From positions 742,861 through 806,860 of the forward strand of contig CALSRJ010000001.1 in assembly GCA_943788725.1 (NCBI GenBank): a DNA stretch of 64,000 bases, in the 5' to 3' direction. Numbering within the stretch: the first letter of the stretch is position 1; each line of letters starts with the position of its first letter. Positions 1 through 64,000 of the stretch are shown here, piece by piece. Both the position numbers and the translations under genes were made by a program. This DNA comes from an uncultured Flavobacteriales bacterium (GTDB taxonomy: Bacteria; Bacteroidota; Bacteroidia; Flavobacteriales_G; Salibacteraceae). The notes beneath the pieces are model-generated. The model was not told the DNA's origin and did not search any database. It saw nothing but the letters and a program-made list of their open reading frames with translations.

Positions 1-1071
1 GGCCACGGCAATCACGTCTTCGCCTTCGTGGATCTCCTTTGCACGATCTACCAATGCTTGCTTTTCCGCTTTGGTCTTCTCAAATTCTGCACTGTGCGCT
101 TTCATGAACGCATCCCGCTTGGAGAAGTATCCATCGCAAGCGGTGCGGAAGGCTTTCCAGATTTTATCGTTCTTGCCACGGCCGGCATACCCTATCTTCT
201 TCCATTCTTTTTGGGCATTTATCACCTCTCGAGTAGCCGCTTGTAATTCTCGTACGTCAGCGTATTCCTTACTGGCGATCTCTTCGACTTTAGTGACAAG
301 GTTTTGCTTGTGTTCGAAATGTACGTTATGCTCTTGCTTAACCTCCTGGCGGTGCTCGCGAATGCGTTCAAAGACCTTTCCAACCTCGGTCTTGAATTCC
401 TCCCGAATTTTTTCCCATTCCTCGCGAAAGGTGGGGCCGATCTCGTCCCACTCGTGCAAATATTGATGGATTAGGAAATCAACCTGGTTGATCGCCTTCT
501 CATTTTCTAATAACTTAATCTCTCGAATCACATTCATTTTCAACTCCTGATTTTTCTTCAGGTCATTGATTTGAAGTTCGCGGTAAATATTGATGTTGTA
601 GTAGAAGAGTTCGATCAATCGACTGTACTCCCCCTGCAATTCGCGTCGCTCTGCATTGGGAACGTGTCCGATCTCATTCCACTTTTGCTTGATGGCGTTA
701 AAACGCTTGTACGCCTTGGCAATGTTCTCCTCGTCTTGAATCACCTCATTGATCTGAGCGAGCAACTCCTTTTTCTCCTTCAGGTTTTGCTTCGCCGCCT
801 CCGCCCGTTCCTTATCCGCAACCTTCCGACGCTCATGGTAGATATCAAGGAGTTCCTTGAATCGCGCATCCTCTGCATCTGGATGGTAATTGAATTCAAC
901 TTCTGTCTCTTCACCGTGTTCTGCAGTAAAGGCCTCTTGCTGTGCGCGCTCGGTAGCATCACGCAGCGCGTTGAACTCCTTGGTCAGGTTCTCAATCCGT
1001 TCCTTGTTCGGAACAAAATCTTCTCCCGTCAACCAGGATTGGAGCTCATTGACGATTTCTTCTTTTGACAT
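1..1071 (-). CDS. DUF349 domain-containing protein (partial, 3' end beyond window)
   Basis: The frame is open from an ATG at 1071 on the reverse strand to the window edge (357 codons, no stop), so the ORF track missed it. The translation starts MSKEEIVNELQSWLTGEDF and is a highly charged helical protein with recurring W-K-x-I-G / W-x-E-I-G segments (KQKWNEIGHVPN, LHEWDEIGPTF, QKEWKKIGYAG) spaced about 70-80 residues apart. These are the hallmark of tandem DUF349 repeats. Bacteroidota carry one such cytoplasmic protein of about 600 residues or more; its function is not established. An exact TAnnTTTG promoter box lies 21 bases upstream of the start. It is divergent from the C45 hydrolase gene across a G-rich/C-rich spacer. 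The start is secure; the C-terminus is unseen. Confidence 0.88.
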   Translation of the reverse strand, partial: MSKEEIVNELQSWLTGEDFVPNKERIENLTKEFNALRDATERAQQEAFTAEHGEETEVEFNYHPDAEDARFKELLDIYHERRKVADKERAEAAKQNLKEKKELLAQINEVIQDEENIAKAYKRFNAIKQKWNEIGHVPNAERRELQGEYSRLIELFYYNINIYRELQINDLKKNQELKMNVIREIKLLENEKAINQVDFLIHQYLHEWDEIGPTFREEWEKIREEFKTEVGKVFERIREHRQEVKQEHNVHFEHKQNLVTKVEEIASKEYADVRELQAATREVINAQKEWKKIGYAGRGKNDKIWKAFRTACDGYFSKRDAFMKAHSAEFEKTKAEKQALVDRAKEIHEGEDVIAVA

Positions 1072-1091
1072 CGTTAGCTTGTTATTGCTAC

Positions 1092-1099
1092 CAAAAATA
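1092..1099 (-). promoter_or_regulatory. -7 promoter box for the DUF349 gene
   Basis: Reading the reverse strand gives TATTTTTG, an exact match to the Bacteroidota -7 consensus TAnnTTTG, 21 bases before the ATG at 1071. No convincing -33 TTG is seen at the usual spacing. Called from sequence only. Confidence 0.5.
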
Positions 1100-1138
1100 A
1101 CAGACGCTAGCTGAAATACACGGGGAATGGCAATAAAT

Positions 1139-1264
1139 GGGGGTTGGGGAGTGGGGATTGGGGATTGGTTATGCGCTATTGCAACTGCACCTGCAATCAT
1201 TCGCACCGCAAGGTTCCTCCGATTCCCTATTCCAACCCTAATCCCTAATCCCCAAACCCTAATC
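1139..1264. repeat. G-rich tract and C-rich tract with telomere-like CCCTAA units
   Basis: Between the two divergent genes, 1139-1168 holds four or five G-runs separated by short AT spacers (GGGGATTGGGGATTGG). Bases 1222-1264 hold a C-rich counterpart (CCCTAATCCCTAATCCCC). The two arms are imperfect inverted copies of each other, so the region could fold as a long stem-loop or as a G-quadruplex on one strand. The arms flank about 50 bases of unrelated sequence. It lies in non-coding DNA beside two promoter boxes. Whether it is a dispersed genomic repeat cannot be judged from one copy. Confidence 0.5.
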
Positions 1265-1265
1265 T

Positions 1266-1273
1266 TACCTTTG
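1266..1273 (+). promoter_or_regulatory. -7 promoter box for the C45 hydrolase gene
   Basis: TACCTTTG is an exact TAnnTTTG match ending only 10 bases before the ATG at 1284. Transcription would start a few bases before the ATG, giving a leader of about 4-6 nt or none. Confidence 0.5.
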
Positions 1274-1283
1274 CCGCCTTCAT

Positions 1284-2279
1284 ATGTTATTCGTAAACAT
1301 ACATAGCCTTGACCTCAGTGAGGACGATTCTGCTTGGAAAAAGCTGTTCGATAAGACCTGGCCCGCTTACGAACGTTGGTTCAGCAAGGAAGGGTTGAAA
1401 GCCCGCCCTGGTTACTTGAGTTCGCTCATGGCATTTGAGGCGACCTTTCCTGAGCTCCTGCATCTTTACACGCACTTGTGCGAAATGGCGGGTCGTTCAG
1501 ACCTTGCCTCTCGCTTCTTGAGCATGTATTGCCCTCCTCCCTATATGAGCGGATGTAGCCAAGTGGCCTGGACCAAGGATCAACCGGCGTTGATACGGAA
1601 TTACGATTACAGTCCTCTCTTCTTTGAAGGTGTGGTGATGCGCACCAATTGGTTGAAACCCGTCATTGGAATGAGCGATTGCACTTGGGGATTGCTCGAT
1701 GGCATCAATGCAGATGGCCTTTCCGCTTCATTGACGTTTGGCGGCAGGAGAATCACTGGAAAGGGTTTTGGAATTCCACTTGTTTTGCGTTACTGCTTAG
1801 AGACATGCTCCACGACGGAAGAAGCTGTTCACCTACTGATCAAAATTCCTGTGCATATGTCGTACAACGTCACCATCATGGACAAGGAATTGAACTATGC
1901 GACCATTTACTTCGTTCCAGGTCAGGCAAATCAAGTCCACTACGTACCGGTAGGAACCAATCATCAAGAAGAGATTACATGGCCAGATTACGCAGCGATG
2001 ACACGGACCGTGGAACGGAGAAACATTCTTGAATTCGCAGTCATGAACCCGCACGAGCACTACGATACCATGGTGCATAAATTCCTCGCTCCTCCCCTCT
2101 ACAACACAGCCTACGAAAAGGCATTCGGAACGTTGTACACGGCCGCTTATCTACCGAAGAGCAATACCGTACATTATTACTGGCCGGGCAAACAGCTCAC
2201 GCAATCCATCGAAGATTTTAAGCCGGGCAAAATGGGCATCACCTTGCGCACCAACGCGCAGCGCAAAGTGGCTTTATAG
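1284..2279 (+). CDS. C45-type Ntn hydrolase / acyl-CoA:6-aminopenicillanate acyltransferase-like protein
   Basis: A 331-residue protein whose centre carries G-C-S-Q at Cys91, followed by a R-N-Y-D-Y motif (residues 105-109). This is the layout of the C45/linear-amide hydrolase branch of the N-terminal nucleophile superfamily, in which self-cleavage exposes a Cys nucleophile. Later segments (WGLLDGINADGLSASLTFGG, 'YNVTIMD', 'ATIYFVPG') also fit the family's alpha-beta-beta-alpha core. Members cleave or transfer acyl groups on amides; the natural substrate here is unknown. There is no signal peptide, so a cytoplasmic location is likely. The ATG at 1284 is supported by the promoter box just upstream. 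The gene is convergent with miaE, three bases apart. Confidence 0.8.
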   Translation: MLFVNIHSLDLSEDDSAWKKLFDKTWPAYERWFSKEGLKARPGYLSSLMAFEATFPELLHLYTHLCEMAGRSDLASRFLSMYCPPPYMSGCSQVAWTKDQPALIRNYDYSPLFFEGVVMRTNWLKPVIGMSDCTWGLLDGINADGLSASLTFGGRRITGKGFGIPLVLRYCLETCSTTEEAVHLLIKIPVHMSYNVTIMDKELNYATIYFVPGQANQVHYVPVGTNHQEEITWPDYAAMTRTVERRNILEFAVMNPHEHYDTMVHKFLAPPLYNTAYEKAFGTLYTAAYLPKSNTVHYYWPGKQLTQSIEDFKPGKMGITLRTNAQRKVAL

Positions 2280-2282
2280 GGC

Positions 2283-2873
2283 TTAACCGTGGATAAACTC
2301 CTTGGTTCCGTAGCGCTTCATGACTTCCGCCTCGAATTCGAGAAATTCCTCCCAAACCGCATCCACATCCATCACATCTTGACCGAACGATCGGGCGAAT
2401 TTTAGAAACATAGTATAGTGCATGGCCTCACTTCTCATGAGGTCTGCATAGAACTCCGAAAGCTCAGGATCTTCAATCCCTTCAGACAACACCTTGAAGC
2501 GCTCGCAACTTCGAGCCTCGATCATAGCCGCGGTCATCAGAGAGTTGACGAGGTGTATCATACGGCTCGCTCCACCTCTTGCTTTAAAGAACTCCCTCAG
2601 GTCATGCACGTATGGATCCTTTCGCTCCCATCCGAGTGCCAATCCTCTTTTCTTCAGGTGGTCATGGACACGCTGAAAGTGTTCCATTTCTTCTCTTGCC
2701 AACTCCGTCATGGCATCTACCAATTCTGGAAACTCTGGAAATTGCACGATGAAGGAGATTGCAGCACTCGCCGCTTTCTGCTCACAGAAGGCATGATCCG
2801 TTAGAATTTCTTGGATGTTCTTTTCTGCGATATTCACCCATCGCGGGTCCGTGGGAAGTTTGAGCCTTAGCAT
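2283..2873 (-). CDS. miaE: tRNA-(ms2io6A)-hydroxylase-like diiron protein MiaE
   Basis: This 196-residue helical protein starts MLRLKLPTDPRWVNIAEKN and shows two E-x-x-H motifs, EMEH near residue 62 and EAMH near residue 150. Glu31 supplies a further ligand, as in a ferritin-like diiron four-helix bundle. The N-terminus, 'HAFCEQKAA' and 'MTELAREEMEHFQ' are characteristic of MiaE, which hydroxylates the isopentenyl group of ms2i6A at position 37 of tRNAs using O2. Length matches the family. It stands alone, with its own TAnnTTTG box 20 bases upstream. The tRNA role rests on homology to the proteobacterial enzyme; a MiaE-like diiron protein is certain, the exact substrate less so. Confidence 0.87.
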   Translation of the reverse strand: MLRLKLPTDPRWVNIAEKNIQEILTDHAFCEQKAASAAISFIVQFPEFPELVDAMTELAREEMEHFQRVHDHLKKRGLALGWERKDPYVHDLREFFKARGGASRMIHLVNSLMTAAMIEARSCERFKVLSEGIEDPELSEFYADLMRSEAMHYTMFLKFARSFGQDVMDVDAVWEEFLEFEAEVMKRYGTKEFIHG

Positions 2874-2892
2874 TTGATCCGAAATTGATACG

Positions 2893-2900
2893 CAAAGGTA
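2893..2900 (-). promoter_or_regulatory. -7 promoter box for miaE
   Basis: The reverse strand reads TACCTTTG (exact TAnnTTTG), 19 bases before the miaE ATG. Confidence 0.5.
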
Positions 2901-2946
2901 CCATCAAGCGTTAGATGAGTGCTTTACAACTGCGATATTTGCACGC

Positions 2947-3654
2947 ATGCGCACTACGCTGGGAATATTGATTTTATTGGCTTGCTTGGCAGGATGCAAG
3001 GACCGGTGCATTCGCCTGGACGGTCCGCGAGAGCGCTACGAGCAACAGCTCTTGCCGGTTCATTCCCTCGCATTGCTCACCCCGGCGGAGGTCACCCTTT
3101 ACGTCGACACCTTTGCCCATAGCCATTTAGAGATCTTCGCCCAACCAGAAGTCTATCACGTCCTCAACACCGATGTGGCCAATGCACAATGCATCGTGGA
3201 AATGGATGCCTGTTTCAAGGATCAAGAAGCAGTGCTGATCAATGCCACTTTTAAGCGCATCGATAGCATCACTTTCGAATCGGCCGGACAAATCACTTCT
3301 GGAAACTTGATCCTACAAGATTCCATCCGGATCAAGAATACAGGCTTGGGAGACATTGACCTCACCCTGAAAAGTGAGCAGGTATTTTCTCACATCACCT
3401 CCTCTGGAAGCATCATTTTGGCAGGAACCGCTAACAGGTCCGTCAGCCTCGCCTCCGGTTCAGGCGAAATCAGCGCATTCAATCTCATTGCAGACAGCGC
3501 CGTCATCCATACCATTGGTAGCAGCATCATTCAAGTGTACGCTGATCGATACCTTGAAGTGCACTTCTGGAGCCCAACTACCGTGCAATACCGAGGCGAG
3601 CCGGATTCCATTGTGGTGTTTGGAGAAGGAACATTGGTAGACGCTAACCTTTAA
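2947..3654 (+). CDS. head-GIN/DUF2807 domain lipoprotein
   Basis: A 235-residue protein with a short lipoprotein signal (MRTTLGILILLACLAGC, lipobox L-A-G-C at residue 17), so it is probably lipid-anchored in the envelope. The body is a run of short alternating beta strands with repeated small-residue turns (for example 'ITSSGSIILAG', 'ASGSGEISAFN', 'TIGSSIIQVYA'). This is the right-handed beta-helix signature of DUF2807, the 'head GIN' putative adhesin domain common in Bacteroidota. Family length is typically 220-250 residues. No enzymatic motif is visible. It precedes the DPP IV gene on the same strand, about 50 bases away. Function is unknown beyond an envelope or surface role. Confidence 0.78.
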   Translation: MRTTLGILILLACLAGCKDRCIRLDGPRERYEQQLLPVHSLALLTPAEVTLYVDTFAHSHLEIFAQPEVYHVLNTDVANAQCIVEMDACFKDQEAVLINATFKRIDSITFESAGQITSGNLILQDSIRIKNTGLGDIDLTLKSEQVFSHITSSGSIILAGTANRSVSLASGSGEISAFNLIADSAVIHTIGSSIIQVYADRYLEVHFWSPTTVQYRGEPDSIVVFGEGTLVDANL

Positions 3655-3705
3655 ATTCCAGATGCTGTTGGATGAACAGCTACATCTTCCTACTTTCATC
3701 GAACA

Positions 3706-5943
3706 ATGATCGATGGAAATAACACCAAGCACATGGCAAGACTGATCCTAGGCTACGCACTTTCAATCCTGACTATTATTAGCTTCAACGTTGATCGAGC
3801 GCAGGGGCAAACCAAGGAACTCACCCTCCAAGACGCAGTGCTCAACCGCTTCTCCTCCTTCTATCCAGAACGGATGAACCAACTGCAATGGGTCACCGGA
3901 ACCTCTACGTTGAGCTTTGTAGAAGAATTGAAAGGCGTCCAAACCCTCATGTTGCGACCTGCAGCATCCAAACCCAAGGCGACGTTGAGCCTTACAACCT
4001 TGAATGAATGGATCGGCGAAGATGCTTCTCTGGGTTCCTTCCCGAGGGTTTCATGGGTAAATGCATCGAATTTTCAATTGCAACACCATAGAAATGTCTA
4101 CTCCGTTGATCTGAAAAAGAAAACCGCCAAGAAGGTGTTTACGTTGCCCCAAGAAGCCGAAGAAATAGCATTCAATCCAGATCGCAGCATGTGTGCATAT
4201 GTGAAAGAGCATAACATCTATGTGCTTACCAAGGCCGGAGAGGTCCGCGTCACAGACGATGGAGCTCCTGGACTCGTCTACGGCAAAGCAGTGCATAGAA
4301 ACGAGTTTGGCATCAACAAGGGCCTCTTTTGGTCCAACGATGGAAAGAAATTGGCCTTTTACCGTATGGATGAGCGAATGGTGGAAACATACCCGCTCGT
4401 CGAGATCAGCACACAACCTGCCACTGTGAGAGAAATCAAGTATCCCATGGCAGGAAGGACGAGTCATCACGTCACCCTCGGCAGCTTCGACTTTGCTACG
4501 AAAAAGACGGTATACATGAATACCGGTACTCCCGAGGATCAATACTTGTGTTCGGTGACCTGGTCTCCCGACGCCAGTGCGCTGTACATCGCCTTGTTGA
4601 ATCGAGATCAGAATCACCTCGCCTTGAACCGTTATACGGCTGCAACCGGTGCATTCGAAAAGACCTTGCTGGAAGAGTCCGATCCTGCATATGTGGAACC
4701 TGAGCGCCCGCTTTGGTTCATGCCGAATGACCCGACGAAATTCATTTGGATGAGCGAACGAGATCACTATCAGCACATGTATCTCTACAACACCGATGGT
4801 GAGCGGCAAAAAATTCTCTCTGGAGGTCTTTGGGAAGTACACGAAATCTTAGGGCTGGATGCGACTGGAAAGTTCATCTATGTGCGAGGCACTGGAGAGC
4901 CCATGATCACGTCAAGAAACTACGATGACGAACGAAATGCCTTGCAGCGTTATACCTACGCCATTGACCTAGAACGCGGGAGCATCAACTTCATCGACGC
5001 TCGCAAAGGCACTCACATGGGTTCGCTCAGTGACGACGGAAAGTACATTCTTGAGCATTTTACAAGCATCGACACCCCGTGGGAAACAGCGATTTATTCC
5101 GCCCAAGGAAATCCCATTGAGACGATCCACGAGGCAAAAGACCCCTTGGAAGGATATGCGCTATCAAAGCCAGAAATCGGGCACATTTCAGGTGGAAATG
5201 CTGAACGACTGTACACCCGACTCATCAAACCACACGACTTCGATGCCGACAAGAAGTACCCATTGCTCATTTATCTGTACGGAGGTCCGCATGCACAGAT
5301 GATCACAGATAGCTATTTGGCAGGTGCTCCCATGTGGATGTATTGGATGGCTGAGCAAGGCTACATCGTGGCAACGGTTGACAACCGAGGATCTGCCAAT
5401 CGAGGAATCGATTTTGAGCAGGCTACCTTCAGAAATCTAGGTAAAGAAGAAATGATTGACCAAAAGAAGTTCTTGGATTACTTGGTTACGCTTCCCTATG
5501 TAGACGCCTCAAGAATGGCCATCCATGGATGGAGTTTCGGAGGCTTCATGACGATCAATATGATGCTGAATTATCCGGCCTATTTCAAGGCTGGTGTGGC
5601 GGGAGGTCCTGTGTGTGATTGGAGCATGTACGAGGTGATGTATACCGAACGCTACATGGACACTCCCGAGGCAAACCCCGAAGGATATGCAGCAGCCAAT
5701 TTGGTGCAGCATGCCGATCAATTGAAAAATGACCTGTTGGTGATTCACGGAACCGTCGATGATGTAGTGCTTTGGCAGCACTCTCAGGCGTTTGTGAAAG
5801 CATGTGTCGACAATGAAGTGCAGTTGGATTACTTCCTGTACCCCGGCCACCCGCACAACGTACGAGGGAAAGATCGCTACCATTTGATGGAAAAAGTGCT
5901 GCGCTACATAGACGAACGCATCGGAGATCCTAAGCCGGAATAA
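3706..5943 (+). CDS. S9 family dipeptidyl peptidase IV (exported serine peptidase)
   Basis: The 745-residue protein has an N-terminal DPP IV beta-propeller (roughly residues 60-490, with 'WSPDASALYIALLNRDQNHL' style blades) and a C-terminal alpha/beta hydrolase. The catalytic triad is visible: Ser610 in G-W-S-F-G-G, Asp685/686 in G-T-V-D-D, and His717 in G-H-P-H-N-V. S9B enzymes release X-Pro or X-Ala dipeptides. A signal peptide ends at 'AQGQT'. The listed start is the longest ATG; the ATG at 3733 (MARLILGY...) gives a more typical signal peptide and is an equally good choice. The last 14 bases overlap the convergent ATP-grasp-like gene. Confidence 0.92.
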   Translation: MIDGNNTKHMARLILGYALSILTIISFNVDRAQGQTKELTLQDAVLNRFSSFYPERMNQLQWVTGTSTLSFVEELKGVQTLMLRPAASKPKATLSLTTLNEWIGEDASLGSFPRVSWVNASNFQLQHHRNVYSVDLKKKTAKKVFTLPQEAEEIAFNPDRSMCAYVKEHNIYVLTKAGEVRVTDDGAPGLVYGKAVHRNEFGINKGLFWSNDGKKLAFYRMDERMVETYPLVEISTQPATVREIKYPMAGRTSHHVTLGSFDFATKKTVYMNTGTPEDQYLCSVTWSPDASALYIALLNRDQNHLALNRYTAATGAFEKTLLEESDPAYVEPERPLWFMPNDPTKFIWMSERDHYQHMYLYNTDGERQKILSGGLWEVHEILGLDATGKFIYVRGTGEPMITSRNYDDERNALQRYTYAIDLERGSINFIDARKGTHMGSLSDDGKYILEHFTSIDTPWETAIYSAQGNPIETIHEAKDPLEGYALSKPEIGHISGGNAERLYTRLIKPHDFDADKKYPLLIYLYGGPHAQMITDSYLAGAPMWMYWMAEQGYIVATVDNRGSANRGIDFEQATFRNLGKEEMIDQKKFLDYLVTLPYVDASRMAIHGWSFGGFMTINMMLNYPAYFKAGVAGGPVCDWSMYEVMYTERYMDTPEANPEGYAAANLVQHADQLKNDLLVIHGTVDDVVLWQHSQAFVKACVDNEVQLDYFLYPGHPHNVRGKDRYHLMEKVLRYIDERIGDPKPE

Positions 5944-6823
5944 AGGCCAACTGAAATGCCTTAGAAAGCGAGTCAATGGCCACAGGCTTATCTTTCTCCG
6001 ACAAATGCTTCGGCGGCCCTTGAGGCGTATTGTTCGCATCTACGATATAGATCCGATGATCTTCGCAATCGCGCAATACATCCAATTCGCAAAACTCAAG
6101 GCCAGCAAGGGTGCAAAAACCAATGATTTGCGCTACTTCCTCTGAAGAAAGTTTTGAGGACACATCCTTGCAGAGTTCCGAGCGGTCTGGGACATTTTTG
6201 AAGCGCTCTGCGTTTCTGCGGTAGTTGAGGTAAAGATGCGGGATGGCACCTCCTATTACGGGCACACGTAAGTCCATAACCTCTCGCTCGTTGACACTGC
6301 TGTCGATCAAGCGTTGGTAAATAACACCTTCTTCAGGGTCGCACGGACATTGTACGGCCTGTCCATCATGCACGGCATTTTGGAGACTCTTCTTTACGGC
6401 AATTCCTTGAAAGTTCGAAGGATCAATGCGGGTTGAATAGCCAAACGCACTCTCCATCTGCTCATCTACCACATCCTTGGATATATCTCGACAATGCAAG
6501 TTGATAACACGTACATGCTCAATCCCTTCCAGAGGACCGAATTCCTCTCTAACGGTTGCATATTCCCAATGCAAAGCGAGCTCAAATGATCGATCCATGC
6601 TATTGGTAACCTCCCAACCCAACGACCTTGCAATCTGATACAACGTACTCCCCCTGCTCGGAAAATGAGGGTAGGCCAACAGCGTCTTTCGCTTTTTGGA
6701 CTGCAAAGCATCTAGGAGTTTTCGGAAGGCCACGGCGCTGTCTTTCAGGAACATTTCGCTGACAGGCATGCCCTTGCGGTACCGGTTGAAAATGCCACGA
6801 CGGTATCTTGACAAGAAGTACAC
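5930..6823 (-). CDS. ATP-grasp-like protein of unknown function
   Basis: The gene encodes 297 residues with no signal peptide. The C-terminal half resembles an ATP-grasp fold: 'VIYQRLIDSSVNEREVMDLRVPVIGG' looks like the strand that binds nucleotide, 'AGLEFCELDVLRDCEDHRIYIVDANNTP' like the metal-binding D-x-N segment, and 'LYLNYRRNAERFKNVP' lies between. I cannot assign a substrate. It starts with GTG immediately after the TAG of the tlpA-like gene (TAGGTG), which suggests translational coupling and makes it the last gene of a csaA-tlpA-this operon. An internal ATG at codon 19 is an alternative start. Its 3' end overlaps the DPP IV gene by 14 bases in convergent orientation. Confidence 0.6.
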   Translation of the reverse strand: MYFLSRYRRGIFNRYRKGMPVSEMFLKDSAVAFRKLLDALQSKKRKTLLAYPHFPSRGSTLYQIARSLGWEVTNSMDRSFELALHWEYATVREEFGPLEGIEHVRVINLHCRDISKDVVDEQMESAFGYSTRIDPSNFQGIAVKKSLQNAVHDGQAVQCPCDPEEGVIYQRLIDSSVNEREVMDLRVPVIGGAIPHLYLNYRRNAERFKNVPDRSELCKDVSSKLSSEEVAQIIGFCTLAGLEFCELDVLRDCEDHRIYIVDANNTPQGPPKHLSEKDKPVAIDSLSKAFQLAFIPA

Positions 6824-7393
6824 CTACTCAATCAACTTTTTGATTTGTTCCGCCACCTTAGGATTGGCCCAATCTGCTGCACCTGTGAACTGATAGATCA
6901 CTTGTCCATCTGCGTCTAGGATGTAAGAGGCAGGAATCGCCTTAGGAGTAAGTTCACCCGGTAAAGGGGTGGTTACCCGATAATATGGCACATCGAATGG
7001 CGAGGAGGCGACGAAGTGATCGAAGACCTCTTTCGATTCAAAGTTCAGGAAGACGAAGGACAACTCTGGCAAAGAAGCTTGCAGCTCCTCCAAACTTGGC
7101 AACTCTGCAACGCACGGAACGCACCAACTCGCCCACATATTTAGGAAGACCGGTTTACCCTTGAATGCTGCAAGAGATTGCACTTCTCCGTTCACATCCT
7201 CAATGCGAATATCATAGCGATAAAGGGTTTGAGACGGCTCCTCGGACTCGATGTATTGCGGTGCATCCAACCGCCAACGGGTAAATTCGACCTGCACCCA
7301 GGTGCCGATCTCGGTGAAGAACAGCAAAGACATGATCCCAAAAAAGACCAAGTTCTTCGCCCAAGATTTCCCCCACCACTCTCGTATCGTCAT
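6824..7393 (-). CDS. TlpA-family membrane-anchored thiol:disulfide oxidoreductase
   Basis: The product is 189 residues with one membrane segment near residues 13-32 and a thioredoxin-like domain behind it. The redox motif W-C-V-P-C (Cys91, Cys94) sits in 'NMWASWCVPCVAELP', and the cis-Pro region is 'AIPASYILDADGQVIYQFTG', both typical of the TlpA/ResA group. Such proteins face the periplasm and reduce or isomerise disulfides, for example in cytochrome c maturation. The ATG follows the csaA stop by one base (TGAGATG), and its own stop abuts the next gene's GTG, so the three genes are a tight operon. The partner protein is not evident. Confidence 0.87.
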   Translation of the reverse strand: MTIREWWGKSWAKNLVFFGIMSLLFFTEIGTWVQVEFTRWRLDAPQYIESEEPSQTLYRYDIRIEDVNGEVQSLAAFKGKPVFLNMWASWCVPCVAELPSLEELQASLPELSFVFLNFESKEVFDHFVASSPFDVPYYRVTTPLPGELTPKAIPASYILDADGQVIYQFTGAADWANPKVAEQIKKLIE

Positions 7394-7394
7394 C

Positions 7395-7736
7395 TCATCC
7401 CAATTTATCCCCGTTTTTGCAAGGGCGTTCTACAGAAAGCAAAACTACACCTTGCTCCGAGTACACACCCAATACCAAGCATTCACTCATGAAATCCGCT
7501 ACTTGTTTCTTTGGAAAATTGACGATTCCCAATACTTGACGATCAAGGAGTGCTTCGGCATCGTACAACTCGGTGATTTGAGCACTTGATTGAAGTACTC
7601 CTACATCAGGTCCGAAATCCAGCCATAGCTTCAAAGCTGGTTTTCTTGCCTTTGGAAAGGGCTCAACCTTGAAGATAGTTCCCACTCGGATATCAAGCGC
7701 CTGAAAGTTTGAAAATTGTGCTTCTGCTCCTATCAT
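7395..7736 (-). CDS. csaA: CsaA-like tRNA-binding domain protein
   Basis: A stand-alone tRNA-binding (OB-fold) protein of about 113 residues. 'LDIRVGTIFKVEPFPKARKPALKL' and 'VLQSSAQITELYD' match CsaA, and the C-terminus 'VLLSVERPCKNGDKLG' is diagnostic. CsaA was described as a secretion-related chaperone and binds tRNA-like RNA. The ORF track begins at a TTG (7751); I prefer the ATG at 7736, which places the conserved D-I-R-V-G at about residue 15, as in known members. It is the first gene of the csaA-tlpA-ATP-grasp-like operon and is divergent from the PKD/T9SS gene. Confidence 0.85.
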   Translation of the reverse strand: MIGAEAQFSNFQALDIRVGTIFKVEPFPKARKPALKLWLDFGPDVGVLQSSAQITELYDAEALLDRQVLGIVNFPKKQVADFMSECLVLGVYSEQGVVLLSVERPCKNGDKLG

Positions 7737-7787
7737 TTCTTCTAATACCAAATTTCATTTGTAAATTCGAACAAATCCTACTGACCA

Positions 7788-10073
7788 ATGAAACAATATT
7801 ACGCCCTTCTCTTGATCTTGCTATGTCCATTTTTCTTATGGGCCCAGACTACGGAATATGCAGACGACTTTGAAAATGGACTGTCCAACTGGACTACGAC
7901 AGGAACCTGGGGCACAGCTTCCGCCTATGCCTATAACGGCACATACTCTCTTGCCGATAGTCCGTCTGGTTTGTACCAAAATGCAACCACCAGTTATGCG
8001 ACACTTGACAGCGTAATGGACCTAAGTGCTGCCTTGGATGCATCTGTGCACATGCGCCTCAAGTTCGACATCGAAAATGGATTTGATTATTGCTACTTGG
8101 AAATGTCTCCAAACAATGGATCATCTTGGACCACCATGTACACCTTCAACGGCGAGAACAACTTGAATACCTGGACGAATTTTTCTGTCAGCGCAGGCGG
8201 TTTGGTCGGGAACAGTCAAGTCAAGCTGCGCTTCCGCTGGTACAGTGATGCTGGATACACGGCGTACGGTATTTATATGGACAGCTTGAGGATTACCAGC
8301 GACACCACCGATAATGCTCCACCGCTGATCGTACACGAACCGGATCCTCATTTTGAAGGAGAACCTGACACTAACTACCGCGAAGTGACGATCACGGATA
8401 TTTCTGGAGTAGCTTCAGCTCAGCTGACCTATACTGTCGACAATGGACCTCAAAATGTCATTAATCCGATCGATACGAATGGTGATGTATACACCTTTGC
8501 GATTCCACCTCAAGATGCTGGCGCTTACGTGGACTACTTCATAGATGCGATTGATTCTTCCGCCCAGCAAAATGCGGCGAGTTCAGAAATCTACCAGTAC
8601 ATATCTGGAAATTACATCAAGCACGACAATGGCACGGTGAGTTTCGTGCAAAGTTTCAGCGCTGGCGGGTTTTTAACTGGCGTTGCGAATAGAATCACGC
8701 TGAGTGGACAAACCACGTTGACTACTGCCCTCATCCGGAATTATACAGATGTAAACAATCCGAACGATAGCATTGAAATCCATGTTTGGTCAAACAATAG
8801 TGGTACACCAGGCACTGATCTTATCACGCCATTCAACGTCTTCCCAGAAGCCAACCTGCTTGAACCTCAGCGCATGACGCGCATCGATTTACGCGATTAC
8901 GAAAGTCAGCTCGACAGCTTACAGGGTAGCATCTTCATTGGATTCACCGTTCCTTCCGGACAAGCATGGGTTTGTGAAACTTCGGGATCAAACGGCCGAG
9001 GATACACCTACAATGGCTCTACATGGTCAAGCTCTAGTTACACGTACCACTTCAGGGCCATCACCACGGATCCGTTGACTCCTCCTGACGCCTACTTCAC
9101 GGCCGACACTATCAACGACCCGGAGGTTGCTTTTACCGACCTTTCGAACGGCAACCCTACGAGCTGGTATTGGGATTTTGACGATGGAGACACGAGCAGT
9201 GTGCAGCATCCAACCCACACGTATGAAAACCCAGGAACTTATAACGTTTGCCTTACCGCGACCAACTTTGTTGGCTCGAGTCAAGCCTATTGTGACAATG
9301 TAACCGTAGTGAATGCGGCGCCTGTTGCTCTTTTCTTGGTGGATCAATCTAATGACCCTACCATACAATTGGATGAGTTCTCACTCTACAATCCTACGTC
9401 TTGGTCTTGGGACCTTGGCGATGGAAACTCCAGTACATTACAAGAGCCAGAGCACACGTACGGAAGTGCTGGATCGTATGAGGTCTGTCTTATCGCCAGT
9501 AATGCCTACGGAAGCGATACGGCATGTCAGAATGTGAACATTGTCAATTATCTTCCAATTCCACTGTTCCAATACGAAGTGCAGGTAAACAACATTGTAA
9601 CCTTTGAAAACCTTACGGCGATTGGCAACCCTGCGGCTACAGACTATCATTGGGACTTCGACAACAACGGCGACACCTCTATTGTGGCAGAGCCTACCTA
9701 TAACTTCCCATTGACCGGCGGAACATTTAACGTCTGCCTGATAGCTTCCAATACGGTAGGCGCGAGCAATCCGTATTGTTCGGATGTTGAGTTGAATGAC
9801 CTAACCGTTGGAGTGCATGAAGTATCAACCAATGGTTTTGTAGTAGCACCAAACCCGGCCGTCGACCTGGTGCAAATCAAGTGCCCAGACGCTTCGAAAC
9901 ACATTCGTTCCTATCGCTTTGTTGGCGTTGATGGAAGTATCAATGACCTGAAAGCAACGCGTTTGACAAATGGACTTGAATTCAATGTTTCATCACTAGC
10001 TCAAGGAATATACTTTCTTGAATTGACTTCGGACGACGATTCCATTTCGCGCCTTCCGATTGTGATTCAGTAA
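7788..10073 (+). CDS. PKD-domain secreted protein with T9SS C-terminal sorting domain
   Basis: A 761-residue exported protein with a clear signal peptide (MKQYYALLLILLCPFFLWAQ). Residues about 25-170 form a jelly-roll/MAM-like domain ('DDFENGLSNWTTTGTW' ... 'SLRI'). After a linker region come PKD-type repeats, marked by W-Y-W-D-F-D-D-G-D near residue 460, W-S-W-D-L-G-D-G-N near 545 and Y-H-W-D-F-D-N near 620, with the recurrent 'G-T-Y-N-V-C-L' strand. The last 80 residues are a type IX sorting domain (V-A-P-N-P ... 'GIYFLELTSDD' ... 'LPIVIQ'). No catalytic domain is recognised, so adhesion or matrix binding is an inference. A strong terminator follows. Confidence 0.87.
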   Translation: MKQYYALLLILLCPFFLWAQTTEYADDFENGLSNWTTTGTWGTASAYAYNGTYSLADSPSGLYQNATTSYATLDSVMDLSAALDASVHMRLKFDIENGFDYCYLEMSPNNGSSWTTMYTFNGENNLNTWTNFSVSAGGLVGNSQVKLRFRWYSDAGYTAYGIYMDSLRITSDTTDNAPPLIVHEPDPHFEGEPDTNYREVTITDISGVASAQLTYTVDNGPQNVINPIDTNGDVYTFAIPPQDAGAYVDYFIDAIDSSAQQNAASSEIYQYISGNYIKHDNGTVSFVQSFSAGGFLTGVANRITLSGQTTLTTALIRNYTDVNNPNDSIEIHVWSNNSGTPGTDLITPFNVFPEANLLEPQRMTRIDLRDYESQLDSLQGSIFIGFTVPSGQAWVCETSGSNGRGYTYNGSTWSSSSYTYHFRAITTDPLTPPDAYFTADTINDPEVAFTDLSNGNPTSWYWDFDDGDTSSVQHPTHTYENPGTYNVCLTATNFVGSSQAYCDNVTVVNAAPVALFLVDQSNDPTIQLDEFSLYNPTSWSWDLGDGNSSTLQEPEHTYGSAGSYEVCLIASNAYGSDTACQNVNIVNYLPIPLFQYEVQVNNIVTFENLTAIGNPAATDYHWDFDNNGDTSIVAEPTYNFPLTGGTFNVCLIASNTVGASNPYCSDVELNDLTVGVHEVSTNGFVVAPNPAVDLVQIKCPDASKHIRSYRFVGVDGSINDLKATRLTNGLEFNVSSLAQGIYFLELTSDDDSISRLPIVIQ

Positions 10074-10093
10074 GGATAATTTCAACCTTATAC

Positions 10094-10127
10094 AAAGCCC
10101 TTTCGTCTTATGCGGAAGGGCTTTTTT
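10094..10127 (+). terminator. Rho-independent terminator after the PKD/T9SS gene
   Basis: AAGCCCTTtC and GgAAGGGCTT form a GC-rich stem around a short loop, followed by TTTTTT. It lies 20 bases past the stop codon at 10073. Confidence 0.85.
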
Positions 10128-10231
10128 CATGGTAACAAGTGCGCGTTGATGATTTAACAAACAATCTCCCTTGCCTATCGTATCAGCCGCAACCTTTGTC
10201 GAATTGAATCGTTTTTGTACGAACAAGCCGT

Positions 10232-10239
10232 TAGCTTTG
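10232..10239 (+). promoter_or_regulatory. -7 promoter box that decides the start of the 475-aa protein
   Basis: TAGCTTTG is an exact TAnnTTTG match. It lies inside the ORF-track extension (10215 onward) and 27 bases before the ATG at 10266, so the longer start would precede its own promoter. Confidence 0.5.
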
Positions 10240-10265
10240 AAATCGCCAACCAGAAACCAGGTGCA

Positions 10266-11693
10266 ATGACACGACAGATCGGAAGCAGTGAAAAAGCGTT
10301 AAGCATCAATTTAGACCCGTCCATTTATGGGTCTTTTGCAGAAATCGGAGCAGGACAAGAGGTCTCTGCCAACTTCTTCGCCGCTGGCGGAGCGTCCGGC
10401 ACCATCGCCTTGGCAACTTCTGCTTACGACATGAAGATTTCAGACTCTGTTTATGGAGCATCCAAGAAGTATGTAGCCGAGCCTCGTTTGATCACCATGC
10501 TGGACAAGGAGTTTTCAAACCTTGCCTCCAAACTCGAGCACCGCAAGCACGATACGCGTTTCTTCTCTTTCGCCAACACGGTTGAAATCCTCAACTACTA
10601 CAAGACCAACAAAGGTCACGGCTGGGTAGGATTGCGCTTTCAACTCGAACCGGACAGTCCGCCCAATGAATGTGTGTTTCACGTCATCATGAACGACAAC
10701 GATGGATTGATGCAACAAAAGGCACTTGGCCGTCTTGGAGTGAACTTGATCTACGGAGTATACCACTACAAACACGATCCTGAAATGCTGTTGAACAGCT
10801 TGCTCGACGGCTTGGGTCAAGGACGGGTAGAGATTGACATGTTCCGACTCTCGGGACCAGATTTCGACCACGTAGACAACCGTATCTTGAGCTTGCTCTT
10901 GGTGAAGAATGGAATGACCGATGCTGCTATGTTTGGTCCAAATGGCGACGTCTTGCAAGCTTCACAAGCATTGTACAAGAAAAACATTCTCGTATTGCGC
11001 GGACGATTCCGTCCTCTCACCCACGTCAACCTCGACATGTTGAAGATGGGTCTCAAGGAATTCCGGAAAGAGGAAGACGTGGATGTTGATCGTATTCAGG
11101 TATTGTTTGAACTGACGCTCAAAGACCTTAGTGCAGACGGCAGGATCGATGAGAAGGATTTTCTCGACCGGGTAGATATCATTGGTAGCCTGGGCTACAC
11201 GGTATTGATTTCTAATTATCAGAAGTACTACACACTCGTTTCTTACTTGAGTGATTCGGTTCGAAATCGCAAGGTGGGGGTCATCCTTGGCGTTGACAAC
11301 CTAGACCTGATTTTCGATGATAAGTATTACGATCTACTCAAAGGCAGACTGCTGGAATCCTACGGTATTCTGTTTGGTAGAAATGTGAAGCTGTTCGTTT
11401 ACCCATCACTTGCCAAAGATGGTGAGAGCCTCAAGACCGTTGACAATCTCAATTTCGAAGACAAATCGATCTATCACCTTATCGAGTATTTGAAATCGAA
11501 AGATAAATTAGAGCAAATCCGTTGCTCCAACAAAGACATCCTCAATATCTTTTCTGACCACGTGGTTAAAAAGATCAAGGATTGTGAATCTGGGTGGGAA
11601 TACATGGTGCCAAGCATCGTAGCCAATATGATCAAAGAAGGAAAGCTCTTTGGCTGGAAACCTGAAATGGTTGAGGACAAAGAATCCGCTTAA
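10266..11693 (+). CDS. conserved 475-residue protein of unknown function (often mislabelled in databases)
   Basis: A soluble-looking protein with no signal peptide or membrane segment. It begins MTRQIGSSEKALSINLDPSI and continues 'YGSFAEIGAGQEVSANFFAAGGASGTIA', a very conserved opening that I recognise from a widespread Bacteroidota family. From memory, relatives also occur in cyanobacteria, and automated labels are inconsistent (for example 'TonB-dependent receptor', which this cannot be). The body mixes alpha and beta elements, including 'RILSLLLVKNGMTDAAMFGPNGDVLQ'. I cannot name a reaction. The start at 10266 is chosen over 10215 because a promoter box sits between them. The CpcT-like gene follows after 16 bases, probably on the same transcript. 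Confidence 0.8.
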   Translation: MTRQIGSSEKALSINLDPSIYGSFAEIGAGQEVSANFFAAGGASGTIALATSAYDMKISDSVYGASKKYVAEPRLITMLDKEFSNLASKLEHRKHDTRFFSFANTVEILNYYKTNKGHGWVGLRFQLEPDSPPNECVFHVIMNDNDGLMQQKALGRLGVNLIYGVYHYKHDPEMLLNSLLDGLGQGRVEIDMFRLSGPDFDHVDNRILSLLLVKNGMTDAAMFGPNGDVLQASQALYKKNILVLRGRFRPLTHVNLDMLKMGLKEFRKEEDVDVDRIQVLFELTLKDLSADGRIDEKDFLDRVDIIGSLGYTVLISNYQKYYTLVSYLSDSVRNRKVGVILGVDNLDLIFDDKYYDLLKGRLLESYGILFGRNVKLFVYPSLAKDGESLKTVDNLNFEDKSIYHLIEYLKSKDKLEQIRCSNKDILNIFSDHVVKKIKDCESGWEYMVPSIVANMIKEGKLFGWKPEMVEDKESA

Positions 11694-11709
11694 GCACTAC
11701 CTTTTTGGC

Positions 11710-12318
11710 ATGAGACTGAGACTTGCCTTCGTTCTAACGTTCCTACTTCCATGCTCGCTGTGCTTCGCACAGTTTCCTGAAAATGCGGACCTCAGCATGC
11801 TCGCAGAAACCATGTGCGGGACCTATGCGGCTACAGAACAATCCGCCGGTGATGGCACAGGAGAAGTCTCCTTAAAGCTCACGCGCATTTGGAAAGATGA
11901 AAAAGACGTCTGGATTTTCGCGGAGCAACGATCTTCCACGGCTACTGAGGTTTCCTACCGAAGAGAAGTATATCAGCTCGTAATGAACGGAAAGAACAAA
12001 TTCATTCAATCCATATTCGACCTCGAGAACGAAGAGGCGTGGATGGGTGCAGCTGACAAACCCAAATGGGTAAAGAACCTTGGCCCTAGCGATGTAACAC
12101 TGCGTGAAGGATGCTCCATCGGCTTCATTTATTCAAACGGCACTTATTCCGGCAGCACGCAAGACAAATGTGTCTTCGCTTGGAAAGGAGCGGTATTGGC
12201 CACATCCGAGATTGCCCTTTCAGAAAGAAAAATGGCCAGATGGGACCGAGGGTGGAGCGATCAAGGACAGCAAGTATGGGGACCTCCCAAAGGTGGATAC
12301 GTCTTTATCAAAGAATAA
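11710..12318 (+). CDS. CpcT/CpeT-like chromophore lyase family protein, exported
   Basis: The 202-residue product has a signal peptide (MRLRLAFVLTFLLPCSLCFAQ). The mature part follows the CpcT/CpeT pattern: 'GTYAATEQSAGDG' at the front, 'FAEQRS' then 'YRREVYQLV' in the middle, and 'VTLREGCSIGFIYSNGTYSGST' followed by 'RWDRGWSDQGQQVWGPPKGGYVF' at the end. In cyanobacteria this family attaches bilins to phycobiliproteins; in non-phototrophs its ligand is unknown. The ORF track starts at 11650, but the ATG at 11710 gives the signal peptide and clears the upstream gene by 16 bases. The 3' end overlaps convergent ispE by 11 bases. Confidence 0.8.
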   Translation: MRLRLAFVLTFLLPCSLCFAQFPENADLSMLAETMCGTYAATEQSAGDGTGEVSLKLTRIWKDEKDVWIFAEQRSSTATEVSYRREVYQLVMNGKNKFIQSIFDLENEEAWMGAADKPKWVKNLGPSDVTLREGCSIGFIYSNGTYSGSTQDKCVFAWKGAVLATSEIALSERKMARWDRGWSDQGQQVWGPPKGGYVFIKE

Positions 12319-13168
12319 GCGCGCCACTCCAATGGGCGTAACCTTCCCAGTCAGTTGGAATTTGCGGGATCTGTTTGAATATTCCATAAACGCTTGAACC
12401 ACTGCCCGTCATGGATGCGTAGTCAGCTCCAAGAGCGTACATTTCTGCTTTTATTTCCCCCAACAAAGGATAGCTTGGAAAGACACTTTTCTCAAAATCA
12501 TTCTGAATAACCCCTTTCCAATCGGCTACGTCTAGTGAGGAAAGAAGCGTCAGGTCGATTGGAGGAGGGCCGGGTTGCACACCTGCATAGGCCTCCCTAG
12601 TGGAAATGTGAATGCCGGGATTCACAATCAACACGGAGTAATGACTCAAGTCTAGTTCGATCGAATGCATTCGCTCTCCCCTGCCGAAGACGTACATCGG
12701 TTCGTTCTTCCAAAAGAACGGGCAATCGCTTCCGATCTCTGCGAGGATGTCCATGGCCTCTTTATCCGAGAGGGTCAACGAAAAAAAATCCTTCAGAGCC
12801 TTCAAGGTGTAGGCTGCATCTGCGCTTCCGCCGCCCAATCCCGCTCCAATGGGAATCGTCTTGAGCAGGTGAATATCCACCGCAGGAAGATTGAACCACT
12901 TCTCCAATCGCTCATAGACCTTGATGCAGAGGTTCTGATCTGCACTTCCGGGTATGTCGATCCCATAACTCATGAAGCGCACTTTTCCAGATTCTGCCTT
13001 TGAAACGATTTCAGGATGGTTCCAAGCTGCTTCGTCGCGGTCTGATAATTCAAGACTCTCTTTCCATTGCACCGAATAAAAGACAGACTCAATGTTGTGG
13101 AATCCGTCTGGCCGTTTTCCGGTAATGTAGAGGCCGATATTGATCTTTATATTGGGGAATACCACCAT
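12308..13168 (-). CDS. ispE: 4-diphosphocytidyl-2-C-methyl-D-erythritol kinase
   Basis: A 286-residue GHMP kinase that phosphorylates CDP-methylerythritol in the non-mevalonate isoprenoid pathway (cytoplasm). The opening 'FPNIKINIGLYITGKRPDGFHNIE' is the substrate-binding block with Lys8. 'IPIGAGLGGGSADAAY' (residues about 106-120) is the ATP-binding GHMP loop, and 'IGSDCPFF' carries the catalytic Asp. 'ASMTGSGSSVYGIF' is the third GHMP motif. Length is typical. It is monocistronic and convergent with the CpcT-like gene, with an 11-base overlap. Confidence 0.95.
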   Translation of the reverse strand: MVVFPNIKINIGLYITGKRPDGFHNIESVFYSVQWKESLELSDRDEAAWNHPEIVSKAESGKVRFMSYGIDIPGSADQNLCIKVYERLEKWFNLPAVDIHLLKTIPIGAGLGGGSADAAYTLKALKDFFSLTLSDKEAMDILAEIGSDCPFFWKNEPMYVFGRGERMHSIELDLSHYSVLIVNPGIHISTREAYAGVQPGPPPIDLTLLSSLDVADWKGVIQNDFEKSVFPSYPLLGEIKAEMYALGADYASMTGSGSSVYGIFKQIPQIPTDWEGYAHWSGALIL

Positions 13169-13341
13169 GGAAATGCGAAGATGAGGAATGAGAATTGGAA
13201 TTCCGCGAAGGATCTTCCTGATTCACGGGAAGGACGGATACTTCTCGGAAAGCATTAGCCTTTCAATTCGGCCGTTCATGCGGTTAAAGACTCGCAAAGC
13301 ATAATCATCGCCCTTGACTTTTCCATCTCCTCCTCAATAAA

Positions 13342-13349
13342 TAGCTTTG
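13342..13349 (+). promoter_or_regulatory. -7 promoter box for the thioesterase gene
   Basis: TAGCTTTG is an exact TAnnTTTG match, 17 bases before the ATG at 13367. Confidence 0.5.
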
Positions 13350-13366
13350 GGCGAAACAGAAAGCAC

Positions 13367-13804
13367 ATGGCGATATGGTTTAAAGAAGTTCCAGTGGAAC
13401 AAGCAGACACAATGCGGAAGGGAACGATGTTGGAGGCCCTGGACATACGCATGATTGAATTGGGGGACGACTACATCAAAGGATCCATGCCAGTGGACCA
13501 TCGGACGGTGCAACCGTATGGCATCCTCCACGGAGGTGCATCCGTAACGCTGGCCGAGAGTCTTGGCAGCGTCGCCGCACACCTCACGGTAGATCCGGAT
13601 AAATACTACTGCGTAGGTATGGAAATCAATGCCAACCATCTTCGTCCCGCTACCAAAGGACGTGTAACTGGCACGGCACGGCCGATCCATTTGGGCAGGT
13701 CATCGCAGGTGTGGGGCATTGAAATCGTAGATGAAGACGCAAAAAAGATTTGCATCAGCCGGATCACCATGGCAGTGGTGCCCAAAGACAAACTGAAAAA
13801 GTAG
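13367..13804 (+). CDS. hotdog-fold acyl-CoA thioesterase (PaaI/YdiI type)
   Basis: This 145-residue single-domain protein carries 'YGILHGGASVTLAESLGS', the H-G-G-x-x-x-x-L-A-E active-site helix of the YdiI/EntH hotdog thioesterases, in which the Glu acts as base. 'VGMEINANHLRP' and 'GKRVTG'-like strands complete the fold. Members hydrolyse aromatic or fatty acyl-CoA esters; in menaquinone-producing bacteria one member hydrolyses DHNA-CoA, but no menaquinone genes are nearby, so the substrate is open. Cytoplasmic. An exact promoter box lies 17 bases upstream and a bidirectional hairpin follows the stop. Confidence 0.88.
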   Translation: MAIWFKEVPVEQADTMRKGTMLEALDIRMIELGDDYIKGSMPVDHRTVQPYGILHGGASVTLAESLGSVAAHLTVDPDKYYCVGMEINANHLRPATKGRVTGTARPIHLGRSSQVWGIEIVDEDAKKICISRITMAVVPKDKLKK

Positions 13805-13830
13805 ACTTCATCCAAGGAGATTAAAAGAAG

Positions 13831-13866
13831 AAAAGCCAGCACTGTAGAAGCGCTGGCTTTTCTGAA
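13831..13866. terminator. bidirectional Rho-independent terminator
   Basis: AAAAGCCAGC and GCTGGCTTTT pair around an 11-base loop. T-runs on either side allow use by both the thioesterase gene (+) and the DUF4097 gene (-), which converge here. Confidence 0.8.
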
Positions 13867-13886
13867 CCTAACTAAACGAAGAAGAT

Positions 13887-14924
13887 CTAATCTATTTCTA
13901 CGCTCCCTTGAGATATGTCGATCGTCACCCTGCGCCCGCCGGGCGAAGAGCCGACGTTGCCTGCTAAAATGCGTTGCATGTGATCTGGGCTAACCTTAAC
14001 GTTCGCATCTATGTTGTTTGGTCCATCGATTTCTCCGGCCTTCACCTTGGCATTCAAGGCATAGGAAGCTCCATTCGCGAAACCGATTTCTACACTCGAA
14101 AATCCTCCTGTAATGGTCACGGAAGAGAAGGATGCTGCAATCTCATCAACTTCGAGGCTTCCGTATTGTAGCTCTGCTTTTAGCGACCCAGAAAGTTTAT
14201 CGATCTCCGCAGAAGAAAAGGAACTGGTCATGGACATCGCGCCGATATCATCAATCTCAAATGCATCGTAGCTTGACTTCACATCAAGAGAGACGCCACG
14301 GTCGATATCGATGGCTGAAAAAGAGCTTTTCATGACGAGTTTTCCAGCATTGTCAATTTCCAAGTTACCATAGGTCATGTTGATCTCGGCATCTGAAAGT
14401 CCATCGAGTTCAGCACTGCTAAAATCCATGTTCAAGACATTGCCCTTTCCTTCGAGCTTTTCAGCCCGCAAGTTTCCGTAATCAATATCCACGGTAACCG
14501 GAGCCGTCATGGATGCCAGAAAGCTGTTTCCAAAATCGTTATCCAGATCAATTCGTACGCTAGCTGGCATCTTAATCGTATAAACGAGGGTCACATCATC
14601 CATCTTCTTGTCATCAAGCATCGTTTCCAAAGAAACGGCACTTGCATTGGCGCTGACTTCTTTCACAGATATGGCATCCAACACCTTCTGTGCATTGCTT
14701 TCGTTGCCATCGTCTACTGTCACTAAGAAGTGAACAGAGATGGTGTTTTGGTCCCAGGTGGTGATGTTGACATCACTGAATTTACTTTTCAGCTTGAAGG
14801 CCGCATCCGCATTGACGGAGTAATCTTTTTCCCACTCCTTGGTGTATTCATCCTTGGCCTGTGCTGTTGCACCTAGAACCGAGCCTGCAACCAGCAGGAG
14901 AGCGATTTTGTTGATTGTATTCAT
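13887..14924 (-). CDS. DUF4097-type beta-helical exported protein
   Basis: The 345-residue product has a signal peptide ending at 'ATAQA' (residues 1-23). It then carries a long series of short beta repeats with alternating polar residues: 'DIDYGNLRAEKLEG', 'NMTYGNLEIDN', 'MKSSFSAIDIDRG', 'MTSSFSSAEIDKL', 'LQYGSLEVDEI'. This is the DUF4097/adhesin-type parallel beta-helix frequently found next to ECF sigma modules in Bacteroidota. It lacks catalytic motifs and is rich in Asp and Glu. It is the last gene of a three-gene operon behind an ECF sigma factor and a membrane anti-sigma candidate, two bases after the preceding stop, so it is probably co-regulated with them. Confidence 0.8.
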   Translation of the reverse strand: MNTINKIALLLVAGSVLGATAQAKDEYTKEWEKDYSVNADAAFKLKSKFSDVNITTWDQNTISVHFLVTVDDGNESNAQKVLDAISVKEVSANASAVSLETMLDDKKMDDVTLVYTIKMPASVRIDLDNDFGNSFLASMTAPVTVDIDYGNLRAEKLEGKGNVLNMDFSSAELDGLSDAEINMTYGNLEIDNAGKLVMKSSFSAIDIDRGVSLDVKSSYDAFEIDDIGAMSMTSSFSSAEIDKLSGSLKAELQYGSLEVDEIAASFSSVTITGGFSSVEIGFANGASYALNAKVKAGEIDGPNNIDANVKVSPDHMQRILAGNVGSSPGGRRVTIDISQGSVEID

Positions 14925-14926
14925 GG

Positions 14927-15472
14927 TTAATTCACTAAACGGTTTTGCTGCTCGTATTTTTCGATTTTCTCTAGGTGCATCTCGAGCAACATGAGACGCA
15001 ATCTATAGTTCTCAACCATGTGCCGCACGATCCGCTGATCGCCTTGGTGATGGTTTAATTCTTCTCTGAGAGCCTCGTAATCTTCCTCGAGCTGATGCAA
15101 CTGTCCCACGACAAGTTGACCGATCATTTCTTCCGATTCGCTTGAGGCGACGCTTCTTTTTTTAGTGCGTATTTGTTCCATGAAGTAGCTCTCCACTTCA
15201 GCCATTTCAGGCGAAATATCACTCAAACCAATCGTGGCTTGTTGAATGGGCTGATCCATTTCTCCTTCCCGATTCGGAACAGCTCGAGTAACGAACAATA
15301 TTCCAACGATCACCGCAGCGGCCCACCAGACCATCTGCATCGGGTTATTGCTCGTAGGCTCCTCGGAAAACTTGCGCAGCTTTTGTTCGAAGCGCTTTGC
15401 ATGCCCTTGGTTTGGCTCTTGGTCATCAAAAGATGACCGATCGGCGCTGATAATTTCTTGTAATGATTTCAT
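14927..15472 (-). CDS. single-pass membrane protein, putative anti-sigma factor
   Basis: This 181-residue protein has a cytoplasmic N-terminus of about 45 residues, one membrane segment ('VWWAAAVIVGILFVTRAV', about 48-65) and a periplasmic coiled-coil C-terminus ('HQLEEDYEALREELNHH'). It starts inside the last codons of the sigma gene (ATGA overlap), the typical place for the cognate anti-sigma factor in Bacteroidota. It does not show the zinc-binding H-x3-C-x2-C motif. The regulatory role is inferred from topology and position. Confidence 0.65.
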   Translation of the reverse strand: MKSLQEIISADRSSFDDQEPNQGHAKRFEQKLRKFSEEPTSNNPMQMVWWAAAVIVGILFVTRAVPNREGEMDQPIQQATIGLSDISPEMAEVESYFMEQIRTKKRSVASSESEEMIGQLVVGQLHQLEEDYEALREELNHHQGDQRIVRHMVENYRLRLMLLEMHLEKIEKYEQQNRLVN

Positions 15473-16071
15473 GGATGCTGCATTAAAAATTCTTTGACCC
15501 GCTGTTTTCCTCGGTTGAACTGTGACCGAGACGTGGCACTACTGATGCCCAGGATATCTGCAATCTCTTCATGATCGTAACCTTCAAATAGGTACAAGGT
15601 GACGATGCTTCGATATCCATCCGACAGCTGCGCAATCGCCTCTTTGATCTGTTGAACAGTATAAGGAGCGTCAAAGGATGGTTCTGCCTCCTCTGAACCA
15701 GACCATTCTTCCTTGTGACCGTCATAGGTCTTCCTCGCACGCAATGCATTGAGGCTTTTGTTCACGACAATTCGCTTCAGCCATGCGGGAAACGTCGATC
15801 TATCTAAAAGGGATGGGAGCTGTTCAAACGCAGTCAGAAAAGCCTCCTGCATGACGTCTTCCGCGTCGTGGCGATCCAATACTATTCGATGAGCAGTGTT
15901 GAACATGGCTTTGTAATACAGGTGATAGATCTGCATTTGAGCATGACGGTCTCCTTTTACACAGCGCGCCAAAACATCCCGATGGATGCTCTTGACATGA
16001 TCTGAACTCGTGCTATGATCCTGCGCGCTCACCGGCTGAAAGGTAGTATTCCGAAGTCTGTTCTCTTGCAT
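15469..16071 (-). CDS. ECF-type RNA polymerase sigma factor
   Basis: The protein has 200 residues. Sigma region 2 is 'YYKAMFNTAHRIVLDRHDAEDVMQEAFLTAFEQL', which contains the conserved D-A-E-D-V-x-Q-E-x-F core-binding helix. Region 4 is 'QLSDGYRSIVTLYLFEGYDHEEIADILGISSATSRSQFNRGKQRVKE'. It would direct polymerase to envelope or stress genes, including its own operon. I place the start at the ATG at 16071; the track begins one codon earlier at a GTG. The stop overlaps the next gene's ATG by four bases. Confidence 0.92.
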   Translation of the reverse strand: MQENRLRNTTFQPVSAQDHSTSSDHVKSIHRDVLARCVKGDRHAQMQIYHLYYKAMFNTAHRIVLDRHDAEDVMQEAFLTAFEQLPSLLDRSTFPAWLKRIVVNKSLNALRARKTYDGHKEEWSGSEEAEPSFDAPYTVQQIKEAIAQLSDGYRSIVTLYLFEGYDHEEIADILGISSATSRSQFNRGKQRVKEFLMQHP

Positions 16072-16192
16072 CACTACAACCTAAAGACAAGCCTCAAAAG
16101 GAAGTGATGCATTTGAAGTGATTTTTTTAAGGAGACATACAATGCGAGGTGATTGATTTGATTTTCACTCAAAGAATAACTAGCATTGAAAC

Positions 16193-16678
16193 ATGCTGCG
16201 TCAAACTCCACAGATTGTGCACAAGGAAGGCCAATCGTTCATCGGCTATAATACTCAAACCTCCTTCGCGCACAACAGGACGTTTCAGCTTTGGAATCGA
16301 TTTATGCCAAAGCGTAGTTCTATCAAGACGGCCATAGGTATTGAACTGTATTCTATTGATGTGTATCCCCCAGGCTTCTATACTCGATTCAACCCTGAGG
16401 TTGAGTTTATCAAATGGGCGGCGGTCAAGGTTGCTCCATAGAGCGAAATACCCGATGGATTTGAGCTTCTTGAAGTGGCAGAAGGGGTCTTTGCCGTGTT
16501 TTCCTTCAAAGGAAAGCCGAGTGAATCTCGGCCGTTTTTTGAATGGGTTTTTCAAGAATGGATCCCCAATTCCGCCTATGAACTCGATGAACGCCCTCAC
16601 ATAGCTGTAATGGGTGAACGATATTTAGGGGAGGACCCTGCCTCTGAGGAGGAGATTTGGATTCCCCTGAAAAATTGA
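16193..16678 (+). pseudogene. GyrI-like effector-binding domain gene interrupted by one in-frame TAG
   Basis: The track splits this into two ORFs (16193-16441 and 16475-16678), but both are in the same frame, separated by a single TAG at 16439-16441. Read through, it gives about 161 codons that match a GyrI/AraC effector-binding domain end to end: 'HKEGQSFIGYNTQTS' at the front, 'FIKWAAVKVAP' before the stop, then 'SEIPDGFELLEVAEGVFAVFSFKG', 'EWIPNSAYELDERPH' and the terminal 'SEEEIWIPLKN'. No other frameshift is apparent. Such proteins bind small molecules. The simplest reading is a recent nonsense mutation; a sequencing error or readthrough are alternatives. This stretch also fills the otherwise gene-free 16075-16721 interval. 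Confidence 0.8.
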
Positions 16679-16721
16679 GATTAGCATTTGCGCATCCACC
16701 TTTTGATTGCATCTTTTGGGG

Positions 16722-17126
16722 ATGAAAAAGGATAGCTATGCCTCTGCCATTACCACGATTTTAGTGGTAAGCGACGTCAAACGATCAACCCAATGGTACA
16801 CTGATGTACTCGGCGCTGAGCTCTACCGCGCTTATGGAGGCGATTCCGTAGTACTTCAATTCCTTGGTCAATGGCTGCTTTTGGTGACGGGTGGAGCTCC
16901 TACTGCAGATAAGCCTAGCACTTATATGAATCCTCCTAAGGATGCTGACGATGTCAGCCATGCCTTTACCTTGAGGGTAGAGGATTGCGAAGCGAGTTAT
17001 CACCTGCTGAAAGATCGGGGTGCTTCGTTCATAACTCCACCCGTGCAAAATGGAGCGGAGACGCGCTGCTTTTTTCGAAATCCCGACGGACACCTGTTTG
17101 AAATCAGTGCCTATGACCCCGCCTAA
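16722..17126 (+). CDS. VOC superfamily (glyoxalase/dioxygenase-like) protein
   Basis: The 134-residue product has two beta-alpha-beta-beta-beta modules: 'AITTILVVSDVKRSTQWYTDVLGAELY' opens the first and 'HAFTLRVEDCEASYHLLKDRGASFI' the second. It ends with 'RCFFRNPDGHLFEISAY', where the closing Glu is the usual metal ligand. This is the vicinal oxygen chelate fold; substrates range from methylglyoxal adducts to antibiotics, so none is assigned. The ATG at 16722 is preferred to the TTG at 16707. The last four bases overlap the convergent AraC gene. Confidence 0.83.
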   Translation: MKKDSYASAITTILVVSDVKRSTQWYTDVLGAELYRAYGGDSVVLQFLGQWLLLVTGGAPTADKPSTYMNPPKDADDVSHAFTLRVEDCEASYHLLKDRGASFITPPVQNGAETRCFFRNPDGHLFEISAYDPA

Positions 17127-18133
17127 TTTGCTTGTGCTCTGAATTGCACCGGCGTCATCTGCGTCCACCTCTTAAACGAACGCACGAATGCACTGGCATC
17201 TGCATAATCGAGCAGGTAGGCTACCTCGGAAATGGACAACTCATCCTTCTTTAAATAGTTCATCGCAAATTCCTTTCTGAGCTCGTCAATAAGTTGCTTG
17301 TAGGTGTGCCCATCTTCCTTCAACTTTCGTTGGAAGGTGCGAACACTCATATTAAGGTGGGCCGCAATCTGTTCTATGGAAGGGAATTCAGGCTTCACCA
17401 AATTTACCACTGCCCGCTTCACTTGGCTGTAGAAGCCAAGTTCATTTCTCAGGCTCCGCTCTTTCTCTTCCGCGTGCGAAACCAAAATCCGCAACAAGGC
17501 GAAGTCACTTGTAACGACAGGTGACTCGATGTGTTTTTCGTCAAAAATGATGGCGTTTTCTTCGCGTTCAAAGCGCACTGCGCAACCCACTACGCGCTCC
17601 ACATCTGCGGGCTCTGGCGGCGCCTCACAAGTCAACCAAACTTCTTTTGGAACGTGCGTGTTCCGCGTAATCGATTGAAACTCGCGGACCGTAAACGCCA
17701 GGTAACCATAAACGGTTTGCTCTACGCTCACTTTGGACTGATCCGCCCATTCTTTGACAGGACGCAGGGTCAACTTGTAATCAGTCCCCATGCGGTGGAG
17801 CTCGGTAGGCAAGGCGCTGCATCCTAAGTTGGCAAATTCACAGCAATATTCGAGCGCCTGGCGAACGGTGGCACTTGTCTGTGCAATCTGATTTATGAGT
17901 CCTGCGGCTGCAAGGTTCAAATGCTCGCCGCCGTGCAATCCGAACAGGGGATCGCCTGTCTTTTCCATGGCACTTTCAATGACGGCGTTGTATATGTCTT
18001 GTCCAAACCGACAATCTTCCTGGCTCAGTTCTTCCATGGTGAGGCCAGTTAGTCCAATCAGTGCCTTACTGTCGGCACCTAACTGACCGGCAAAATCGAT
18101 CATACTCAACACAAATCTCCCATTGAAATGCAT
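17123..18133 (-). CDS. AraC-family transcriptional regulator with N-terminal arabinose-binding-like domain
   Basis: The protein is 336 residues. Residues about 20-190 match the 'arabinose_bd' type sensor domain found in OruR/VirS-like regulators ('GDPLFGLHGGEHLNLAAAGLINQIAQTS', 'CEFANLGCSALPTELHRMG'). The C-terminal 100 residues are two AraC helix-turn-helix motifs: 'SIEQIAAHLNMSVRTFQRKLKEDG' and 'SISEVAYLLDYADASAFVRSFKRW', ending 'MTPVQFRAQ'. It probably activates nearby genes in response to a small hydrophobic ligand; the divergent SRPBCC gene is a candidate target by position only. The 3' end overlaps the VOC gene by four bases. Confidence 0.9.
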   Translation of the reverse strand: MHFNGRFVLSMIDFAGQLGADSKALIGLTGLTMEELSQEDCRFGQDIYNAVIESAMEKTGDPLFGLHGGEHLNLAAAGLINQIAQTSATVRQALEYCCEFANLGCSALPTELHRMGTDYKLTLRPVKEWADQSKVSVEQTVYGYLAFTVREFQSITRNTHVPKEVWLTCEAPPEPADVERVVGCAVRFEREENAIIFDEKHIESPVVTSDFALLRILVSHAEEKERSLRNELGFYSQVKRAVVNLVKPEFPSIEQIAAHLNMSVRTFQRKLKEDGHTYKQLIDELRKEFAMNYLKKDELSISEVAYLLDYADASAFVRSFKRWTQMTPVQFRAQAN

Positions 18134-18240
18134 ACCTCAAAAATAGGCAGCTTATCTTTTGGCACGAAATGTCAATACAATGGCACTTACTGAAAGCCCT
18201 TCTGATCATTGAAAGATGAGTTTTGTTCCATCAAAAACAA

Positions 18241-18687
18241 ATGACAATGAAATCAATAAAGACTGCCATTACCATCAACGCTCCCGCTGAAACGATATGG
18301 AATATTTTAGCCCATACCGCTGCTTATCCAACATGGAATCCACTTGTCGTCACTTTGAACGGTGAGCTGAAAGAAGGAAACAACATCGAGATCCACGTTA
18401 GCTTGGGAAAGGACAAACCATCCGTATTTAAACCCAGATTGCTCGTCGTAAAAAAAGACACTGAGTTGCGATGGATAGGAAGCTTGTTCGTAAAAGGACT
18501 TTTCGATGGAGAGCATTCCTTCCAGCTCGAGCCCCAAGCCGACGGAAGCGTTCGTTTCGTACATGAAGAGGTATTCACGGGGATGCTCTCTTCCCTCATT
18601 TTTGGAATGATTGGAAAGGATACACTCGCAGGGTTCAATGCAATGAATGAAGCATTGAAGCACCGAGCTGAAGCCATGAACGGCTAA
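18241..18687 (+). CDS. SRPBCC (START-like) domain protein
   Basis: A 148-residue protein with the START/Bet v1-like pattern: 'KTAITINAPAETIWNILAHTAAYPTWNPLV' at the N-terminus and the long C-terminal helix 'DTLAGFNAMNEALKHRAEAM' that closes the hydrophobic pocket. These proteins bind lipids or other hydrophobic ligands. The track start (18223) is a TTG; the ATG at 18241 or the one two codons later (MKSIKT) is more likely. It is divergent from the AraC regulator and 10 bases upstream of the small membrane protein, likely in one transcript with it. Confidence 0.82.
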   Translation: MTMKSIKTAITINAPAETIWNILAHTAAYPTWNPLVVTLNGELKEGNNIEIHVSLGKDKPSVFKPRLLVVKKDTELRWIGSLFVKGLFDGEHSFQLEPQADGSVRFVHEEVFTGMLSSLIFGMIGKDTLAGFNAMNEALKHRAEAMNG

Positions 18688-18697
18688 TTACATTGAC

Positions 18698-19072
18698 ATG
18701 AATAACTTGAAACGAGCTCTGACGGCCAATGCGCTGTTCAGTGGAACCAGCGCGACGGTCGCGCTGGTCTTTGCAAATGAGGTTGCTTTTTGGAGGGGTG
18801 TTCCCAATGCCTGGATGCTCCGCTTCATCGGAATAGGTTTGTCGGTCTTTTGCATAGGCTTGACACTACTGATCCGACAAGCAAGGCCCAATCCTAAACT
18901 AGCCTGGACAATCGTGTTTCAAGACCTGCTCTGGGTGTTGGGCAGCAGTTTGATTTTGCTCTTTCCTCCTGCTGATTTTAGCGTTGGTGGTAAGTTGCTC
19001 ATCGCGGTCATCGCACTCATTGTAGGCCTGTTGGCTCTTTGGCAAATCATGGCCTTGAGAAAACTTAAGTGA
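18698..19072 (+). CDS. small integral membrane protein, four predicted TM segments
   Basis: A 124-residue hydrophobic protein with segments around residues 12-30, 42-60, 70-88 and 97-116 ('FIGIGLSVFCIGLTLLI', 'LLWVLGSSLILLFPP', 'LLIAVIALIVGLLALWQIMAL'). It lacks recognisable catalytic residues. It follows the SRPBCC gene by 10 bases, a pairing I recall from other Bacteroidota. Function unknown. Confidence 0.72.
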   Translation: MNNLKRALTANALFSGTSATVALVFANEVAFWRGVPNAWMLRFIGIGLSVFCIGLTLLIRQARPNPKLAWTIVFQDLLWVLGSSLILLFPPADFSVGGKLLIAVIALIVGLLALWQIMALRKLK

Positions 19073-19112
19073 TGGACAATTGCTATCTTTCCATCCTTAA
19101 AACCAATCTATT

Positions 19113-19571
19113 ATGCGATTGCCCCTACTTTCCCTTTTTCTTCTTCTTGGATTGATCTTCACCGCCTGCGAGAAGATGGACAACGATAAATGCCATGAGA
19201 AGCAAACGTGTGACTACTGCGACGACAAGGACTGGGATGACAAGGATCATCAAGACGGCGACGATGACAACGACAAAGGCGACACAGACAAGGCAAGCGA
19301 TAAGGCTGAAAATGATCAAAAGAGCACGGATGAAGCCTGGGAAAAGACCATCGTAGAACCACTTGTGTTGAACGAAGATTGCGGATGCTATACAGCGGGA
19401 ATAATCAAGTATGTGAGCGGTGATGATGTCGTCCTAGTGAAATACGACAATAAGGACTGCGATGGCAAGGCCTACAAGATTTACTGCGACGACGGAGACT
19501 GCGAGAGCGAAAAAGCGAAATGCTGTGTTTTCAACCAGAAATGTAAGGAGACCACCAAGCTGAAGGACTAA
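19113..19571 (+). CDS. Asp/Cys-rich lipoprotein of unknown function
   Basis: The 152-residue product carries a lipoprotein signal with lipobox F-T-A-C (Cys19). The next 55 residues are extraordinarily acidic (runs such as DDKDWDDKDHQDGDDDNDKGD) and include Cys-x2-Cys pairs (TCDYCDD). The C-terminal part is a compact Cys-rich domain ('EDCGCYTAGIIKYV', 'NKDCDGKAYKIYCDDGDCES', 'AKCCVFNQKC') with about ten cysteines and a beta-strand pattern. The acidic linker could bind Ca2+ or other cations, and the Cys-rich end could be disulfide-stabilised; both are inferences. Signal and lipobox are clear, and a strong terminator follows, supporting a real transcribed gene. Confidence 0.7.
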   Translation: MRLPLLSLFLLLGLIFTACEKMDNDKCHEKQTCDYCDDKDWDDKDHQDGDDDNDKGDTDKASDKAENDQKSTDEAWEKTIVEPLVLNEDCGCYTAGIIKYVSGDDVVLVKYDNKDCDGKAYKIYCDDGDCESEKAKCCVFNQKCKETTKLKD

Positions 19572-19616
19572 AGTCTCGTCGAACAGCGATCCGACGCAGC
19601 ACAATTACGAACAATC

Positions 19617-19640
19617 AAAGGCCATTGAGTTGGCCTTTTT
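19617..19640 (+). terminator. Rho-independent terminator after the Asp-rich lipoprotein gene
   Basis: AAAGGCCA and TGGCCTTTTT form an eight-base stem with a six-base loop and a T-run, 46 bases past the stop. Confidence 0.82.
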
Positions 19641-19679
19641 CGTTGTCAAGCCTCAATAGCTTCTCCTCGCTGGTGGTTT

Positions 19680-19687
19680 TATATTTG
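19680..19687 (+). promoter_or_regulatory. -7 promoter box for the PNGase F-like gene
   Basis: TATATTTG is an exact TAnnTTTG match, 18 bases before the ATG at 19706. Confidence 0.5.
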
Positions 19688-19705
19688 TAATCCAATTTTA
19701 CATCT

Positions 19706-22700
19706 ATGCATTTGACCGCTCGCCTCCTGGTACTGCTTTTTGTGGCTGTTTTGATTCAGCCCGCTCAAGCCCAAGACACTACCATCATTCAAACCTTCAC
19801 TTTCAGCGACATCACCAAACGGCGCGATGTGTTTGCATTTCCTTCAGGAGACCAAGAGTGGCGAAAGATCTTGATGTACAAGACATTGAAATGCGACAAT
19901 GCCACCACACAAGACAACTATGCATGTGGCGAGTGGGATTACCTGACCTACACTTTTGTCTACGACCATACGGGTGAACTCGATTCAACCGAGGTAGTCC
20001 ATCCGTTTTTCTTAGCGGGCGGTTTGGACATGGATACGGCTTACTACCACAATGCCCCTATGCACAACGTACACCAACGAGCACAGCAGCAACTCGTCAT
20101 CGACAGTGTGCTTTCTGAAACCTCATTCTCCATCACTTCGGGTACAGGCACGTCCAACCTTGTTTTGCCGAGCAGTGCACCAGCGTCAAGGTTTCAATTC
20201 ATATTGGATCAAGCAGATCTATCCGCAAGTGGATTGGCTGCCGATACGATAGACCGCATGGAACTGATGCTGGACCAATTGGGATCTGAGCTCAAGCATT
20301 TCACCGTGCGCCTAGCTCACACTTCATCCACGTCATTGAGCGCCTTTGCCAATCCAAGCTTTACGACGGTATATGAGCGCAATACTTTGTTTACCGCAAC
20401 GGGTTCTCAAGTCCTCAACTTCACGAGTCCTTTCGAATGGAATGGCACTTCTTCCATTCTTGTTGAACTCAGCTTCACCAATGATGCTGCCGGCACGAAC
20501 AACATCGTTGCAAGCGGAACCCAAACGGGCAATGGTGTATACGCTAACGGCGAAGATGGATACGCTTCGTTCGGTGACAACAGTCGCATCGAAGTCCCTC
20601 TTGGTGCGGTCGACTTCGGTGATGAGGTCACCATCAGCTTTTGGAGTTACGGAGACGAAAACATCCTACCGGTCAACACATCCGTATTCGAAGCTGCCAA
20701 CCACATTGGACAACGTGTACTCAACGTGCACCTTCCTTGGAGCAACGGAAGTGTATACTGGGATGCTGGTGAAGGATCGGGATACGACCGCATCAACAAA
20801 GCTTCAAATGCAGCGCAATTCAGTGGTACTTGGACGCACTGGGCTTTTACCAAGAATGCTACTACAGGTACGATGAAAATCTTCCTGAACGGAACCCAGT
20901 GGATGAGTGGAACGGACAAGAACCGCACGCTTGGAGAGATCAGAAACCTGATCATCGGTCGTGGACTTAATGGCAATCCGTACCCAGGTAAAATCGATGA
21001 GTTTCAGATGTGGACCAAGGAACTTTCCGAGCAAGAGATTCAAGATTGGATGAACAAATCAGTTGATGCTACCCACCCACAGTACGCAGACCTTCTGCTC
21101 TACTTAGACTTTAATGATGGGTACACATTGCAGAATGCAGTATCCAGTGGCGTTGAAGCCTTCTGGCACGGTGCTCCGACTGTATCAGCCCACGAAGGTC
21201 AAGCGCTGTTCTTGAATCCAACCCTTACCAATGCGGTACCGACCGTTTCCCTTTTGCAAGGGTCTTACGCATCTTCATTGGTAACGGATACGGTAAGTGA
21301 TACAGTGGCAGTTGCCCCCTACTCCATTGTAGAATATACCGTGACTGGAAACACTATCCAGGCTACTTCAGCCAACTATCCTTCACGCGTTGGACATTCA
21401 TATGTATACGATGTGAACGGCAATGCCATCGATTCTACCTTCTACAATTCTACCCAATCTCAAATCAACAATGATTTAACCTATTTCTACGAGCCTTTCG
21501 AAGTCGTTGATCGCTACGAAATTGGTCGTTTCATTACTCCGTATGGTATTGGTTTGACCTTAGGTCCACAAGGATTTACTTGGATGTATGACGTCACCGA
21601 CTACGCCCACTTACTAGTCGATTCGGTCGACATTTCTAGCGGTAACCAGCAAGAGTTGCTCGACTTGAAATTTGTCATGATTTCTGGAACTCCTCCTGCA
21701 GAGGTCGTGTCATTTGATCGACCATGGGGTCCTTCCGCCTCCGTTCGATACAGCGCGCTTGACGACGATTCCCGAATGGAGCCTGTTGAGGTAACCGTCC
21801 ATCCTGATGCTGTTCGTCAAAAGGTTGTTACGAGACTTACCGGCCACGGACACAACAGCAACACCGGAAATTACCCTCACTGCTGCGAGTGGAAAGACAA
21901 TACACACTACCTCTACGTTGATGGTTCCAAATCAGCCGAATGGCACATTTGGCAGACCCACGATTGTGCATTGAATCCTGTCTATCCTCAAGGAGGAACA
22001 TGGCCTGGAGCGCGCGAAGGTTGGTGTCCTGGTGACGTGGTGAAAGACAACATGTTTGACATCACCGAAGACGTATCAGGCAGTAGCTATGAGCTCGACT
22101 ATCGCATCACACCGGTACCTTCCAGCAACCAAGGAATGGGCAATGGAAACTACGTAGTAGCCATGCATGTGCTTCAGTACGGTGAGCCCTCTTTTGCACT
22201 TGACGCGGAAGTATACGACGTCATACGTCCAAACGATCGACAGTATTATGGACGTACAAATCCTGTTTGCTTCGCTCCGACGGTTGTCATACGAAACAAT
22301 GGAAGCACGCCGCTGACCAGTGTAGACATTACGTATCAGGTTGCTGGTGGTTATCAGCGCGTCTTTGAATGGCACGGATACCTTGAATTCCTTGAGTCCG
22401 AAGAGGTCGAATTACCCTTTGAGAACGGTAGCTTTTACTTAGGTGATGGCACGAATAAATTCACAGCAACCGTTTCGAATCCAAACGGTGAGCAAGACCA
22501 ATACGCAGACAACGACGCATTCACCTCTTCCTTTGAATTGCCAGCCTATACCGAAGGTGCCGTGGTTCTTCAGTTCAAGACCAACACCTTCAAGAACGAA
22601 AACGACATCTACGTTTACGATGCTGCAAACAACCTCGTATTCTCTAAGAAAGGCGTGAACCTCGACGCGAACACGACCTACTGGGATACCCTGGACTTGG

Positions 22701-23176
22701 ACACTGGATGTTACCGCATGGAAATCACAGACTCTAAAGATGATGGACTCTCCTATTGGGCATGGCCGAATCAGGGTACTGGATTCGTTCGACTGTGGAA
22801 CGATGCAGGTGGCGTATTCAAAGTATTCGAAAGCGAATTTGGGCACAGCATCAACTTCTCCTTTACGATAGACGCGATGTCTGTTGAAGGATATGTATAC
22901 GAGCCCACCGGTCTCGAGGAGCTCGGTACAGAAAGCGTGGTCAACGTTTACCCGAACCCGAACGACGGCAGGTTCTATTTAGAGCTGATTGGCTTCGAAG
23001 GTGTTCAGCAGCTAGAAGTGGTGGACATGAGTGGCCAAATGGTCTACTCAAAATCACTCAACGTGCATCATGCCTATTTAGATCAAGTAGACCTCAGCCT
23101 TTCTGCGGGTGTCTACTTCGTTCGCGTGCAGAATGACAAGGGCGTGGTATCTAAGAAGATCGTGGTTGGGCAATGA
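19706..23176 (+). CDS. PNGase F-like secreted protein with LamG insert and T9SS sorting domain
   Basis: A 1156-residue exported protein (signal peptide to 'AQAQD'). Residues about 30-80 ('RDVFAFPSGDQEWRKILMYKTLKC', then C-G-E-W-D) match the start of the peptide-N-glycosidase F N-domain, including the catalytic Asp. The rest of that domain resumes only near residue 605 ('YEIGRFITPYG', 'MYDVTDYAHLL'). Between them lies a large insert containing a LamG/concanavalin-like domain (about 275-450). The PNGase F C-domain follows at about 705-790 ('CCEWKDNTH', 'PQGGTWPGAREGWCPGDVV'). The C-terminus is a T9SS sorting domain ('VYPNPNDGRFYLEL', 'KKIVVGQ'). It may act on glycoprotein N-glycans, but the E118 equivalent appears lost. 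Confidence 0.85.
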   Translation: MHLTARLLVLLFVAVLIQPAQAQDTTIIQTFTFSDITKRRDVFAFPSGDQEWRKILMYKTLKCDNATTQDNYACGEWDYLTYTFVYDHTGELDSTEVVHPFFLAGGLDMDTAYYHNAPMHNVHQRAQQQLVIDSVLSETSFSITSGTGTSNLVLPSSAPASRFQFILDQADLSASGLAADTIDRMELMLDQLGSELKHFTVRLAHTSSTSLSAFANPSFTTVYERNTLFTATGSQVLNFTSPFEWNGTSSILVELSFTNDAAGTNNIVASGTQTGNGVYANGEDGYASFGDNSRIEVPLGAVDFGDEVTISFWSYGDENILPVNTSVFEAANHIGQRVLNVHLPWSNGSVYWDAGEGSGYDRINKASNAAQFSGTWTHWAFTKNATTGTMKIFLNGTQWMSGTDKNRTLGEIRNLIIGRGLNGNPYPGKIDEFQMWTKELSEQEIQDWMNKSVDATHPQYADLLLYLDFNDGYTLQNAVSSGVEAFWHGAPTVSAHEGQALFLNPTLTNAVPTVSLLQGSYASSLVTDTVSDTVAVAPYSIVEYTVTGNTIQATSANYPSRVGHSYVYDVNGNAIDSTFYNSTQSQINNDLTYFYEPFEVVDRYEIGRFITPYGIGLTLGPQGFTWMYDVTDYAHLLVDSVDISSGNQQELLDLKFVMISGTPPAEVVSFDRPWGPSASVRYSALDDDSRMEPVEVTVHPDAVRQKVVTRLTGHGHNSNTGNYPHCCEWKDNTHYLYVDGSKSAEWHIWQTHDCALNPVYPQGGTWPGAREGWCPGDVVKDNMFDITEDVSGSSYELDYRITPVPSSNQGMGNGNYVVAMHVLQYGEPSFALDAEVYDVIRPNDRQYYGRTNPVCFAPTVVIRNNGSTPLTSVDITYQVAGGYQRVFEWHGYLEFLESEEVELPFENGSFYLGDGTNKFTATVSNPNGEQDQYADNDAFTSSFELPAYTEGAVVLQFKTNTFKNENDIYVYDAANNLVFSKKGVNLDANTTYWDTLDLDTGCYRMEITDSKDDGLSYWAWPNQGTGFVRLWNDAGGVFKVFESEFGHSINFSFTIDAMSVEGYVYEPTGLEELGTESVVNVYPNPNDGRFYLELIGFEGVQQLEVVDMSGQMVYSKSLNVHHAYLDQVDLSLSAGVYFVRVQNDKGVVSKKIVVGQ

Positions 23177-23406
23177 GCGCAGTGAGTAAACGCCTAAACT
23201 TCTACGAACAGCCCGGATCTTGAGGTGAATGCGTCATCACCTGCGCAAAGGGCACATCGCCCCAATAAGCATTGAACGGAGCCATTAGCCCCCGACAATC
23301 TGTTACCTGATTTTAATCCGACCGATACAATTGGTTATTATTGAAATAAGGTGATCCCTTTACTGGATGAGAATCCCGTCAGTCGTACCTGCTGATTCGA
23401 TGAAGA

Positions 23407-24015
23407 ATGGCGCGCAACAACGATCCTACAGGAGTGATTTCTGACCTACTGAAACTAATAGGTCAAATCGTTGAATTGGAGAAAGAGGAGGAGGCACTTA
23501 TCACGGCAAGCTTTACACCAAGGACCCTCAATAAAGGAGAGTTTTTCCTGCAATCGGAAGAGGTAAATGAATACGTCGCCTTTTTGGCAAAAGGCTTGGT
23601 CAGGTATTTTGTCTATAAGGATGATGAAGAGTCCACATTCGAATTCACGAAGGAAGGAGAGTTCATCGCCGACTATCAAAGCTTTAACCATAAAACGCCA
23701 TCCAAACAGAACATTCAAGCCATTGAAGATTGCGAGTTACTGATCATTTCACACGCTGACCTTCAGCACATTTTCCACTCCACCAAGCATGGAAACCTGA
23801 TTGGGCGCATCATCATTGAGCACCGCTTTGACATCATGGTCAACCAGTTATTGGCGATCTACATGCAAAGCCATGAAGAACGGTACCAGAATTTTGTGCG
23901 CCATTATGCGGACATTGCGCAGCGGATACCTCAGTATCTGATTGCTTCGTATGTAGGCGTTAAGCCCCCTTCTCTGAGCAGAATCAGGAGAAGATTTGTG
24001 AAGGGAAATTCTTAA
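23407..24015 (+). CDS. Crp/Fnr-family transcriptional regulator
   Basis: A 202-residue protein. Residues about 20-125 form a cyclic-nucleotide-binding-like beta roll ('TLNKGEFFLQSEEVNEYVAFLAKGLVRYFVYKDDEESTFEFTKEGEFIADYQSF'). The C-terminus holds a winged helix ('IPQYLIASYVGVKPPSLSRIRRRFV'). The cAMP-binding R-S motif is not retained, as is usual in Bacteroidota members, so the ligand is unknown. The start is the track ATG. The small membrane protein follows 61 bases downstream and may be its target or operon partner. Confidence 0.86.
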   Translation: MARNNDPTGVISDLLKLIGQIVELEKEEEALITASFTPRTLNKGEFFLQSEEVNEYVAFLAKGLVRYFVYKDDEESTFEFTKEGEFIADYQSFNHKTPSKQNIQAIEDCELLIISHADLQHIFHSTKHGNLIGRIIIEHRFDIMVNQLLAIYMQSHEERYQNFVRHYADIAQRIPQYLIASYVGVKPPSLSRIRRRFVKGNS

Positions 24016-24076
24016 CCCATGTTAATCAATGGGTTAGATCAATCAACCTAGGTTTGTCTTATCAAAACCACTCATT

Positions 24077-24448
24077 ATGACTGATCTGAAAAAGGCCATG
24101 ACCATCATTCGTTGGTCAGCTCGCGTTTCTGGCACCCTCATGCTACTTTTTGTGCTTTTCTTCGTCTTTGCGCACGTCTTTGGGGACTCAGAATCGGGGG
24201 AGGGATTTAGCAACACCAAGGAAGTCGTATCATTCATATGTTTCCCTATTGCCACCACTATCGGTTTGAGCTTAGCGCTCAAATGGGAAGGACTCGGAGG
24301 ATTGATTACTTTGCTGGGGATGATTGGGCTTCTTGCATTGAGGCCCGACTTGCTCAAAAGCCTCCTGATAATGATCCCCATCCTTCCAGGATTTCTGTAC
24401 ATCCTATATTGGGGAATGCGCAGCAAGTACCTGGACGATACAAATTAA
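24077..24448 (+). CDS. small integral membrane protein
   Basis: This 123-residue product is hydrophobic, with about four membrane segments ('VSGTLMLLFVLFFVFAHVF', 'VVSFICFPIATTIGLSLAL', 'LGGLITLLGMIGLLAL', 'LLIMIPILPGFLYILYW'). The first loop carries a short acidic stretch (GDSESGEG). The overall shape resembles unnamed Bacteroidota membrane proteins that accompany transcription regulators. No function assigned. Confidence 0.7.
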   Translation: MTDLKKAMTIIRWSARVSGTLMLLFVLFFVFAHVFGDSESGEGFSNTKEVVSFICFPIATTIGLSLALKWEGLGGLITLLGMIGLLALRPDLLKSLLIMIPILPGFLYILYWGMRSKYLDDTN

Positions 24449-24475
24449 CCTTATCCTGAACGCACTTAGACAAGA

Positions 24476-24507
24476 CAATTCCTGCTCCTATCGCGGAGCA
24501 GGAATTG
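24476..24507. terminator. perfect 13-bp stem-loop between convergent genes
   Basis: CAATTCCTGCTCC and its exact complement GGAGCAGGAATTG flank a six-base loop. It lies midway between converging genes, so it probably ends transcription from both sides, although neither flank has a proper T-run. Confidence 0.6.
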
Positions 24508-24550
24508 ATTGTATTGATATATTAAACCGTCTCGTACTTAAGAACCTATG

Positions 24551-25216
24551 CTAATAATCAATCGAGATAGTCTCATTTTCCCCTTGGACAACGGAAATCA
24601 ATTGGCTCATAGATTCTGTCTGACCATTCTTCGTCACATCCCACCTCAGCAATTGATCGCCAGCCAATAGCTTAATGAATTGCTCATTACTATAATCACC
24701 CCTCCCTTTGTAATGAACAAGTTTTGCCATGGCTAGGTCATGCTCCGCATAAACTTCAATTAAATCATCTTCATCATAAGGCTGGAGGTTGGAAACTTTA
24801 ACTTTCAATCCTCCGGTAGGATAGACTTTCAAAGTCACGTTGGTATTGGAGCCCTTCTTCTTTATTTCAGCCTCGTCAACCACCTCCGTTCCTTCATAAC
24901 CAGCTGATGCGAATTGAGTCCAATTAGGATATGAATATTTGACACGATACGAATATCTATTGCCTCGTTTCGCATTGAAGTCGAATTCAAATTCGCCAGA
25001 TGAAGCAATGCTCTGGTTAGCAATCTCCTTTTCGACAATCGCTTCGAATGGCCTAGCAGGTGTTTCGGTTTCTATAATATCAACTTCCCCCGTCCTGAAG
25101 AGCTCTCCGGTTATTCCATTTATCACGACTCCACTGCACACAGTGGAATTCAGCTGTTCGCTCTTTGAGCATCCCATTAAAACGAATGCCGCAACGACTA
25201 TTAATACTTGTTTCAT
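24551..25216 (-). CDS. lipoprotein of unknown function, last gene of a secreted-protein operon
   Basis: A 221-residue protein with a lipoprotein signal (MKQVLIVVAAFVLMGC, Cys16). The mature part looks like beta-sandwich (carboxypeptidase-regulatory or transthyretin-like): 'SGVVINGITGELFRTGEVDI' is a typical first strand pair, with 'GEFEFDFNAKRGNRYSYRVKYSYP' following. Its ATG overlaps the stop of the 984-residue T9SS protein by four bases (ATGA), so translation of the two is coupled. A role in anchoring or receiving that protein at the cell surface is inference from position. Confidence 0.75.
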   Translation of the reverse strand: MKQVLIVVAAFVLMGCSKSEQLNSTVCSGVVINGITGELFRTGEVDIIETETPARPFEAIVEKEIANQSIASSGEFEFDFNAKRGNRYSYRVKYSYPNWTQFASAGYEGTEVVDEAEIKKKGSNTNVTLKVYPTGGLKVKVSNLQPYDEDDLIEVYAEHDLAMAKLVHYKGRGDYSNEQFIKLLAGDQLLRWDVTKNGQTESMSQLISVVQGENETISIDY

Positions 25217-28167
25217 TGTAATACGATTTTTCGATTAATATTTCTTTGGCTTGAAACAATTTGAACTGTATAAACGCCTACCTCACAATTCGATAAATTA
25301 ACATCAAGAGACTTCCCTGCCATTTCGCTTTTGTAGATAAGCTGTCCTCGAGTATTGAAAATTTGAACATCTGAATCGACTAAAGCTTCTCCAACTTGAA
25401 TCGACAATTGACCCGCCGTGGGATTTGGAAATAAGAGAACATCTTGATCGGAAAAACCAAATTGAGTCAATCGTTCATTTGGCGGGTCTATCTTCTTAGT
25501 TGAAGTATCTCTTTTGAGATTTTCAATTTGAAGCTCAAAACAACTCGAATCCAGATTCAAAACGGAGGAAATTGTGGCACGAGAACCTGACTGCGCGTGA
25601 AACCCATTCGAAATTCGAACTCTCTGACTCACGATACGTGTTTCAGTAGAAGAATGGAGAATTACCTCCCCTTGAGTGGATCGAAAAGTGACATTCTTAC
25701 CAATCAACATCGAATCATTAGCCGAGAATGAACTCGTGTAATTCTCACTGAAGAACTCCCGATTCTGAATAAATCCATTCGGCGGACTCACTTCAAATAA
25801 AATGTACTCAGCCATTGAAATTTGTGGATTTTGAATATGAAATTCATTTTGAACACTCGCAAAACATGAATGAAACGGAGTCATGGAAGTTGGGTTTCCG
25901 ACATTCAAATTGTTGTGAGGATAACCGTATAAGTTCTGTATATCGTGAATACCTGGTTCACGGTAAAACAAGCTATTGCTTACATCATAACTATAATCCA
26001 CACTTGCATCGTCCTGGATGTCAAACACGCTGGTAGTCGGCGCGAAGGGTGCCCGATACGCTGTATTACGACACTTCCAATTGGCCGGATTCATGGATAA
26101 ATTCGCATGTATGAGGATGCCGTTGTAGAAGCGCTCATACGACGCCGGAGCCGCGTACTCTGCCTTGGGATAGTTCTTATTCACCGTGACCTTGAATCCA
26201 GGAACGTTTATCCCATCAATTCTAAACCTCCCCTTAAACAACTCAATATCTTGGTTTACTTCTCCGGTGGTTGCCTTCATTTTAATAGAGAGAATCAAGG
26301 GTTTGAGCGGGATGTGCAACTCCACATCATTCAAACAGGTGTTTACGATCTGTCCATTGCTCGTTTCCAAGCCATCCGGCCGCGTGACGTTTGAACTCCC
26401 ATCAGCGATTGCCACTCTTCTCGGGAACTGAGGATATCCAAGGGAATCCAGCTCATGTTGCAGTTTCAGAAAATAGGGATGCCGATGCAGCGTGGTAGAC
26501 TTATCCTTATTGTTGGTATAGTGATAGGTCATCAAACACTTTGCTGCCGCGTTGTTCAATGCGTTATTCAGTGCAGCCACTTCCAACACCTCAGCCAAGG
26601 CAAGTCCTGGAATCAATCCTATCAATCCAAAGGATGCTATGCTCAAAGCGGTCGGAAGCTTTTTGGTCAGGTACCAAGAGGCCAATTGCAACCCCATCGG
26701 TATGGTAGCCCCTTGCATTTCGCCCTCCCAGGAAATCCATAGACGACATTGATGATGCCTATAGGTTTCGCTGTCTTCTTGCATGAACTTCTTTTCCCAA
26801 GCGGCCAATGCATACCGCGAACTCACACCACCCATGCTTTGTCCGCAGATAACGTTCTCGTGCATGCTTCCGTTGTTGGCTTTCTCCTCATTTACCCAGG
26901 CAATGACCTCCTCAACCAAGGCCGCGTGGTTCTGAACAAAGTCCACTCCATTATCGAAATACACGGTGATCACGTCATAGCCCTCGTTCCTTAATCGATA
27001 CAGAATATTCGCTCCGTTGTTTTCACCTGCTTCTTGATTGCCAGAAGCATCCGCACCATACATCCCGTTCATGCTTGTGTAGAGCATATTATTTGCCTGA
27101 TCCGCCACCAAGGTTTTTTGGTTCACTACTCCCGGCACTTCCGGCCCGTATCCTGATACGACGATGTACGGCTTTCGCAGTTCACAGGCAGTATTACCGC
27201 ACCCGTAGTAAATGCCCATACTGCCGCTCACGACGCTAGGATCCTCATTCTTTGGATTCAAAATAGGGGCTGGTACCGACAAATCCACAATGTCTTGAGG
27301 TAAGTCACGCATGACCTCTCCTTCGGCGACCGATCCTCCCTCACCGCAATCGTATTCAAATACGGGGTCTGCCGAACGCGCCGAAAAGGAGGTGCTCCCT
27401 TCCCGCACGTCACCGCTCTCGAAGTGAACCGCGTAGTACCATTGATACTCTCCCTCATCGTTGTAGTAGACATCCAAGGGTTCATTGAACCTTACTTCCC
27501 TGAACCCATTGCCATCACCAAAATCAATGGCCATAGCGTACGGAAGGTCATCGTACACATTCGTGAAAAAGAAACTGGAGTCTAAAATGAAGGATACCTT
27601 CCCCTCATGAAGGTATCCTTCGATCAGCGGAGATAGCGCGAACACCTCCTCTGATCTAAATAGATCATATGAAACTTCTTTATCTGTCACCTTCAACGCG
27701 TACTCGTCCCAGTAGATTCCCCCTTTCTCCTTTGCTTCTTCCGATATCTGATGATACTTGTACCGAAGCAAACCGATGGTCACGAGGTCGTCCTCGACAA
27801 ATGCTTCCCTCGCCGTTGAATCCAACTGAAAAAAGGCTGGCTTAGGCCTCAGTGGAATATGCGCATCGGACATCTCGGTATATATTAAGTAGAAGTCTTC
27901 TAGCGTTAGCAGACTATCCGGATGCTCTCCCTTGAACACCCCGCGTCTGGAAATCTCGGGAACACAATCAACCAAAACATCAAAAGTCAAGTGCTTCTCA
28001 AGATTTCCATAGATGTGGTCAAGGACATCACTGTAATCCTTGAAATCCGCAGGTGGCGTCTTTGTTGTATCCGGTCCCCAGTAAACCTGAGGATCCTCCT
28101 GTGCCAAAGCAGTAACGCTGGTTACTACTTGGAATAAAATGATCAGTACGGTTACCGCTAGCCTCAT
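25213..28167 (-). CDS. large secreted protein with alpha/beta-hydrolase core and T9SS sorting domain
   Basis: 984 residues with a signal peptide ending at 'TALAQ'. Residues 330-560 contain a lipase-like alpha/beta hydrolase: 'KPYIVVSGYGPE' is the first strand and V-I-C-G-Q-S-M-G-G supplies the nucleophile elbow at Ser444. Near residue 840 comes 'GKNVTFRSTQGEVILHSS...GFHAQSGS', a beta-stack domain often seen before sorting signals. The C-terminus is a T9SS domain ('VLLFPNPTAGQLSIQ', 'GVYTVQIVSS', 'RKIVLQ'). Substrate unknown (lipid, ester or polysaccharide ester). The ATG overlaps the preceding stop by one base (TAATG) and the stop overlaps the next ATG (ATGA), so all three genes are translationally coupled. 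Confidence 0.8.
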   Translation of the reverse strand: MRLAVTVLIILFQVVTSVTALAQEDPQVYWGPDTTKTPPADFKDYSDVLDHIYGNLEKHLTFDVLVDCVPEISRRGVFKGEHPDSLLTLEDFYLIYTEMSDAHIPLRPKPAFFQLDSTAREAFVEDDLVTIGLLRYKYHQISEEAKEKGGIYWDEYALKVTDKEVSYDLFRSEEVFALSPLIEGYLHEGKVSFILDSSFFFTNVYDDLPYAMAIDFGDGNGFREVRFNEPLDVYYNDEGEYQWYYAVHFESGDVREGSTSFSARSADPVFEYDCGEGGSVAEGEVMRDLPQDIVDLSVPAPILNPKNEDPSVVSGSMGIYYGCGNTACELRKPYIVVSGYGPEVPGVVNQKTLVADQANNMLYTSMNGMYGADASGNQEAGENNGANILYRLRNEGYDVITVYFDNGVDFVQNHAALVEEVIAWVNEEKANNGSMHENVICGQSMGGVSSRYALAAWEKKFMQEDSETYRHHQCRLWISWEGEMQGATIPMGLQLASWYLTKKLPTALSIASFGLIGLIPGLALAEVLEVAALNNALNNAAAKCLMTYHYTNNKDKSTTLHRHPYFLKLQHELDSLGYPQFPRRVAIADGSSNVTRPDGLETSNGQIVNTCLNDVELHIPLKPLILSIKMKATTGEVNQDIELFKGRFRIDGINVPGFKVTVNKNYPKAEYAAPASYERFYNGILIHANLSMNPANWKCRNTAYRAPFAPTTSVFDIQDDASVDYSYDVSNSLFYREPGIHDIQNLYGYPHNNLNVGNPTSMTPFHSCFASVQNEFHIQNPQISMAEYILFEVSPPNGFIQNREFFSENYTSSFSANDSMLIGKNVTFRSTQGEVILHSSTETRIVSQRVRISNGFHAQSGSRATISSVLNLDSSCFELQIENLKRDTSTKKIDPPNERLTQFGFSDQDVLLFPNPTAGQLSIQVGEALVDSDVQIFNTRGQLIYKSEMAGKSLDVNLSNCEVGVYTVQIVSSQRNINRKIVLQ

Positions 28168-29273
28168 TATTTCTCAGCATTTGCGGTTTCCAAGGCAAGG
28201 AGACGTTCTTCCAATTCAAGGATGTAGAGCACCAACTCCTCTTGCTTCTCAAGCATCAGCCGCGACAACTCGCCGAGCTCCATCCCTCCTTGTTCCTCGA
28301 ACTCAAGCGCCGATGGAATATTGGGCAAATGACGCTCTTCGGCTATGTATGTCCGCAATTCCGATATGGGCATAAGGGCATAGTCTTCTTGAAACACATA
28401 ATCGGGAATGGATTCATTGATATCGACCAAGATTTCCCTGGCCACTACATAGCCCGTGCTCTTTACTTCAAATTGATTGACGCCTTGTGCATTGCCCACC
28501 ACAAATCGACCATTCTTAATAAAGACTTCACCACTGGTGACCTCTACATCTCCATTCTTGACTAAGAGTTGCCCATTGTCTACCTCTACACTGCCATTCT
28601 GCACTTCTAGCGCACTGCTGGGATTAGTAGTGCCAATACCGACTCGGCCGTTATTCGTAACCGTCAAGCGAGGCAGAGGAGTCGTGCTTGTGCCAATTCC
28701 AGTGTATATCCGTAACGCCCCGTTGTGGTTCTGAATGGCACTACCGCTTTGACCTGAGGTCGTTTGAGACATCAACCCACCATTCACCCTAGCTCCCAGT
28801 CCCAAGGTGTATTTGAAAAGAGATGAACCCACTTGGCTAGAGAAATGAAAGTCATCAGATAGCAATACCTCATCGCCGCCAATACTGGTTTCGTTCTCAG
28901 AAAGTGAAAAAAGCGTTGATGCACTTGATCCCGTCCCCGCGATGAACTCAAGTTCCTCTCCTGAATGAATGTCCCACGTATAAAAGGTGGAGATCGAACT
29001 CGCTGTCGGTGGGTTTGGATGCACCTCAGTAGTAAGCCTCAACGCTGGGTCATCTGCCGGTGGCAGTGAAGGGCAGTTGATACAGGTGGGCGGAGGTATG
29101 AAGTCGTTCTTGATCTCCAATTTAGCCTCCGGATCGTTCTCACCGATCCCGACGTTGTTGCCGCTGATCGTGTTGTTTCCATTGCTGTAGAGTTGTGCAA
29201 GGCTTACACCTCCCAACCCGAATTGCAGAGCGGCACCTAGTGCACATACTCTTACGTAGTTATTAATCCTCAT
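28167..29273 (-). CDS. exported tail-fibre-like/beta-repeat protein with C-terminal coiled coil
   Basis: A 368-residue protein with a signal peptide (residues 1-27, ending 'GVSLAQ'). It has the 'NGNNTISGNNVGIGENDPEAKLEIKN' opening and 'VGIGTTNPSSALEVQNGS' repeat typical of Bacteroidota tail-fibre/S74-like surface proteins. Short beta repeats follow ('VEVDNGQLLVKNGDVEVTSGEVFIKN'). The end, 'HLPNIPSALEFEEQGGMELGEL', leads into a coiled coil ('EKQEELVLYILELEERLLALE'), suggesting a trimer. The track start (29348) is replaced by the ATG at 29273, which gives the signal peptide. It heads the three-gene operon and is divergent from the HTH gene. Its role is probably structural. Confidence 0.75.
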   Translation of the reverse strand: MRINNYVRVCALGAALQFGLGGVSLAQLYSNGNNTISGNNVGIGENDPEAKLEIKNDFIPPPTCINCPSLPPADDPALRLTTEVHPNPPTASSISTFYTWDIHSGEELEFIAGTGSSASTLFSLSENETSIGGDEVLLSDDFHFSSQVGSSLFKYTLGLGARVNGGLMSQTTSGQSGSAIQNHNGALRIYTGIGTSTTPLPRLTVTNNGRVGIGTTNPSSALEVQNGSVEVDNGQLLVKNGDVEVTSGEVFIKNGRFVVGNAQGVNQFEVKSTGYVVAREILVDINESIPDYVFQEDYALMPISELRTYIAEERHLPNIPSALEFEEQGGMELGELSRLMLEKQEELVLYILELEERLLALETANAEK

Positions 29274-29528
29274 TTCCGTATAATATTTTGTGAATAAAAT
29301 TTTAACCGAACAAACATGATGCGCTTCTCCCATTTTCAAAAACGACATCTGCGAATGCCTTACTGGCTGATTTGCACTTATTAAAATTTTAGAATCAGGC
29401 GTTGGCGGGAAGTGTCAAAATTTCGAGGCACCAAAAGAGGCGTTCCATCAACTTTTTCATAATTTGCCCCCGACTACGCCGATTGATTGCTCCCCTTTTA
29501 TCATTTATTTAAACCAATTTAGTGACCT

Positions 29529-30578
29529 ATGAAAACAGATTCACTGATTCAGCGTCGTGTCTTTGATGAACTAAAGAAGCAGACACCAAAGGGAGTAAGC
29601 GTCGTCGACAACATTGCAGAGCTGCTTGATATTAGTACCGATAGCGTGTACCGCCGGATGCGCGGGGACACCGATCTCACTGCCAAGGAACTGGAGATCA
29701 TCAGCCTTAACTACGACGTTTCCGTTGATGAAATCCTGGATGGCTCAAGCAAGCGTGTGAGTTTCAACTTCCAACCGATCAACGAAGAGAGCTTCACATT
29801 TATCGATTACCTGAACTACATCAAGAACATGATGCGATTGGTACACGAGGCGCGCGATCGAAAAATGCTTTACATCGCCAACGACATACCATTCTTTCAC
29901 CTGCTCAGTGCGCCTACCATCGCTGCTTTCAAGCTTTTCTTTTGGCACAAAACCATTCTTGACTACAAAGACTACAGGCAATCGAAGTTTGAGCTGAACG
30001 TCAAGAACGATGCTATAAATGAAATCTCTCGGCTCACCCGACATTATTACCTGGGCATCCCTTCCATTGAAATCTACTCTCCAGAAACGATCAATACTAC
30101 GCTCAAGCAGATTTACTATTACTTCGAATCGGGTCACTTCTCCAAGCCTACGCTTGCGCTTCTACTGTTAGATGATCTAGAACGTTTGGTAGATCACCTC
30201 AGAATGCAATGCGAAGTGGGCTACAAGTTCACACCCAATAAAAAGGGCAGCACGCCTTCCCCCAATGAAGTCCCTTACGATACAGATGGCAATTACACCG
30301 TGTACCACAACGAAGTGCTCTATACGGACGCCACCATCCTTGTAGAGCTTGACGACCAAAAGTGGAGCTACCTCACCAATAACGGACTCAACGTATTGAG
30401 CACTAGAGATGAACGCTTTTACGAGGACAACCTGAAAAGCTTTGAAATATTGAGTCGGCGCAGCACACGTATCTCCGGCTCCTCGGAGAAAGAACGAAGC
30501 AAAGTGTTCAACAATTACCAGTTATCCATCTCTCAGATGCGCAAGAGGATTGAGATCGCTATGCAGCTGGGGATGTGA
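29529..30578 (+). CDS. helix-turn-helix regulator of an uncharacterised Bacteroidota family
   Basis: A 349-residue cytoplasmic protein. Residues 24-70 ('VVDNIAELLDISTDSVYRRMRGDTDLTAKELEIISLNYDVSVDEIL') form a Cro/C1-like helix-turn-helix. The remaining 270 residues are mostly helical with many aromatic residues and carry no recognisable enzymatic motif. This size and layout match a Bacteroidota group annotated simply as HTH proteins. It is divergent from the three-gene secreted-protein operon across 255 bases, so it may control that operon (inference). Its 3' end overlaps the truncated korA-like gene by 46 bases in convergent orientation. Confidence 0.75.
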   Translation: MKTDSLIQRRVFDELKKQTPKGVSVVDNIAELLDISTDSVYRRMRGDTDLTAKELEIISLNYDVSVDEILDGSSKRVSFNFQPINEESFTFIDYLNYIKNMMRLVHEARDRKMLYIANDIPFFHLLSAPTIAAFKLFFWHKTILDYKDYRQSKFELNVKNDAINEISRLTRHYYLGIPSIEIYSPETINTTLKQIYYYFESGHFSKPTLALLLLDDLERLVDHLRMQCEVGYKFTPNKKGSTPSPNEVPYDTDGNYTVYHNEVLYTDATILVELDDQKWSYLTNNGLNVLSTRDERFYEDNLKSFEILSRRSTRISGSSEKERSKVFNNYQLSISQMRKRIEIAMQLGM

Positions 30579-32077
30579 AGGGGAAGGTGAAGTGCCGCGA
30601 TTTTGCGGCTGCGTGCTTCTGCCGCGCGTTGGTTGATCGCTGGATCATATGCTACATGACTCTCTTCATCGTGTGCTAGTCCGGTGAGCGTGTACATCCC
30701 TCCTTTCATTCCTGGGATAGGACGTTGACTCAACCCGGTTTCTTCGGCCCATTCATAGGATCGAACTCCTTCTTCCCAATCGCTTTGATCGATGGGAGAT
30801 GCGAACCAATCTTCCGAAATCTTAGGCCTTGGAAACGCCGAAACTCCTGTAGCCAGGTTGGCATCCGTAAGCACGAACACAGGGGTGCGGAAGGATTCGG
30901 CGAGCTTTCGAGCCAGAATGATGAAGTGAAAACATTCTTCAATGGTACTGGGAGCAATGACCACTTTAGGCGCATCTCCCGGATCACCAAACAGCACCGA
31001 GAGCAAGTCTCCCTGCTCCACTTTTGTAGGTAATCCTGTACTCGGACCGCCGCGTTGCACATCAACGATGACCAGCGGAACTTCCGCCATAACTGCTAGG
31101 CCAATGAATTCTGTCTTCAGTGCGATACCCGGTCCGGATGTAATCGTGATCGCTGTTTTACCCGCATAGCTCGAACCGATTGCAAATCCAATGGCGGCAA
31201 TTTCATCCTCTGCTTGGTGCACTAATCCACCTACCGACTCCATGTGCTCGGCTAAGTGGTGTGATGCAGAAGTTGCAGGCGTGATCGGATACATCGAACA
31301 AACGTCAATTCCGGCTGCCATTACACCGAAGCTGATCGCTTCATTTCCGTTCATCACCAGCATTTCTTGGTCTGTCTCGATGGCGGGAATCTCAAAGTGC
31401 AGATCAAGGTTTGTCTCCGCCCAGGTATAGCCCGACATAAGGAGGTTGATGTTGTCTTGAATGATCTGATCCGATTTCTTTCGGAATATCCTTCGGATTT
31501 GCTGTTGTGCCTTCTCGAGATCGCGCGAGTAGATATAGCTTAGCATACCGAGTACCCACATGTTCTTACCCTTCTTGGCGTTCTTAACCACCTTGAGGCA
31601 TTCCTCTTCCATGGGAATCTCAATTACATCCGCCCCAAGTACTTTGAATTGCTCAATCGCCTCGGTGTACTCCTGCCTGATTTTTTCGGTGGGATCGTTT
31701 CGCCACTTGTTTTCGATCAGAAGATGCGTGCCCGGTTTATACGCCCGTTGCTCGATCCGTCCGTAGGGAACCTGTTCATTGAAGGCAACAACCAGCTGGG
31801 CGTGGTCGCCCATGTTGGTGACCGATTCACTTCCAATGCGTACCCGAATACCAGAGGCTCCGGCACGCGAACGAGCAGGAGGTTGGATCTCTGCTGGGAT
31901 GATCTCTACGGTCCAAACACCATTGCCCATCTTCGCCGAAATGGCGCCGAGGCTTTGCCCACATTTTTGCGCGCCTTCCCCTGAGTCACTGACTATCTCG
32001 ACGATGGCTTCTGAAAGTACGGTAGGTTTTTTTGTTGGCTGTTTGGAACCTTTTGGGGGGCTCACTATTGTATCCAT
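30533..32077 (-). pseudogene. korA: 2-oxoacid:acceptor oxidoreductase, fused gamma-alpha subunit (KorA-like), C-terminally truncated
   Basis: 514 codons. The N-terminal gamma domain ('SDSGEGAQKCGQSLGAISAKMGNGVWTVE') and the alpha pyrimidine domain ('NEAISFGVMAAGIDVCSMYPITPATSASHHLAEH', 'TITSGPGIALKTEFIGLAVMAEVPLVIVDVQRGGPSTGLPTK') are intact and convincing. Homology stops at 'EARSRKIAALHLPL'. Full-length relatives continue for roughly 100 more residues ('GDLLVVGWGST...'), which are absent here. The last codons read antisense through the end of the HTH gene. No korB lies nearby, although alpha and beta are normally adjacent. The enzyme would oxidise 2-oxoglutarate or a similar acid with ferredoxin. 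The locus is therefore probably broken by a rearrangement, but a functional short form cannot be excluded. Confidence 0.72.
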
Positions 32078-32231
32078 ATCTGGAGGTTAATGTTCTTTCC
32101 CAAAGGTGTCGAGATTGACAAGGGCAAAAGCTGACCGTTGTCAGACGGTGGCCCGTAATCCAACAGATTCAGATTTCCAGATAGACGGGATGAGATAGTC
32201 ACAACTAAATCCCTGCACCTATTTTCGTCTC

Positions 32232-32786
32232 ATGGCTGAAACCCATCCCTATTGCGCCTACGTGGATACGCTAGACGAAAACAACGTGCACAGGCACTAC
32301 CATGACCATGAATACGGTTTTCCGATTCCCTCAGATGACGAACTGTTTGGGCGTCTGTTGCTCGAAATCAACCAAGCGGGATTGTCTTGGACTACCATCC
32401 TCAACAAGAAGGACAATTTCCGAAAGGCCTACGCTGGATTCAAGATCGATGTGGTAGCCAATTTCTCAGAAAAGGACCGCGAACGCCTCCTCGCAGACGC
32501 AAGCATCATTCGCAACCGGCTTAAGGTCAATGCAGCCATCCATAACGCCCAAGTAATCCGCGGTCTGCAACAAGAGCATGGGTCCTTCACCGCATGGCTG
32601 GACCAACACCACCCCAAGTCAAGGGAAGCATGGGTTAAGCTCTTTAAAAAGACCTTCAAGTTCACGGGTGGAGAAATTACGAATGAGTTCCTGATGAGCT
32701 CCGGATACTTGCCCGGCTCTCATTCCGATACTTGTCCTGTCATGCAAAGGATCAAAGAAGAAAACCCGCCTTGGATGCGCGCTTGA
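32232..32786 (+). CDS. tag: DNA-3-methyladenine glycosylase I
   Basis: A 184-residue protein that removes 3-methyladenine from alkylated DNA. The opening 'HPYCAYVDTLDENNVHRHYHDHEYGFPIPSDDELF' is the diagnostic Tag signature, with the zinc-binding Cys and His residues. The motif 'EINQAGLSWTTIL' carries the catalytic Glu region, and 'GYLPGSHSDTCPVM' supplies the C-terminal His/Cys zinc ligands. Length matches the family. It is divergent from korA and convergent with the pirin gene, two bases apart. Start ATG at 32232; a near-consensus box (TATTTTCG) lies just upstream. Confidence 0.93.
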   Translation: MAETHPYCAYVDTLDENNVHRHYHDHEYGFPIPSDDELFGRLLLEINQAGLSWTTILNKKDNFRKAYAGFKIDVVANFSEKDRERLLADASIIRNRLKVNAAIHNAQVIRGLQQEHGSFTAWLDQHHPKSREAWVKLFKKTFKFTGGEITNEFLMSSGYLPGSHSDTCPVMQRIKEENPPWMRA

Positions 32787-32788
32787 AC

Positions 32789-33637
32789 CTATTGACCAGC
32801 AAATTTACCTTGCTGGTAGTCCAAATAGGCTTGACGGATCTCCTGCTCGGAATTCATCACGAAGGGACCTTGAGCTACAATTGGTTCGTGAAAGGAATTG
32901 GCATGTCCAAAAATGATGACTACATCTTCTGAAGTTTCAATCGTCACTTCCTCGCCTTCGTTGTTGAAGTCAACCAACTCACGAAGATCAACCTCCATTC
33001 CATTGACCCTTGCCTTGCCTCGTACAACATAACACAAGATGGTTTCCGACGCGGGAATCACTTTCTTGAAGGTACTCCCCCCCTTCAAATAGAGCGTGCT
33101 CAGAAAGATCGGGTAAGAGGACACAAAGGAGGCCTCGCTTCCCTCCCAAGCACCGAAAATGAGCTGCAAGCGACTCCCGTTTTCAAGGTCGATTACTACC
33201 ATCTCTTCTTCTTGCTTCCCCACATACCGGGGTTCGGTCATTTTCAGACTAGCCGGTAAGTTGAGCCAAAGCTGAAGGATCTCCAGGTCTCCCCCATTCT
33301 GTTTGAATTCAGGACTACTCACTTCCGAATGAATGAGCCCTCGTCCAGCCGTCATGTACTGGATACCACCTGGACCGATTACTTCTTTGTGTCCACCTGA
33401 ATCTTCGTGCATAATATCGCCGTCGAGGATGAAGGTCACTGTCTCCATGCCTCTGTGGGGATGCGGACCAAAGGGCAAGCCATTGTTTTGCGCAGGATAA
33501 GTTTGAAACCCGTGGTGATTCAGGAAGAGAAAGGGATCGATGTGATTCAGCCGGCGGGTAGGCATTGGGCTGTACGTAACCAAATCGTCTATGGGTCGAT
33601 ACTCTGCCGGGTGAATAGCCTTTATGGTTCGCATCAT
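32789..33637 (-). CDS. pirin-family bicupin protein
   Basis: A 282-residue cytoplasmic protein. 'DPFLFLNHHGFQTYPAQNNGLPFGPHPHRGMETVTFILDGDIMHEDSGGH' is the pirin N-terminal cupin with its four metal ligands (three His, one Glu); 'GGIQYMTAGRGLIHSE' and the C-terminal cupin ('FKKVIPASETILCYVVRGKARVNG') follow. Bacterial pirins are quercetinase-like or act in redox sensing; the role here is not shown. The track start (33712) is upstream of the conserved beginning; I take the ATG at 33637 (MMRTIKAI), and 33634 is equivalent. Confidence 0.88.
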   Translation of the reverse strand: MMRTIKAIHPAEYRPIDDLVTYSPMPTRRLNHIDPFLFLNHHGFQTYPAQNNGLPFGPHPHRGMETVTFILDGDIMHEDSGGHKEVIGPGGIQYMTAGRGLIHSEVSSPEFKQNGGDLEILQLWLNLPASLKMTEPRYVGKQEEEMVVIDLENGSRLQLIFGAWEGSEASFVSSYPIFLSTLYLKGGSTFKKVIPASETILCYVVRGKARVNGMEVDLRELVDFNNEGEEVTIETSEDVVIIFGHANSFHEPIVAQGPFVMNSEQEIRQAYLDYQQGKFAGQ

Positions 33638-33820
33638 GGTGCATCTGATTTTAGCTAAAACAAGGAAATAGAAAAAGCGTTCATCGCAAGGTGCGTATTC
33701 CAATGAAATCAACCCAAACTTTCATGTTGATACGATTGTAAAGCGGCATTGTACACGCAAGATATCAAACCGAACCACCGAGTGCTTCCCCGTCGACCTA
33801 TGAAACCTCAATAGCCGTAT

Positions 33821-33850
33821 TTGCAAAACACCAATTCATCCATAGTTTTG
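33821..33850 (+). promoter_or_regulatory. promoter with -33 TTG and -7 TAGTTTTG for the pterin dehydratase/WD40 operon
   Basis: TTG at 33821-33823 and TAGTTTTG (exact TAnnTTTG) at 33843-33850 are separated by 19 bases, the expected Bacteroidota spacing. The ATG is 20 bases downstream. This is the most complete promoter seen in the window. Confidence 0.62.
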
Positions 33851-33869
33851 ATCAAAATCAACATCTATT

Positions 33870-34121
33870 ATGAGCTGGCAAGAAGAAGACCTCGGTGAGG
33901 GCAAGAAAGGATTGATCCGAACCTTTGAATTCGCTGATTTCAAAGAAGCGTGGAGTTTCATGAGCGAAGTCGCCGAACTCGCCGAAGCCCATCAGCACCA
34001 TCCCAATTGGACAAACGTATACAACCGAGTGACCATCCTGTTGAGCACGCACGACGCCGACGATTCCATTACCGAAAAAGACAAAGCATTGGCCGAGGCA
34101 ATCGATGCCTTAGACGGATAA
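33870..34121 (+). CDS. 4a-hydroxytetrahydrobiopterin dehydratase (pterin-4a-carbinolamine dehydratase)
   Basis: The 83-residue protein carries '[26 protein letters not shown]', the canonical H-H-P-x-W ... Y-x-x-V ... L-x-T-H-D active-site block. It recycles tetrahydrobiopterin oxidised by aromatic amino acid hydroxylases, or helps in cofactor biosynthesis. Length is slightly short of the usual 90-105 residues, mainly at the N-terminus. A complete promoter lies upstream. The WD40 gene begins one base after its stop (TAAGATG), so the two are coupled. No hydroxylase gene is in this window. Confidence 0.9.
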
Positions 34122-34122
34122 G

Positions 34123-35025
34123 ATGAAGGCAGAGCGAACGAGCACGCTGAAAGCCCATAGCGCCCCGCTCTACGCGCTAGCTCCGGGAAGAAATTTGGGC
34201 ACGCTCTTCTCCGGAGGAGGTGACCGAGTAATCGCGGAATGGGACCTGAGCAACGAACAGACCAATCCATTCGGCATCCGCACCGATGCTACCATTTACA
34301 GCCTGCTCAACATAGATCAAGAAACATTACTCATAGGAACCAACCGAGGGAGTATTCACGTTATCGATCTCGCTTCAAAAAAGGAAGTTCGACACCTCAA
34401 ACTGCACGACCAAGGGATTTTTCACATGTGCTATTGCAGCACACTCAACCGCGTCTATGTTGGAAGCGCTGACGAAAGCATAAGTGTTTGGGAGGCAGAA
34501 CAATGGAGCTTGCTTTGGCACCTCAAACTTGGACAAGGCAAGGTGCGTAGAATTGCGTTGAATGCAGACCAGTCCAACGTGGCCATCGCCTGTGGAAATG
34601 GGCGTGTTCAGATGCTAGAGACAGCAGATAACACCATGATCTATTCTATTGAAGCTCATGATGACGGGGCGAATTCAGTGGCATTTCTGCCCAATGGGAA
34701 CTTAGTCACCGGGGGCAAAGACGCCCACCTAAAGGTCTGGGACGGAAAAAATCATTTTCGGCAACTGATCAGCATTCCAGCACACAACTTCGCGATCTAC
34801 GACATCATCGTTCAACCGCAGGGCAAATGGATTGCAACCGCAAGTAGAGATAAAACAGTGAAAATTTGGGACATCGACCTCTTGGAAAAACCGATCAGGC
34901 TAGACAGAAAAAGTCATGCGGGGCACACTCATTCGGTCAATGCGCTTTGTTATTTGGAAGAGGAAGACTTGCTGGTCTCGTGTTCCGACGATCGCACCAT
35001 CTGCCTGTGGAACGTGGGAATCTAG
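34123..35025 (+). CDS. WD40-repeat beta-propeller protein
   Basis: A 300-residue protein made of about seven WD40 blades, each with a G-H/H-x ... D-x-x-x-x-x-W-D pattern. Examples are 'LKAHSAPLYALAPG', 'IEAHDDGANSVAFLPNGNLVTGGKDAHLKVWD', 'IATASRDKTVKIWD' and 'GHTHSVNALCYLEEEDLLVSCSDDRTICLWNV'. It has no signal peptide and no extra domain, so it is likely a cytoplasmic scaffold. It is translationally coupled to the pterin dehydratase gene. The partner is unknown. Confidence 0.87.
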   Translation: MKAERTSTLKAHSAPLYALAPGRNLGTLFSGGGDRVIAEWDLSNEQTNPFGIRTDATIYSLLNIDQETLLIGTNRGSIHVIDLASKKEVRHLKLHDQGIFHMCYCSTLNRVYVGSADESISVWEAEQWSLLWHLKLGQGKVRRIALNADQSNVAIACGNGRVQMLETADNTMIYSIEAHDDGANSVAFLPNGNLVTGGKDAHLKVWDGKNHFRQLISIPAHNFAIYDIIVQPQGKWIATASRDKTVKIWDIDLLEKPIRLDRKSHAGHTHSVNALCYLEEEDLLVSCSDDRTICLWNVGI

Positions 35026-35033
35026 CAAGTTGT

Positions 35034-35399
35034 CTATAGAAGATGGAGCACCACCAATGTAATCGCCGCAGGAAGGGCCTGAATCCAAATGATCTTTTTA
35101 GAGATCGAGTAGCCGCCATATAAACCAGCTACTAGCACACAGCCAAGAAAAAAAACAGCCACATTTTGCGCCCAAGGTCCATCACCGATCAACAAGGACC
35201 ATGCTAATCCAGCAGCGAGGAAGCCATTGTACAATCCCTGATTCGCCGCCATACCTTTGGTCGCCTCAAACATCTCAGGAGGCATTGCACCCCTAAACGC
35301 CCGCTTTCCGAAAGTGGTCCAAGTGAACATCTCCATCCAAAGGAAAAACAGGTGTTCAATTAAAACAATGGAAACCAATATCTTGACTATGATAGACAT
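35034..35399 (-). CDS. DUF1304 integral membrane protein
   Basis: A 121-residue protein with four membrane segments. The start 'IVKILVSIVLIEHLFFLWMEMFTWTTFGKRAF' carries the E-x3-F-x-x-E-M-x-x-W motif of the DUF1304 family, and 'NQGLYNGFLAAGLAWSLL' is the second conserved block. Members are small inner-membrane proteins without a known role. It stops nine bases from the convergent WD40 gene. Confidence 0.86.
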   Translation of the reverse strand: MSIIVKILVSIVLIEHLFFLWMEMFTWTTFGKRAFRGAMPPEMFEATKGMAANQGLYNGFLAAGLAWSLLIGDGPWAQNVAVFFLGCVLVAGLYGGYSISKKIIWIQALPAAITLVVLHLL

Positions 35400-35459
35400 G
35401 GGCTAGGCGGTTTGATAATGACCAAAATAGACCTTTTGTTGGCTTGATTGAAATGTGGC

Positions 35460-35918
35460 TTACACAAGGCGCTTTTCAAAGCAAACGCTGTTCACCATCT
35501 CCTTGTAGGGTTCATAGTTGGGAATGCGCTGAAAACCTTCGCGTTCGTAGAGTCGGATTGCCTCTGGTTGACGCAGTCCCGTTTCTAGGATACAACGCTC
35601 GTATCCGAGTTCTTCGGCCCAATCTTCGAGTGCACTCAACACCACCGCTCCAAGTCTATTTCCTCGAAACTCGGGAGCGGTGAACATGCGTTTGACCTCC
35701 GCAGAAGTGGCGTCGTATTCCTTGATGGCCCCGCATGCTGCAGGCACTTCATTCAGGTACAATACAACCGCGTGTTGGATCGCTTCTAGTCCGTTGAACT
35801 GGGCATAAAAGGCGTTTTCGTCACCGTCTCGAATGGCAAGGTCTGCGTCGAGTTGGCGGACCAACCCTACAAATGCCTCATCCGCGCTGCTTACTCTCTC
35901 TAGTCGATGTGTTGTCAT
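35460..35918 (-). CDS. GNAT-family N-acetyltransferase
   Basis: A 152-residue single-domain acetyltransferase. 'AEVKRMFTAPEFRGNRLGAVVLSALEDWAEELGYERCILETG' contains the acetyl-CoA-binding R-G-x-x-x-G variant (R-G-N-R-L-G) between strand 4 and helix 3. 'EAIRLYEREGFQRI' is the conserved beta5-alpha4 element. The substrate cannot be predicted. Its ATG overlaps the stop of the upstream phospholipase-like gene by four bases, implying coupled translation. Confidence 0.86.
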   Translation of the reverse strand: MTTHRLERVSSADEAFVGLVRQLDADLAIRDGDENAFYAQFNGLEAIQHAVVLYLNEVPAACGAIKEYDATSAEVKRMFTAPEFRGNRLGAVVLSALEDWAEELGYERCILETGLRQPEAIRLYEREGFQRIPNYEPYKEMVNSVCFEKRLV

Positions 35919-36880
35919 CCTTCATGTGCTCTTCCAAAGATGCCATTCTTTGCCTTTTTCGCCTCCATCTCCTTTCGTTCTTGTTCAATGGCCTCCAATA
36001 CGGCTGGATCAATAGGCGTGTCCATATCCGGTTGACCAGCTTCTACCCATGCCGAATACCAAAAGCTCCCGATCACGATGATGCTTCGGCGGATGCGTCG
36101 CTCTACCATTCCGTTGAGCATATGGTGATAATCAGCTGAAAATCCTCGACTGTAGGTGTTCACCACGGCATTGCCACGCTGATCAAAGGCGTACTTCTCA
36201 TCCGATGGATAGTTGATCGTGAGGCTGCGTTCCATGTCCAAGACAGAATCGACCGCCGCGTGGCTTTGCTCTACTGCCTTCCAAATGCTTTCCAAGGGCG
36301 ATGAAAGGAGCTGGGCGCGGCCGACGAAGAAATCATAGTCATCGGCATATAACTCGGGAAGACGGGACTCCCAAAAGCCATGTATGCCGTGCTGATTTGT
36401 CAGTTGACCATTATAATTCTCGGTAGTGTGCAAGGGTACATGCGCGTCGGCTATGTAGTGGCCCAGGTCACTGGCTGTTTTCAGGACATAGGCCGCATCC
36501 TTCCTGCGAAACGCCTCCACCAGTCGATAATACATGCGGTTCACATGCCACGGAACAATGCCGTATGCCTGCAAGGTATCCTCCGTGAACTTACTCACTG
36601 CTGAGTCCCAGCGTTTAGGAACACGCTCAAACGCATCCTCGCCATAGTGATCGATGTCGATGTAGTGACGCGGCGCCTCCTCCTTCAACGCGTAACGGCG
36701 CATGTCAGGGTCTACCGCATGGTCTGAAATGAAATCGATGTGCTCCTTGAAGAATCCCATCAGTTCACTCGGCAACGTATACACCGCTAGCCGATTGATG
36801 CGCTTATGACCGAAGAACCCCCAGGATTGAGCAAGCAGCGGAAGGGTCAGCAATAGTATGAAACAAACGGTGCGACGCAT
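35915..36880 (-). CDS. exported zinc-dependent phospholipase C / S1-P1 nuclease-like protein
   Basis: A 321-residue protein with a signal peptide whose cleavage leaves Trp at the mature N-terminus ('LLAQSWGFFGHKRIN'), as required for zinc binding in this superfamily. 'DLGHYIADAHVPLHTTENYNG' supplies the His/Asp metal ligands, and 'HGIHGFWESRLPELY' is a second ligand block. The fold hydrolyses phospholipids or nucleic acids with three zinc ions; the sequence alone does not decide which. It precedes the GNAT gene with a four-base overlap. Confidence 0.83.
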   Translation of the reverse strand: MRRTVCFILLLTLPLLAQSWGFFGHKRINRLAVYTLPSELMGFFKEHIDFISDHAVDPDMRRYALKEEAPRHYIDIDHYGEDAFERVPKRWDSAVSKFTEDTLQAYGIVPWHVNRMYYRLVEAFRRKDAAYVLKTASDLGHYIADAHVPLHTTENYNGQLTNQHGIHGFWESRLPELYADDYDFFVGRAQLLSSPLESIWKAVEQSHAAVDSVLDMERSLTINYPSDEKYAFDQRGNAVVNTYSRGFSADYHHMLNGMVERRIRRSIIVIGSFWYSAWVEAGQPDMDTPIDPAVLEAIEQERKEMEAKKAKNGIFGRAHEG

Positions 36881-36975
36881 GAAGCGCCTAAATTATTTCA
36901 AGCTGCACAACTGCGAGAAGCAATCCTTGCAACCCACCAAAGGCAATTTGCACTTTCTGTCCACTCCTTCACTTA

Positions 36976-37218
36976 ATGCTCATTGGCAACGGTGGGTCAG
37001 ATTTTCTTCCGTCGACCTCAAACAATCCTGAGGATTCTTTCGCTTTGTTCCACGACGTGAACAGCAATGGAGATTGTGACTTGAACTTCTCAGGAATTCC
37101 GACCGAACCTTTCGGATTTTCGAGAAATGTACAACCGGTCTTTAAGGTGCCTTCCTTCACAGAAACGAGAATGGAGATCGGACTACATACTCAAATCCAG
37201 ATCGAATTGATCCGGTAG
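36976..37218 (+). pseudogene. DUF2141 domain remnant (N-terminally truncated)
   Basis: The 80-codon frame contains 'DSFALFHDVNSNGDCDLNFSGIPTEPFGFSRN' and 'KVPSFTETRMEIG...TQIQIELIR', which match the second half of DUF2141 (usual pattern: A-x-x-x-F-H-D-x-N-x-N-G ... G-I-P-x-E ... G-F-S ... P-x-F). Intact family members have about 140 residues with a signal peptide; here the signal and the first strands are missing, and the preceding 90 bases show no in-frame continuation. A decayed copy is the simplest reading. This stretch accounts for most of the 374-base gap between the phospholipase-like gene and gcvT; the rest shows nothing recognisable. Confidence 0.65.
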
Positions 37219-37254
37219 CACTTGTCCGATTCTTCCTGTAGATAAAGCCAGTGA

Positions 37255-38340
37255 CTACCCCTTGTAGAAAGGAAACTTCACCACCTTGGCCGCCAACACC
37301 TTGTTGCGGATGATGATGTTTACCTCTGTTCCTTCAGCGAAATAAGGTCGATCTACGTACCCCATCGCAATGGCCTCTCCTAGGCTCGGCGCCATAGTGC
37401 CGCTGGTCACTTCACCGATGCGCTCGCCTTCTTTGTTTTGAATCTCGTAACCGTGGCGTGGGATGGGACCTTTGTCCAAGACTTCAAATCCGACCAAACG
37501 CTTGCTCACTCCTTCTTCCTTTTGCTTCAGGAGGTTGGCCGAGTTCGTGAACTCTTTGGTGAACTTGGTGATCCACCCAAGACCGGCCTCAAGCGGAGAC
37601 GTCTCGTCGTTGATGTCATTTCCGTACAAGCAAAAGCCCATTTCCATCCTCAAGGTATCGCGCGCGCCCAAACCCGCCGGCATAATGCCTTGGTCCTTGC
37701 CCGCCTCAAAAACGGCATCCCATATTTTCTCCGCGTCGCCGTTCTTCATATAGATCTCATATCCACCCGCTCCCGTGTAACCGGTGGTAGCTACGATTAC
37801 ATCGTCAACACCAGCAAACCTGCCCACTTGCACCGTATAGTACGGCATATCCCCAACATTCAGATCGGTCAATGAAGCAATGGCAGCCGTAGCCTTCGGT
37901 CCTTGAACCGCCAGCAATGCATACGCATCAGAACGATCAACGATGTCGACGTTTTCCGTATTGAACTGCTGGATCCAGTTCCAATCTTTCTCCATGTTAG
38001 AAGCATTCACTACCAGCATGTATTCAGATTCGCCCAAGCAATACACCAAAAGGTCATCCACGATTCCACCTTCTCGGTTTGGCAAGCAGGAATACTGCAC
38101 CTTTCCAGGCGTCAGTTTTGAAGCATCGTTGGACGTCACGCGTTGGATCAAATCCAAGGCGCCGGGTCCTTTCACAAAAAACTCACCCATGTGCGACACA
38201 TCAAAGACACCCACATTGGCGCGGACGTTCTTGTGTTCCTCCCCAAGGTTGCTGTATTGAACGGGCATATCATAGCCTGCAAAAGGAACCATCTTGGCTC
38301 CGAGGGCAACGTGCTTGTCGTATAGGGCGGTCTTCTTCAT
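37255..38340 (-). CDS. gcvT: glycine cleavage system T protein (aminomethyltransferase)
   Basis: A 361-residue cytoplasmic enzyme. It transfers the methylene group from the aminomethyl-lipoyl H protein to tetrahydrofolate. 'KTALYDKHVALGAKMVPFAGYDMPVQYSNLGEEHKNVRANVGVFDVSHMGEF' is the GcvT opening; 'ALLAVQGPKA' and 'TGYTGAGGYEIYM' are folate-site segments with the conserved D/E residues, and 'GEVTSGTMAPSLGEAIAMGYVD' closes the protein. Length is typical. The ATG lies 24 bases from a TAATTTTG box. H and P protein genes are not in this window. Confidence 0.96.
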   Translation of the reverse strand: MKKTALYDKHVALGAKMVPFAGYDMPVQYSNLGEEHKNVRANVGVFDVSHMGEFFVKGPGALDLIQRVTSNDASKLTPGKVQYSCLPNREGGIVDDLLVYCLGESEYMLVVNASNMEKDWNWIQQFNTENVDIVDRSDAYALLAVQGPKATAAIASLTDLNVGDMPYYTVQVGRFAGVDDVIVATTGYTGAGGYEIYMKNGDAEKIWDAVFEAGKDQGIMPAGLGARDTLRMEMGFCLYGNDINDETSPLEAGLGWITKFTKEFTNSANLLKQKEEGVSKRLVGFEVLDKGPIPRHGYEIQNKEGERIGEVTSGTMAPSLGEAIAMGYVDRPYFAEGTEVNIIIRNKVLAAKVVKFPFYKG

Positions 38341-38363
38341 GGGTGTGATTTTTTAAGAGGGCG

Positions 38364-38371
38364 CAAAATTA
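38364..38371 (-). promoter_or_regulatory. -7 promoter box for gcvT
   Basis: The reverse strand reads TAATTTTG (exact TAnnTTTG), 24 bases before the gcvT ATG. No -33 TTG at the usual spacing. Confidence 0.48.
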
Positions 38372-38390
38372 GCATTGTGTGATAGATTGA

Positions 38391-39479
38391 CTATGCCAAA
38401 ACGTGGTCAAAAAGGTCCATGTAACGCTGAAGGTTTGCCTTGACTGAATATTGGTTTTCCACCGTTTTTCTTCCAGCTTTACCTAATCGTTGGCGCAAGG
38501 AGGCATCGTCGATCAACTTGCTCAGCTTTTCAAACCATTCATCTTCATGCGCTGCCAAGAACCCATTCTCGCCGTCTTGAATGATCTCGGTATTGACTCC
38601 TACCGGTGACATGATCGTAGGAATCTCCAAAGCCATGTACTGCAAGCCCTTCAGCCCACACTTTCCTTTAGCCCACTCGTCGTCCGGCAAAGGCATGATG
38701 CCGATGTCCATTTCACATAGGTCCTCAATTTCAGTTTCGGCGTTCCAGCCCTGACCCTCAATACCCAATGCGGGATTTCGGTATTGCGCATCGCCGATCA
38801 CTTTGATCGCAACCCGATCTCCATATACGTCCTTGATTCGCTGGAGTACGTTCACTGCAAGGTTGAAGTGTTGGATGGTAGTTATGCTTCCACTCCAGCC
38901 AATCGTTATCGCATTGCCCACCTCGGTTTTTGGAAGAGGTCGATAAGCTTCCGTATCGATCGTAGTGGGAATGATCGAGACCTGATCATTGAACTGAAGC
39001 GCATAGTCAGCCAGGTATTGGTTGCCAGCAATGACATGATCAGCCAGCGGAATGATGCGTGATGTCTTGTTTGCCCCTTTGAGGAAGCGGAGCGATCGAT
39101 TGGCGTCAGAAACATTACTGAGCCAAATGCTATCGTCGAAATCAAAAATAAACTTGGCTTGACTTTTCGAAAACTTACGTTCAAAAATGACGTTGCGCGT
39201 CATGAAGGCCTCGCGCTGCACGAACACAATGTCAAATTGATTAACCCAAACAGCATCGTCCTGACGTCGTTTGAAGCTATCTGCCAAAATTCTAGCCTTC
39301 GCATCATATCTGCCTCTGGTGTATAAGACCTTATCCGCAGCCTCATCTATCAAGTATGAGAATTCGTATTCGTAACCGTTGGCCCTTAAGTGCTCGAAGT
39401 ATTGTTCAAACCGGAACCGCTGCGAAGGCGATCGATTCGGTCGATGTTGGGCGATAAAAAGGATACGACGTTGAGACAT
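38391..39479 (-). CDS. glycosyltransferase family 4-type protein
   Basis: The 362-residue product has the GT-B layout. 'RRILFIAQHRPNRSPSQRFRFEQYFEHLRANGYEYEF' starts the N-terminal Rossmann domain. The C-terminal half has 'ITIGWSGSITTIQHFNLAVNVLQRI' and the donor-site stretch 'IGIMPLPDDEWAKGKCGLKGLQYMALEIPTIMSPVGVNTEII'. 'IFDFDDSIWL' is a family motif. It probably adds a sugar to a cell-surface glycan. The ORF track adds 65 unconserved residues; the ATG at 39479 is chosen because the fold begins there and it lies seven bases after the epimerase stop. Confidence 0.88.
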   Translation of the reverse strand: MSQRRILFIAQHRPNRSPSQRFRFEQYFEHLRANGYEYEFSYLIDEAADKVLYTRGRYDAKARILADSFKRRQDDAVWVNQFDIVFVQREAFMTRNVIFERKFSKSQAKFIFDFDDSIWLSNVSDANRSLRFLKGANKTSRIIPLADHVIAGNQYLADYALQFNDQVSIIPTTIDTEAYRPLPKTEVGNAITIGWSGSITTIQHFNLAVNVLQRIKDVYGDRVAIKVIGDAQYRNPALGIEGQGWNAETEIEDLCEMDIGIMPLPDDEWAKGKCGLKGLQYMALEIPTIMSPVGVNTEIIQDGENGFLAAHEDEWFEKLSKLIDDASLRQRLGKAGRKTVENQYSVKANLQRYMDLFDHVLA

Positions 39480-39486
39480 GCGATGC

Positions 39487-40476
39487 TTAATTATTCCAGA
39501 TCGAAGGGAGGTTTTCGCTGATCTCGATGTTTTCGAACGTACTGCTTGCACGCGAACCCACCGCCTTGGCCCAATCGGCCATCTTTCGAATGCCTTCTTC
39601 CAGTGAAGCGTAGTCCTGCTCGCCAAAAACGCGACGCACCTTCGAATGGTCAGCATAGGCGTGGACCACCTCATTACGAGGAGGCAAGTGCAATAACTTC
39701 CCCTCCGTTTGCATGGCCTCCACCACCGTACTAGCGAGTTCCTTCACGCTGTACTCTTGGTCTGCCCCAATATTAAAAACCTCGTTATAAGCACCTTCTA
39801 CATGCACAGAGCGCGCAATGATCGGCGCCACGTCATCGATGTAACTGAACGCACGCGTTTGTTCACCGTCGCCAAATACGGTAAGGTCCTTTCCTTGCAT
39901 CAACTGATTCATAAAGATCCCCACCACATTGCGGTAGCGATCCCCGATGTTTTGGTATTCGCCGTACACATTGTGCGGCCGGAAGACGATCGAGTTCAAT
40001 CCAAACATTTCGTGGGCACATTTCAGGTCCATTTCCACCGCGTACTTGGCCACGCCATAAGGATCTTCGGGTTTCGGGGTCATGTCCTCTCGCATGGGAG
40101 GGTCTTGCTCCCCATACACTGCGATGGAAGAGGTGAACACAAAACACTTCACCTTGTGCACTACAGACGCGTTGATCAAGTTAATGCTCCCGATCAAGTT
40201 GTTGTTGTAATTGAACCGTCGGATAAAATGGCTCAAGCCCTCTGCAGCATAAGCTGCCAAGTGATAGACATAATCAAATTTATGCTCTTCAAACAACCGG
40301 TCTATCAGCACATTATCCTCTACCGAACCTTTGACAAAGACAGCCCGAGGATCTACGTTGTCTTCAAATCCACCCGAAAGGTCATCGAGCACTACTGCGT
40401 CCATTCCAAGGGCCAATACGTGTTTCGTCACGTGGGCCCCGATGAATCCTGCCCCTCCTGTCACCAATGCTTTCAT
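39487..40476 (-). CDS. NAD-dependent nucleotide-sugar epimerase/dehydratase
   Basis: An extended short-chain dehydrogenase of 329 residues. 'MKALVTGGAGFIGAHVTKHV' is the NAD-binding G-x-x-G-x-x-G loop; the active site is S-S-I-A-V-Y-G with Y-x-x-x-K ('YGVAKYAVEMD'). 'RPHNVYGEYQNIGDRYRNVVGIFMNQLMQG' resembles UDP-glucose 4-epimerase-type enzymes. It feeds activated sugars to the neighbouring glycosyltransferases. The start at 40476 is preferred to 40524 because the Rossmann strand begins immediately after it. It is the first gene of an epimerase-GT4 pair. Confidence 0.9.
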   Translation of the reverse strand: MKALVTGGAGFIGAHVTKHVLALGMDAVVLDDLSGGFEDNVDPRAVFVKGSVEDNVLIDRLFEEHKFDYVYHLAAYAAEGLSHFIRRFNYNNNLIGSINLINASVVHKVKCFVFTSSIAVYGEQDPPMREDMTPKPEDPYGVAKYAVEMDLKCAHEMFGLNSIVFRPHNVYGEYQNIGDRYRNVVGIFMNQLMQGKDLTVFGDGEQTRAFSYIDDVAPIIARSVHVEGAYNEVFNIGADQEYSVKELASTVVEAMQTEGKLLHLPPRNEVVHAYADHSKVRRVFGEQDYASLEEGIRKMADWAKAVGSRASSTFENIEISENLPSIWNN

Positions 40477-40546
40477 AGGCTGCGTTTTGTGCGACGAAAG
40501 TACGGAATGGGGTACGTGAAACACAATCGAGAAAACAAGAAGGACT

Positions 40547-40646
40547 AGGGCGTGCAGCCCACCCTTCGGGTCGGCTACCGCGCTATCCGTTCCTACGCTT
40601 CGCCGCTTGCAGCGGCTGCAGGGTATCCACTGCTATCACTCACGCG
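40547..40646. repeat. structured extragenic repeat-like element
   Basis: A GC-rich non-coding block of about 100 bases. An outer pair GCGTG/CACGC encloses a hairpin ACCC-TTC-GGGT, the phrase CGCTATCCG, a hairpin CCGCT-TGC-AGCGG and the phrase GGTATCCACTGCTATCACTC. This arrangement (CTATCCG ... CACTGCTATC) resembles a dispersed repeat that I recall from intergenic regions of many Bacteroidota genomes. Only one copy is in the window, so repeat status is not proven here. It sits between genes on the same strand. Confidence 0.55.
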
Positions 40647-40655
40647 AATCTTGGA

Positions 40656-41333
40656 CTAAAGCATAAACGCATCGCGTCGAATCCATCCCGTAATGCTTAC
40701 ACGCGGCTCCACAGCAGGCAATACTTCATGTAAGATCTCATCGCTTTTAAAACAAACCAAGCGCCCATGCAAGGGCGAAATGTCTTCAAAGGGACCATCC
40801 GCATGATGGATGCGCAACTCCCCACCATCACCTTCCTTCCAATGAGGATTCAAATAAGTGATGACCGAAAAGATACGGTCGCCATGGTCTCGAAATTGAT
40901 CCACATGGGGAGCGTAGAAGGAACCCTCCGGATAGACTGCAAAATGCAATTCAGTGCGCTCCAAGTGAATACGAAAAAAAGCGCGCAACCGCTCTCTGAG
41001 TTGGTCCATCACACGCCAATAGTCCAATTGCGCTTTCGTGGCTTCAGATCGATTCAGCCAACGCACTCGGTCTGACCTCACCTCTTGAATGCGCTGCTTC
41101 AAGATTCCCTTTGCAATGTGCGCAGGGGCAAATTCCCCAGCTTTATAATCAAGGATGACTTCGGTCCGCAATGCATCCAATACCGCCTTTGGCAAAACAC
41201 CGTCCGCAACCGCCCAAGAGCGCCGTTCTAACTGGCTTTCGATCGATAGGAGATCACCCGGTGCTATATTCACATTGCAAATTGACACTAAAGTTCTTTT
41301 CTGTGGAGAAACTTCGATGTTATTTTGAGACAT
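40656..41333 (-). CDS. 2-oxoglutarate/Fe(II)-dependent oxygenase, prolyl-4-hydroxylase type
   Basis: About 225 residues with the double-stranded beta-helix core of 2OG oxygenases. 'FYAPHVDQFRDHGDRIFSVITYLNPHWKEGDGGELRI' gives the H-x-D iron ligands, 'EILHEVLPAVEPRVSITGWIR' the distal His and the Arg that binds 2-oxoglutarate. It probably hydroxylates a protein or small molecule; the substrate is unknown. Starts are ambiguous: ATGs at 41360, 41351 and 41333 are in frame. The last shares its CATG with the ATG of the divergent glycosyltransferase, and an even later start is possible. Confidence 0.84.
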   Translation of the reverse strand: MSQNNIEVSPQKRTLVSICNVNIAPGDLLSIESQLERRSWAVADGVLPKAVLDALRTEVILDYKAGEFAPAHIAKGILKQRIQEVRSDRVRWLNRSEATKAQLDYWRVMDQLRERLRAFFRIHLERTELHFAVYPEGSFYAPHVDQFRDHGDRIFSVITYLNPHWKEGDGGELRIHHADGPFEDISPLHGRLVCFKSDEILHEVLPAVEPRVSITGWIRRDAFML

Positions 41334-42285
41334 GGACACAAAAGACTGCATAGGAATCATCCTTCCGATGAAGAATGCTGAACTTTGGTTGGCCGACTGT
41401 CTGCACTCCGTGCATCGCCAATCCTACGCAAACTGGGAGTGTATTCTGGTAGATGATCATTCTCAAGACAACACCTTATCCATCGCACAGTCCTTCGTCG
41501 CCTCAGACGATCGATTTTGTTGCATATCCAATAAAGGAACCGGCATTGTAGACGCATTGAATACCGCCCTAAGTCATAGTCAATGTGCGTGGGTAACACG
41601 CATGGACGCAGACGACATCATGCCACCCGAAAAACTGGAGTGGATGAAAAATGCCTTGGGAAATCGAAAAGACTGCGTCGTGACAGGAAGGGTACGCTAT
41701 TTCAGTCCATCCCCAGTATCTGAAGGCTACAGAGCTTATGAAACCTGGCTCAACGAACGTGTCGATCGCCAAGACCATTGGGAATGGGTGTACCGAGAAT
41801 GTGTAATCGCAAGTGCTAATTGGCTGACGCACCGAGACAATGTTCAGTTTCCGACCGATGTGTATCCAGAAGATTACTCCTTGGTATTCGACTGGTACAG
41901 AAAGCACTTGAAGGTGATTGGAATTGACCACGTTACCCATATGTGGCGCGAACATCTCGGTCGCACGTCGCGTACATCGGCGCACTATCAGCAGCCTGCC
42001 TTCTTCAGAATGAAAACGGCACGCTTCATTGAATTAGACCGCGACCATACACGTCCGCTCGTCGTTTTAGGTGACAATGTCAAAACCGACCTTCTAAAAG
42101 AAGAACTCGAAAGCATAGGGGAATCTCCCGTGCAGATTGACCGCACCGAAGTCAAGAGGATGGATTCGGTCGTCAATCCGCAGGTTCTTGTCGGCGTCTA
42201 CCCCGCTCCTGTTGATCGACTTCGCTTAGAAGAATGGTTGACTGCAAAGGGGTTGAAAATGGGCGTTGATTGGTTTTATACGTGA
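41332..42285 (+). CDS. glycosyltransferase family 2 protein
   Basis: A 317-residue GT-A enzyme. 'IGIILPMKNAELWLADCLHSVHRQSYANWECILVDDHSQDNTLSIAQSF' contains the nucleotide-binding strands and first Asp, and 'WVTRMDADDIMPPEKLEWM' the D-x-D metal motif. 'ASANWLTHRDNVQFP...EDYSLVFDWYRKHL' carries the acceptor-side acidic residues. The last 80 residues form an unusual small domain ('RPLVVLGDNVKTDLLKEELESIGE') resembling a degraded Rossmann segment. It would add sugars to lipid-linked or surface glycans. The ATG at 41332 is needed to keep the first beta strand. Confidence 0.9.
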   Translation: MDTKDCIGIILPMKNAELWLADCLHSVHRQSYANWECILVDDHSQDNTLSIAQSFVASDDRFCCISNKGTGIVDALNTALSHSQCAWVTRMDADDIMPPEKLEWMKNALGNRKDCVVTGRVRYFSPSPVSEGYRAYETWLNERVDRQDHWEWVYRECVIASANWLTHRDNVQFPTDVYPEDYSLVFDWYRKHLKVIGIDHVTHMWREHLGRTSRTSAHYQQPAFFRMKTARFIELDRDHTRPLVVLGDNVKTDLLKEELESIGESPVQIDRTEVKRMDSVVNPQVLVGVYPAPVDRLRLEEWLTAKGLKMGVDWFYT

Positions 42286-42351
42286 AGGATTCCGACCCTT
42301 TCCGCAGAAGCAGCTTCAGCCAATAAGAATTCCATTTCTTTGCAACTACCG

Positions 42352-42627
42352 ATGATGCGAACACTACTCAGCATATTTCTGGTCTTCAACCTGATGAACC
42401 TATCCATAGAGGTTTGGGGGTCATCCGTCTTATTGGTTGAAATCAATGAAGAGGTAGAGCACATCATTGAGGATCCGCTTGCCAATGAAGCGCTGATGCT
42501 GGACGACCATTCCGCCCTGTTCGCCTCTCAGCTTTGGCTGACCGATTATCGCAACCTTCACATCGATGAGTTCTCTCAATGTTGCGATTTCTTTGAGATC
42601 GATTCGCCTCCTCCCGATTTAGGCTAG
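42352..42627 (+). CDS. small exported protein of unknown function
   Basis: A 91-residue frame beginning MMRTLLSIFLVFNLMNLSIEVWG, which looks like a signal peptide. The acidic remainder ends with 'HIDEFSQCCDFFEIDSPPPDLG'. There is no family match I recognise. A near-consensus TTTCTTTG box lies 10 bases upstream, and the SulP gene follows closely on the same strand, which supports a real gene. Codon use looks like that of its neighbours, but without homologs it remains tentative. Confidence 0.5.
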   Translation: MMRTLLSIFLVFNLMNLSIEVWGSSVLLVEINEEVEHIIEDPLANEALMLDDHSALFASQLWLTDYRNLHIDEFSQCCDFFEIDSPPPDLG

Positions 42628-42699
42628 TTCTAACGAGCGTAGATGCTCAGGCAATCTACACGAATCAGTTTCTCATCGTTCAAGCATCAATTTTTACAC

Positions 42700-44343
42700 A
42701 TGTTCAAACATTTCTCCAAAGACCTGCCCGCAGGCATCATCGTATTTCTAGTCGCCGTTCCACTTTGTCTTGGCATTGCTTTGGCCTCTGGCGCACCGCT
42801 CTTTTCTGGTATCATAGCCGGTATTGTGGGCGGTATTGTGGTCGGCGCGATCAGTGGTTCCACCTTGGGTGTCAGCGGCCCCGCCGCCGGCTTAGCCGTA
42901 ATTGTTGCGGATGCCATCATCAGGCTGGGCACCAACAGTGAAGGTATCTTCAGCATGGAGGTTGGATTTCCATTATTCTTAACAGCAGTCGTGATCGGCG
43001 GAGTAATTCAAATCGGATTGGCCTTTGCGCGAGCAGGAATCATCGGCTACTTTTTCCCCAACTCTGTGATCAAAGGCATGCTTTCCGCCATTGGCATTAT
43101 CATCATTCTCAAGCAGATCCCCCATGCTTTAGGCCATGACGTGATTGCAGAAGGACTGGACAGTTTTTGGCAAAAAGACGGCGAAAACACCTTCACCGAA
43201 CTCTGGGTCGCGATGGGCGATATCAACCCCGCGGCACTGATTGTCACGTTGTTATCGCTCGGCATTCTCATTCTCTGGGAGCAAGGGTTTATGAAGCGCA
43301 TTAAAGTCTTTCAAATCATCCAAGGCCCATTGGTGGTGGTAGTGCTAGGCATTGTGGCAAGCAATCTATTTGTCGCCGTCGAAGGCTTCTCCTTCGCCCA
43401 GGATGAAATGGTCGGCCTTCCTATCGCCTCAGAAGAAGGAGGGTTCTTAGCATTGCTCACCTTCCCAGATTGGAGCGGGCTTTTCGTGAAGGAAGTCTGG
43501 GTCATGGGATTTACCATCGCAGTCGTAGCCAGCTTAGAGACCTTGCTATGTGTGGAAGCAACCGACAAGCTCGACCCAGAAAAAAGCGTCACTCCTACCA
43601 ACCGTGAACTGATTGCACAAGGCACAGGAAATATCGTATCTGGTTTGATCGGTGGTCTGCCCATCACGCAAGTCATTGTACGGAGTTCAGCCAACATACA
43701 ATCCGGTGGTAAAACGAAATTGTCGGCCATTCTACATGGCTTTTTACTCGTTTTCACGGTATTGGCCATTCCAGAGGTGATGAACATGATCCCGCTCTCA
43801 AGTTTAGCTGCCATTCTATTCTTGGTTGGGTACAAACTAGCGAAGCCTTCCATCTTTGTACAGATGAGCAAGCAAGGAAAATCTCAATTCATCACCTTCA
43901 TGATTACAGTGCTCAGCATCGTCTTCACAGACTTGCTCCTCGGCATTTCGATTGGATTGGCTGTGGGCATCTTCATGATCCTCTACAAGAACTACAGCGT
44001 TCCCTTCTCGTTTTCAGAAAAAATTGACCCCGGGAAACCGATCGAGATCAAGTTGTCGGAAAACGTCACGTTTTTGAACAAAGCAAGTTTGATGCAAGCC
44101 CTAAAAGTCATTCCAGATGGCAGCGAGGTGATCATTGACGCTACCCAATCGCATTACATCCACCCCGACATCATCGAAATCATTCACGATTTCATGGACC
44201 ATAGTAAAGTCCATGGTACCGCAGTGAAAGTGATTGGCGATTTTGACGAAGTGAACTTTAACCATCTGGAGTATTTCATGCACAAAGTCTCCAAGGATGA
44301 TAAGCCCAAAACGCCGTACTTAGAATCCGTTTTGAAGAATTGA
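42700..44343 (+). CDS. SulP-family inorganic anion transporter with STAS domain
   Basis: A 547-residue membrane protein with about 12-14 transmembrane segments and a C-terminal STAS domain (about 440-535). The opening 'KDLPAGIIVFLVAVPLCLGIALASGAPLFSGIIAGIVGG' and 'GSTLGVSGPAAGLAVIV' are classic SulP motifs. Members move sulfate or bicarbonate with Na+ or H+. The neighbouring carbonic anhydrase makes bicarbonate the more likely substrate here. The ORF track starts at 42643; I use the ATG at 42700, where the conserved 'MFKHFSKDLPAG' begins. Confidence 0.93.
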   Translation: MFKHFSKDLPAGIIVFLVAVPLCLGIALASGAPLFSGIIAGIVGGIVVGAISGSTLGVSGPAAGLAVIVADAIIRLGTNSEGIFSMEVGFPLFLTAVVIGGVIQIGLAFARAGIIGYFFPNSVIKGMLSAIGIIIILKQIPHALGHDVIAEGLDSFWQKDGENTFTELWVAMGDINPAALIVTLLSLGILILWEQGFMKRIKVFQIIQGPLVVVVLGIVASNLFVAVEGFSFAQDEMVGLPIASEEGGFLALLTFPDWSGLFVKEVWVMGFTIAVVASLETLLCVEATDKLDPEKSVTPTNRELIAQGTGNIVSGLIGGLPITQVIVRSSANIQSGGKTKLSAILHGFLLVFTVLAIPEVMNMIPLSSLAAILFLVGYKLAKPSIFVQMSKQGKSQFITFMITVLSIVFTDLLLGISIGLAVGIFMILYKNYSVPFSFSEKIDPGKPIEIKLSENVTFLNKASLMQALKVIPDGSEVIIDATQSHYIHPDIIEIIHDFMDHSKVHGTAVKVIGDFDEVNFNHLEYFMHKVSKDDKPKTPYLESVLKN

Positions 44344-44348
44344 CCCAC

Positions 44349-44380
44349 CAAAAAGGGCCGCTCATGCGGCCCTTTTCTTT
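44349..44380. terminator. Rho-independent terminator between sulP and carbonic anhydrase genes
   Basis: AAAAAGGGCCGC and GCGGCCCTTTTC pair around TCAT, with A- and T-runs on the two sides, so it can serve both converging genes. Confidence 0.88.
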
Positions 44381-44395
44381 GCTGTATTATCCAGA

Positions 44396-45022
44396 TTAAT
44401 CCAATCTATAAATCTCCATGATCTTCTGGAGAATGTGGGGGAAGTCAATCTTCAAATCGATAATGTTTCCCGAGCTCAAGTCAAACACCCAACCGTGCAC
44501 GGTCAAATTTCTCTCACGATATGCCTTCTGTACCACTGATGTCTTGATCACATTGACACATTGTTCCTGAACATTCAATTCAACCAATCGATTGTATTTA
44601 TCATGCTCGACCTCGATGTCATTCAATTCAGCACTGTGGATGCGATATACATCTCGGATGTTTCTCAACCAAGGATTGAGAATGCCCAAGTCGGCAGATT
44701 GCATAGCCGCTTTTACCCCACCGCAATTGTAATGGCCGCAGACTACCACATGGTTGACCTTTAAATGTGTAACCGCATAATCAATTACCGACATCACATT
44801 TAAATCGGTATTAGGTACCATGTTAGCAATGTTCCTATGCACGAAAGCATCACCGGGGCTGATTCCCATAATCTCTTCTGCAGTCACCCGGCTATCACTG
44901 CATCCGATGTACAATATCTCAGGTGATTGTCCTTTTGCTAGGTTTTCGAAATAGTGCTCATCTACGTTTAGCTTCTCTTTAACCCAAGCCTTGTTGTTCT
45001 CAAAAATCTGTTCAATATTCAT
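44396..45022 (-). CDS. beta-class carbonic anhydrase
   Basis: A 208-residue zinc enzyme that interconverts CO2 and bicarbonate in the cytoplasm. The ligands are clear: 'YIGCSDSRVTAEEI' (Cys and Asp) and 'VVVCGHYNCGGVKAA' (His and Cys). 'GDAFVHRNIANMV' is also conserved. The ATG at 45022 is preferred over 45049 because the typical N-terminal helix 'MNIEQIFENNKAWV' starts there. It converges with the SulP transporter and is divergent from the porin-like gene; together they look like an inorganic-carbon handling set. Confidence 0.95.
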   Translation of the reverse strand: MNIEQIFENNKAWVKEKLNVDEHYFENLAKGQSPEILYIGCSDSRVTAEEIMGISPGDAFVHRNIANMVPNTDLNVMSVIDYAVTHLKVNHVVVCGHYNCGGVKAAMQSADLGILNPWLRNIRDVYRIHSAELNDIEVEHDKYNRLVELNVQEQCVNVIKTSVVQKAYRERNLTVHGWVFDLSSGNIIDLKIDFPHILQKIMEIYRLD

Positions 45023-45161
45023 AGTTCTGTTGGCTTTAACTCCTTCCAAAGATGTATCCTGAAGATGTATATCACAAATTAGAAGCTCCTTTGATCAAAT
45101 TTTAGGTGATTCGTAGGATTACGTAGATTCGACATTCTACCTACCTAGACCCATCAATCGA

Positions 45162-46502
45162 ATGGAAATGAGAATACAACAACGAATTTTCAAATCTCTT
45201 TTTCTCGGAGGACTGCTACTTCTGTCCTATTTGTCGCATTCCCAAGCAACCATACCACCGGTCAAGTACGACCTCAATTCGGATGGCTCACAATATGTGC
45301 GCTTTACCGGACTCAATCAAATATGGCTTCGACATACGGAGCTGAATCCTGGTTCAACACTGTTCGGTAATCCAGTGCAAAGCATGACCGATATAGGCAT
45401 CCGTCGGCTTCGCTTTCAACTGATCGCGCAGCTGACCGACCGCGTGTTCTTTTACGCACAGTTTGGCCAAAACAACTTCTCCTTTCTTCAACCCAGGTAC
45501 ACCAGCTCCTTCTTTCACGATGCAATCACCGAGCTAAAAGTGCATGCCGAACACATCTCGTTAGGAGCGGGACTCACTGGATGGAACGGATTGAGTAGGT
45601 ATGCCACACCTAGTATTGGAAGTATGCTCACATTAGACGCCCCACTTTATCAGCAAGCCACTAATGGTCAAAGTGATCAGTTTCTTCGAAAATTGAGCCT
45701 CTACGCCAAGGGACAAGTAGGTATACTCGACTATAGGTTAGCAGTCAGTAAGCCACTGGCTGTTCAAAATGCTACGGGTGGTGCTCCTCTGCTCAACCCA
45801 GATAGAAGCACCTTCAATACTGAACCCACTGAATTTCAATACCAAGGCTACTTTAAGCTTCATTTGCTCGATATAGAATCCAACCTGACTCCCTATAACG
45901 TTGGGACGTACTTAGGCCAAAAACGAATGCTCACCCTCGGGGCAGGGTTTATTCAACAAAGCAACGCGATGTGGAAATCCAATTCCAATGGTGACACAAA
46001 TCGTACAAATCTCTTACTCATTGGGGCAGACATCTTTTTAGACCTTCCGATCAATGAAGTCCAGAGCGTGATATACACCTTTTATGGCGCGTACACTTTC
46101 TATGAGTTTGGACAAGGTTATGTGCGCAATGTGGGGGTCATGAACATGGCCAATGGCACGAACGGTCAGGGCACCTTCAATGGTTCAGGCAATGCATTTC
46201 CCATGATTGGTACAGGCAACAGTCTCTATCTGCAAACTGGAATCGCTTTTGGCAAGAATGTGATCACAGAGGGAGGGAAACTACAGCCGTACGCTGCAGC
46301 CCAGTATTCCGTGTTTCGTGGACTGGATGCTCCAATGCTCATGGCAGAGGGAGGTCTGAATTGGTACATCAATGGCACGCATGATTCTAAGGTGAGTGTC
46401 AATTACCAAAGCCGGCCCGTTTTTGAGGCCGATGAAGAAGGCCAATTGGTGGAAGGTGCACGGCGAGGCATGCTTCAATTGCAGTACCAAATCAGCTTTT
46501 AA
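45162..46502 (+). CDS. outer-membrane porin-like protein
   Basis: A 446-residue protein with a signal peptide ending near 'SHSQA' and alternating amphipathic strands typical of a 14-16-stranded porin ('YVRFTGLNQIWLRHTELNPG', 'RRLRFQLIAQLTDRVFFYAQFGQNNFSF', 'PYAAAQYSVFRGLDAPMLMAEGGLNWYI'). The C-terminus ends in aromatic-rich strand 'GMLQLQYQISF' with a terminal Phe, the signal for outer-membrane insertion. It is divergent from the carbonic anhydrase gene. The transported solute is unknown; bicarbonate or another anion fits the context by inference only. Confidence 0.83.
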   Translation: MEMRIQQRIFKSLFLGGLLLLSYLSHSQATIPPVKYDLNSDGSQYVRFTGLNQIWLRHTELNPGSTLFGNPVQSMTDIGIRRLRFQLIAQLTDRVFFYAQFGQNNFSFLQPRYTSSFFHDAITELKVHAEHISLGAGLTGWNGLSRYATPSIGSMLTLDAPLYQQATNGQSDQFLRKLSLYAKGQVGILDYRLAVSKPLAVQNATGGAPLLNPDRSTFNTEPTEFQYQGYFKLHLLDIESNLTPYNVGTYLGQKRMLTLGAGFIQQSNAMWKSNSNGDTNRTNLLLIGADIFLDLPINEVQSVIYTFYGAYTFYEFGQGYVRNVGVMNMANGTNGQGTFNGSGNAFPMIGTGNSLYLQTGIAFGKNVITEGGKLQPYAAAQYSVFRGLDAPMLMAEGGLNWYINGTHDSKVSVNYQSRPVFEADEEGQLVEGARRGMLQLQYQISF

Positions 46503-46574
46503 ACGGGTGATGCACTAACGAGAGACGAGTCACCGAGGCGTTGGCATCATCCTTTCCGCTATTTTCACCTCCAA

Positions 46575-47390
46575 ATGTCAAAAGAAGCAGCATACATCCT
46601 GGGCACCCACAATGAGGAATTAGACCGCCTTGGGTTTCAACATCGTGTTTGGGCAGATGCGGCGCACGCGCTGTGGCACAAGGCCAACATTCGGGGCGGA
46701 CAGCACGTATTGGACCTCGGTTGCGGCCCTGGTTTTGCTTCGTTTGACCTTGCGGGAATCGTGGGGCACGACGGTTTGCTGACCGGTATTGACAGATCAG
46801 CGGAATACATAGACTACGCACAACAAAAATCAGCGGCAAGCGGGGTGCAGAATACACGCTTCGTGCATTCAAATTTTGCTGAAATGGAGCTCGGGAAGGA
46901 GCAATTTGATGCCGCTTATGCGCGCTGGGTCTTCTCTTGGATTACCAATGTAGATGAAACCATTGCCAAAGTAGCAGCATCATTGAAACCCGGAGGCGTC
47001 TTTGCCGTACAGGAATACTTGCAATGGGGAACCTTTCGCATGATCCCCGAACATCCTGACGTGAGGGTGATGATTGAAGCTTGTCGCGAAAGTTGGCGTT
47101 TGATGGACAGCGAAATTGACATTGGCCGGACGCTTACCGAGCGTTTTGAGAAGGCCGGATTATCGATCACGCATGTAGCACCGTTAGAGCGAACGGCACG
47201 GGTCGACAGCCTGACTTGGCAATGGCCCACCGGATTCTTACGCATTTACGCCAAACAACTGATGGCTTTGGGACTGATTACCCAAGATCAGCTGGATCGT
47301 TACCTCGTTGTGCTTCCTGAGATCGAACAACAAAACAGCGCATTTCTGGTAACACCTCTGATGGTAGAAATCATTGGGGTAAAACATTAA
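46575..47390 (+). CDS. class I SAM-dependent methyltransferase
   Basis: A 271-residue protein whose Rossmann domain shows motif I 'GQHVLDLGCGPGFASFDLAGI', the acidic ribose-binding residue in 'LLTGIDRSAEYIDYAQ', and motif post-I/II regions 'FDAAYARWVFSWI' and 'SLKPGGVFAVQEYL'. It belongs with ubiquinone/menaquinone-like methyltransferases in the general sense, but the substrate cannot be set. Cytoplasmic; it stands alone in front of the TerB-like gene. Confidence 0.88.
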   Translation: MSKEAAYILGTHNEELDRLGFQHRVWADAAHALWHKANIRGGQHVLDLGCGPGFASFDLAGIVGHDGLLTGIDRSAEYIDYAQQKSAASGVQNTRFVHSNFAEMELGKEQFDAAYARWVFSWITNVDETIAKVAASLKPGGVFAVQEYLQWGTFRMIPEHPDVRVMIEACRESWRLMDSEIDIGRTLTERFEKAGLSITHVAPLERTARVDSLTWQWPTGFLRIYAKQLMALGLITQDQLDRYLVVLPEIEQQNSAFLVTPLMVEIIGVKH

Positions 47391-47416
47391 TTCCAGCTAA
47401 TTTTCAACCTCCTATC

Positions 47417-47821
47417 ATGGATCTGAACCACGAACAGAAATTGAGTCTTTTGCATCAGCTCATCCGCATTGCGGGTGCAGACGGCGAACATCGCGATGAG
47501 GAATACGACATGCTTCACGTGGTTGCCCAGCACCTTCAAGTAGAACCGATGGATATGGAATCCTTGTTCTCCGTTAGGGTGGATGATCAACCACCCAAAG
47601 AAGAGTCGCGCCGAATAGTGGTCTTTTATCACATGCTGCGTATGGTATGGGCCGATGGAGAGTTTGACCCTGATGAAGAAGTCTTATTGAGAGAATTAGG
47701 GGCCAAGCTCGGCTTGCGTTTGCAAGCGATCGACACGACCATCATGCGTTCAAAAATCTATCCGAATGGAAACATTCCAGAATCGGAATTTCTTCAGATC
47801 TTTTTGCTGCACCACAACTGA
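47417..47821 (+). CDS. TerB-like (tellurite resistance/DUF533-type) protein
   Basis: A 134-residue helical protein. 'LLHQLIRIAGADGEHRDEEYDMLHVVAQHL' and 'FYHMLRMVWADGEFDPDEEVLLRELGAKLGL' are two copies of the A-D-G-E/F-x3-E metal-binding helix-loop pattern that defines TerB-like proteins. Members may bind divalent cations and sense stress. No ter operon is nearby, so tellurite resistance is not claimed. It begins 26 bases after the methyltransferase. Confidence 0.8.
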   Translation: MDLNHEQKLSLLHQLIRIAGADGEHRDEEYDMLHVVAQHLQVEPMDMESLFSVRVDDQPPKEESRRIVVFYHMLRMVWADGEFDPDEEVLLRELGAKLGLRLQAIDTTIMRSKIYPNGNIPESEFLQIFLLHHN

Positions 47822-47926
47822 AGCTTCATCACCCCGATGCGCCGTAGGGATTGACCATACCCCGCTCCTCCTTCTCGCACAAAATCGGAGGAGGCATGTT
47901 ATACTTTCGTTCACATAAATTCACTC

Positions 47927-49042
47927 ATGCGTATGCTGAAATACACCGTCATTTCGCTACTTTCTTTGGTGGCTGTAGGGTTCGTTACCGCCCTCATCAT
48001 CTTGCAATTGCCTCAATTCGGAACCAAACCAGAGGGAGCACACCTCGAAGCATTAAAGCGCTCTGCTCAACACAACGGAGAGGTTTTCGTCAATAAAAAA
48101 GGTGCCGATGTTGACATGGGAGGACGCACGTTGATCAATGTCATCAAGGCGTACATGAATGCTCCAGAAGGACGGCATGCAGATTCGTTGCCTATCCTCC
48201 ATCCAGATCCGGCAGATGTGGCAGAGGATACCATTGGCGAATACCATCTGACGTGGTTTGGTCATTCTTCCTTCCTCTTGGAAGTGGACAATAAAAACAT
48301 CCTTTTGGATCCAATGCTCGGTCCAGCCGCAGCTCCTTTTAGTTTTCAGGTTAGGCGCTTTAGTCAAGACCTGCCAATCACCATGGAAAACCTTCCCGTA
48401 ATCGATGCGGTAATTTTCTCTCACGACCACTACGATCACCTGGATCATACGACCATCCTCGCCATAAAAGACAAAGTCAAACATTTCTATGTTCCACTCG
48501 GACTGAAGGGCCACCTTACAGGCTGGGGAGTAGATCCCGAGGCAGTGACCGAATTAGATTGGTGGGAAGAGGTGAAGGTGGATAACGTCCGTCTCGCCTG
48601 CACGCCTTCCCAGCATTTTTCCGGACGCGGTCTCACCGACCGAAATGCAACTTTGTGGTGTTCGTGGGTCATCACTACTCCAGAACAAAACGTCTACTTC
48701 AGCGGCGACTCCGGATATTTCAATGGGTTCAAATCCATCGGAGAGAAATACGGTCCTTTTGACCTGGCCTTGATTGAATGTGGTCAGTACAACGATCTTT
48801 GGCAGGCCGTCCATATGCTTCCAGAACAATCTGCACAAGCTGCGGTAGATCTGAATGCCAGGGCGATGATTCCAATCCACTGGGGAATGTTCGAATTGGC
48901 ATTACACCCTTGGAAAGAACCAGCAGAGCGCGTCACGGTGAAAGCCAAAGAATTGGGCATGCCTTTACTAACCCCGATGATCGGTGAACGTCTTGCTATT
49001 AGAGAAAAGCTAACTACTGAAGCTTGGTGGAATGCTTATTGA
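47927..49042 (+). CDS. membrane-anchored MBL-fold metallo-hydrolase (NAPE-PLD/UlaG-like)
   Basis: A 371-residue protein with one N-terminal membrane segment (residues about 6-27) and a metallo-beta-lactamase domain. 'FSHDHYDHLDHTTI' is the H-x-H-x-D-H zinc motif; 'CTPSQHFSGRGLTDRNATLWCSW', 'YFSGDSGYFNGF' and 'MIPIHWGMFELA' give the remaining ligands. This arrangement resembles N-acyl-phosphatidylethanolamine phospholipase D and lactonase relatives. The mature enzyme would face the periplasm, possibly acting on lipids. A TACTTTCG near-consensus box precedes it. Confidence 0.88.
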   Translation: MRMLKYTVISLLSLVAVGFVTALIILQLPQFGTKPEGAHLEALKRSAQHNGEVFVNKKGADVDMGGRTLINVIKAYMNAPEGRHADSLPILHPDPADVAEDTIGEYHLTWFGHSSFLLEVDNKNILLDPMLGPAAAPFSFQVRRFSQDLPITMENLPVIDAVIFSHDHYDHLDHTTILAIKDKVKHFYVPLGLKGHLTGWGVDPEAVTELDWWEEVKVDNVRLACTPSQHFSGRGLTDRNATLWCSWVITTPEQNVYFSGDSGYFNGFKSIGEKYGPFDLALIECGQYNDLWQAVHMLPEQSAQAAVDLNARAMIPIHWGMFELALHPWKEPAERVTVKAKELGMPLLTPMIGERLAIREKLTTEAWWNAY

Positions 49043-49055
49043 TGAAAGACGCAGA

Positions 49056-49634
49056 ATGAAAATATACAGACACATAGGTATGGCAATCTTCATGCTGATT
49101 GCCACAAACTTCATTTCTCCGATAGGGGGCATTGCTCAGGACTTCAGCGGGGGACTTGAACAGGAAGAAGCTGCTGAAGCACAGCCAGAAGAGGAATACA
49201 GTCTAAAGGAACACGTCCGATTAGGGGGCAACCTGGGTGCTCAGTTCGGCACCATTACGTTTATCAATGTTTCTCCCATGGTCGGATACCAATTCAACAA
49301 ACGCTTCATGATGGGCGTGAGGGGCACCTACCAGTATTACAAGATCCAAGGCTATAGTCAATTGTCAAGCAACGTATTCGGCGCGAGTGGCTTTGGGCGG
49401 TTCTTCGCGTTTGAAAACATTTACACGCACGCTGAGTACGAAGTCTTGAACGGCTATTTCGATCGGAGCGGTGAACGCATCAACCTGCCCTTTCTCTATT
49501 TCGGCATTGGCTACCTTCAGTCTGTAACCAAGAATGTGGGTATCAGCGCCACGGCACTCTATGAAGTACTCCGCTTCAATACATCTCCTTCTATCCTTCC
49601 CATGATACGGGTGGGTGTAGTAGTAGGCTTGTGA
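49056..49634 (+). CDS. exported outer-membrane beta-barrel protein
   Basis: A 192-residue protein starting MKIYRHIGMAIFMLIATNFIS with a signal peptide to 'GGIAQ'. Its acidic linker is followed by amphipathic strands typical of a small 8-10-stranded barrel ('GAQFGTITFINVSPMVGYQFNKRFMMGVRGTYQYYK', 'LPFLYFGIGYLQSV', 'PMIRVGVVVGL'). The start at 49056 is used because the track's start (49032) lies in the previous gene's stop region. It follows the MBL gene by 13 bases, likely the same transcript. No catalytic residues. Confidence 0.75.
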   Translation: MKIYRHIGMAIFMLIATNFISPIGGIAQDFSGGLEQEEAAEAQPEEEYSLKEHVRLGGNLGAQFGTITFINVSPMVGYQFNKRFMMGVRGTYQYYKIQGYSQLSSNVFGASGFGRFFAFENIYTHAEYEVLNGYFDRSGERINLPFLYFGIGYLQSVTKNVGISATALYEVLRFNTSPSILPMIRVGVVVGL

Positions 49635-49674
49635 AGTCGAGTATGTATACTTGTACTGTAAAATCAATGCTATC

Positions 49675-50160
49675 ATGACACGTTTATGGATGCTTTCTAT
49701 CGCCTGCGGAATGATGTTCTTGACTACGAACATCCAAGCACAAGGTGGTTGCTCTACCCTACTCGAATCGATTGACGATGCTCCGATGGAGGAAGTCTCA
49801 AAAGAATTCCGGCGGTTAAAATCGTACAACAACCCGTATTGCGACACCACGGGGAGCGATTTTGAGATGCTTATGAAAAAATTGGGCGATCAGCTGGTGG
49901 AAGTGGGAGCCACAAAGGATCAGGTCTTGAGCAGTATGGGAGAGCCCTACTACAAAGGCGCTTTGACCGATTACGAGAACCAAAAACTTACCATTGGGAG
50001 AGATGGAAAACCAACCGGAAAAGCCCTCCCTCCTTCTTATAAAATCCCCAGTGGAGATTATTTCATCGTCTACCTCTGGCGGAAAAAAGATTACCTCGTA
50101 TTTGCGCTGAAAGGCGATAAGACTAGCGAATCGCGTTGGTGGGAAAAAGGAAAGTATTGA
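49675..50160 (+). CDS. exported protein with BamE/SmpA-like 'G-x-T-K-D-Q-V' segment
   Basis: The 161-residue product carries a signal peptide (MTRLWMLSIACGMMFLTTNIQAQ). 'EVGATKDQVLSSMGEPYYKGAL' resembles the BamE/SmpA motif (G-x-T-x-x-x-V-x-x-x-x-G-x-P), and the tail 'DYFIVYLWRKKDYLVFALKGDK' forms the following strands. This is a weak family hint; the true function is unknown. It follows the beta-barrel gene by 40 bases, and a strong terminator follows. The track start at 49651 is upstream of the signal. Confidence 0.65.
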   Translation: MTRLWMLSIACGMMFLTTNIQAQGGCSTLLESIDDAPMEEVSKEFRRLKSYNNPYCDTTGSDFEMLMKKLGDQLVEVGATKDQVLSSMGEPYYKGALTDYENQKLTIGRDGKPTGKALPPSYKIPSGDYFIVYLWRKKDYLVFALKGDKTSESRWWEKGKY

Positions 50161-50164
50161 ACAG

Positions 50165-50192
50165 AAAAAAGCCCCGAAATGGGGCTTTTTTT
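50165..50192. terminator. bidirectional Rho-independent terminator
   Basis: AAAAAAGCCCC and GGGGCTTTTTTT pair around GAAAT between two converging genes. It overlaps the stop of the reverse-strand gene by two bases. Confidence 0.9.
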
Positions 50193-50523
50193 ATGCCGAC
50201 ACCGTGGATTCTTGAGAAGGTACGCCACATCGATCAGCGAACTTTGCTTTGAACGCATCCCGTTGATCGGGAGACATATGTTCCCAACGATGTTTCATCC
50301 GATGCTTCCACCAATGCCCCCTTCTGCCGCGCGTAAATCCTCCGAACAAAAGCCTACTCAATGCGATCAAGCCTAGTGCTTGCCAAAAGCTAAGCGTTCC
50401 AAACCCGACTGCTGCAGGCAATATCCAATTCCACAGCGTCATAACAGCAAAGCCCGATGCTGCGATGAAAACTCCTCCTAGCACGACCGCCTTGAGGATC
50501 CATTTGAATGATTTCTTTTTCAT
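50191..50523 (-). CDS. small membrane protein encoded with an ECF sigma factor
   Basis: A 110-residue protein with two membrane segments ('WILKAVVLGGVFIAASGFAVMTLWNW', 'AVGFGTLSFWQALGLIALSRLLFGG') and a basic, Trp/His-rich C-terminal tail ('RRGHWWKHRMKHRWEHMSPDQRDAFKAKF'). This arrangement is common beside ECF sigma factors in Bacteroidota, where the tail may contact the sigma factor or the membrane. It lies 16 bases downstream of the sigma gene. Regulatory role is inference. Confidence 0.68.
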   Translation of the reverse strand: MKKKSFKWILKAVVLGGVFIAASGFAVMTLWNWILPAAVGFGTLSFWQALGLIALSRLLFGGFTRGRRGHWWKHRMKHRWEHMSPDQRDAFKAKFADRCGVPSQESTVSA

Positions 50524-50539
50524 GTTTCTTGTTTTATGG

Positions 50540-51127
50540 CTAATCTGCCTGTTTATCTGTGACCATTTCTTTGTACAAAGGCTCCAATCGCCTTCTCAGG
50601 TGCAGCACGGCGTATCGCTTTCTCGAAATGAGGGTGTTGATTGCCTCGCCCGTCTCTTCGGCGAGCGCTTGAAAGGACCTTCCTTCCATTTCATGTTGTT
50701 CGAACACCCACCTTTGCGTCAGGGGCAATTCACGAAGGGCGTCCTCCAACACCTCCAAAAACCATGCGTTCATCCAGGCATCATCGGGAGTGGATCGATC
50801 GCAAACGGCTGCATTCCAACGCGTCTGTTCCCCTTCCCTAAACTGATGCTCACTGATCGGCCTCCGCTTTCGAAAGAAGTCCACGATCTTGTGCTTTGCC
50901 ACGGCGTAAAGCCACGCAATAGAATCTTCTACCGAATCCCCTGTTGAGCCCAATTTTAGGAATTGCTCCAAGACATCCTGTAAAAGATCCTCAGCATCGT
51001 CTACGTCATCGATTTGCTTTCGAATAAAACCGAGTAATCGTCCTTTTTCCGATTTCACCTTTTCCGCAAAATCCTCGAGTTCTTGACGATCGACTTGGCT
51101 CCTTTGTATTTCTGAAATGATTTCCAT
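50540..51127 (-). CDS. ECF-type RNA polymerase sigma factor
   Basis: A 195-residue protein. Region 2 is 'RLLGFIRKQIDDVDDAEDLLQDVLEQFLKL' with the conserved D-A-E-D-L-x-Q-D-V core-binding motif, followed by 'AWLYAVAKHKIVDFFRKRRP' (region 2.4). Region 4 is 'ELPLTQRWVFEQHEMEGRSFQALAEETGEAINTLISRKRYAVLHLRRRL'. It is the second ECF sigma factor in the window and is followed by a small membrane protein, so the pair is likely autoregulated. Confidence 0.92.
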   Translation of the reverse strand: MEIISEIQRSQVDRQELEDFAEKVKSEKGRLLGFIRKQIDDVDDAEDLLQDVLEQFLKLGSTGDSVEDSIAWLYAVAKHKIVDFFRKRRPISEHQFREGEQTRWNAAVCDRSTPDDAWMNAWFLEVLEDALRELPLTQRWVFEQHEMEGRSFQALAEETGEAINTLISRKRYAVLHLRRRLEPLYKEMVTDKQAD

Positions 51128-51239
51128 TCAAGTTGAGGTCGAACAAGTCTTCAAAATATTTTATCCGTAATGCAAATTGCTGATTCTTAAGTACGAACGG
51201 TCATGGCCTCGGTTGAAAGGGAAATCGAAAAACACACAA

Positions 51240-51360
51240 ACACCTTCATTCCATTTTTATTTGTCGTTACACTTAATGTTTAGACATTTGGTGTCTATTT
51301 CATAGTAGGTGGGTTTAAAGCCTCGGAGTTCCGTAAGGTTCTCCGGGGCTTTGTTTTTTT
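51240..51360 (+). ncRNA. candidate small RNA ending in an orphan Rho-independent terminator
   Basis: Bases 51318-51359 form a strong terminator: AAAGCCTCGGAG pairs with CTCCGGGGCTTTG, followed by seven T. No forward-strand gene lies upstream; the nearest is the reverse-strand sigma gene start at 51127. A near-consensus -7 box (TTTATTTG, 51256-51263) lies upstream, so a transcript of about 90 bases is possible. No protein-coding frame fits the interval. This is the only notable feature in the 285-base gap 51128-51412. Confidence 0.4.
51318..51359 (+). terminator. orphan Rho-independent terminator
   Basis: A 12-13-bp GC-rich stem with T7 tail on the forward strand, with no forward-strand coding gene preceding it for more than 1 kb. 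Confidence 0.8.
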
Positions 51361-51386
51361 ACCCTTCTTTTTAAGATGGTTCGCCC

Positions 51387-51394
51387 TAAGTTTG
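51387..51394 (+). promoter_or_regulatory. -7 promoter box for the small lipoprotein gene
   Basis: TAAGTTTG is an exact TAnnTTTG match, 18 bases before the ATG at 51413. It follows the orphan terminator, so the two transcripts are separate. Confidence 0.52.
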
Positions 51395-51412
51395 CATACT
51401 AAACCCAAACTC

Positions 51413-51619
51413 ATGAAAAAGATATTCATCAGCTTCTTCTTCCCTGCCTTTCTGTTGGCGTGTGGGGGCAATGAAGGATCCGAAGCTTCATCCGACGACA
51501 TTCCAGCTGAAATTGAAGCTACTGCAACAGAAATACAAACCGTCGAAGAAACCGAGACCATCGGATCTCAGGTGGACGAAGTCAATCAAGATGTTGATAG
51601 CATTCTAAATTCATTATAA
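51413..51619 (+). CDS. small lipoprotein of unknown function
   Basis: A 68-residue protein with a lipoprotein signal (lipobox L-L-A-C at about residue 16). The mature peptide is acidic, low-complexity and helical ('EIEATATEIQTVEETETIGSQVDEVNQDVDSILNSL'), suggesting a short coiled coil on the membrane surface. The track start is 21 bases upstream; the ATG at 51413 gives the signal. It lies two bases before the next gene and is probably co-translated with it. No family match. Confidence 0.68.
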   Translation: MKKIFISFFFPAFLLACGGNEGSEASSDDIPAEIEATATEIQTVEETETIGSQVDEVNQDVDSILNSL

Positions 51620-51621
51620 CT

Positions 51622-52215
51622 ATGAAAAAGCTAATCATGACTGCGATGATTGCGGTGCTTTCTATGGGATTATGCCTTGGCCAAGGCAAGAGCCAAGGAA
51701 AAGAAAAGCAACAGCAAAATAAAGATCGTACCGAAAATCAGCACAAAGAGAAAGGCAAAGAAGACATGCACAAAGCGGCCGAGCATGAAGACGAAGCCAA
51801 GAACATAGAAGACCATTCAGCCCATGACCAAGCGGGAGCTAAAGAAAACAAAGCCCAAGGCAATGCATATGGGAAGGATAAAGGGGAAATGACTGGTCGT
51901 GAATTTGGACAGCAACGTTCTAGCGATGCTCGTTCCAACGAGGCAGCAGCCCGAGAAGCTGATGAGAACTTGATAGAAGCAGAACAGAACCTTCACAAAG
52001 GCAGACAAAAAATCGAAGAAGCTCGTCAAAAAGTGGAGTCCAAAAAGCAAGAAGGTGAAATTTCAGATGAAGAATTCATCAAGGTGAGTAAGGCGCTTGA
52101 AGAAGCCCAAATAAAGCTCGAAAAAACCCAGGAAGACATCATGAAGAAGCGAGAAGAAATCGATCGCATGAGAATGCAAACTCAAGAAGAATCTCAAGGC
52201 TTCAGAGGGAAATAA
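51622..52215 (+). CDS. exported highly charged coiled-coil protein
   Basis: A 197-residue protein with a signal peptide (ends about 'GLCLGQ'). It then has a Lys/Glu/Gln-rich low-complexity region ('GKSQGKEKQQQNKDRTEN', 'HKAAEHEDEAKNIEDHSAHDQ') and a long C-terminal coiled coil ('NLIEAEQNLHKGRQKIEEARQKVESKKQ'). Probably an extended periplasmic or surface protein. The ATG follows the lipoprotein stop after two bases, and a terminator follows. The function is unknown; composition rules out reliable family assignment. Confidence 0.68.
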   Translation: MKKLIMTAMIAVLSMGLCLGQGKSQGKEKQQQNKDRTENQHKEKGKEDMHKAAEHEDEAKNIEDHSAHDQAGAKENKAQGNAYGKDKGEMTGREFGQQRSSDARSNEAAAREADENLIEAEQNLHKGRQKIEEARQKVESKKQEGEISDEEFIKVSKALEEAQIKLEKTQEDIMKKREEIDRMRMQTQEESQGFRGK

Positions 52216-52230
52216 TCCTCCTAATTGTTA

Positions 52231-52260
52231 TATAAGGCGCTCCTCGGGGCGCCTTTTTTA
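52231..52260. terminator. Rho-independent terminator between convergent genes
   Basis: AAGGCGC and GCGCCTTTTTT form a strong stem. The T-run overlaps the stop codon of the reverse-strand BNR/T9SS gene. Confidence 0.82.
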
Positions 52261-53688
52261 ATGCCTAATAAGACGAGTGCTTGATTCCCCGGCTATTTGC
52301 ACCGTCAGGATGTAGACCCCTGATGGAAGCGCTGAAATATCCAAAATCGGGGTGTTCGCATCTAGCTCACCCTCTAAAAATTTACGCCCCATGACATCAA
52401 GCAATGTGAAAGCAGTCGGCCCCAACAATCCCTCCACCCGTACGATTCCGTTACTAGGATTAGGAAACACGCGCATGCCAAGTTCTTCAGCAGCACTTCC
52501 AACGGACGCAGGTAATCCAAATTCCAATCGCTTGTAACGTATAGACGCATCGAAGATGTCGCGGTAGACCAGATCAAACCCTTGGTTCGAGTAAGCAATA
52601 TCTGGAGCGTTATAAATTCCTGAAGAATCTTTCACGAAGTCGATCGGCACCGTAAAACTATCGCCACCATCCAAAGACCACATGATCACACTGGTAGTGA
52701 TTGGACTTTCGATTTGCTCATAAACGATGGCAATGGTATCTCCAGACGCCGCTATGCGCGGTGTGAATTGAGAAAGATCAGAGCTCGATAGAAAGTCAGT
52801 AGCAACCTCATTCGTGGTTGGATCTAATACGCTCATCAGCACTTGAGGATGGCCAAAGCCAGAGGAGGACCAAACAGAATGCACCCCTTTTGATGTAAAA
52901 GCTGCGTCAGGCCCTGTTGAGGGGCAGCCAGCAATGTACCAATCACTCGGATCAATATCGAAAACGGTATCTGCATAATTGTCTTCATCCTTTATGTGAG
53001 CATACCAGATGTCGCGGATGTTGGCGTCGTTGTTTCGAAAGAATGCCATGGTAGCATCTTGTCCTGCAAGTAAATGCGCCGGACAACAATCACATACTTC
53101 ATGGGGTGCGTCCTCTGAAAACGACACAAGTTCGGAGAATGAGCTGCCGCCATCCGTTGAGCGGGCCACTACATATTGAGGATCCGCATAATTGCTGTCA
53201 TAAGCCATCAACATAATCGCCGGATTTCCCTGCTCATCCAACGCCACCGTAGGCAAAAAAGGGATGATGGAGTCCGGAAGCGCCAACTGTTGCGGCGTTG
53301 TCCAACTCGTACCGCGATCATCAGACAAGGTCCAGTAGACTTTCGCTTGCAGATAAGGGGTGGTCATGAACGTAACAAACAGTCGATCCCCTTCTGCTGC
53401 GATATCTGCTCCACCATAACTGGCCGCAAAAACACTTCCGATCGATTGATTCAATTTGAACGGTTGTCCAAACGCACTGTCGCCATCCTTCTGTGAAAAG
53501 TAGAGGTTACCGTTAGGTTTGGACCAAATCACACCTACGCCTTGATGGAAGGAAACCACATGGGGGCGAATGTTTCCATACTCAGAGGCATCGACAACCA
53601 CCTCGCTCTCAGTAAAGTAGTGATCTGTTTGTGCTAGGACAGGCAACGCACAAAGGGTCAAACAAGCAATCAAAAGGGAATATTTCAT
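52258..53688 (-). CDS. BNR-repeat (sialidase-like) secreted protein with T9SS sorting domain
   Basis: A 476-residue exported protein (signal to 'PVLAQ'). BNR/Asp-box motifs occur at 'SDDRGTSWTTP', 'STDGGSSFSE' and 'SLDGGDSFTVP', typical of six-bladed sialidase-like propellers. Residues about 195-205 carry a conserved 'HEVCDCCPAHL' cysteine cluster. The C-terminus is a T9SS domain ('MRVFPNPSNGIVRVEG', 'GVYILTVQIAGESSTRLIRH'). The catalytic residues of true sialidases were not identified, so binding or a related hydrolase role is possible. It is divergent from the haem lipoprotein gene. Confidence 0.84.
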   Translation of the reverse strand: MKYSLLIACLTLCALPVLAQTDHYFTESEVVVDASEYGNIRPHVVSFHQGVGVIWSKPNGNLYFSQKDGDSAFGQPFKLNQSIGSVFAASYGGADIAAEGDRLFVTFMTTPYLQAKVYWTLSDDRGTSWTTPQQLALPDSIIPFLPTVALDEQGNPAIMLMAYDSNYADPQYVVARSTDGGSSFSELVSFSEDAPHEVCDCCPAHLLAGQDATMAFFRNNDANIRDIWYAHIKDEDNYADTVFDIDPSDWYIAGCPSTGPDAAFTSKGVHSVWSSSGFGHPQVLMSVLDPTTNEVATDFLSSSDLSQFTPRIAASGDTIAIVYEQIESPITTSVIMWSLDGGDSFTVPIDFVKDSSGIYNAPDIAYSNQGFDLVYRDIFDASIRYKRLEFGLPASVGSAAEELGMRVFPNPSNGIVRVEGLLGPTAFTLLDVMGRKFLEGELDANTPILDISALPSGVYILTVQIAGESSTRLIRH

Positions 53689-53739
53689 ACGAAGCTCAAA
53701 TCAGAATTGATGGCAAAAGATAATACTGATATTTGGACC

Positions 53740-54192
53740 ATGAAAGGACTAAAGTGGTCGATACTCGTTGCCAGCTGCTTTTTTTTCGCCTGCAGCCAGC
53801 CAGCGAGCGAATCGAAGGAAGAGCAGTTGCCTACAGACAGCATGACGGTAGTCAATGGCGTAGAGCGCACAGAACTAGCGCTGCTCATGCGCAAGATGTA
53901 CGATGAAATGGCCTTGGTCAAGGATTCCATCAAGGAGGGCTTCACTGTAAAAACCAATTTCCTAAACGAGTTTAAACGGATTCAAACGGCGCACGCCACG
54001 GAACCCGAAAAGATCGATGCTACGTACAAAGCAATGGCCGATGCCTTCTTGATCAATTACGAGCTTTTCGAGTCTTCTCAAGGTGAACAGGCAAAAGCCT
54101 TCAACAGCATGCTTCAAAATTGTCTGGTGTGCCACGAAAACAAATGTCCTGGCCCAGTCAAAGCGATCAAAAAACTTCGCATCAAACCCTAA
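53740..54192 (+). CDS. lipoprotein with C-terminal CxxCH haem-binding motif (cytochrome c'-like)
   Basis: A 150-residue lipoprotein (lipobox F-F-A-C, about residue 18). The body is helical ('ELALLMRKMYDEMALVKDSIKEG', 'KIDATYKAMADAFLINYELFES') and ends 'MLQNCLVCHENKCPGPVKAIKKLRI', where C-L-V-C-H is a c-type haem attachment site close to the C-terminus, as in class II cytochromes c (cytochrome c'). It would be tethered in the periplasm and carry one covalent haem. The start at 53740 is chosen for the signal peptide. The next lipoprotein gene follows after seven bases. Confidence 0.78.
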   Translation: MKGLKWSILVASCFFFACSQPASESKEEQLPTDSMTVVNGVERTELALLMRKMYDEMALVKDSIKEGFTVKTNFLNEFKRIQTAHATEPEKIDATYKAMADAFLINYELFESSQGEQAKAFNSMLQNCLVCHENKCPGPVKAIKKLRIKP

Positions 54193-54199
54193 TCAAGGC

Positions 54200-55003
54200 A
54201 TGAGACTTCTTTTCTTCTTGGCTGCACTTACAATCACCTTGGCGGGATGCAGCGCAGCCAACAAAACCATCTTGCTGACCTCCGAAGTTTCAAAGTCGGA
54301 AGCAAAACGAGTAGAACGATTTTGGTTAGGCAAGCACGATCACCTGATTCAATTGAGTTACGTGGGCGACTATCGGTTAAAAGACCATAGCAGCTCTGAG
54401 CAACACCTATACGAACTCCCGCTCTTTCAAGCTGCTCAATCGAATCAAGGTTTTCGTCCAGATCAATTGCACGTCGAGAATTTAGCATTCCAAACTCCAA
54501 AAGGCCAAATAGTGCCAAACCCACCTTTGTCAGATGATTGGAGGTCGATCTTGTTCGGTAAAGAGCAACCGGTTGCCTTAACTGGCACCGGAGGGGACAC
54601 CCTATTTCAAACAGCTCTCTACCTTCCCCAAACCCTTGAGGTATCCATCGTCAATGACCATCAGTCGACGTTCAGCTATACCTGGACTCCAGACAGCGGC
54701 AATGCCTCAGGTATTCACATGCAATTCACAGCACTCAGAGGACCTCAGACGGGACATGGCGGAAACCTTAAGAGTTTCAATTGGACCTTTGTAGCCAATG
54801 ACGCCGATGGAAAGGCAATCATCCCCTACAGCGAGCTGCCAGAATGGGTATGGGAGGATCCTGAACACACCTCATTCAGCCTGACCGTTTACAGGCGAAA
54901 TACGGTGAGAAATAAGATGTCAAAAGGCAGCGGCAGGGCTCGGGTGGTCTGCACCCAAGGTGTGCAATACGAGATCTTTTCGACACATAAACCTCAAGGC
55001 TAA
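54200..55003 (+). CDS. lipoprotein of unknown function
   Basis: A 267-residue protein with a lipoprotein signal (lipobox L-A-G-C, about residue 17). The body looks like a beta-rich extracellular domain ('FSYTWTPDSGNASGIHMQFTALRGPQTGHGGNLKSFNWTFVAND', 'TSFSLTVYRRNTVRNKMSKGSGRARVVCTQGVQYEIFSTH'). No family recognised. It begins seven bases after the haem lipoprotein and probably shares its transcript. The track's upstream start overlaps that gene and is not used. Confidence 0.72.
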   Translation: MRLLFFLAALTITLAGCSAANKTILLTSEVSKSEAKRVERFWLGKHDHLIQLSYVGDYRLKDHSSSEQHLYELPLFQAAQSNQGFRPDQLHVENLAFQTPKGQIVPNPPLSDDWRSILFGKEQPVALTGTGGDTLFQTALYLPQTLEVSIVNDHQSTFSYTWTPDSGNASGIHMQFTALRGPQTGHGGNLKSFNWTFVANDADGKAIIPYSELPEWVWEDPEHTSFSLTVYRRNTVRNKMSKGSGRARVVCTQGVQYEIFSTHKPQG

Positions 55004-55021
55004 ATCTTGAATCGGATTGGG

Positions 55022-57766
55022 TTATCTGATCACCAACGGCTCAACCACCCAATGAAATCCTTGCTTAACTTCAAGGTAGTACGTCCCTGATCGAAGCCCG
55101 TTCAAATCCAACTTTGGCTCAGCCTTATCCGATAGTAGGTTGAGGGTGAAATGTTTGACTTCCCTGCCAACTTGATCGTAGACAATCGCATTCGCCTCGC
55201 CCGCTTCATAACCCTGAAGTTGCAGTGTCACAGAACCGCTGCTCGGATTAGGGAAGATTGACATGCTCTCTTTCGCCGTCATTTCAGATACACCTTCAGG
55301 TGTAGGAGGAGTGGTCGTATCGATCAAGGAAACATGACCTGCATACATTCCCTTCCCATGGGTTCCTGCTACCAACCAACCGTCAGACCCACGGTACTTG
55401 AGCATATCAACCACCGCATTTCCAATGGTTTGAGAACCCTGCATCACCCATTCAGTGTTCTCTCCATCAAGTTTCGCAGTTGAAAATACACCCACACTGG
55501 TGCTGATGAAATAAACGTCGCTATTAGCACCGGTCGGAACGAACGTTGCCCAGCGGATAGACGGACCATTGCCAATAAACCAGAGGCTCTCAGGAACTCC
55601 TGGGTCAGGCTCGCCCGCCAAGTTTCCTTCAATATCAACCCAATCCGCACCGCCGTCTTCGGTGTACCAGATGCTGCGACAGTTGTAATTACTAAACACT
55701 ACAATGGCCTTCATCGGGTCAAAGGGATGCACCGCGATGCATGCGGTATAACCGCCGTTAGAAATGCTGTCGCTAAGTGGAATGACCTGGGCAGTTTGAT
55801 TCACATGCGCACTGTCTAAACGGAAAACTTTACCGCTTGAAGTTCCTATATACACGATGCCTGCGTCGCTTGGACTGGATGAGATTGCCGTGATGCCATT
55901 GTCCAGAGAAGCAATCAACTTCCAATCGCTGAAAAGGGTTGCGCTATCGGTCTCGGTGATCTTCGTGTTTCTCCAAACGTTATACCCGTTGGGCAAGTAC
56001 ATGATGTCGTTGTCTGCTCGATCCAGGGTAAAAGGATGCACGAATAAAAACCCTCCATTCACCTGCTTAGGCATGATGTTGTACGCGCCACTTTTCTGTC
56101 CATTTGAAGCTATTTGACATCGTTCAATGTTGGCGTACTGGGTACTGATGTAGTAATGACCGCCGCCGTCCTCTACCTCGCAATAGGCGCCGTCACCTCC
56201 GCGCACGTGAGACCACAAATGCTCGTCGTCAGCCACATTGGTCCAATGGGTTCCGCGGTCCTGCGTGCCGCCAATTGCGACCTCGCTTCCCATGGTGCCT
56301 TCGTCAATGGCAAAACCGTAGAATTGGGTAACGTTGTAACCGTTCAAGAGTCCTTCCCATTGCATCGTATCCAACATGCAATTCTGTGCTACATGAACTC
56401 CGGCGTCTGTCGTACTGATCAATACATCCGGGTCATCTGGACGAAATGCCAAGTTCTGTTGATCTGGATAGTGCTTTCCACCCCCATTGAAGTAATTATA
56501 AACGGAATCTCCATCGATAGAATACCCCCCGATCTGGTTTACTTGAAAGGTGTCAGCAAATGCATTGTTTGAGCGATAAAGGTTGTTGTTCCCCAAAAAG
56601 AGCACGTCTTCGTCATCTGGCTTGACGCCCAAGACCATATTGTATCCCCATTGCATGCTGAAACTCGAACTAGCGAGTCCCGATGTACGATTCTGCCAAT
56701 CACCACCGTTTCCAGTGCCATCGCCGCTGATGTACTCATATCGCCAAAGGATGGCACCGTTAACACCAGCGCTTGGTGCATAGCTATAGAAGAACACGAC
56801 GTCCTCATTGGATGGAGCGACCGCTATGACGGTTCGATCATGACTCCCTGCTAATGCGTTTGGATTGATTTTCACCCAATCAAACCCGTCGGTAGATCTC
56901 CAGAATCCTCTGTTGGCGGAAGCATCACTTGAAATCGAAGCGTAGAATACACCCTCAGAAGTTGACGTTACGCGAGAAAAATCACAGGAAGCGCCAGACT
57001 TGAGTACGTATTTCCAAGTCTCCCCACCATCATTGCTTCGGGCGATGCCCTTCTTCATTGCCGCAAACACTATGTCGCTATCATTGCGGGTCGGATCCAT
57101 GCACATGTTATGCACCACTTCCCAATCGGAAGACTTGTGCTGAAGCGATGCTGTGCTTTGCAGGTGATTCCAGGTTACCCCATTGTCAACGGACTTCCAG
57201 ATACCACTCCCTTTGTAGATTGCGCTAAAGCTTTTGGACGCTGAATTACCAATGGTCTCACCAGAACCGTAATACCAAATTTCATTCTTCCCATCACGAG
57301 GATCTTGAATGATGTAAGAAGTAGCTGGATGGTCCATACTTTTTGTAACGCTTGTCCAGGATTGCCCCGCGTCAGTCGTTCTCCAAATTCCACCTGTTAC
57401 ACCTCCTACGATGTAGGTATCTGGATTTACACGATCGATTGCGATGGCGCGTGTTCTCCCACCAACATTGTACGGTCCAATGCTCTTGAAGTCTACCGCG
57501 ATCGAATCACGCATCACATCCGCCCTAGGAAGACGACTCGCGTAGACCATTTCACGCATTCGAATATTCTCTGGGATTTCACCTGTTCGCGGATCGACCA
57601 ATCGGTTGTACAAGTACTCCCACCGCCCTTCGTTGGCTACTGACTCTTGTAACATCTGATCCATGTGTACGGATGGAGTAAGGTTAAAATTCAATGCTGT
57701 ACATACCGCTGCTGCAGCTAGCACAAGGCTGATCGCTGTCCACTTCCAAAGTCTTTTCGTCATCAT
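55022..57766 (-). CDS. sortilin/BNR-type beta-propeller secreted protein with T9SS sorting domain
   Basis: A 914-residue exported protein with an N-terminal signal segment. It carries repeated propeller blades with the S/T-x-D-x-G-x-x-W motif ('WRTTDAGQSWTSV', 'WKSVDNGVTWNHL', 'ARSNDGGETWKYV', 'WYTEDGGADWVDI'), as in sortilin/VPS10 and related glycosidase-like proteins. The T9SS domain is 'MSIFPNPSSGSVTLQLQG' to 'FHWVVEPLVIR'. No catalytic residues were identified. Its ATG overlaps the stop of the upstream lipoprotein gene by four bases (ATGA), so the two are translated together. It converges with the lipoprotein gene at 54200-55003. Confidence 0.83.
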   Translation of the reverse strand: MMTKRLWKWTAISLVLAAAAVCTALNFNLTPSVHMDQMLQESVANEGRWEYLYNRLVDPRTGEIPENIRMREMVYASRLPRADVMRDSIAVDFKSIGPYNVGGRTRAIAIDRVNPDTYIVGGVTGGIWRTTDAGQSWTSVTKSMDHPATSYIIQDPRDGKNEIWYYGSGETIGNSASKSFSAIYKGSGIWKSVDNGVTWNHLQSTASLQHKSSDWEVVHNMCMDPTRNDSDIVFAAMKKGIARSNDGGETWKYVLKSGASCDFSRVTSTSEGVFYASISSDASANRGFWRSTDGFDWVKINPNALAGSHDRTVIAVAPSNEDVVFFYSYAPSAGVNGAILWRYEYISGDGTGNGGDWQNRTSGLASSSFSMQWGYNMVLGVKPDDEDVLFLGNNNLYRSNNAFADTFQVNQIGGYSIDGDSVYNYFNGGGKHYPDQQNLAFRPDDPDVLISTTDAGVHVAQNCMLDTMQWEGLLNGYNVTQFYGFAIDEGTMGSEVAIGGTQDRGTHWTNVADDEHLWSHVRGGDGAYCEVEDGGGHYYISTQYANIERCQIASNGQKSGAYNIMPKQVNGGFLFVHPFTLDRADNDIMYLPNGYNVWRNTKITETDSATLFSDWKLIASLDNGITAISSSPSDAGIVYIGTSSGKVFRLDSAHVNQTAQVIPLSDSISNGGYTACIAVHPFDPMKAIVVFSNYNCRSIWYTEDGGADWVDIEGNLAGEPDPGVPESLWFIGNGPSIRWATFVPTGANSDVYFISTSVGVFSTAKLDGENTEWVMQGSQTIGNAVVDMLKYRGSDGWLVAGTHGKGMYAGHVSLIDTTTPPTPEGVSEMTAKESMSIFPNPSSGSVTLQLQGYEAGEANAIVYDQVGREVKHFTLNLLSDKAEPKLDLNGLRSGTYYLEVKQGFHWVVEPLVIR

Positions 57767-58260
57767 TTTAGTTTTTCATATTCACCCACCCGATATTGAT
57801 CCGGGTGATCTGAAGCGTAAGGTGTATTCAACGTTGCTTTAAAGAATTCTCCGGTAGTTAAACCATCGAAATGGGTATTCAGTTCAGGGAAAAGGTCTTT
57901 TGTTGGGTCGAGCGTGAAGTCAAAATGAACCTTGATCACGTCTCCGGCCTCAAACTGTCCATGAAAGTCGCTGCCGATTTGTGTGACCGCCATCAATTCA
58001 ATTTCCGCCTCACAAGGATGTGTATCACAAGGATGACCGTCCCCTTCAAAACGATCTGCATCCAACCATGTCTTCACAACCTTGCCAATCACGATGGTTC
58101 CTGTCGGTCCTTCGACCCCGCCCATCTCTTCTATCTCTGAACTTGGCTCAGGTGATGTTGTTCTCTCCTGCACTTGCTCCATACGGTCAACGCTGCGGCG
58201 ATGACAGGCGGAAAAAGAAAAGATGACCACGAAAAGGAAGAAGCAATTTGGCAGGTTCAC
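57763..58260 (-). CDS. lipoprotein coupled to the sortilin/T9SS gene
   Basis: A 165-residue lipoprotein (lipobox F-S-A-C, about residue 19) starting with GTG. The mature part has a low-complexity acidic linker ('TTSPEPSSEIEEMGG'), then a beta domain with 'GHPCDTHPCEAEIEL', a Cys/His-rich motif that could bind metal. 'FHGQFEAGDVIKVHFDFTLDPTKDL' resembles an OB- or sandwich-type fold. The GTG start is supported by the signal peptide and by an exact promoter box four bases upstream, implying a leaderless mRNA. It is translated together with the large T9SS protein. Confidence 0.74.
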   Translation of the reverse strand: MNLPNCFFLFVVIFSFSACHRRSVDRMEQVQERTTSPEPSSEIEEMGGVEGPTGTIVIGKVVKTWLDADRFEGDGHPCDTHPCEAEIELMAVTQIGSDFHGQFEAGDVIKVHFDFTLDPTKDLFPELNTHFDGLTTGEFFKATLNTPYASDHPDQYRVGEYEKLK

Positions 58261-58264
58261 TGCT

Positions 58265-58272
58265 CAAAAATA
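58265..58272 (-). promoter_or_regulatory. -7 promoter box for the lipoprotein/T9SS pair
   Basis: The reverse strand reads TATTTTTG (exact TAnnTTTG), ending four bases before the GTG start at 58260, so the mRNA would begin at or within a base or two of the start codon. Confidence 0.5.
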
Positions 58273-58462
58273 CATCCTAGAGCCAACATGAGGCGAGCAT
58301 TGAATGGCTCCCCTAAGAATTAACAGCTCCTTTGGCTTTCACTAAAGGACTGCTCTGCGTCTAGTATAAAATAAAATGGCGACTTCATCGTACTTTCAGC
58401 GTGTCCCTAATGGACAACCAATCAAAAAGCGAACCTGTAAGTCGCCTTCAAAACTACCAACC

Positions 58463-59104
58463 ATGAAGAATTTCACATTGCTCCTATTGTTGCTCGCTTT
58501 CGTTCTCAGTACTAGTGCACAAATTGAGGAGAGCCCCGTCTCTCCAGTCCCTCAAGCAGAGGAAGACCGATATAGAAACCTGGACAACTCTGTTGGTTTT
58601 GGGATTGTAGGAGGAGGTGAACTCATGGGGGGGATTTACCCAATGCCAGGGTTAGGCTACAAACGCTATATCAAGGAAGGGGCTTTCCGTGTCATGATCG
58701 GTGGTATTGTGAACACCAATACGCAAAACGGACAGTGGGGATCCTCCAACTACGACGAGACGGCATTCAGTGCACGCGTGGGGTACCAGTACCACGTAAT
58801 CGTTGGTCGCTTCATGCCGATAATAGGCGTGGATTTGGCAGGGGGTTACTACCAGATGAAGCAGATGGGCTTCAATCAAGAAAATGAAACGAGGAATACC
58901 ACTATCGGATTGAGCCCAAACGTAGGATTGGAGTTCTTCATCAACAATCGTCTTAGCTTCTTGATAGATACACGTTTCGACTTCTCCTTTCAAAATTATT
59001 ACCAGCGCACTGAATCACCGAATTTCTTTAATACGACCAAGTCGCAGGGAATGCAGACGCACATCTCCCCCATCAGTTCTTTCATGGCGATCTTTCATTT
59101 CTGA
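58463..59104 (+). CDS. exported outer-membrane beta-barrel protein
   Basis: A 213-residue protein with a signal peptide (MKNFTLLLLLLAFVLSTSAQ). After an acidic linker come strands 'VGFGIVGGGELMGGIYPMPGLGYKRYI', 'FRVMIGGIVNTN', 'YQYHVIVGRFMPIIGVDLAGGYYQM', 'LGLEFFINNRLSFLIDTRFDFSFQNYY'-type barrel elements and a terminal 'AIFHF' with C-terminal Phe. A small outer-membrane barrel of unknown function. The ATG at 58463 is used because it gives the signal; the track adds 29 codons upstream. Confidence 0.76.
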   Translation: MKNFTLLLLLLAFVLSTSAQIEESPVSPVPQAEEDRYRNLDNSVGFGIVGGGELMGGIYPMPGLGYKRYIKEGAFRVMIGGIVNTNTQNGQWGSSNYDETAFSARVGYQYHVIVGRFMPIIGVDLAGGYYQMKQMGFNQENETRNTTIGLSPNVGLEFFINNRLSFLIDTRFDFSFQNYYQRTESPNFFNTTKSQGMQTHISPISSFMAIFHF

Positions 59105-59195
59105 GGAAAGTATTGCCGATTCCTTTTAAATCTCTTGCTTCAGAGCCGCTAGGGAATTGATTTTTTCTATTTTGGAATGACCTAACGAAACCACC

Positions 59196-59732
59196 ATGTC
59201 AAAACGAAACGTCATTCTATACATCGCAGCATCGTTGGACGGATGCATCGCTGGTCCAGACGATGATCTCAGCTTTTTAGAAGCAATGCAACTCGAAGGC
59301 GAAGATTATGGATACCAAGCCTTTGTTGAAAGCATTGATACCGTCATTTTGGGCAGAAGGACCTTCATGTGGGTCAAGAATAAAACGGGGACCTTTCCTC
59401 ACCTCGACAAAGACACCTACGTTATTACCCGAAAACAGGGCGGAAGCGAAGATGGAGTTACCTACTGGCCCGGTTCAATCCGAAAGCTCGTTGATGAATT
59501 ACAGTCCAAACCCGGTGGCAACATATACTGTGATGGTGGAGCTGCGGTAGTGAATGAAATGTTGCGGACGGGATGCATCGACGAAATCATTCTCTCCGTC
59601 GTACCCGTTATATTGGGCGATGGAATCAGACTGTTCCATGAAGGCATTCCAGCATCTAGCCTAGTGTTGCTTTCATCGCAATCTTTCGCTTCAGGATTGG
59701 TTCAAATGCACTACCGCGTCCTCCGCCCTTGA
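59196..59732 (+). CDS. dihydrofolate reductase/RibD C-terminal-like reductase
   Basis: A 178-residue protein of the RibD_C/DHFR fold. 'RNVILYIAASLDGCIAGPDDDLSFLEAM' is the conserved first strand and loop, 'DTVILGRRTFMWVK' the nucleotide-binding segment, and 'GGNIYCDGGAAVVNEMLRTGCIDEIILSVVPVILGDGIRLF' the NADPH-binding glycine block. It probably reduces an unknown pteridine- or pyrimidine-like substrate; bona fide DHFR residues are not all present. Cytoplasmic. Confidence 0.86.
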   Translation: MSKRNVILYIAASLDGCIAGPDDDLSFLEAMQLEGEDYGYQAFVESIDTVILGRRTFMWVKNKTGTFPHLDKDTYVITRKQGGSEDGVTYWPGSIRKLVDELQSKPGGNIYCDGGAAVVNEMLRTGCIDEIILSVVPVILGDGIRLFHEGIPASSLVLLSSQSFASGLVQMHYRVLRP

Positions 59733-59831
59733 CGCTAGCGGCCTTGATTTAAAATACATGGTCGACACCCGAGCGGTCGCAACAATTTTCGATCATTCCT
59801 ATTCCTCACTTTCAATAAAAATCCTAACGAC

Positions 59832-60686
59832 ATGCACCTTAACACTGTTTCCCCAATTGCCATTGTCAGCATTGCGCTTTGCTCCTTGATATCTTGCTCG
59901 GGTAATGGCGACCACACTCAGGAAACTTCAACAACAGAATCTACAGTTGCCAAAGCACCGAACGTGATCGGGAGAGAGGTGACCTATGAAGCTGATAGCA
60001 TCACGATGAAGGGATACCTCGCCTACGACGCAAACGTAGAAGGCAAAAGACCTGGGGTGATCGTGGTGCACGAATGGTGGGGGCACAACGAGCACACCCG
60101 AAATGCAGCAGATAAATTGGCAGAAGAAGGTTACGTAGCCTTTGCCCTAGACATGTATGGCGACGGTAAAACTGCTGAACATCCAGAAGACGCTGGTGCA
60201 TTTGCAGGGGCCGTAATGCAAAATTTTGACGGCGCCAAAGCGCGCTTCAACGCCGCGCTTCAAGTGCTTTTAGACGATGCACATTCCCATTCCGAGCAAG
60301 TAGCTGCCATCGGATATTGTTTTGGAGGGGGCGTTGTATTGAACATGGCAAGGCAAGGCGCTGACCTCGATGCAGTAGCTACCTTTCACGGCAGCATTGG
60401 TCCGATTGAACCAGCCCAGCCAGGCGTTGTAAATGCCCGGTTATTGGTGATGAACGGGGAGGACGATCCTTTCGTTTCGGCAGAAGCGATTACCAACTTC
60501 AAAGCAGAAATGGACAGCGCTGGTGTAGCATATGAATTCGTCAATTACCCAGGAGCGGTGCACGCCTTCACGAATCCAGCGGCGACGGAAAAGGGAAAGG
60601 AATTTGGACTCCCATTGGCCTACAATAAGGAAGCCGACGAAAAGAGCTGGGCCAAATTGCTAGCGTTTCTGGATGAAGTATTCTAA
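59832..60686 (+). CDS. dienelactone hydrolase-family lipoprotein
   Basis: A 284-residue alpha/beta hydrolase with a lipoprotein signal (lipobox L-I-S-C, Cys22). 'VIVVHEWWGHNEHTRNAADKLAEEGYVAFALDMYG' supplies the oxyanion region with Glu81, 'AAIGYCFGGGVVLNMA' the Cys nucleophile (Cys163), 'VMNGEDDPFV' the Asp and 'YPGAVHAFTNP' the His. These match dienelactone hydrolases, which open lactone rings; an exported lipid-anchored form is less usual. Substrate unknown. Confidence 0.88.
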   Translation: MHLNTVSPIAIVSIALCSLISCSGNGDHTQETSTTESTVAKAPNVIGREVTYEADSITMKGYLAYDANVEGKRPGVIVVHEWWGHNEHTRNAADKLAEEGYVAFALDMYGDGKTAEHPEDAGAFAGAVMQNFDGAKARFNAALQVLLDDAHSHSEQVAAIGYCFGGGVVLNMARQGADLDAVATFHGSIGPIEPAQPGVVNARLLVMNGEDDPFVSAEAITNFKAEMDSAGVAYEFVNYPGAVHAFTNPAATEKGKEFGLPLAYNKEADEKSWAKLLAFLDEVF

Positions 60687-60823
60687 CCCCTTCTCATTAA
60701 GGGCACGTTCTACCTGGCTTTCTCGTTTCAAAGTGAATGTACATGACCGTTAAGGTCTCCTAGACATGCGACATGCTGAGCACGCTCATATTTTCTTGCG
60801 CTTACGAGGAGCAACTTTGAGAT

Positions 60824-62203
60824 ATGAAAAGCTCCAAATGCACCCTGTCGTTCTTTGGTGCGGCAGGTACCGTTACCGGCTCAAAAACACTCGTGACCTT
60901 CAATGGAAAGCGCGTTCTTATTGACTGCGGCCTTTTCCAAGGCCTCAAGGCGCTTAGAACCCAAAACTGGCAAGACTTCCCAATTCCTCCGAAAGAGATC
61001 GATGAGGTCATCCTAACCCATGCTCACCTCGATCATTGCGGCTATTTACCCAAGTTGGTAAACCAAGGCTTTTCTGGTCCCATCCACTGTACGCAACCCA
61101 CCGCAGACCTTGTAAAGATCATACTGGAAGACAGCGCCAAGATTCAAGAAGAAGAATCCGATAGGGCAAACCGACTCGGCTATACTTCGCATGCAGAGGC
61201 GAAGCCTTTGTACACTCTTCAGGACGTTCAAAATGTGCTTCCGCTCTTGGTTGGACACGAATACAGCGAATGGGTATTGATCAATCCCACTTTTAAGTTT
61301 CAACTGCACACCGCTGGTCACATCTTGGGTTCTGCCATGATTGAAATGGAAGTAGGAGAAAAAACCATCGTTTTTTCAGGCGACCTGGGCACTTCTGAAC
61401 CGCTCTTACTGACTCCTCCAAAGCATTTGAAACGCGCGAACCTCTTGGTGCTTGAATCTACGTACGGAGATAGACTGCATCCTGAAACACCAGCCTACGA
61501 CGATGTCAAGATAGCTGTGCTCTCAGCCGCCAAAAAGAACGGCACCCTGATCATTCCAACATTTGCCGTGGAGCGCGCACAAGAAATCATCTACCTCTTA
61601 ACGCTCCTCAAAGCCAACGGAGACATCCCTGATCTTCCGGTATTCTTGGACAGTCCAATGGGCATAAATGCGACAAAAGTGTTTCTGAAGTATCCATCCT
61701 GGCATGCCATAGGCGAAAAGCGCTGTCAAGACATGTGCAACGGAATTCACCTTATAAAAGATGCCGCGCATTCACGTTCCGTTCAGGCAGACGACAGTCC
61801 AAAAATCGTCTTGGCAGGAAGCGGAATGATCACGGGTGGGCGCGTACTTCACTACTTGTACAAACACATCTCTAACCCTGAGAGCACCCTTCTACTCGCC
61901 GGCTTTCAAGCCGCAGGAACAAGGGGTAGGCAAATACAAGAAGGAGCGAATGAGATCAAATTCTTCGGGACTTGGCACCCGGTGCGGATGGAGGTGTTTC
62001 AAACAGCATCCCTCAGCGCGCACGCAGACCAAGCTGATTTGATCGACTGGACCGCTCAATTTGACAAGCACCTCACGAAGGTTTTGCTCAACCACGGTGA
62101 ACCCATGGCCAGCCATACATTAGCCCTTCAAATTCAAGACAAATTGGGGATTTCAGCAGAAGTAGCTCAACCAAACACGATCTACAATTTGGAGTCGAAT
62201 TAG
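60824..62203 (+). CDS. beta-CASP metallo-beta-lactamase ribonuclease-like protein
   Basis: A 459-residue cytoplasmic nuclease-like protein. 'LSFFGAAGTVTGSKTLV' and 'DEVILTHAHLDHCGYLPKLVNQG' contain the H-x-H-x-D-H zinc site. 'HTAGHILGSAMIEME' and 'IVFSGDLGTSE' add further ligands. The beta-CASP insert is 'LVLESTYGDRLHPE...IIPTFAVERAQEIIYLL', and 'ETASLSAHADQADLIDW' with 'VLLNHGEPMASH' closes the RNA-specificity domain. Related proteins process RNA or DNA ends. Family annotation often reads 'RNA specificity domain-containing MBL exonuclease'. Confidence 0.92.
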   Translation: MKSSKCTLSFFGAAGTVTGSKTLVTFNGKRVLIDCGLFQGLKALRTQNWQDFPIPPKEIDEVILTHAHLDHCGYLPKLVNQGFSGPIHCTQPTADLVKIILEDSAKIQEEESDRANRLGYTSHAEAKPLYTLQDVQNVLPLLVGHEYSEWVLINPTFKFQLHTAGHILGSAMIEMEVGEKTIVFSGDLGTSEPLLLTPPKHLKRANLLVLESTYGDRLHPETPAYDDVKIAVLSAAKKNGTLIIPTFAVERAQEIIYLLTLLKANGDIPDLPVFLDSPMGINATKVFLKYPSWHAIGEKRCQDMCNGIHLIKDAAHSRSVQADDSPKIVLAGSGMITGGRVLHYLYKHISNPESTLLLAGFQAAGTRGRQIQEGANEIKFFGTWHPVRMEVFQTASLSAHADQADLIDWTAQFDKHLTKVLLNHGEPMASHTLALQIQDKLGISAEVAQPNTIYNLESN

Positions 62204-62296
62204 TAAAATAAGGCAGGGGATAAATCCGTATCCTTGAAGGCTGAATTTCGCAGCAATCTAAGGCACTAAAAAGCCCACAGCCGAAATGAGATATTG

Positions 62297-64000
62297 ATGA
62301 AAAAACGTGTATTTGTAACTGGCGCCAATGGAATGCTCGGAGCGAGCATTGTTCGAAACTTGATTAAAGACGGATACGAGGTACACGCGCTCATTTATCC
62401 AGGTAGCAACACATCCGTGATCGAAGGGGTGAACATGCAGATAAGCGAAGGAGACTTATGCGCTGACCTACCGCTAGATGAATGGTTAAAAAATTGTGAT
62501 TACATCATTAACGCAGCCGCAGTAACTTCCATCTGGCCAAGGCGAGAAAAGCGGGTTTGGGACGTCAACTATGATGCTGCATTGAAACTCGCTGAAGCGG
62601 GGACAAGAGCGGGAATCAAACGCTTTATACACATCGGCACCGCCAACTCTTTCGATGCTGGCACGCAAGCCCATCCAGGCGTTGAAAAAGGCACCTACCA
62701 ATCAGCGAAGTATAGGATCGACTACATGGACTCAAAGCATGCCGTCCAAACAGAGCTCCTAAGAAAATTCAAGGACGAAGGCTTCCCTGTTGTGATTGTA
62801 AATCCAACCTTCATGCTTGGACCATTTGATTCCGGCCCCTCCTCAGGCAAATTGATTTTGAACGCCTTGGAAGGAAATGTTCCTGGATACTCTGAAGGAG
62901 GTAGGAACTTCGTTTTTTCGAAAGATGTGGCGCGCGCCGTGGTCAATGCCATTGACTTGGGCCGCCTCGGAGAGTGCTATTTAGCTGCTGGCGAAAACCT
63001 TTCGTACAAAGAATTTTTCACCCTTGTTTTTGAGCAGCTTGGTCAAAAAAAGAACCTCAAAAAAGTACCCCATTTCTTAGCGCTGATGGGCGGTGGAGCC
63101 CTCTCCATATGGTCTAGGATAACTGGAACTACTCCGAGACTTAGCTTCACCATGGCTCGCCTGAGTAGAGCTGGAAGCTATTATTCCAATGCCAAAGCGG
63201 TTGCTGAATTAAAGATGCCAGAAACACCCATTTCTACAGCAATTGACGAATGTGCAACATGGCTACGTAATAATGGTTACGTAAAATTGGGAAACGGCTT
63301 TGCGGGCAAGACGGTTATCATTACGGGTTCAACACAAGGAGTAGGAAAAAAGCTTGCCCATGCGTTGCTGTCGAGAGGAGCTAATGTCGTGCTCAACGGA
63401 CGATCTAGAGCAAAAGCTGAACAGTTGGAATACGAATTTAGCTTTGCAAGAAACCGGGTAGTGTATGCCGCGGCAGACGTTTCTAAAGAGGAAGGAGCTC
63501 AACAGCTCATCGAAACAACGCTCCATTCGTTCGGAAGGATCGACGTTTTGATTAACAATGCAGGCATGTCATCGTATGGAGACCTTGAAGACAGCGCCCC
63601 GAAGGTGATTCATGAAGTGCTCGATTCAAATGCGACAGGATCCATGCTGGTAACGCATTTCGCCCTGCCACATTTGCGACAAACAAAAGGCAGCGTTCTC
63701 TTTATTTCGAGCCTCGCTGGACTTCATGGTCTAGGCGGTCACTCCATCTATTCGGCGGCTAAGATGTCGATGATTGGATTGGCCCAAAGTCTTCGCAAAG
63801 AAATGCAGCGGCATGATGTTTTTGTTGGCTATACATGCCTTGGTTTCACAGAAAATGACAGTGTAAAAAGAACATTAGCGCCGGATGGTAGATTGGAACC
63901 CGTTCCTTCCCGCCCAGGTATTCGCCCTGCCAGCCAGCAGTATGCGGTCAATAAAATCATCAAGCAACTCCAACGTAAAAAATTCAGGTCGGTACACACC
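62297..64000 (+). CDS. two-domain SDR fusion: extended SDR plus classical SDR (partial, 3' end beyond window)
   Basis: The frame is open from an ATG at 62297 to the window edge (568 codons), so the track omits it. Residues 1-330 form an extended SDR of the 3-beta-HSD/dihydroflavonol-reductase type: 'KKRVFVTGANGMLGASIVR', active-site Y-x-x-x-K in 'YMDSKHAVQTE', and 'NPTFMLGPFDSGPSSGK'. Residues about 335-568 form a classical SDR: 'GKTVIITGSTQGVGKKLAHAL', 'VLINNAGMSSYG', 'SVLFISSLAG' and 'YSAAKMSM'. The reading frame runs cleanly through the junction near residue 333. Substrates are unknown; a 3-keto lipid or sterol-like substrate is only a guess. Confidence 0.88.
   Translation, partial: MKKRVFVTGANGMLGASIVRNLIKDGYEVHALIYPGSNTSVIEGVNMQISEGDLCADLPLDEWLKNCDYIINAAAVTSIWPRREKRVWDVNYDAALKLAEAGTRAGIKRFIHIGTANSFDAGTQAHPGVEKGTYQSAKYRIDYMDSKHAVQTELLRKFKDEGFPVVIVNPTFMLGPFDSGPSSGKLILNALEGNVPGYSEGGRNFVFSKDVARAVVNAIDLGRLGECYLAAGENLSYKEFFTLVFEQLGQKKNLKKVPHFLALMGGGALSIWSRITGTTPRLSFTMARLSRAGSYYSNAKAVAELKMPETPISTAIDECATWLRNNGYVKLGNGFAGKTVIITGSTQGVGKKLAHALLSRGANVVLNGRSRAKAEQLEYEFSFARNRVVYAAADVSKEEGAQQLIETTLHSFGRIDVLINNAGMSSYGDLEDSAPKVIHEVLDSNATGSMLVTHFALPHLRQTKGSVLFISSLAGLHGLGGHSIYSAAKMSMIGLAQSLRKEMQRHDVFVGYTCLGFTENDSVKRTLAPDGRLEPVPSRPGIRPASQQYAVNKIIKQLQRKKFRSVHT

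What the first reader, a model, noticed from the sequence alone, without database searches (positions are those of the whole stretch)
19706..23176. PNGase F-like protein whose N-terminal domain is split by a LamG-containing insert, with the E118 position changed
Seen: C-G-E-W-D near residue 70, then a large insert with a LamG-like domain, and the rest of the N-domain ('YEIGRFITPYG') only at about residue 605. The C-domain (C-C-E-W, G-G-T-W, G-W-C-P-G) and a T9SS domain follow. From memory, PNGase F uses Asp60 (in EWD) with Glu118 and Glu206. The EWD and CEW residues are kept, but the YTETW position (Glu118) aligns with an uncharged residue. A nested carbohydrate-binding domain plus an altered active site points to a different glycan or peptide specificity, or to a lectin-like role.
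Basis: partly seen in the sequence, partly recalled or inferred. Interest (0 to 1): 0.6.

Follow-up and report, generated by a model that had tools for sequence, protein, structure and literature searches.

The report
PNGase F relative with nested LamG
This gene encodes a secreted relative of the sugar-removing enzyme PNGase F whose first domain is split by a large inserted carbohydrate-binding-like module; the key catalytic residues are kept in every relative examined, so it is probably a working but untested deglycosylating enzyme of a widespread, little-described subfamily.

Summary
In detail: window 19706-23176 (+) encodes a 1156-aa T9SS-exported protein whose PNGase F core is split (residues ~24-94 and ~601-826) by a ~505-residue insert carrying a Laminin_G_3 domain. 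It is not a one-off. About 70 full-length relatives from Bacteroidota, Ignavibacteria and Kapabacteria share the layout, and insert-free relatives align to both halves as one contiguous domain that folds as PNGase F. The E118 position is indeed uncharged (Gly646), but the inference from it fails: the equivalent residue is Gly in PNGF-II and Ala in zebrafish Ngly2, both reported active PNGases, while the essential pair Asp60/Glu206 (Asp78/Glu728) and the sugar-contact His are 70/70 invariant here. That argues for an active amidase, not a lectin. Distinctive features are a shortened GNxQE loop replacing E118/W120, with invariant Glu650, and a cysteine switch (CAEFC to CCEWK) suggesting a vicinal disulfide beside the catalytic Glu. 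Activity and specificity were not tested, and the position of LamG relative to the active site could not be measured. Verdict: new variant of a known kind.

The parts
19706..23176 (+). whole gene: 1156-aa LamG-inserted PNGase F-superfamily protein
   Evidence: ORF; Pfam; PDB homology
19706..19774 (+). signal peptide-like N-terminus (residues 1-23)
   Evidence: sequence; helix 2-21 in the model
19775..19987 (+). first half of the PNGase F N-domain (residues 24-94; strands 25-31, 40-44, 52-62, 80-93)
   Evidence: profile alignment to PNGase F 6-71; insert-free relatives; model
19937..19939 (+). Asp78 = PNGase F Asp60, in CGEWDY
   Evidence: invariant 70/70; alignment
19988..20131 (+). outer arm of the insert, first part (residues 95-142)
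   Evidence: aligns in part with the ~105-aa loop of the 740-aa relatives; 23-residue strand 120-142 in the model
20132..20557 (+). beta-rich module inside the insert (residues 143-284), no Pfam match
   Evidence: model pLDDT mostly above 90; present in all A1 members
20573..21043 (+). LamG / pentraxin-like domain (residues 290-446)
   Evidence: Laminin_G_3 E 2.5e-16; matched in 18 of 30 A2 members, the number of long ones; pentraxin folds by Foldseek
21245..21505 (+). outer arm of the insert, return part (residues 514-600)
   Evidence: aligns with the ~105-aa loop of the 740-aa relatives; strand 514-535 in the model
21506..21715 (+). second half of the PNGase F N-domain (residues 601-670)
   Evidence: phmmer and profile to PNGase F 72 onwards
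21641..21655 (+). shortened tip loop GNQQE (646-650) in place of PNGase F T-E118-T-W120; Glu650 invariant
21749..22183 (+). PNGase F C-domain (residues 682-826)
   Evidence: N-glycanase_C E 4e-12; Foldseek to 1png, E 1.5e-11
21845..21847 (+). His714 (position of PNGase F Trp191; His in most PNGases)
   Evidence: invariant 70/70; PMC12381499
21881..21889 (+). Cys726-Cys727-Glu728; Glu728 = PNGase F Glu206; putative vicinal disulfide
   Evidence: Glu728 70/70; Cys727 and Cys730 mutually exclusive
22184..22915 (+). C-terminal beta modules (residues 827-1070) with invariant Cys855 and Cys1002
   Evidence: A1; model
22946..23167 (+). T9SS type A sorting domain (residues 1081-1154)
   Evidence: Por_Secre_tail E 2.9e-16, TIGR04183 E 2.7e-15; GldM in the genome

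Best explanation
It is a T9SS-exported peptide:N-glycosidase (PNGase F superfamily, double jelly-roll amidase) expected to cut the glycan-Asn amide of glycoproteins or glycopeptides with Asp78 and Glu728 as the essential pair and His714, Trp77, Tyr79, Arg770 and Trp773 lining the chitobiose site. A ~505-residue appendage (beta arm + beta module + LamG) is inserted in the hairpin at the far end of the strand that begins just after Asp78; it leaves the two-halved jelly-roll intact and probably serves to dock the enzyme on glycan or glycoprotein surfaces. Shown: homology, domain layout, invariance of catalytic positions, the insertion site, and the same strand set in the model. Inferred: hydrolytic activity, the substrate, the docking role of LamG, and the vicinal disulfide.
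For: PNGase F homology by sequence and fold. Catalytic positions invariant in 70 members, most of them 31-59% identical to this protein. Insert-free relatives align as 8-95 + 574-1154 without a break, and one of them models as full PNGase F, TM 0.77 over the target. Core strands and one helix match between the split and unsplit models. T9SS tail and GldM present. One GH92 alpha-mannosidase gene elsewhere in the genome. Characterised homologues lacking E118 are active.
Against: No enzymatic data. The aromatic at the tip loop (PNGase F Trp120; Ngly2 Trp480, whose loss nearly abolishes activity, PMC12753239) is absent here (Gln648). No GH18 or GH20 genes found and no conserved N-glycan gene neighbourhood.
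Confidence: 0.72

Rival explanations
1. An active PNGase F-fold amidase with a shifted substrate range (for example algal, fungal or bacterial glycans, or glycopeptides only), caused by the shortened GNxQE loop, the CCEWK catalytic loop and the appendage. This is a narrower version of the main explanation, not exclusive of it.
For: The tip loop is shortened with invariant Glu650 and no tip aromatic in most members; the cysteine pattern around Glu728 is rewired; PNGase specificity is known to depend on these loops (PMC12381499).
Against: Chitobiose-contact positions (aromatic-Asp-aromatic, His, Glu) match ordinary PNGases; no substrate information.
Confidence: 0.35
2. A catalytically dead, lectin-like adhesin that uses the PNGase fold and LamG for binding.
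For: LamG domain present; E118 and Trp120 equivalents absent.
Against: Asp78, Glu728, His714, Arg770 and Trp773 are strictly invariant in 70 proteins, and the catalytic stretches are more conserved than the LamG insert; E118 is not kept in active homologues.
Confidence: 0.1
3. The insert is an assembly or frameshift artefact joining two genes.
For: Only the unusual architecture.
Against: One open frame with the same layout in about 70 independent assemblies.
Confidence: 0.01

Closest known systems
PNGase F (Elizabethkingia meningoseptica; PDB 1PGS/1PNF/3PMS)
   Same: double jelly-roll core, Asp60/Glu206, equivalents of Cys51/Cys56 and Cys231/Cys252, R248 and W251
   Different: no LamG insert, E118/W120 tip loop, CAEWC instead of CCEWK, W191 instead of His714, no T9SS tail in the 314-aa PDB chain
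PNGF-II / P. massiliensis PNGase (PDB 4R4Z, 7ZGN)
   Same: catalytic Asp and Glu, His before the Glu loop, Gly at the E118 position
   Different: accessory module lies at the N-terminus, not inside the N-domain; no LamG; no cysteines in the Glu loop
Zebrafish Ngly2 (PDB 9LWG)
   Same: Asp421/Glu555 pair, no Glu at the E118 position (Ala)
   Different: N-terminal Tx-like and PA domains, no LamG insert; keeps tip Trp480
Uncharacterised 640-760-aa T9SS PNGase F-like proteins of Bacteroidota (e.g. L030, L018)
   Same: same core, same C-terminal modules and T9SS tail; L030 shares the SAGNWQEL loop
   Different: about 2-105 aa where this protein has ~505 aa; no LamG; CAEFC cysteine pattern
PNGase L and PNGaseDo (PMC12381499)
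   Same: T9SS-secreted PNGase F-superfamily members from Bacteroidota
   Different: described accessory modules are terminal; no module nested in the catalytic N-domain is described in the passages read

Membership tests
PNGase F superfamily (PF09112/PF09113) | N-glycanase_C domain | tested here: met
   E 4e-12, 46.6 bits against cut-off 25
PNGase F superfamily (PF09112/PF09113) | N-glycanase_N domain by Pfam profile | tested here: inconclusive
   not matched in this protein; matched in 3/30 relatives; collinear weak profile match 22-86 to PNGase F 6-71
PNGase F superfamily (PF09112/PF09113) | catalytic Asp60 and Glu206 | tested here: met
   Asp78 and Glu728, 70/70
   Gly646; Gly in PNGF-II and Ala in Ngly2, both active, so not a defining feature
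PNGase F superfamily (PF09112/PF09113) | two packed jelly-roll domains, the N-domain assembled across the insert | tested here: inconclusive
   insert-free relative models as full PNGase F, TM 0.77; the same strands appear in both models; packing in the split protein not measured
PNGase F superfamily (PF09112/PF09113) | peptide:N-glycosidase activity | not testable with these tools
   needs an assay
T9SS cargo (type A CTD) | C-terminal sorting domain plus a T9SS in the genome | tested here: met
   TIGR04183 56.1 bits against 23; GldM 352 bits
LamG / concanavalin A-like | Laminin_G_3 profile match and fold | tested here: met
   60.6 bits against 27.6; pentraxin folds
LamG / concanavalin A-like | carbohydrate binding | not testable with these tools
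   needs a binding assay

The most novel reading that the evidence does not exclude
A secreted PNGase subfamily in which the E118/W120 tip loop is replaced by a conserved GNxQE loop (Glu650 standing in), and the usual Cys204-Cys208 disulfide is swapped for a vicinal Cys-Cys pair directly before the catalytic Glu, giving a re-shaped or redox-sensitive active site for unusual glycans, with a LamG module on a beta arm steering substrates.
Probability: 0.25. Interest if true: 0.55.

Novelty: new variant of a known kind. Interest (0 to 1): 0.36.

Why it matters
PNGases are core tools for releasing N-glycans, and none of the characterised members described in the sources read carries a module nested inside the catalytic N-domain. 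This large subfamily, with relatives carrying graded insert sizes (about 2, 26, 105 and 505 residues), would show how a catalytic fold tolerates a big nested domain. It also gives candidate enzymes with a different active-site rim, and shows that E118 should not be used to call PNGase F relatives inactive.

Tried and rejected
Pfam N-glycanase_N in the own genome: no hit, and the tool warned that the profile rang nowhere, so not used as evidence of absence. Genomic-context argument: no conserved neighbours beyond close relatives. Foldseek on the full model aligned only about 246 columns with PNGase F (TM 0.58 over the target), apparently because of the long insert, so an insert-free relative was modelled instead. 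Metal-site reading of H714/H716/H725/C726/C727 considered: H716 and H725 largely follow the CCEWK clade signature; not tested further. Literature searches for this architecture gave nothing specific; subscription papers on PNGF-II and PNGase F mutants are not held, so statements on PNGF-II activity rest on PMC12381499.

Full report
The gene. Window 19706-23176 (+) is a single open frame of 1156 aa with a signal-peptide-like start. Pfam finds Laminin_G_3 (290-446), N-glycanase_C (682-816) and a T9SS sorting domain (1081-1154); NCBIfam gives TIGR04183 at 1081-1154. phmmer against the PDB finds PNGase F (1PGS, 1PNF, 3PMS) with query 602-824 on chain 74-304, E about 3e-14, 'YEIGRFITPY' being identical. 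A profile of 70 relatives gives E about 2e-27 and a second, weak, collinear piece: query 22-86 on PNGase F 6-71, with 603-822 on 72-296. So the insertion point corresponds to PNGase F residues 71/72, a strand-to-strand turn, not the catalytic residues themselves.

The split is real and shared by a family. A genome-contig scan returned 80 loci, most matching over the full length, from Bacteroidota (Flavobacteriales, Bacteroidales, Saprospiraceae and others), Ignavibacteria and Kapabacteria. In 395 genomes of the same class, 203 carry an N-glycanase_C match, in open frames of roughly 420-1225 aa. Relatives of about 640-760 aa align to this protein as two blocks, e.g. L030: 8-95 on 15-97 and 574-1154 on 100-659; L018: 44-117 on 50-117 and 529-1153 on 134-740. 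They therefore lack the LamG insert but are otherwise collinear, with the same C-terminal modules and T9SS tail. Insert lengths in a core tree are about 2, 26, 105 and ~505 residues; the short-loop L030, L025 and L027 lie inside a clade with long-insert members, which suggests loss or repeated gain, though branch support was not assessed. The ~105-aa loop corresponds to residues about 95-117 plus 529-600, so the LamG part seems nested at the tip of an older arm (inference). Laminin_G_3 is matched by 18 of the 30 members of alignment A2, which holds 18 long and 12 short proteins (that these are the same 18 is my reading of the count).

Do the halves assemble? AlphaFold2 of the full protein with 70 sequences gives mean pLDDT 89, pTM 0.62, so domains are confident but their arrangement less so. 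Foldseek finds PNGase F first (E 1.5e-11, TM 0.58 over the target, 246 columns), consistent with alignment of the part after the insert only, and pentraxins for the LamG domain. The insert-free relative L030, modelled with 30 sequences (pLDDT 84, pTM 0.76), matches PNGase F over 341 columns with TM 0.77 over the target. Its core elements (32-38, 45-50, 57-68, 82-94, then 122-133, 146-151, helix 153-158, 161-166, 172-182) have one-to-one counterparts in the split protein (25-31, 40-44, 52-62, 80-93, then 598-610, 624-629, helix 631-636, 640-645, 651-660). This supports assembly of the halves but is not a direct measurement, since no coordinates were available.

Active site. Asp60 is Asp78, Glu206 is Glu728; both are 70/70 in A1, as are Cys74, Glu76, Trp77, His714, His734, Arg770 and Trp773. 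Tyr79 is 69/70. The PNGase L study lists an aromatic-Asp-(positive/aromatic) motif and a His-plus-Glu pair as shared features of PNGases, PNGase F being the exception with Trp for His (PMC12381499); this protein has W77-D78-Y79 and H714/E728. At the E118 position this protein has Gly646. However, PNGF-II-type sequences read FIGNYD there, zebrafish Ngly2 reads KTAPW and the B. fragilis enzyme reads IDTW. Ngly2 loses all activity on mutation of D421 or E555, the D60/E206 equivalents (PMC12753239); PNGF-II, the P. massiliensis and the B. fragilis enzymes are described as active (PMC12381499). So lack of Glu at 118 does not mean an altered or dead enzyme.

What does differ. The tip loop is about five residues shorter, GN(Q/N/T/L)QE, with Glu650 70/70 and Gln649 68/70; the stacking aromatic (W120 in PNGase F, W480 in Ngly2, where W480A leaves feeble activity, PMC12753239) is absent in most members. 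L030, L025 and L027 and a few LamG-bearing members keep Trp (GNWQE). Glu650 could take the place of E118, but this is a guess. In the loop before the catalytic Glu, PNGase F has C204-A-E206-W-C208. Nine A1 members keep CAEFC; 55 have C726-C727-E728-W with no cysteine at 730; six have no cysteine. Cys727 and Cys730 never occur together, which suggests that Cys726 changes partner to form a vicinal disulfide. HCCEWKDN as a DNA pattern occurs in 20 of 395 genomes, with no match for the reversed control.

Context. The gene looks like an orphan: neighbours include an AraC-type regulator, an unassigned Cys/Asp-rich small protein, a cNMP-binding protein and a T9SS protein, and no shared neighbours recur beyond close relatives. 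The genome has GldM and one GH92 but no GH18 or GH20 match. It holds one N-glycanase_C match.

Conclusion. Most likely an exported, active PNGase F-superfamily amidase with a nested LamG module; a lectin-only role is unlikely. The architecture and the two loop changes make it a new variant of a known kind. Specificity, LamG ligand and the vicinal disulfide are open and easily tested.

Noticed in passing
window 21881-21889; alignment A1 columns of residues 726-730: Cysteine switch beside the catalytic Glu: CAEFC (9/70), CCEWK-type (55/70) or no Cys (6/70), with Cys727 and Cys730 never together; suggests a vicinal disulfide.
   Followed up: partly
window 22268-22270 and 22709-22711 (Cys855, Cys1002): Two further invariant cysteines (70/70) in the C-terminal beta modules, a possible disulfide joining them.
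   Followed up: no
window 19113-19571 (+): Small protein just upstream with a lipoprotein-like N-terminus, many cysteines and an Asp-rich stretch; no Pfam match.
   Followed up: no
window 15469-16074 (-) and 14927-15472 (-): ECF sigma factor overlapping a downstream gene for a protein with one apparent membrane segment, possibly its anti-sigma factor.
   Followed up: no
L030, L025, L027 against L093, L088: Short-loop and long-insert members fall in one clade sharing GNWQE, suggesting loss or repeated gain of the insert.
   Followed up: partly
L106 (5953-7908), L097 (5911-8865 and 8772-9419): Two relatives with truncated or broken frames, likely assembly errors or pseudogenes in MAGs.
   Followed up: no
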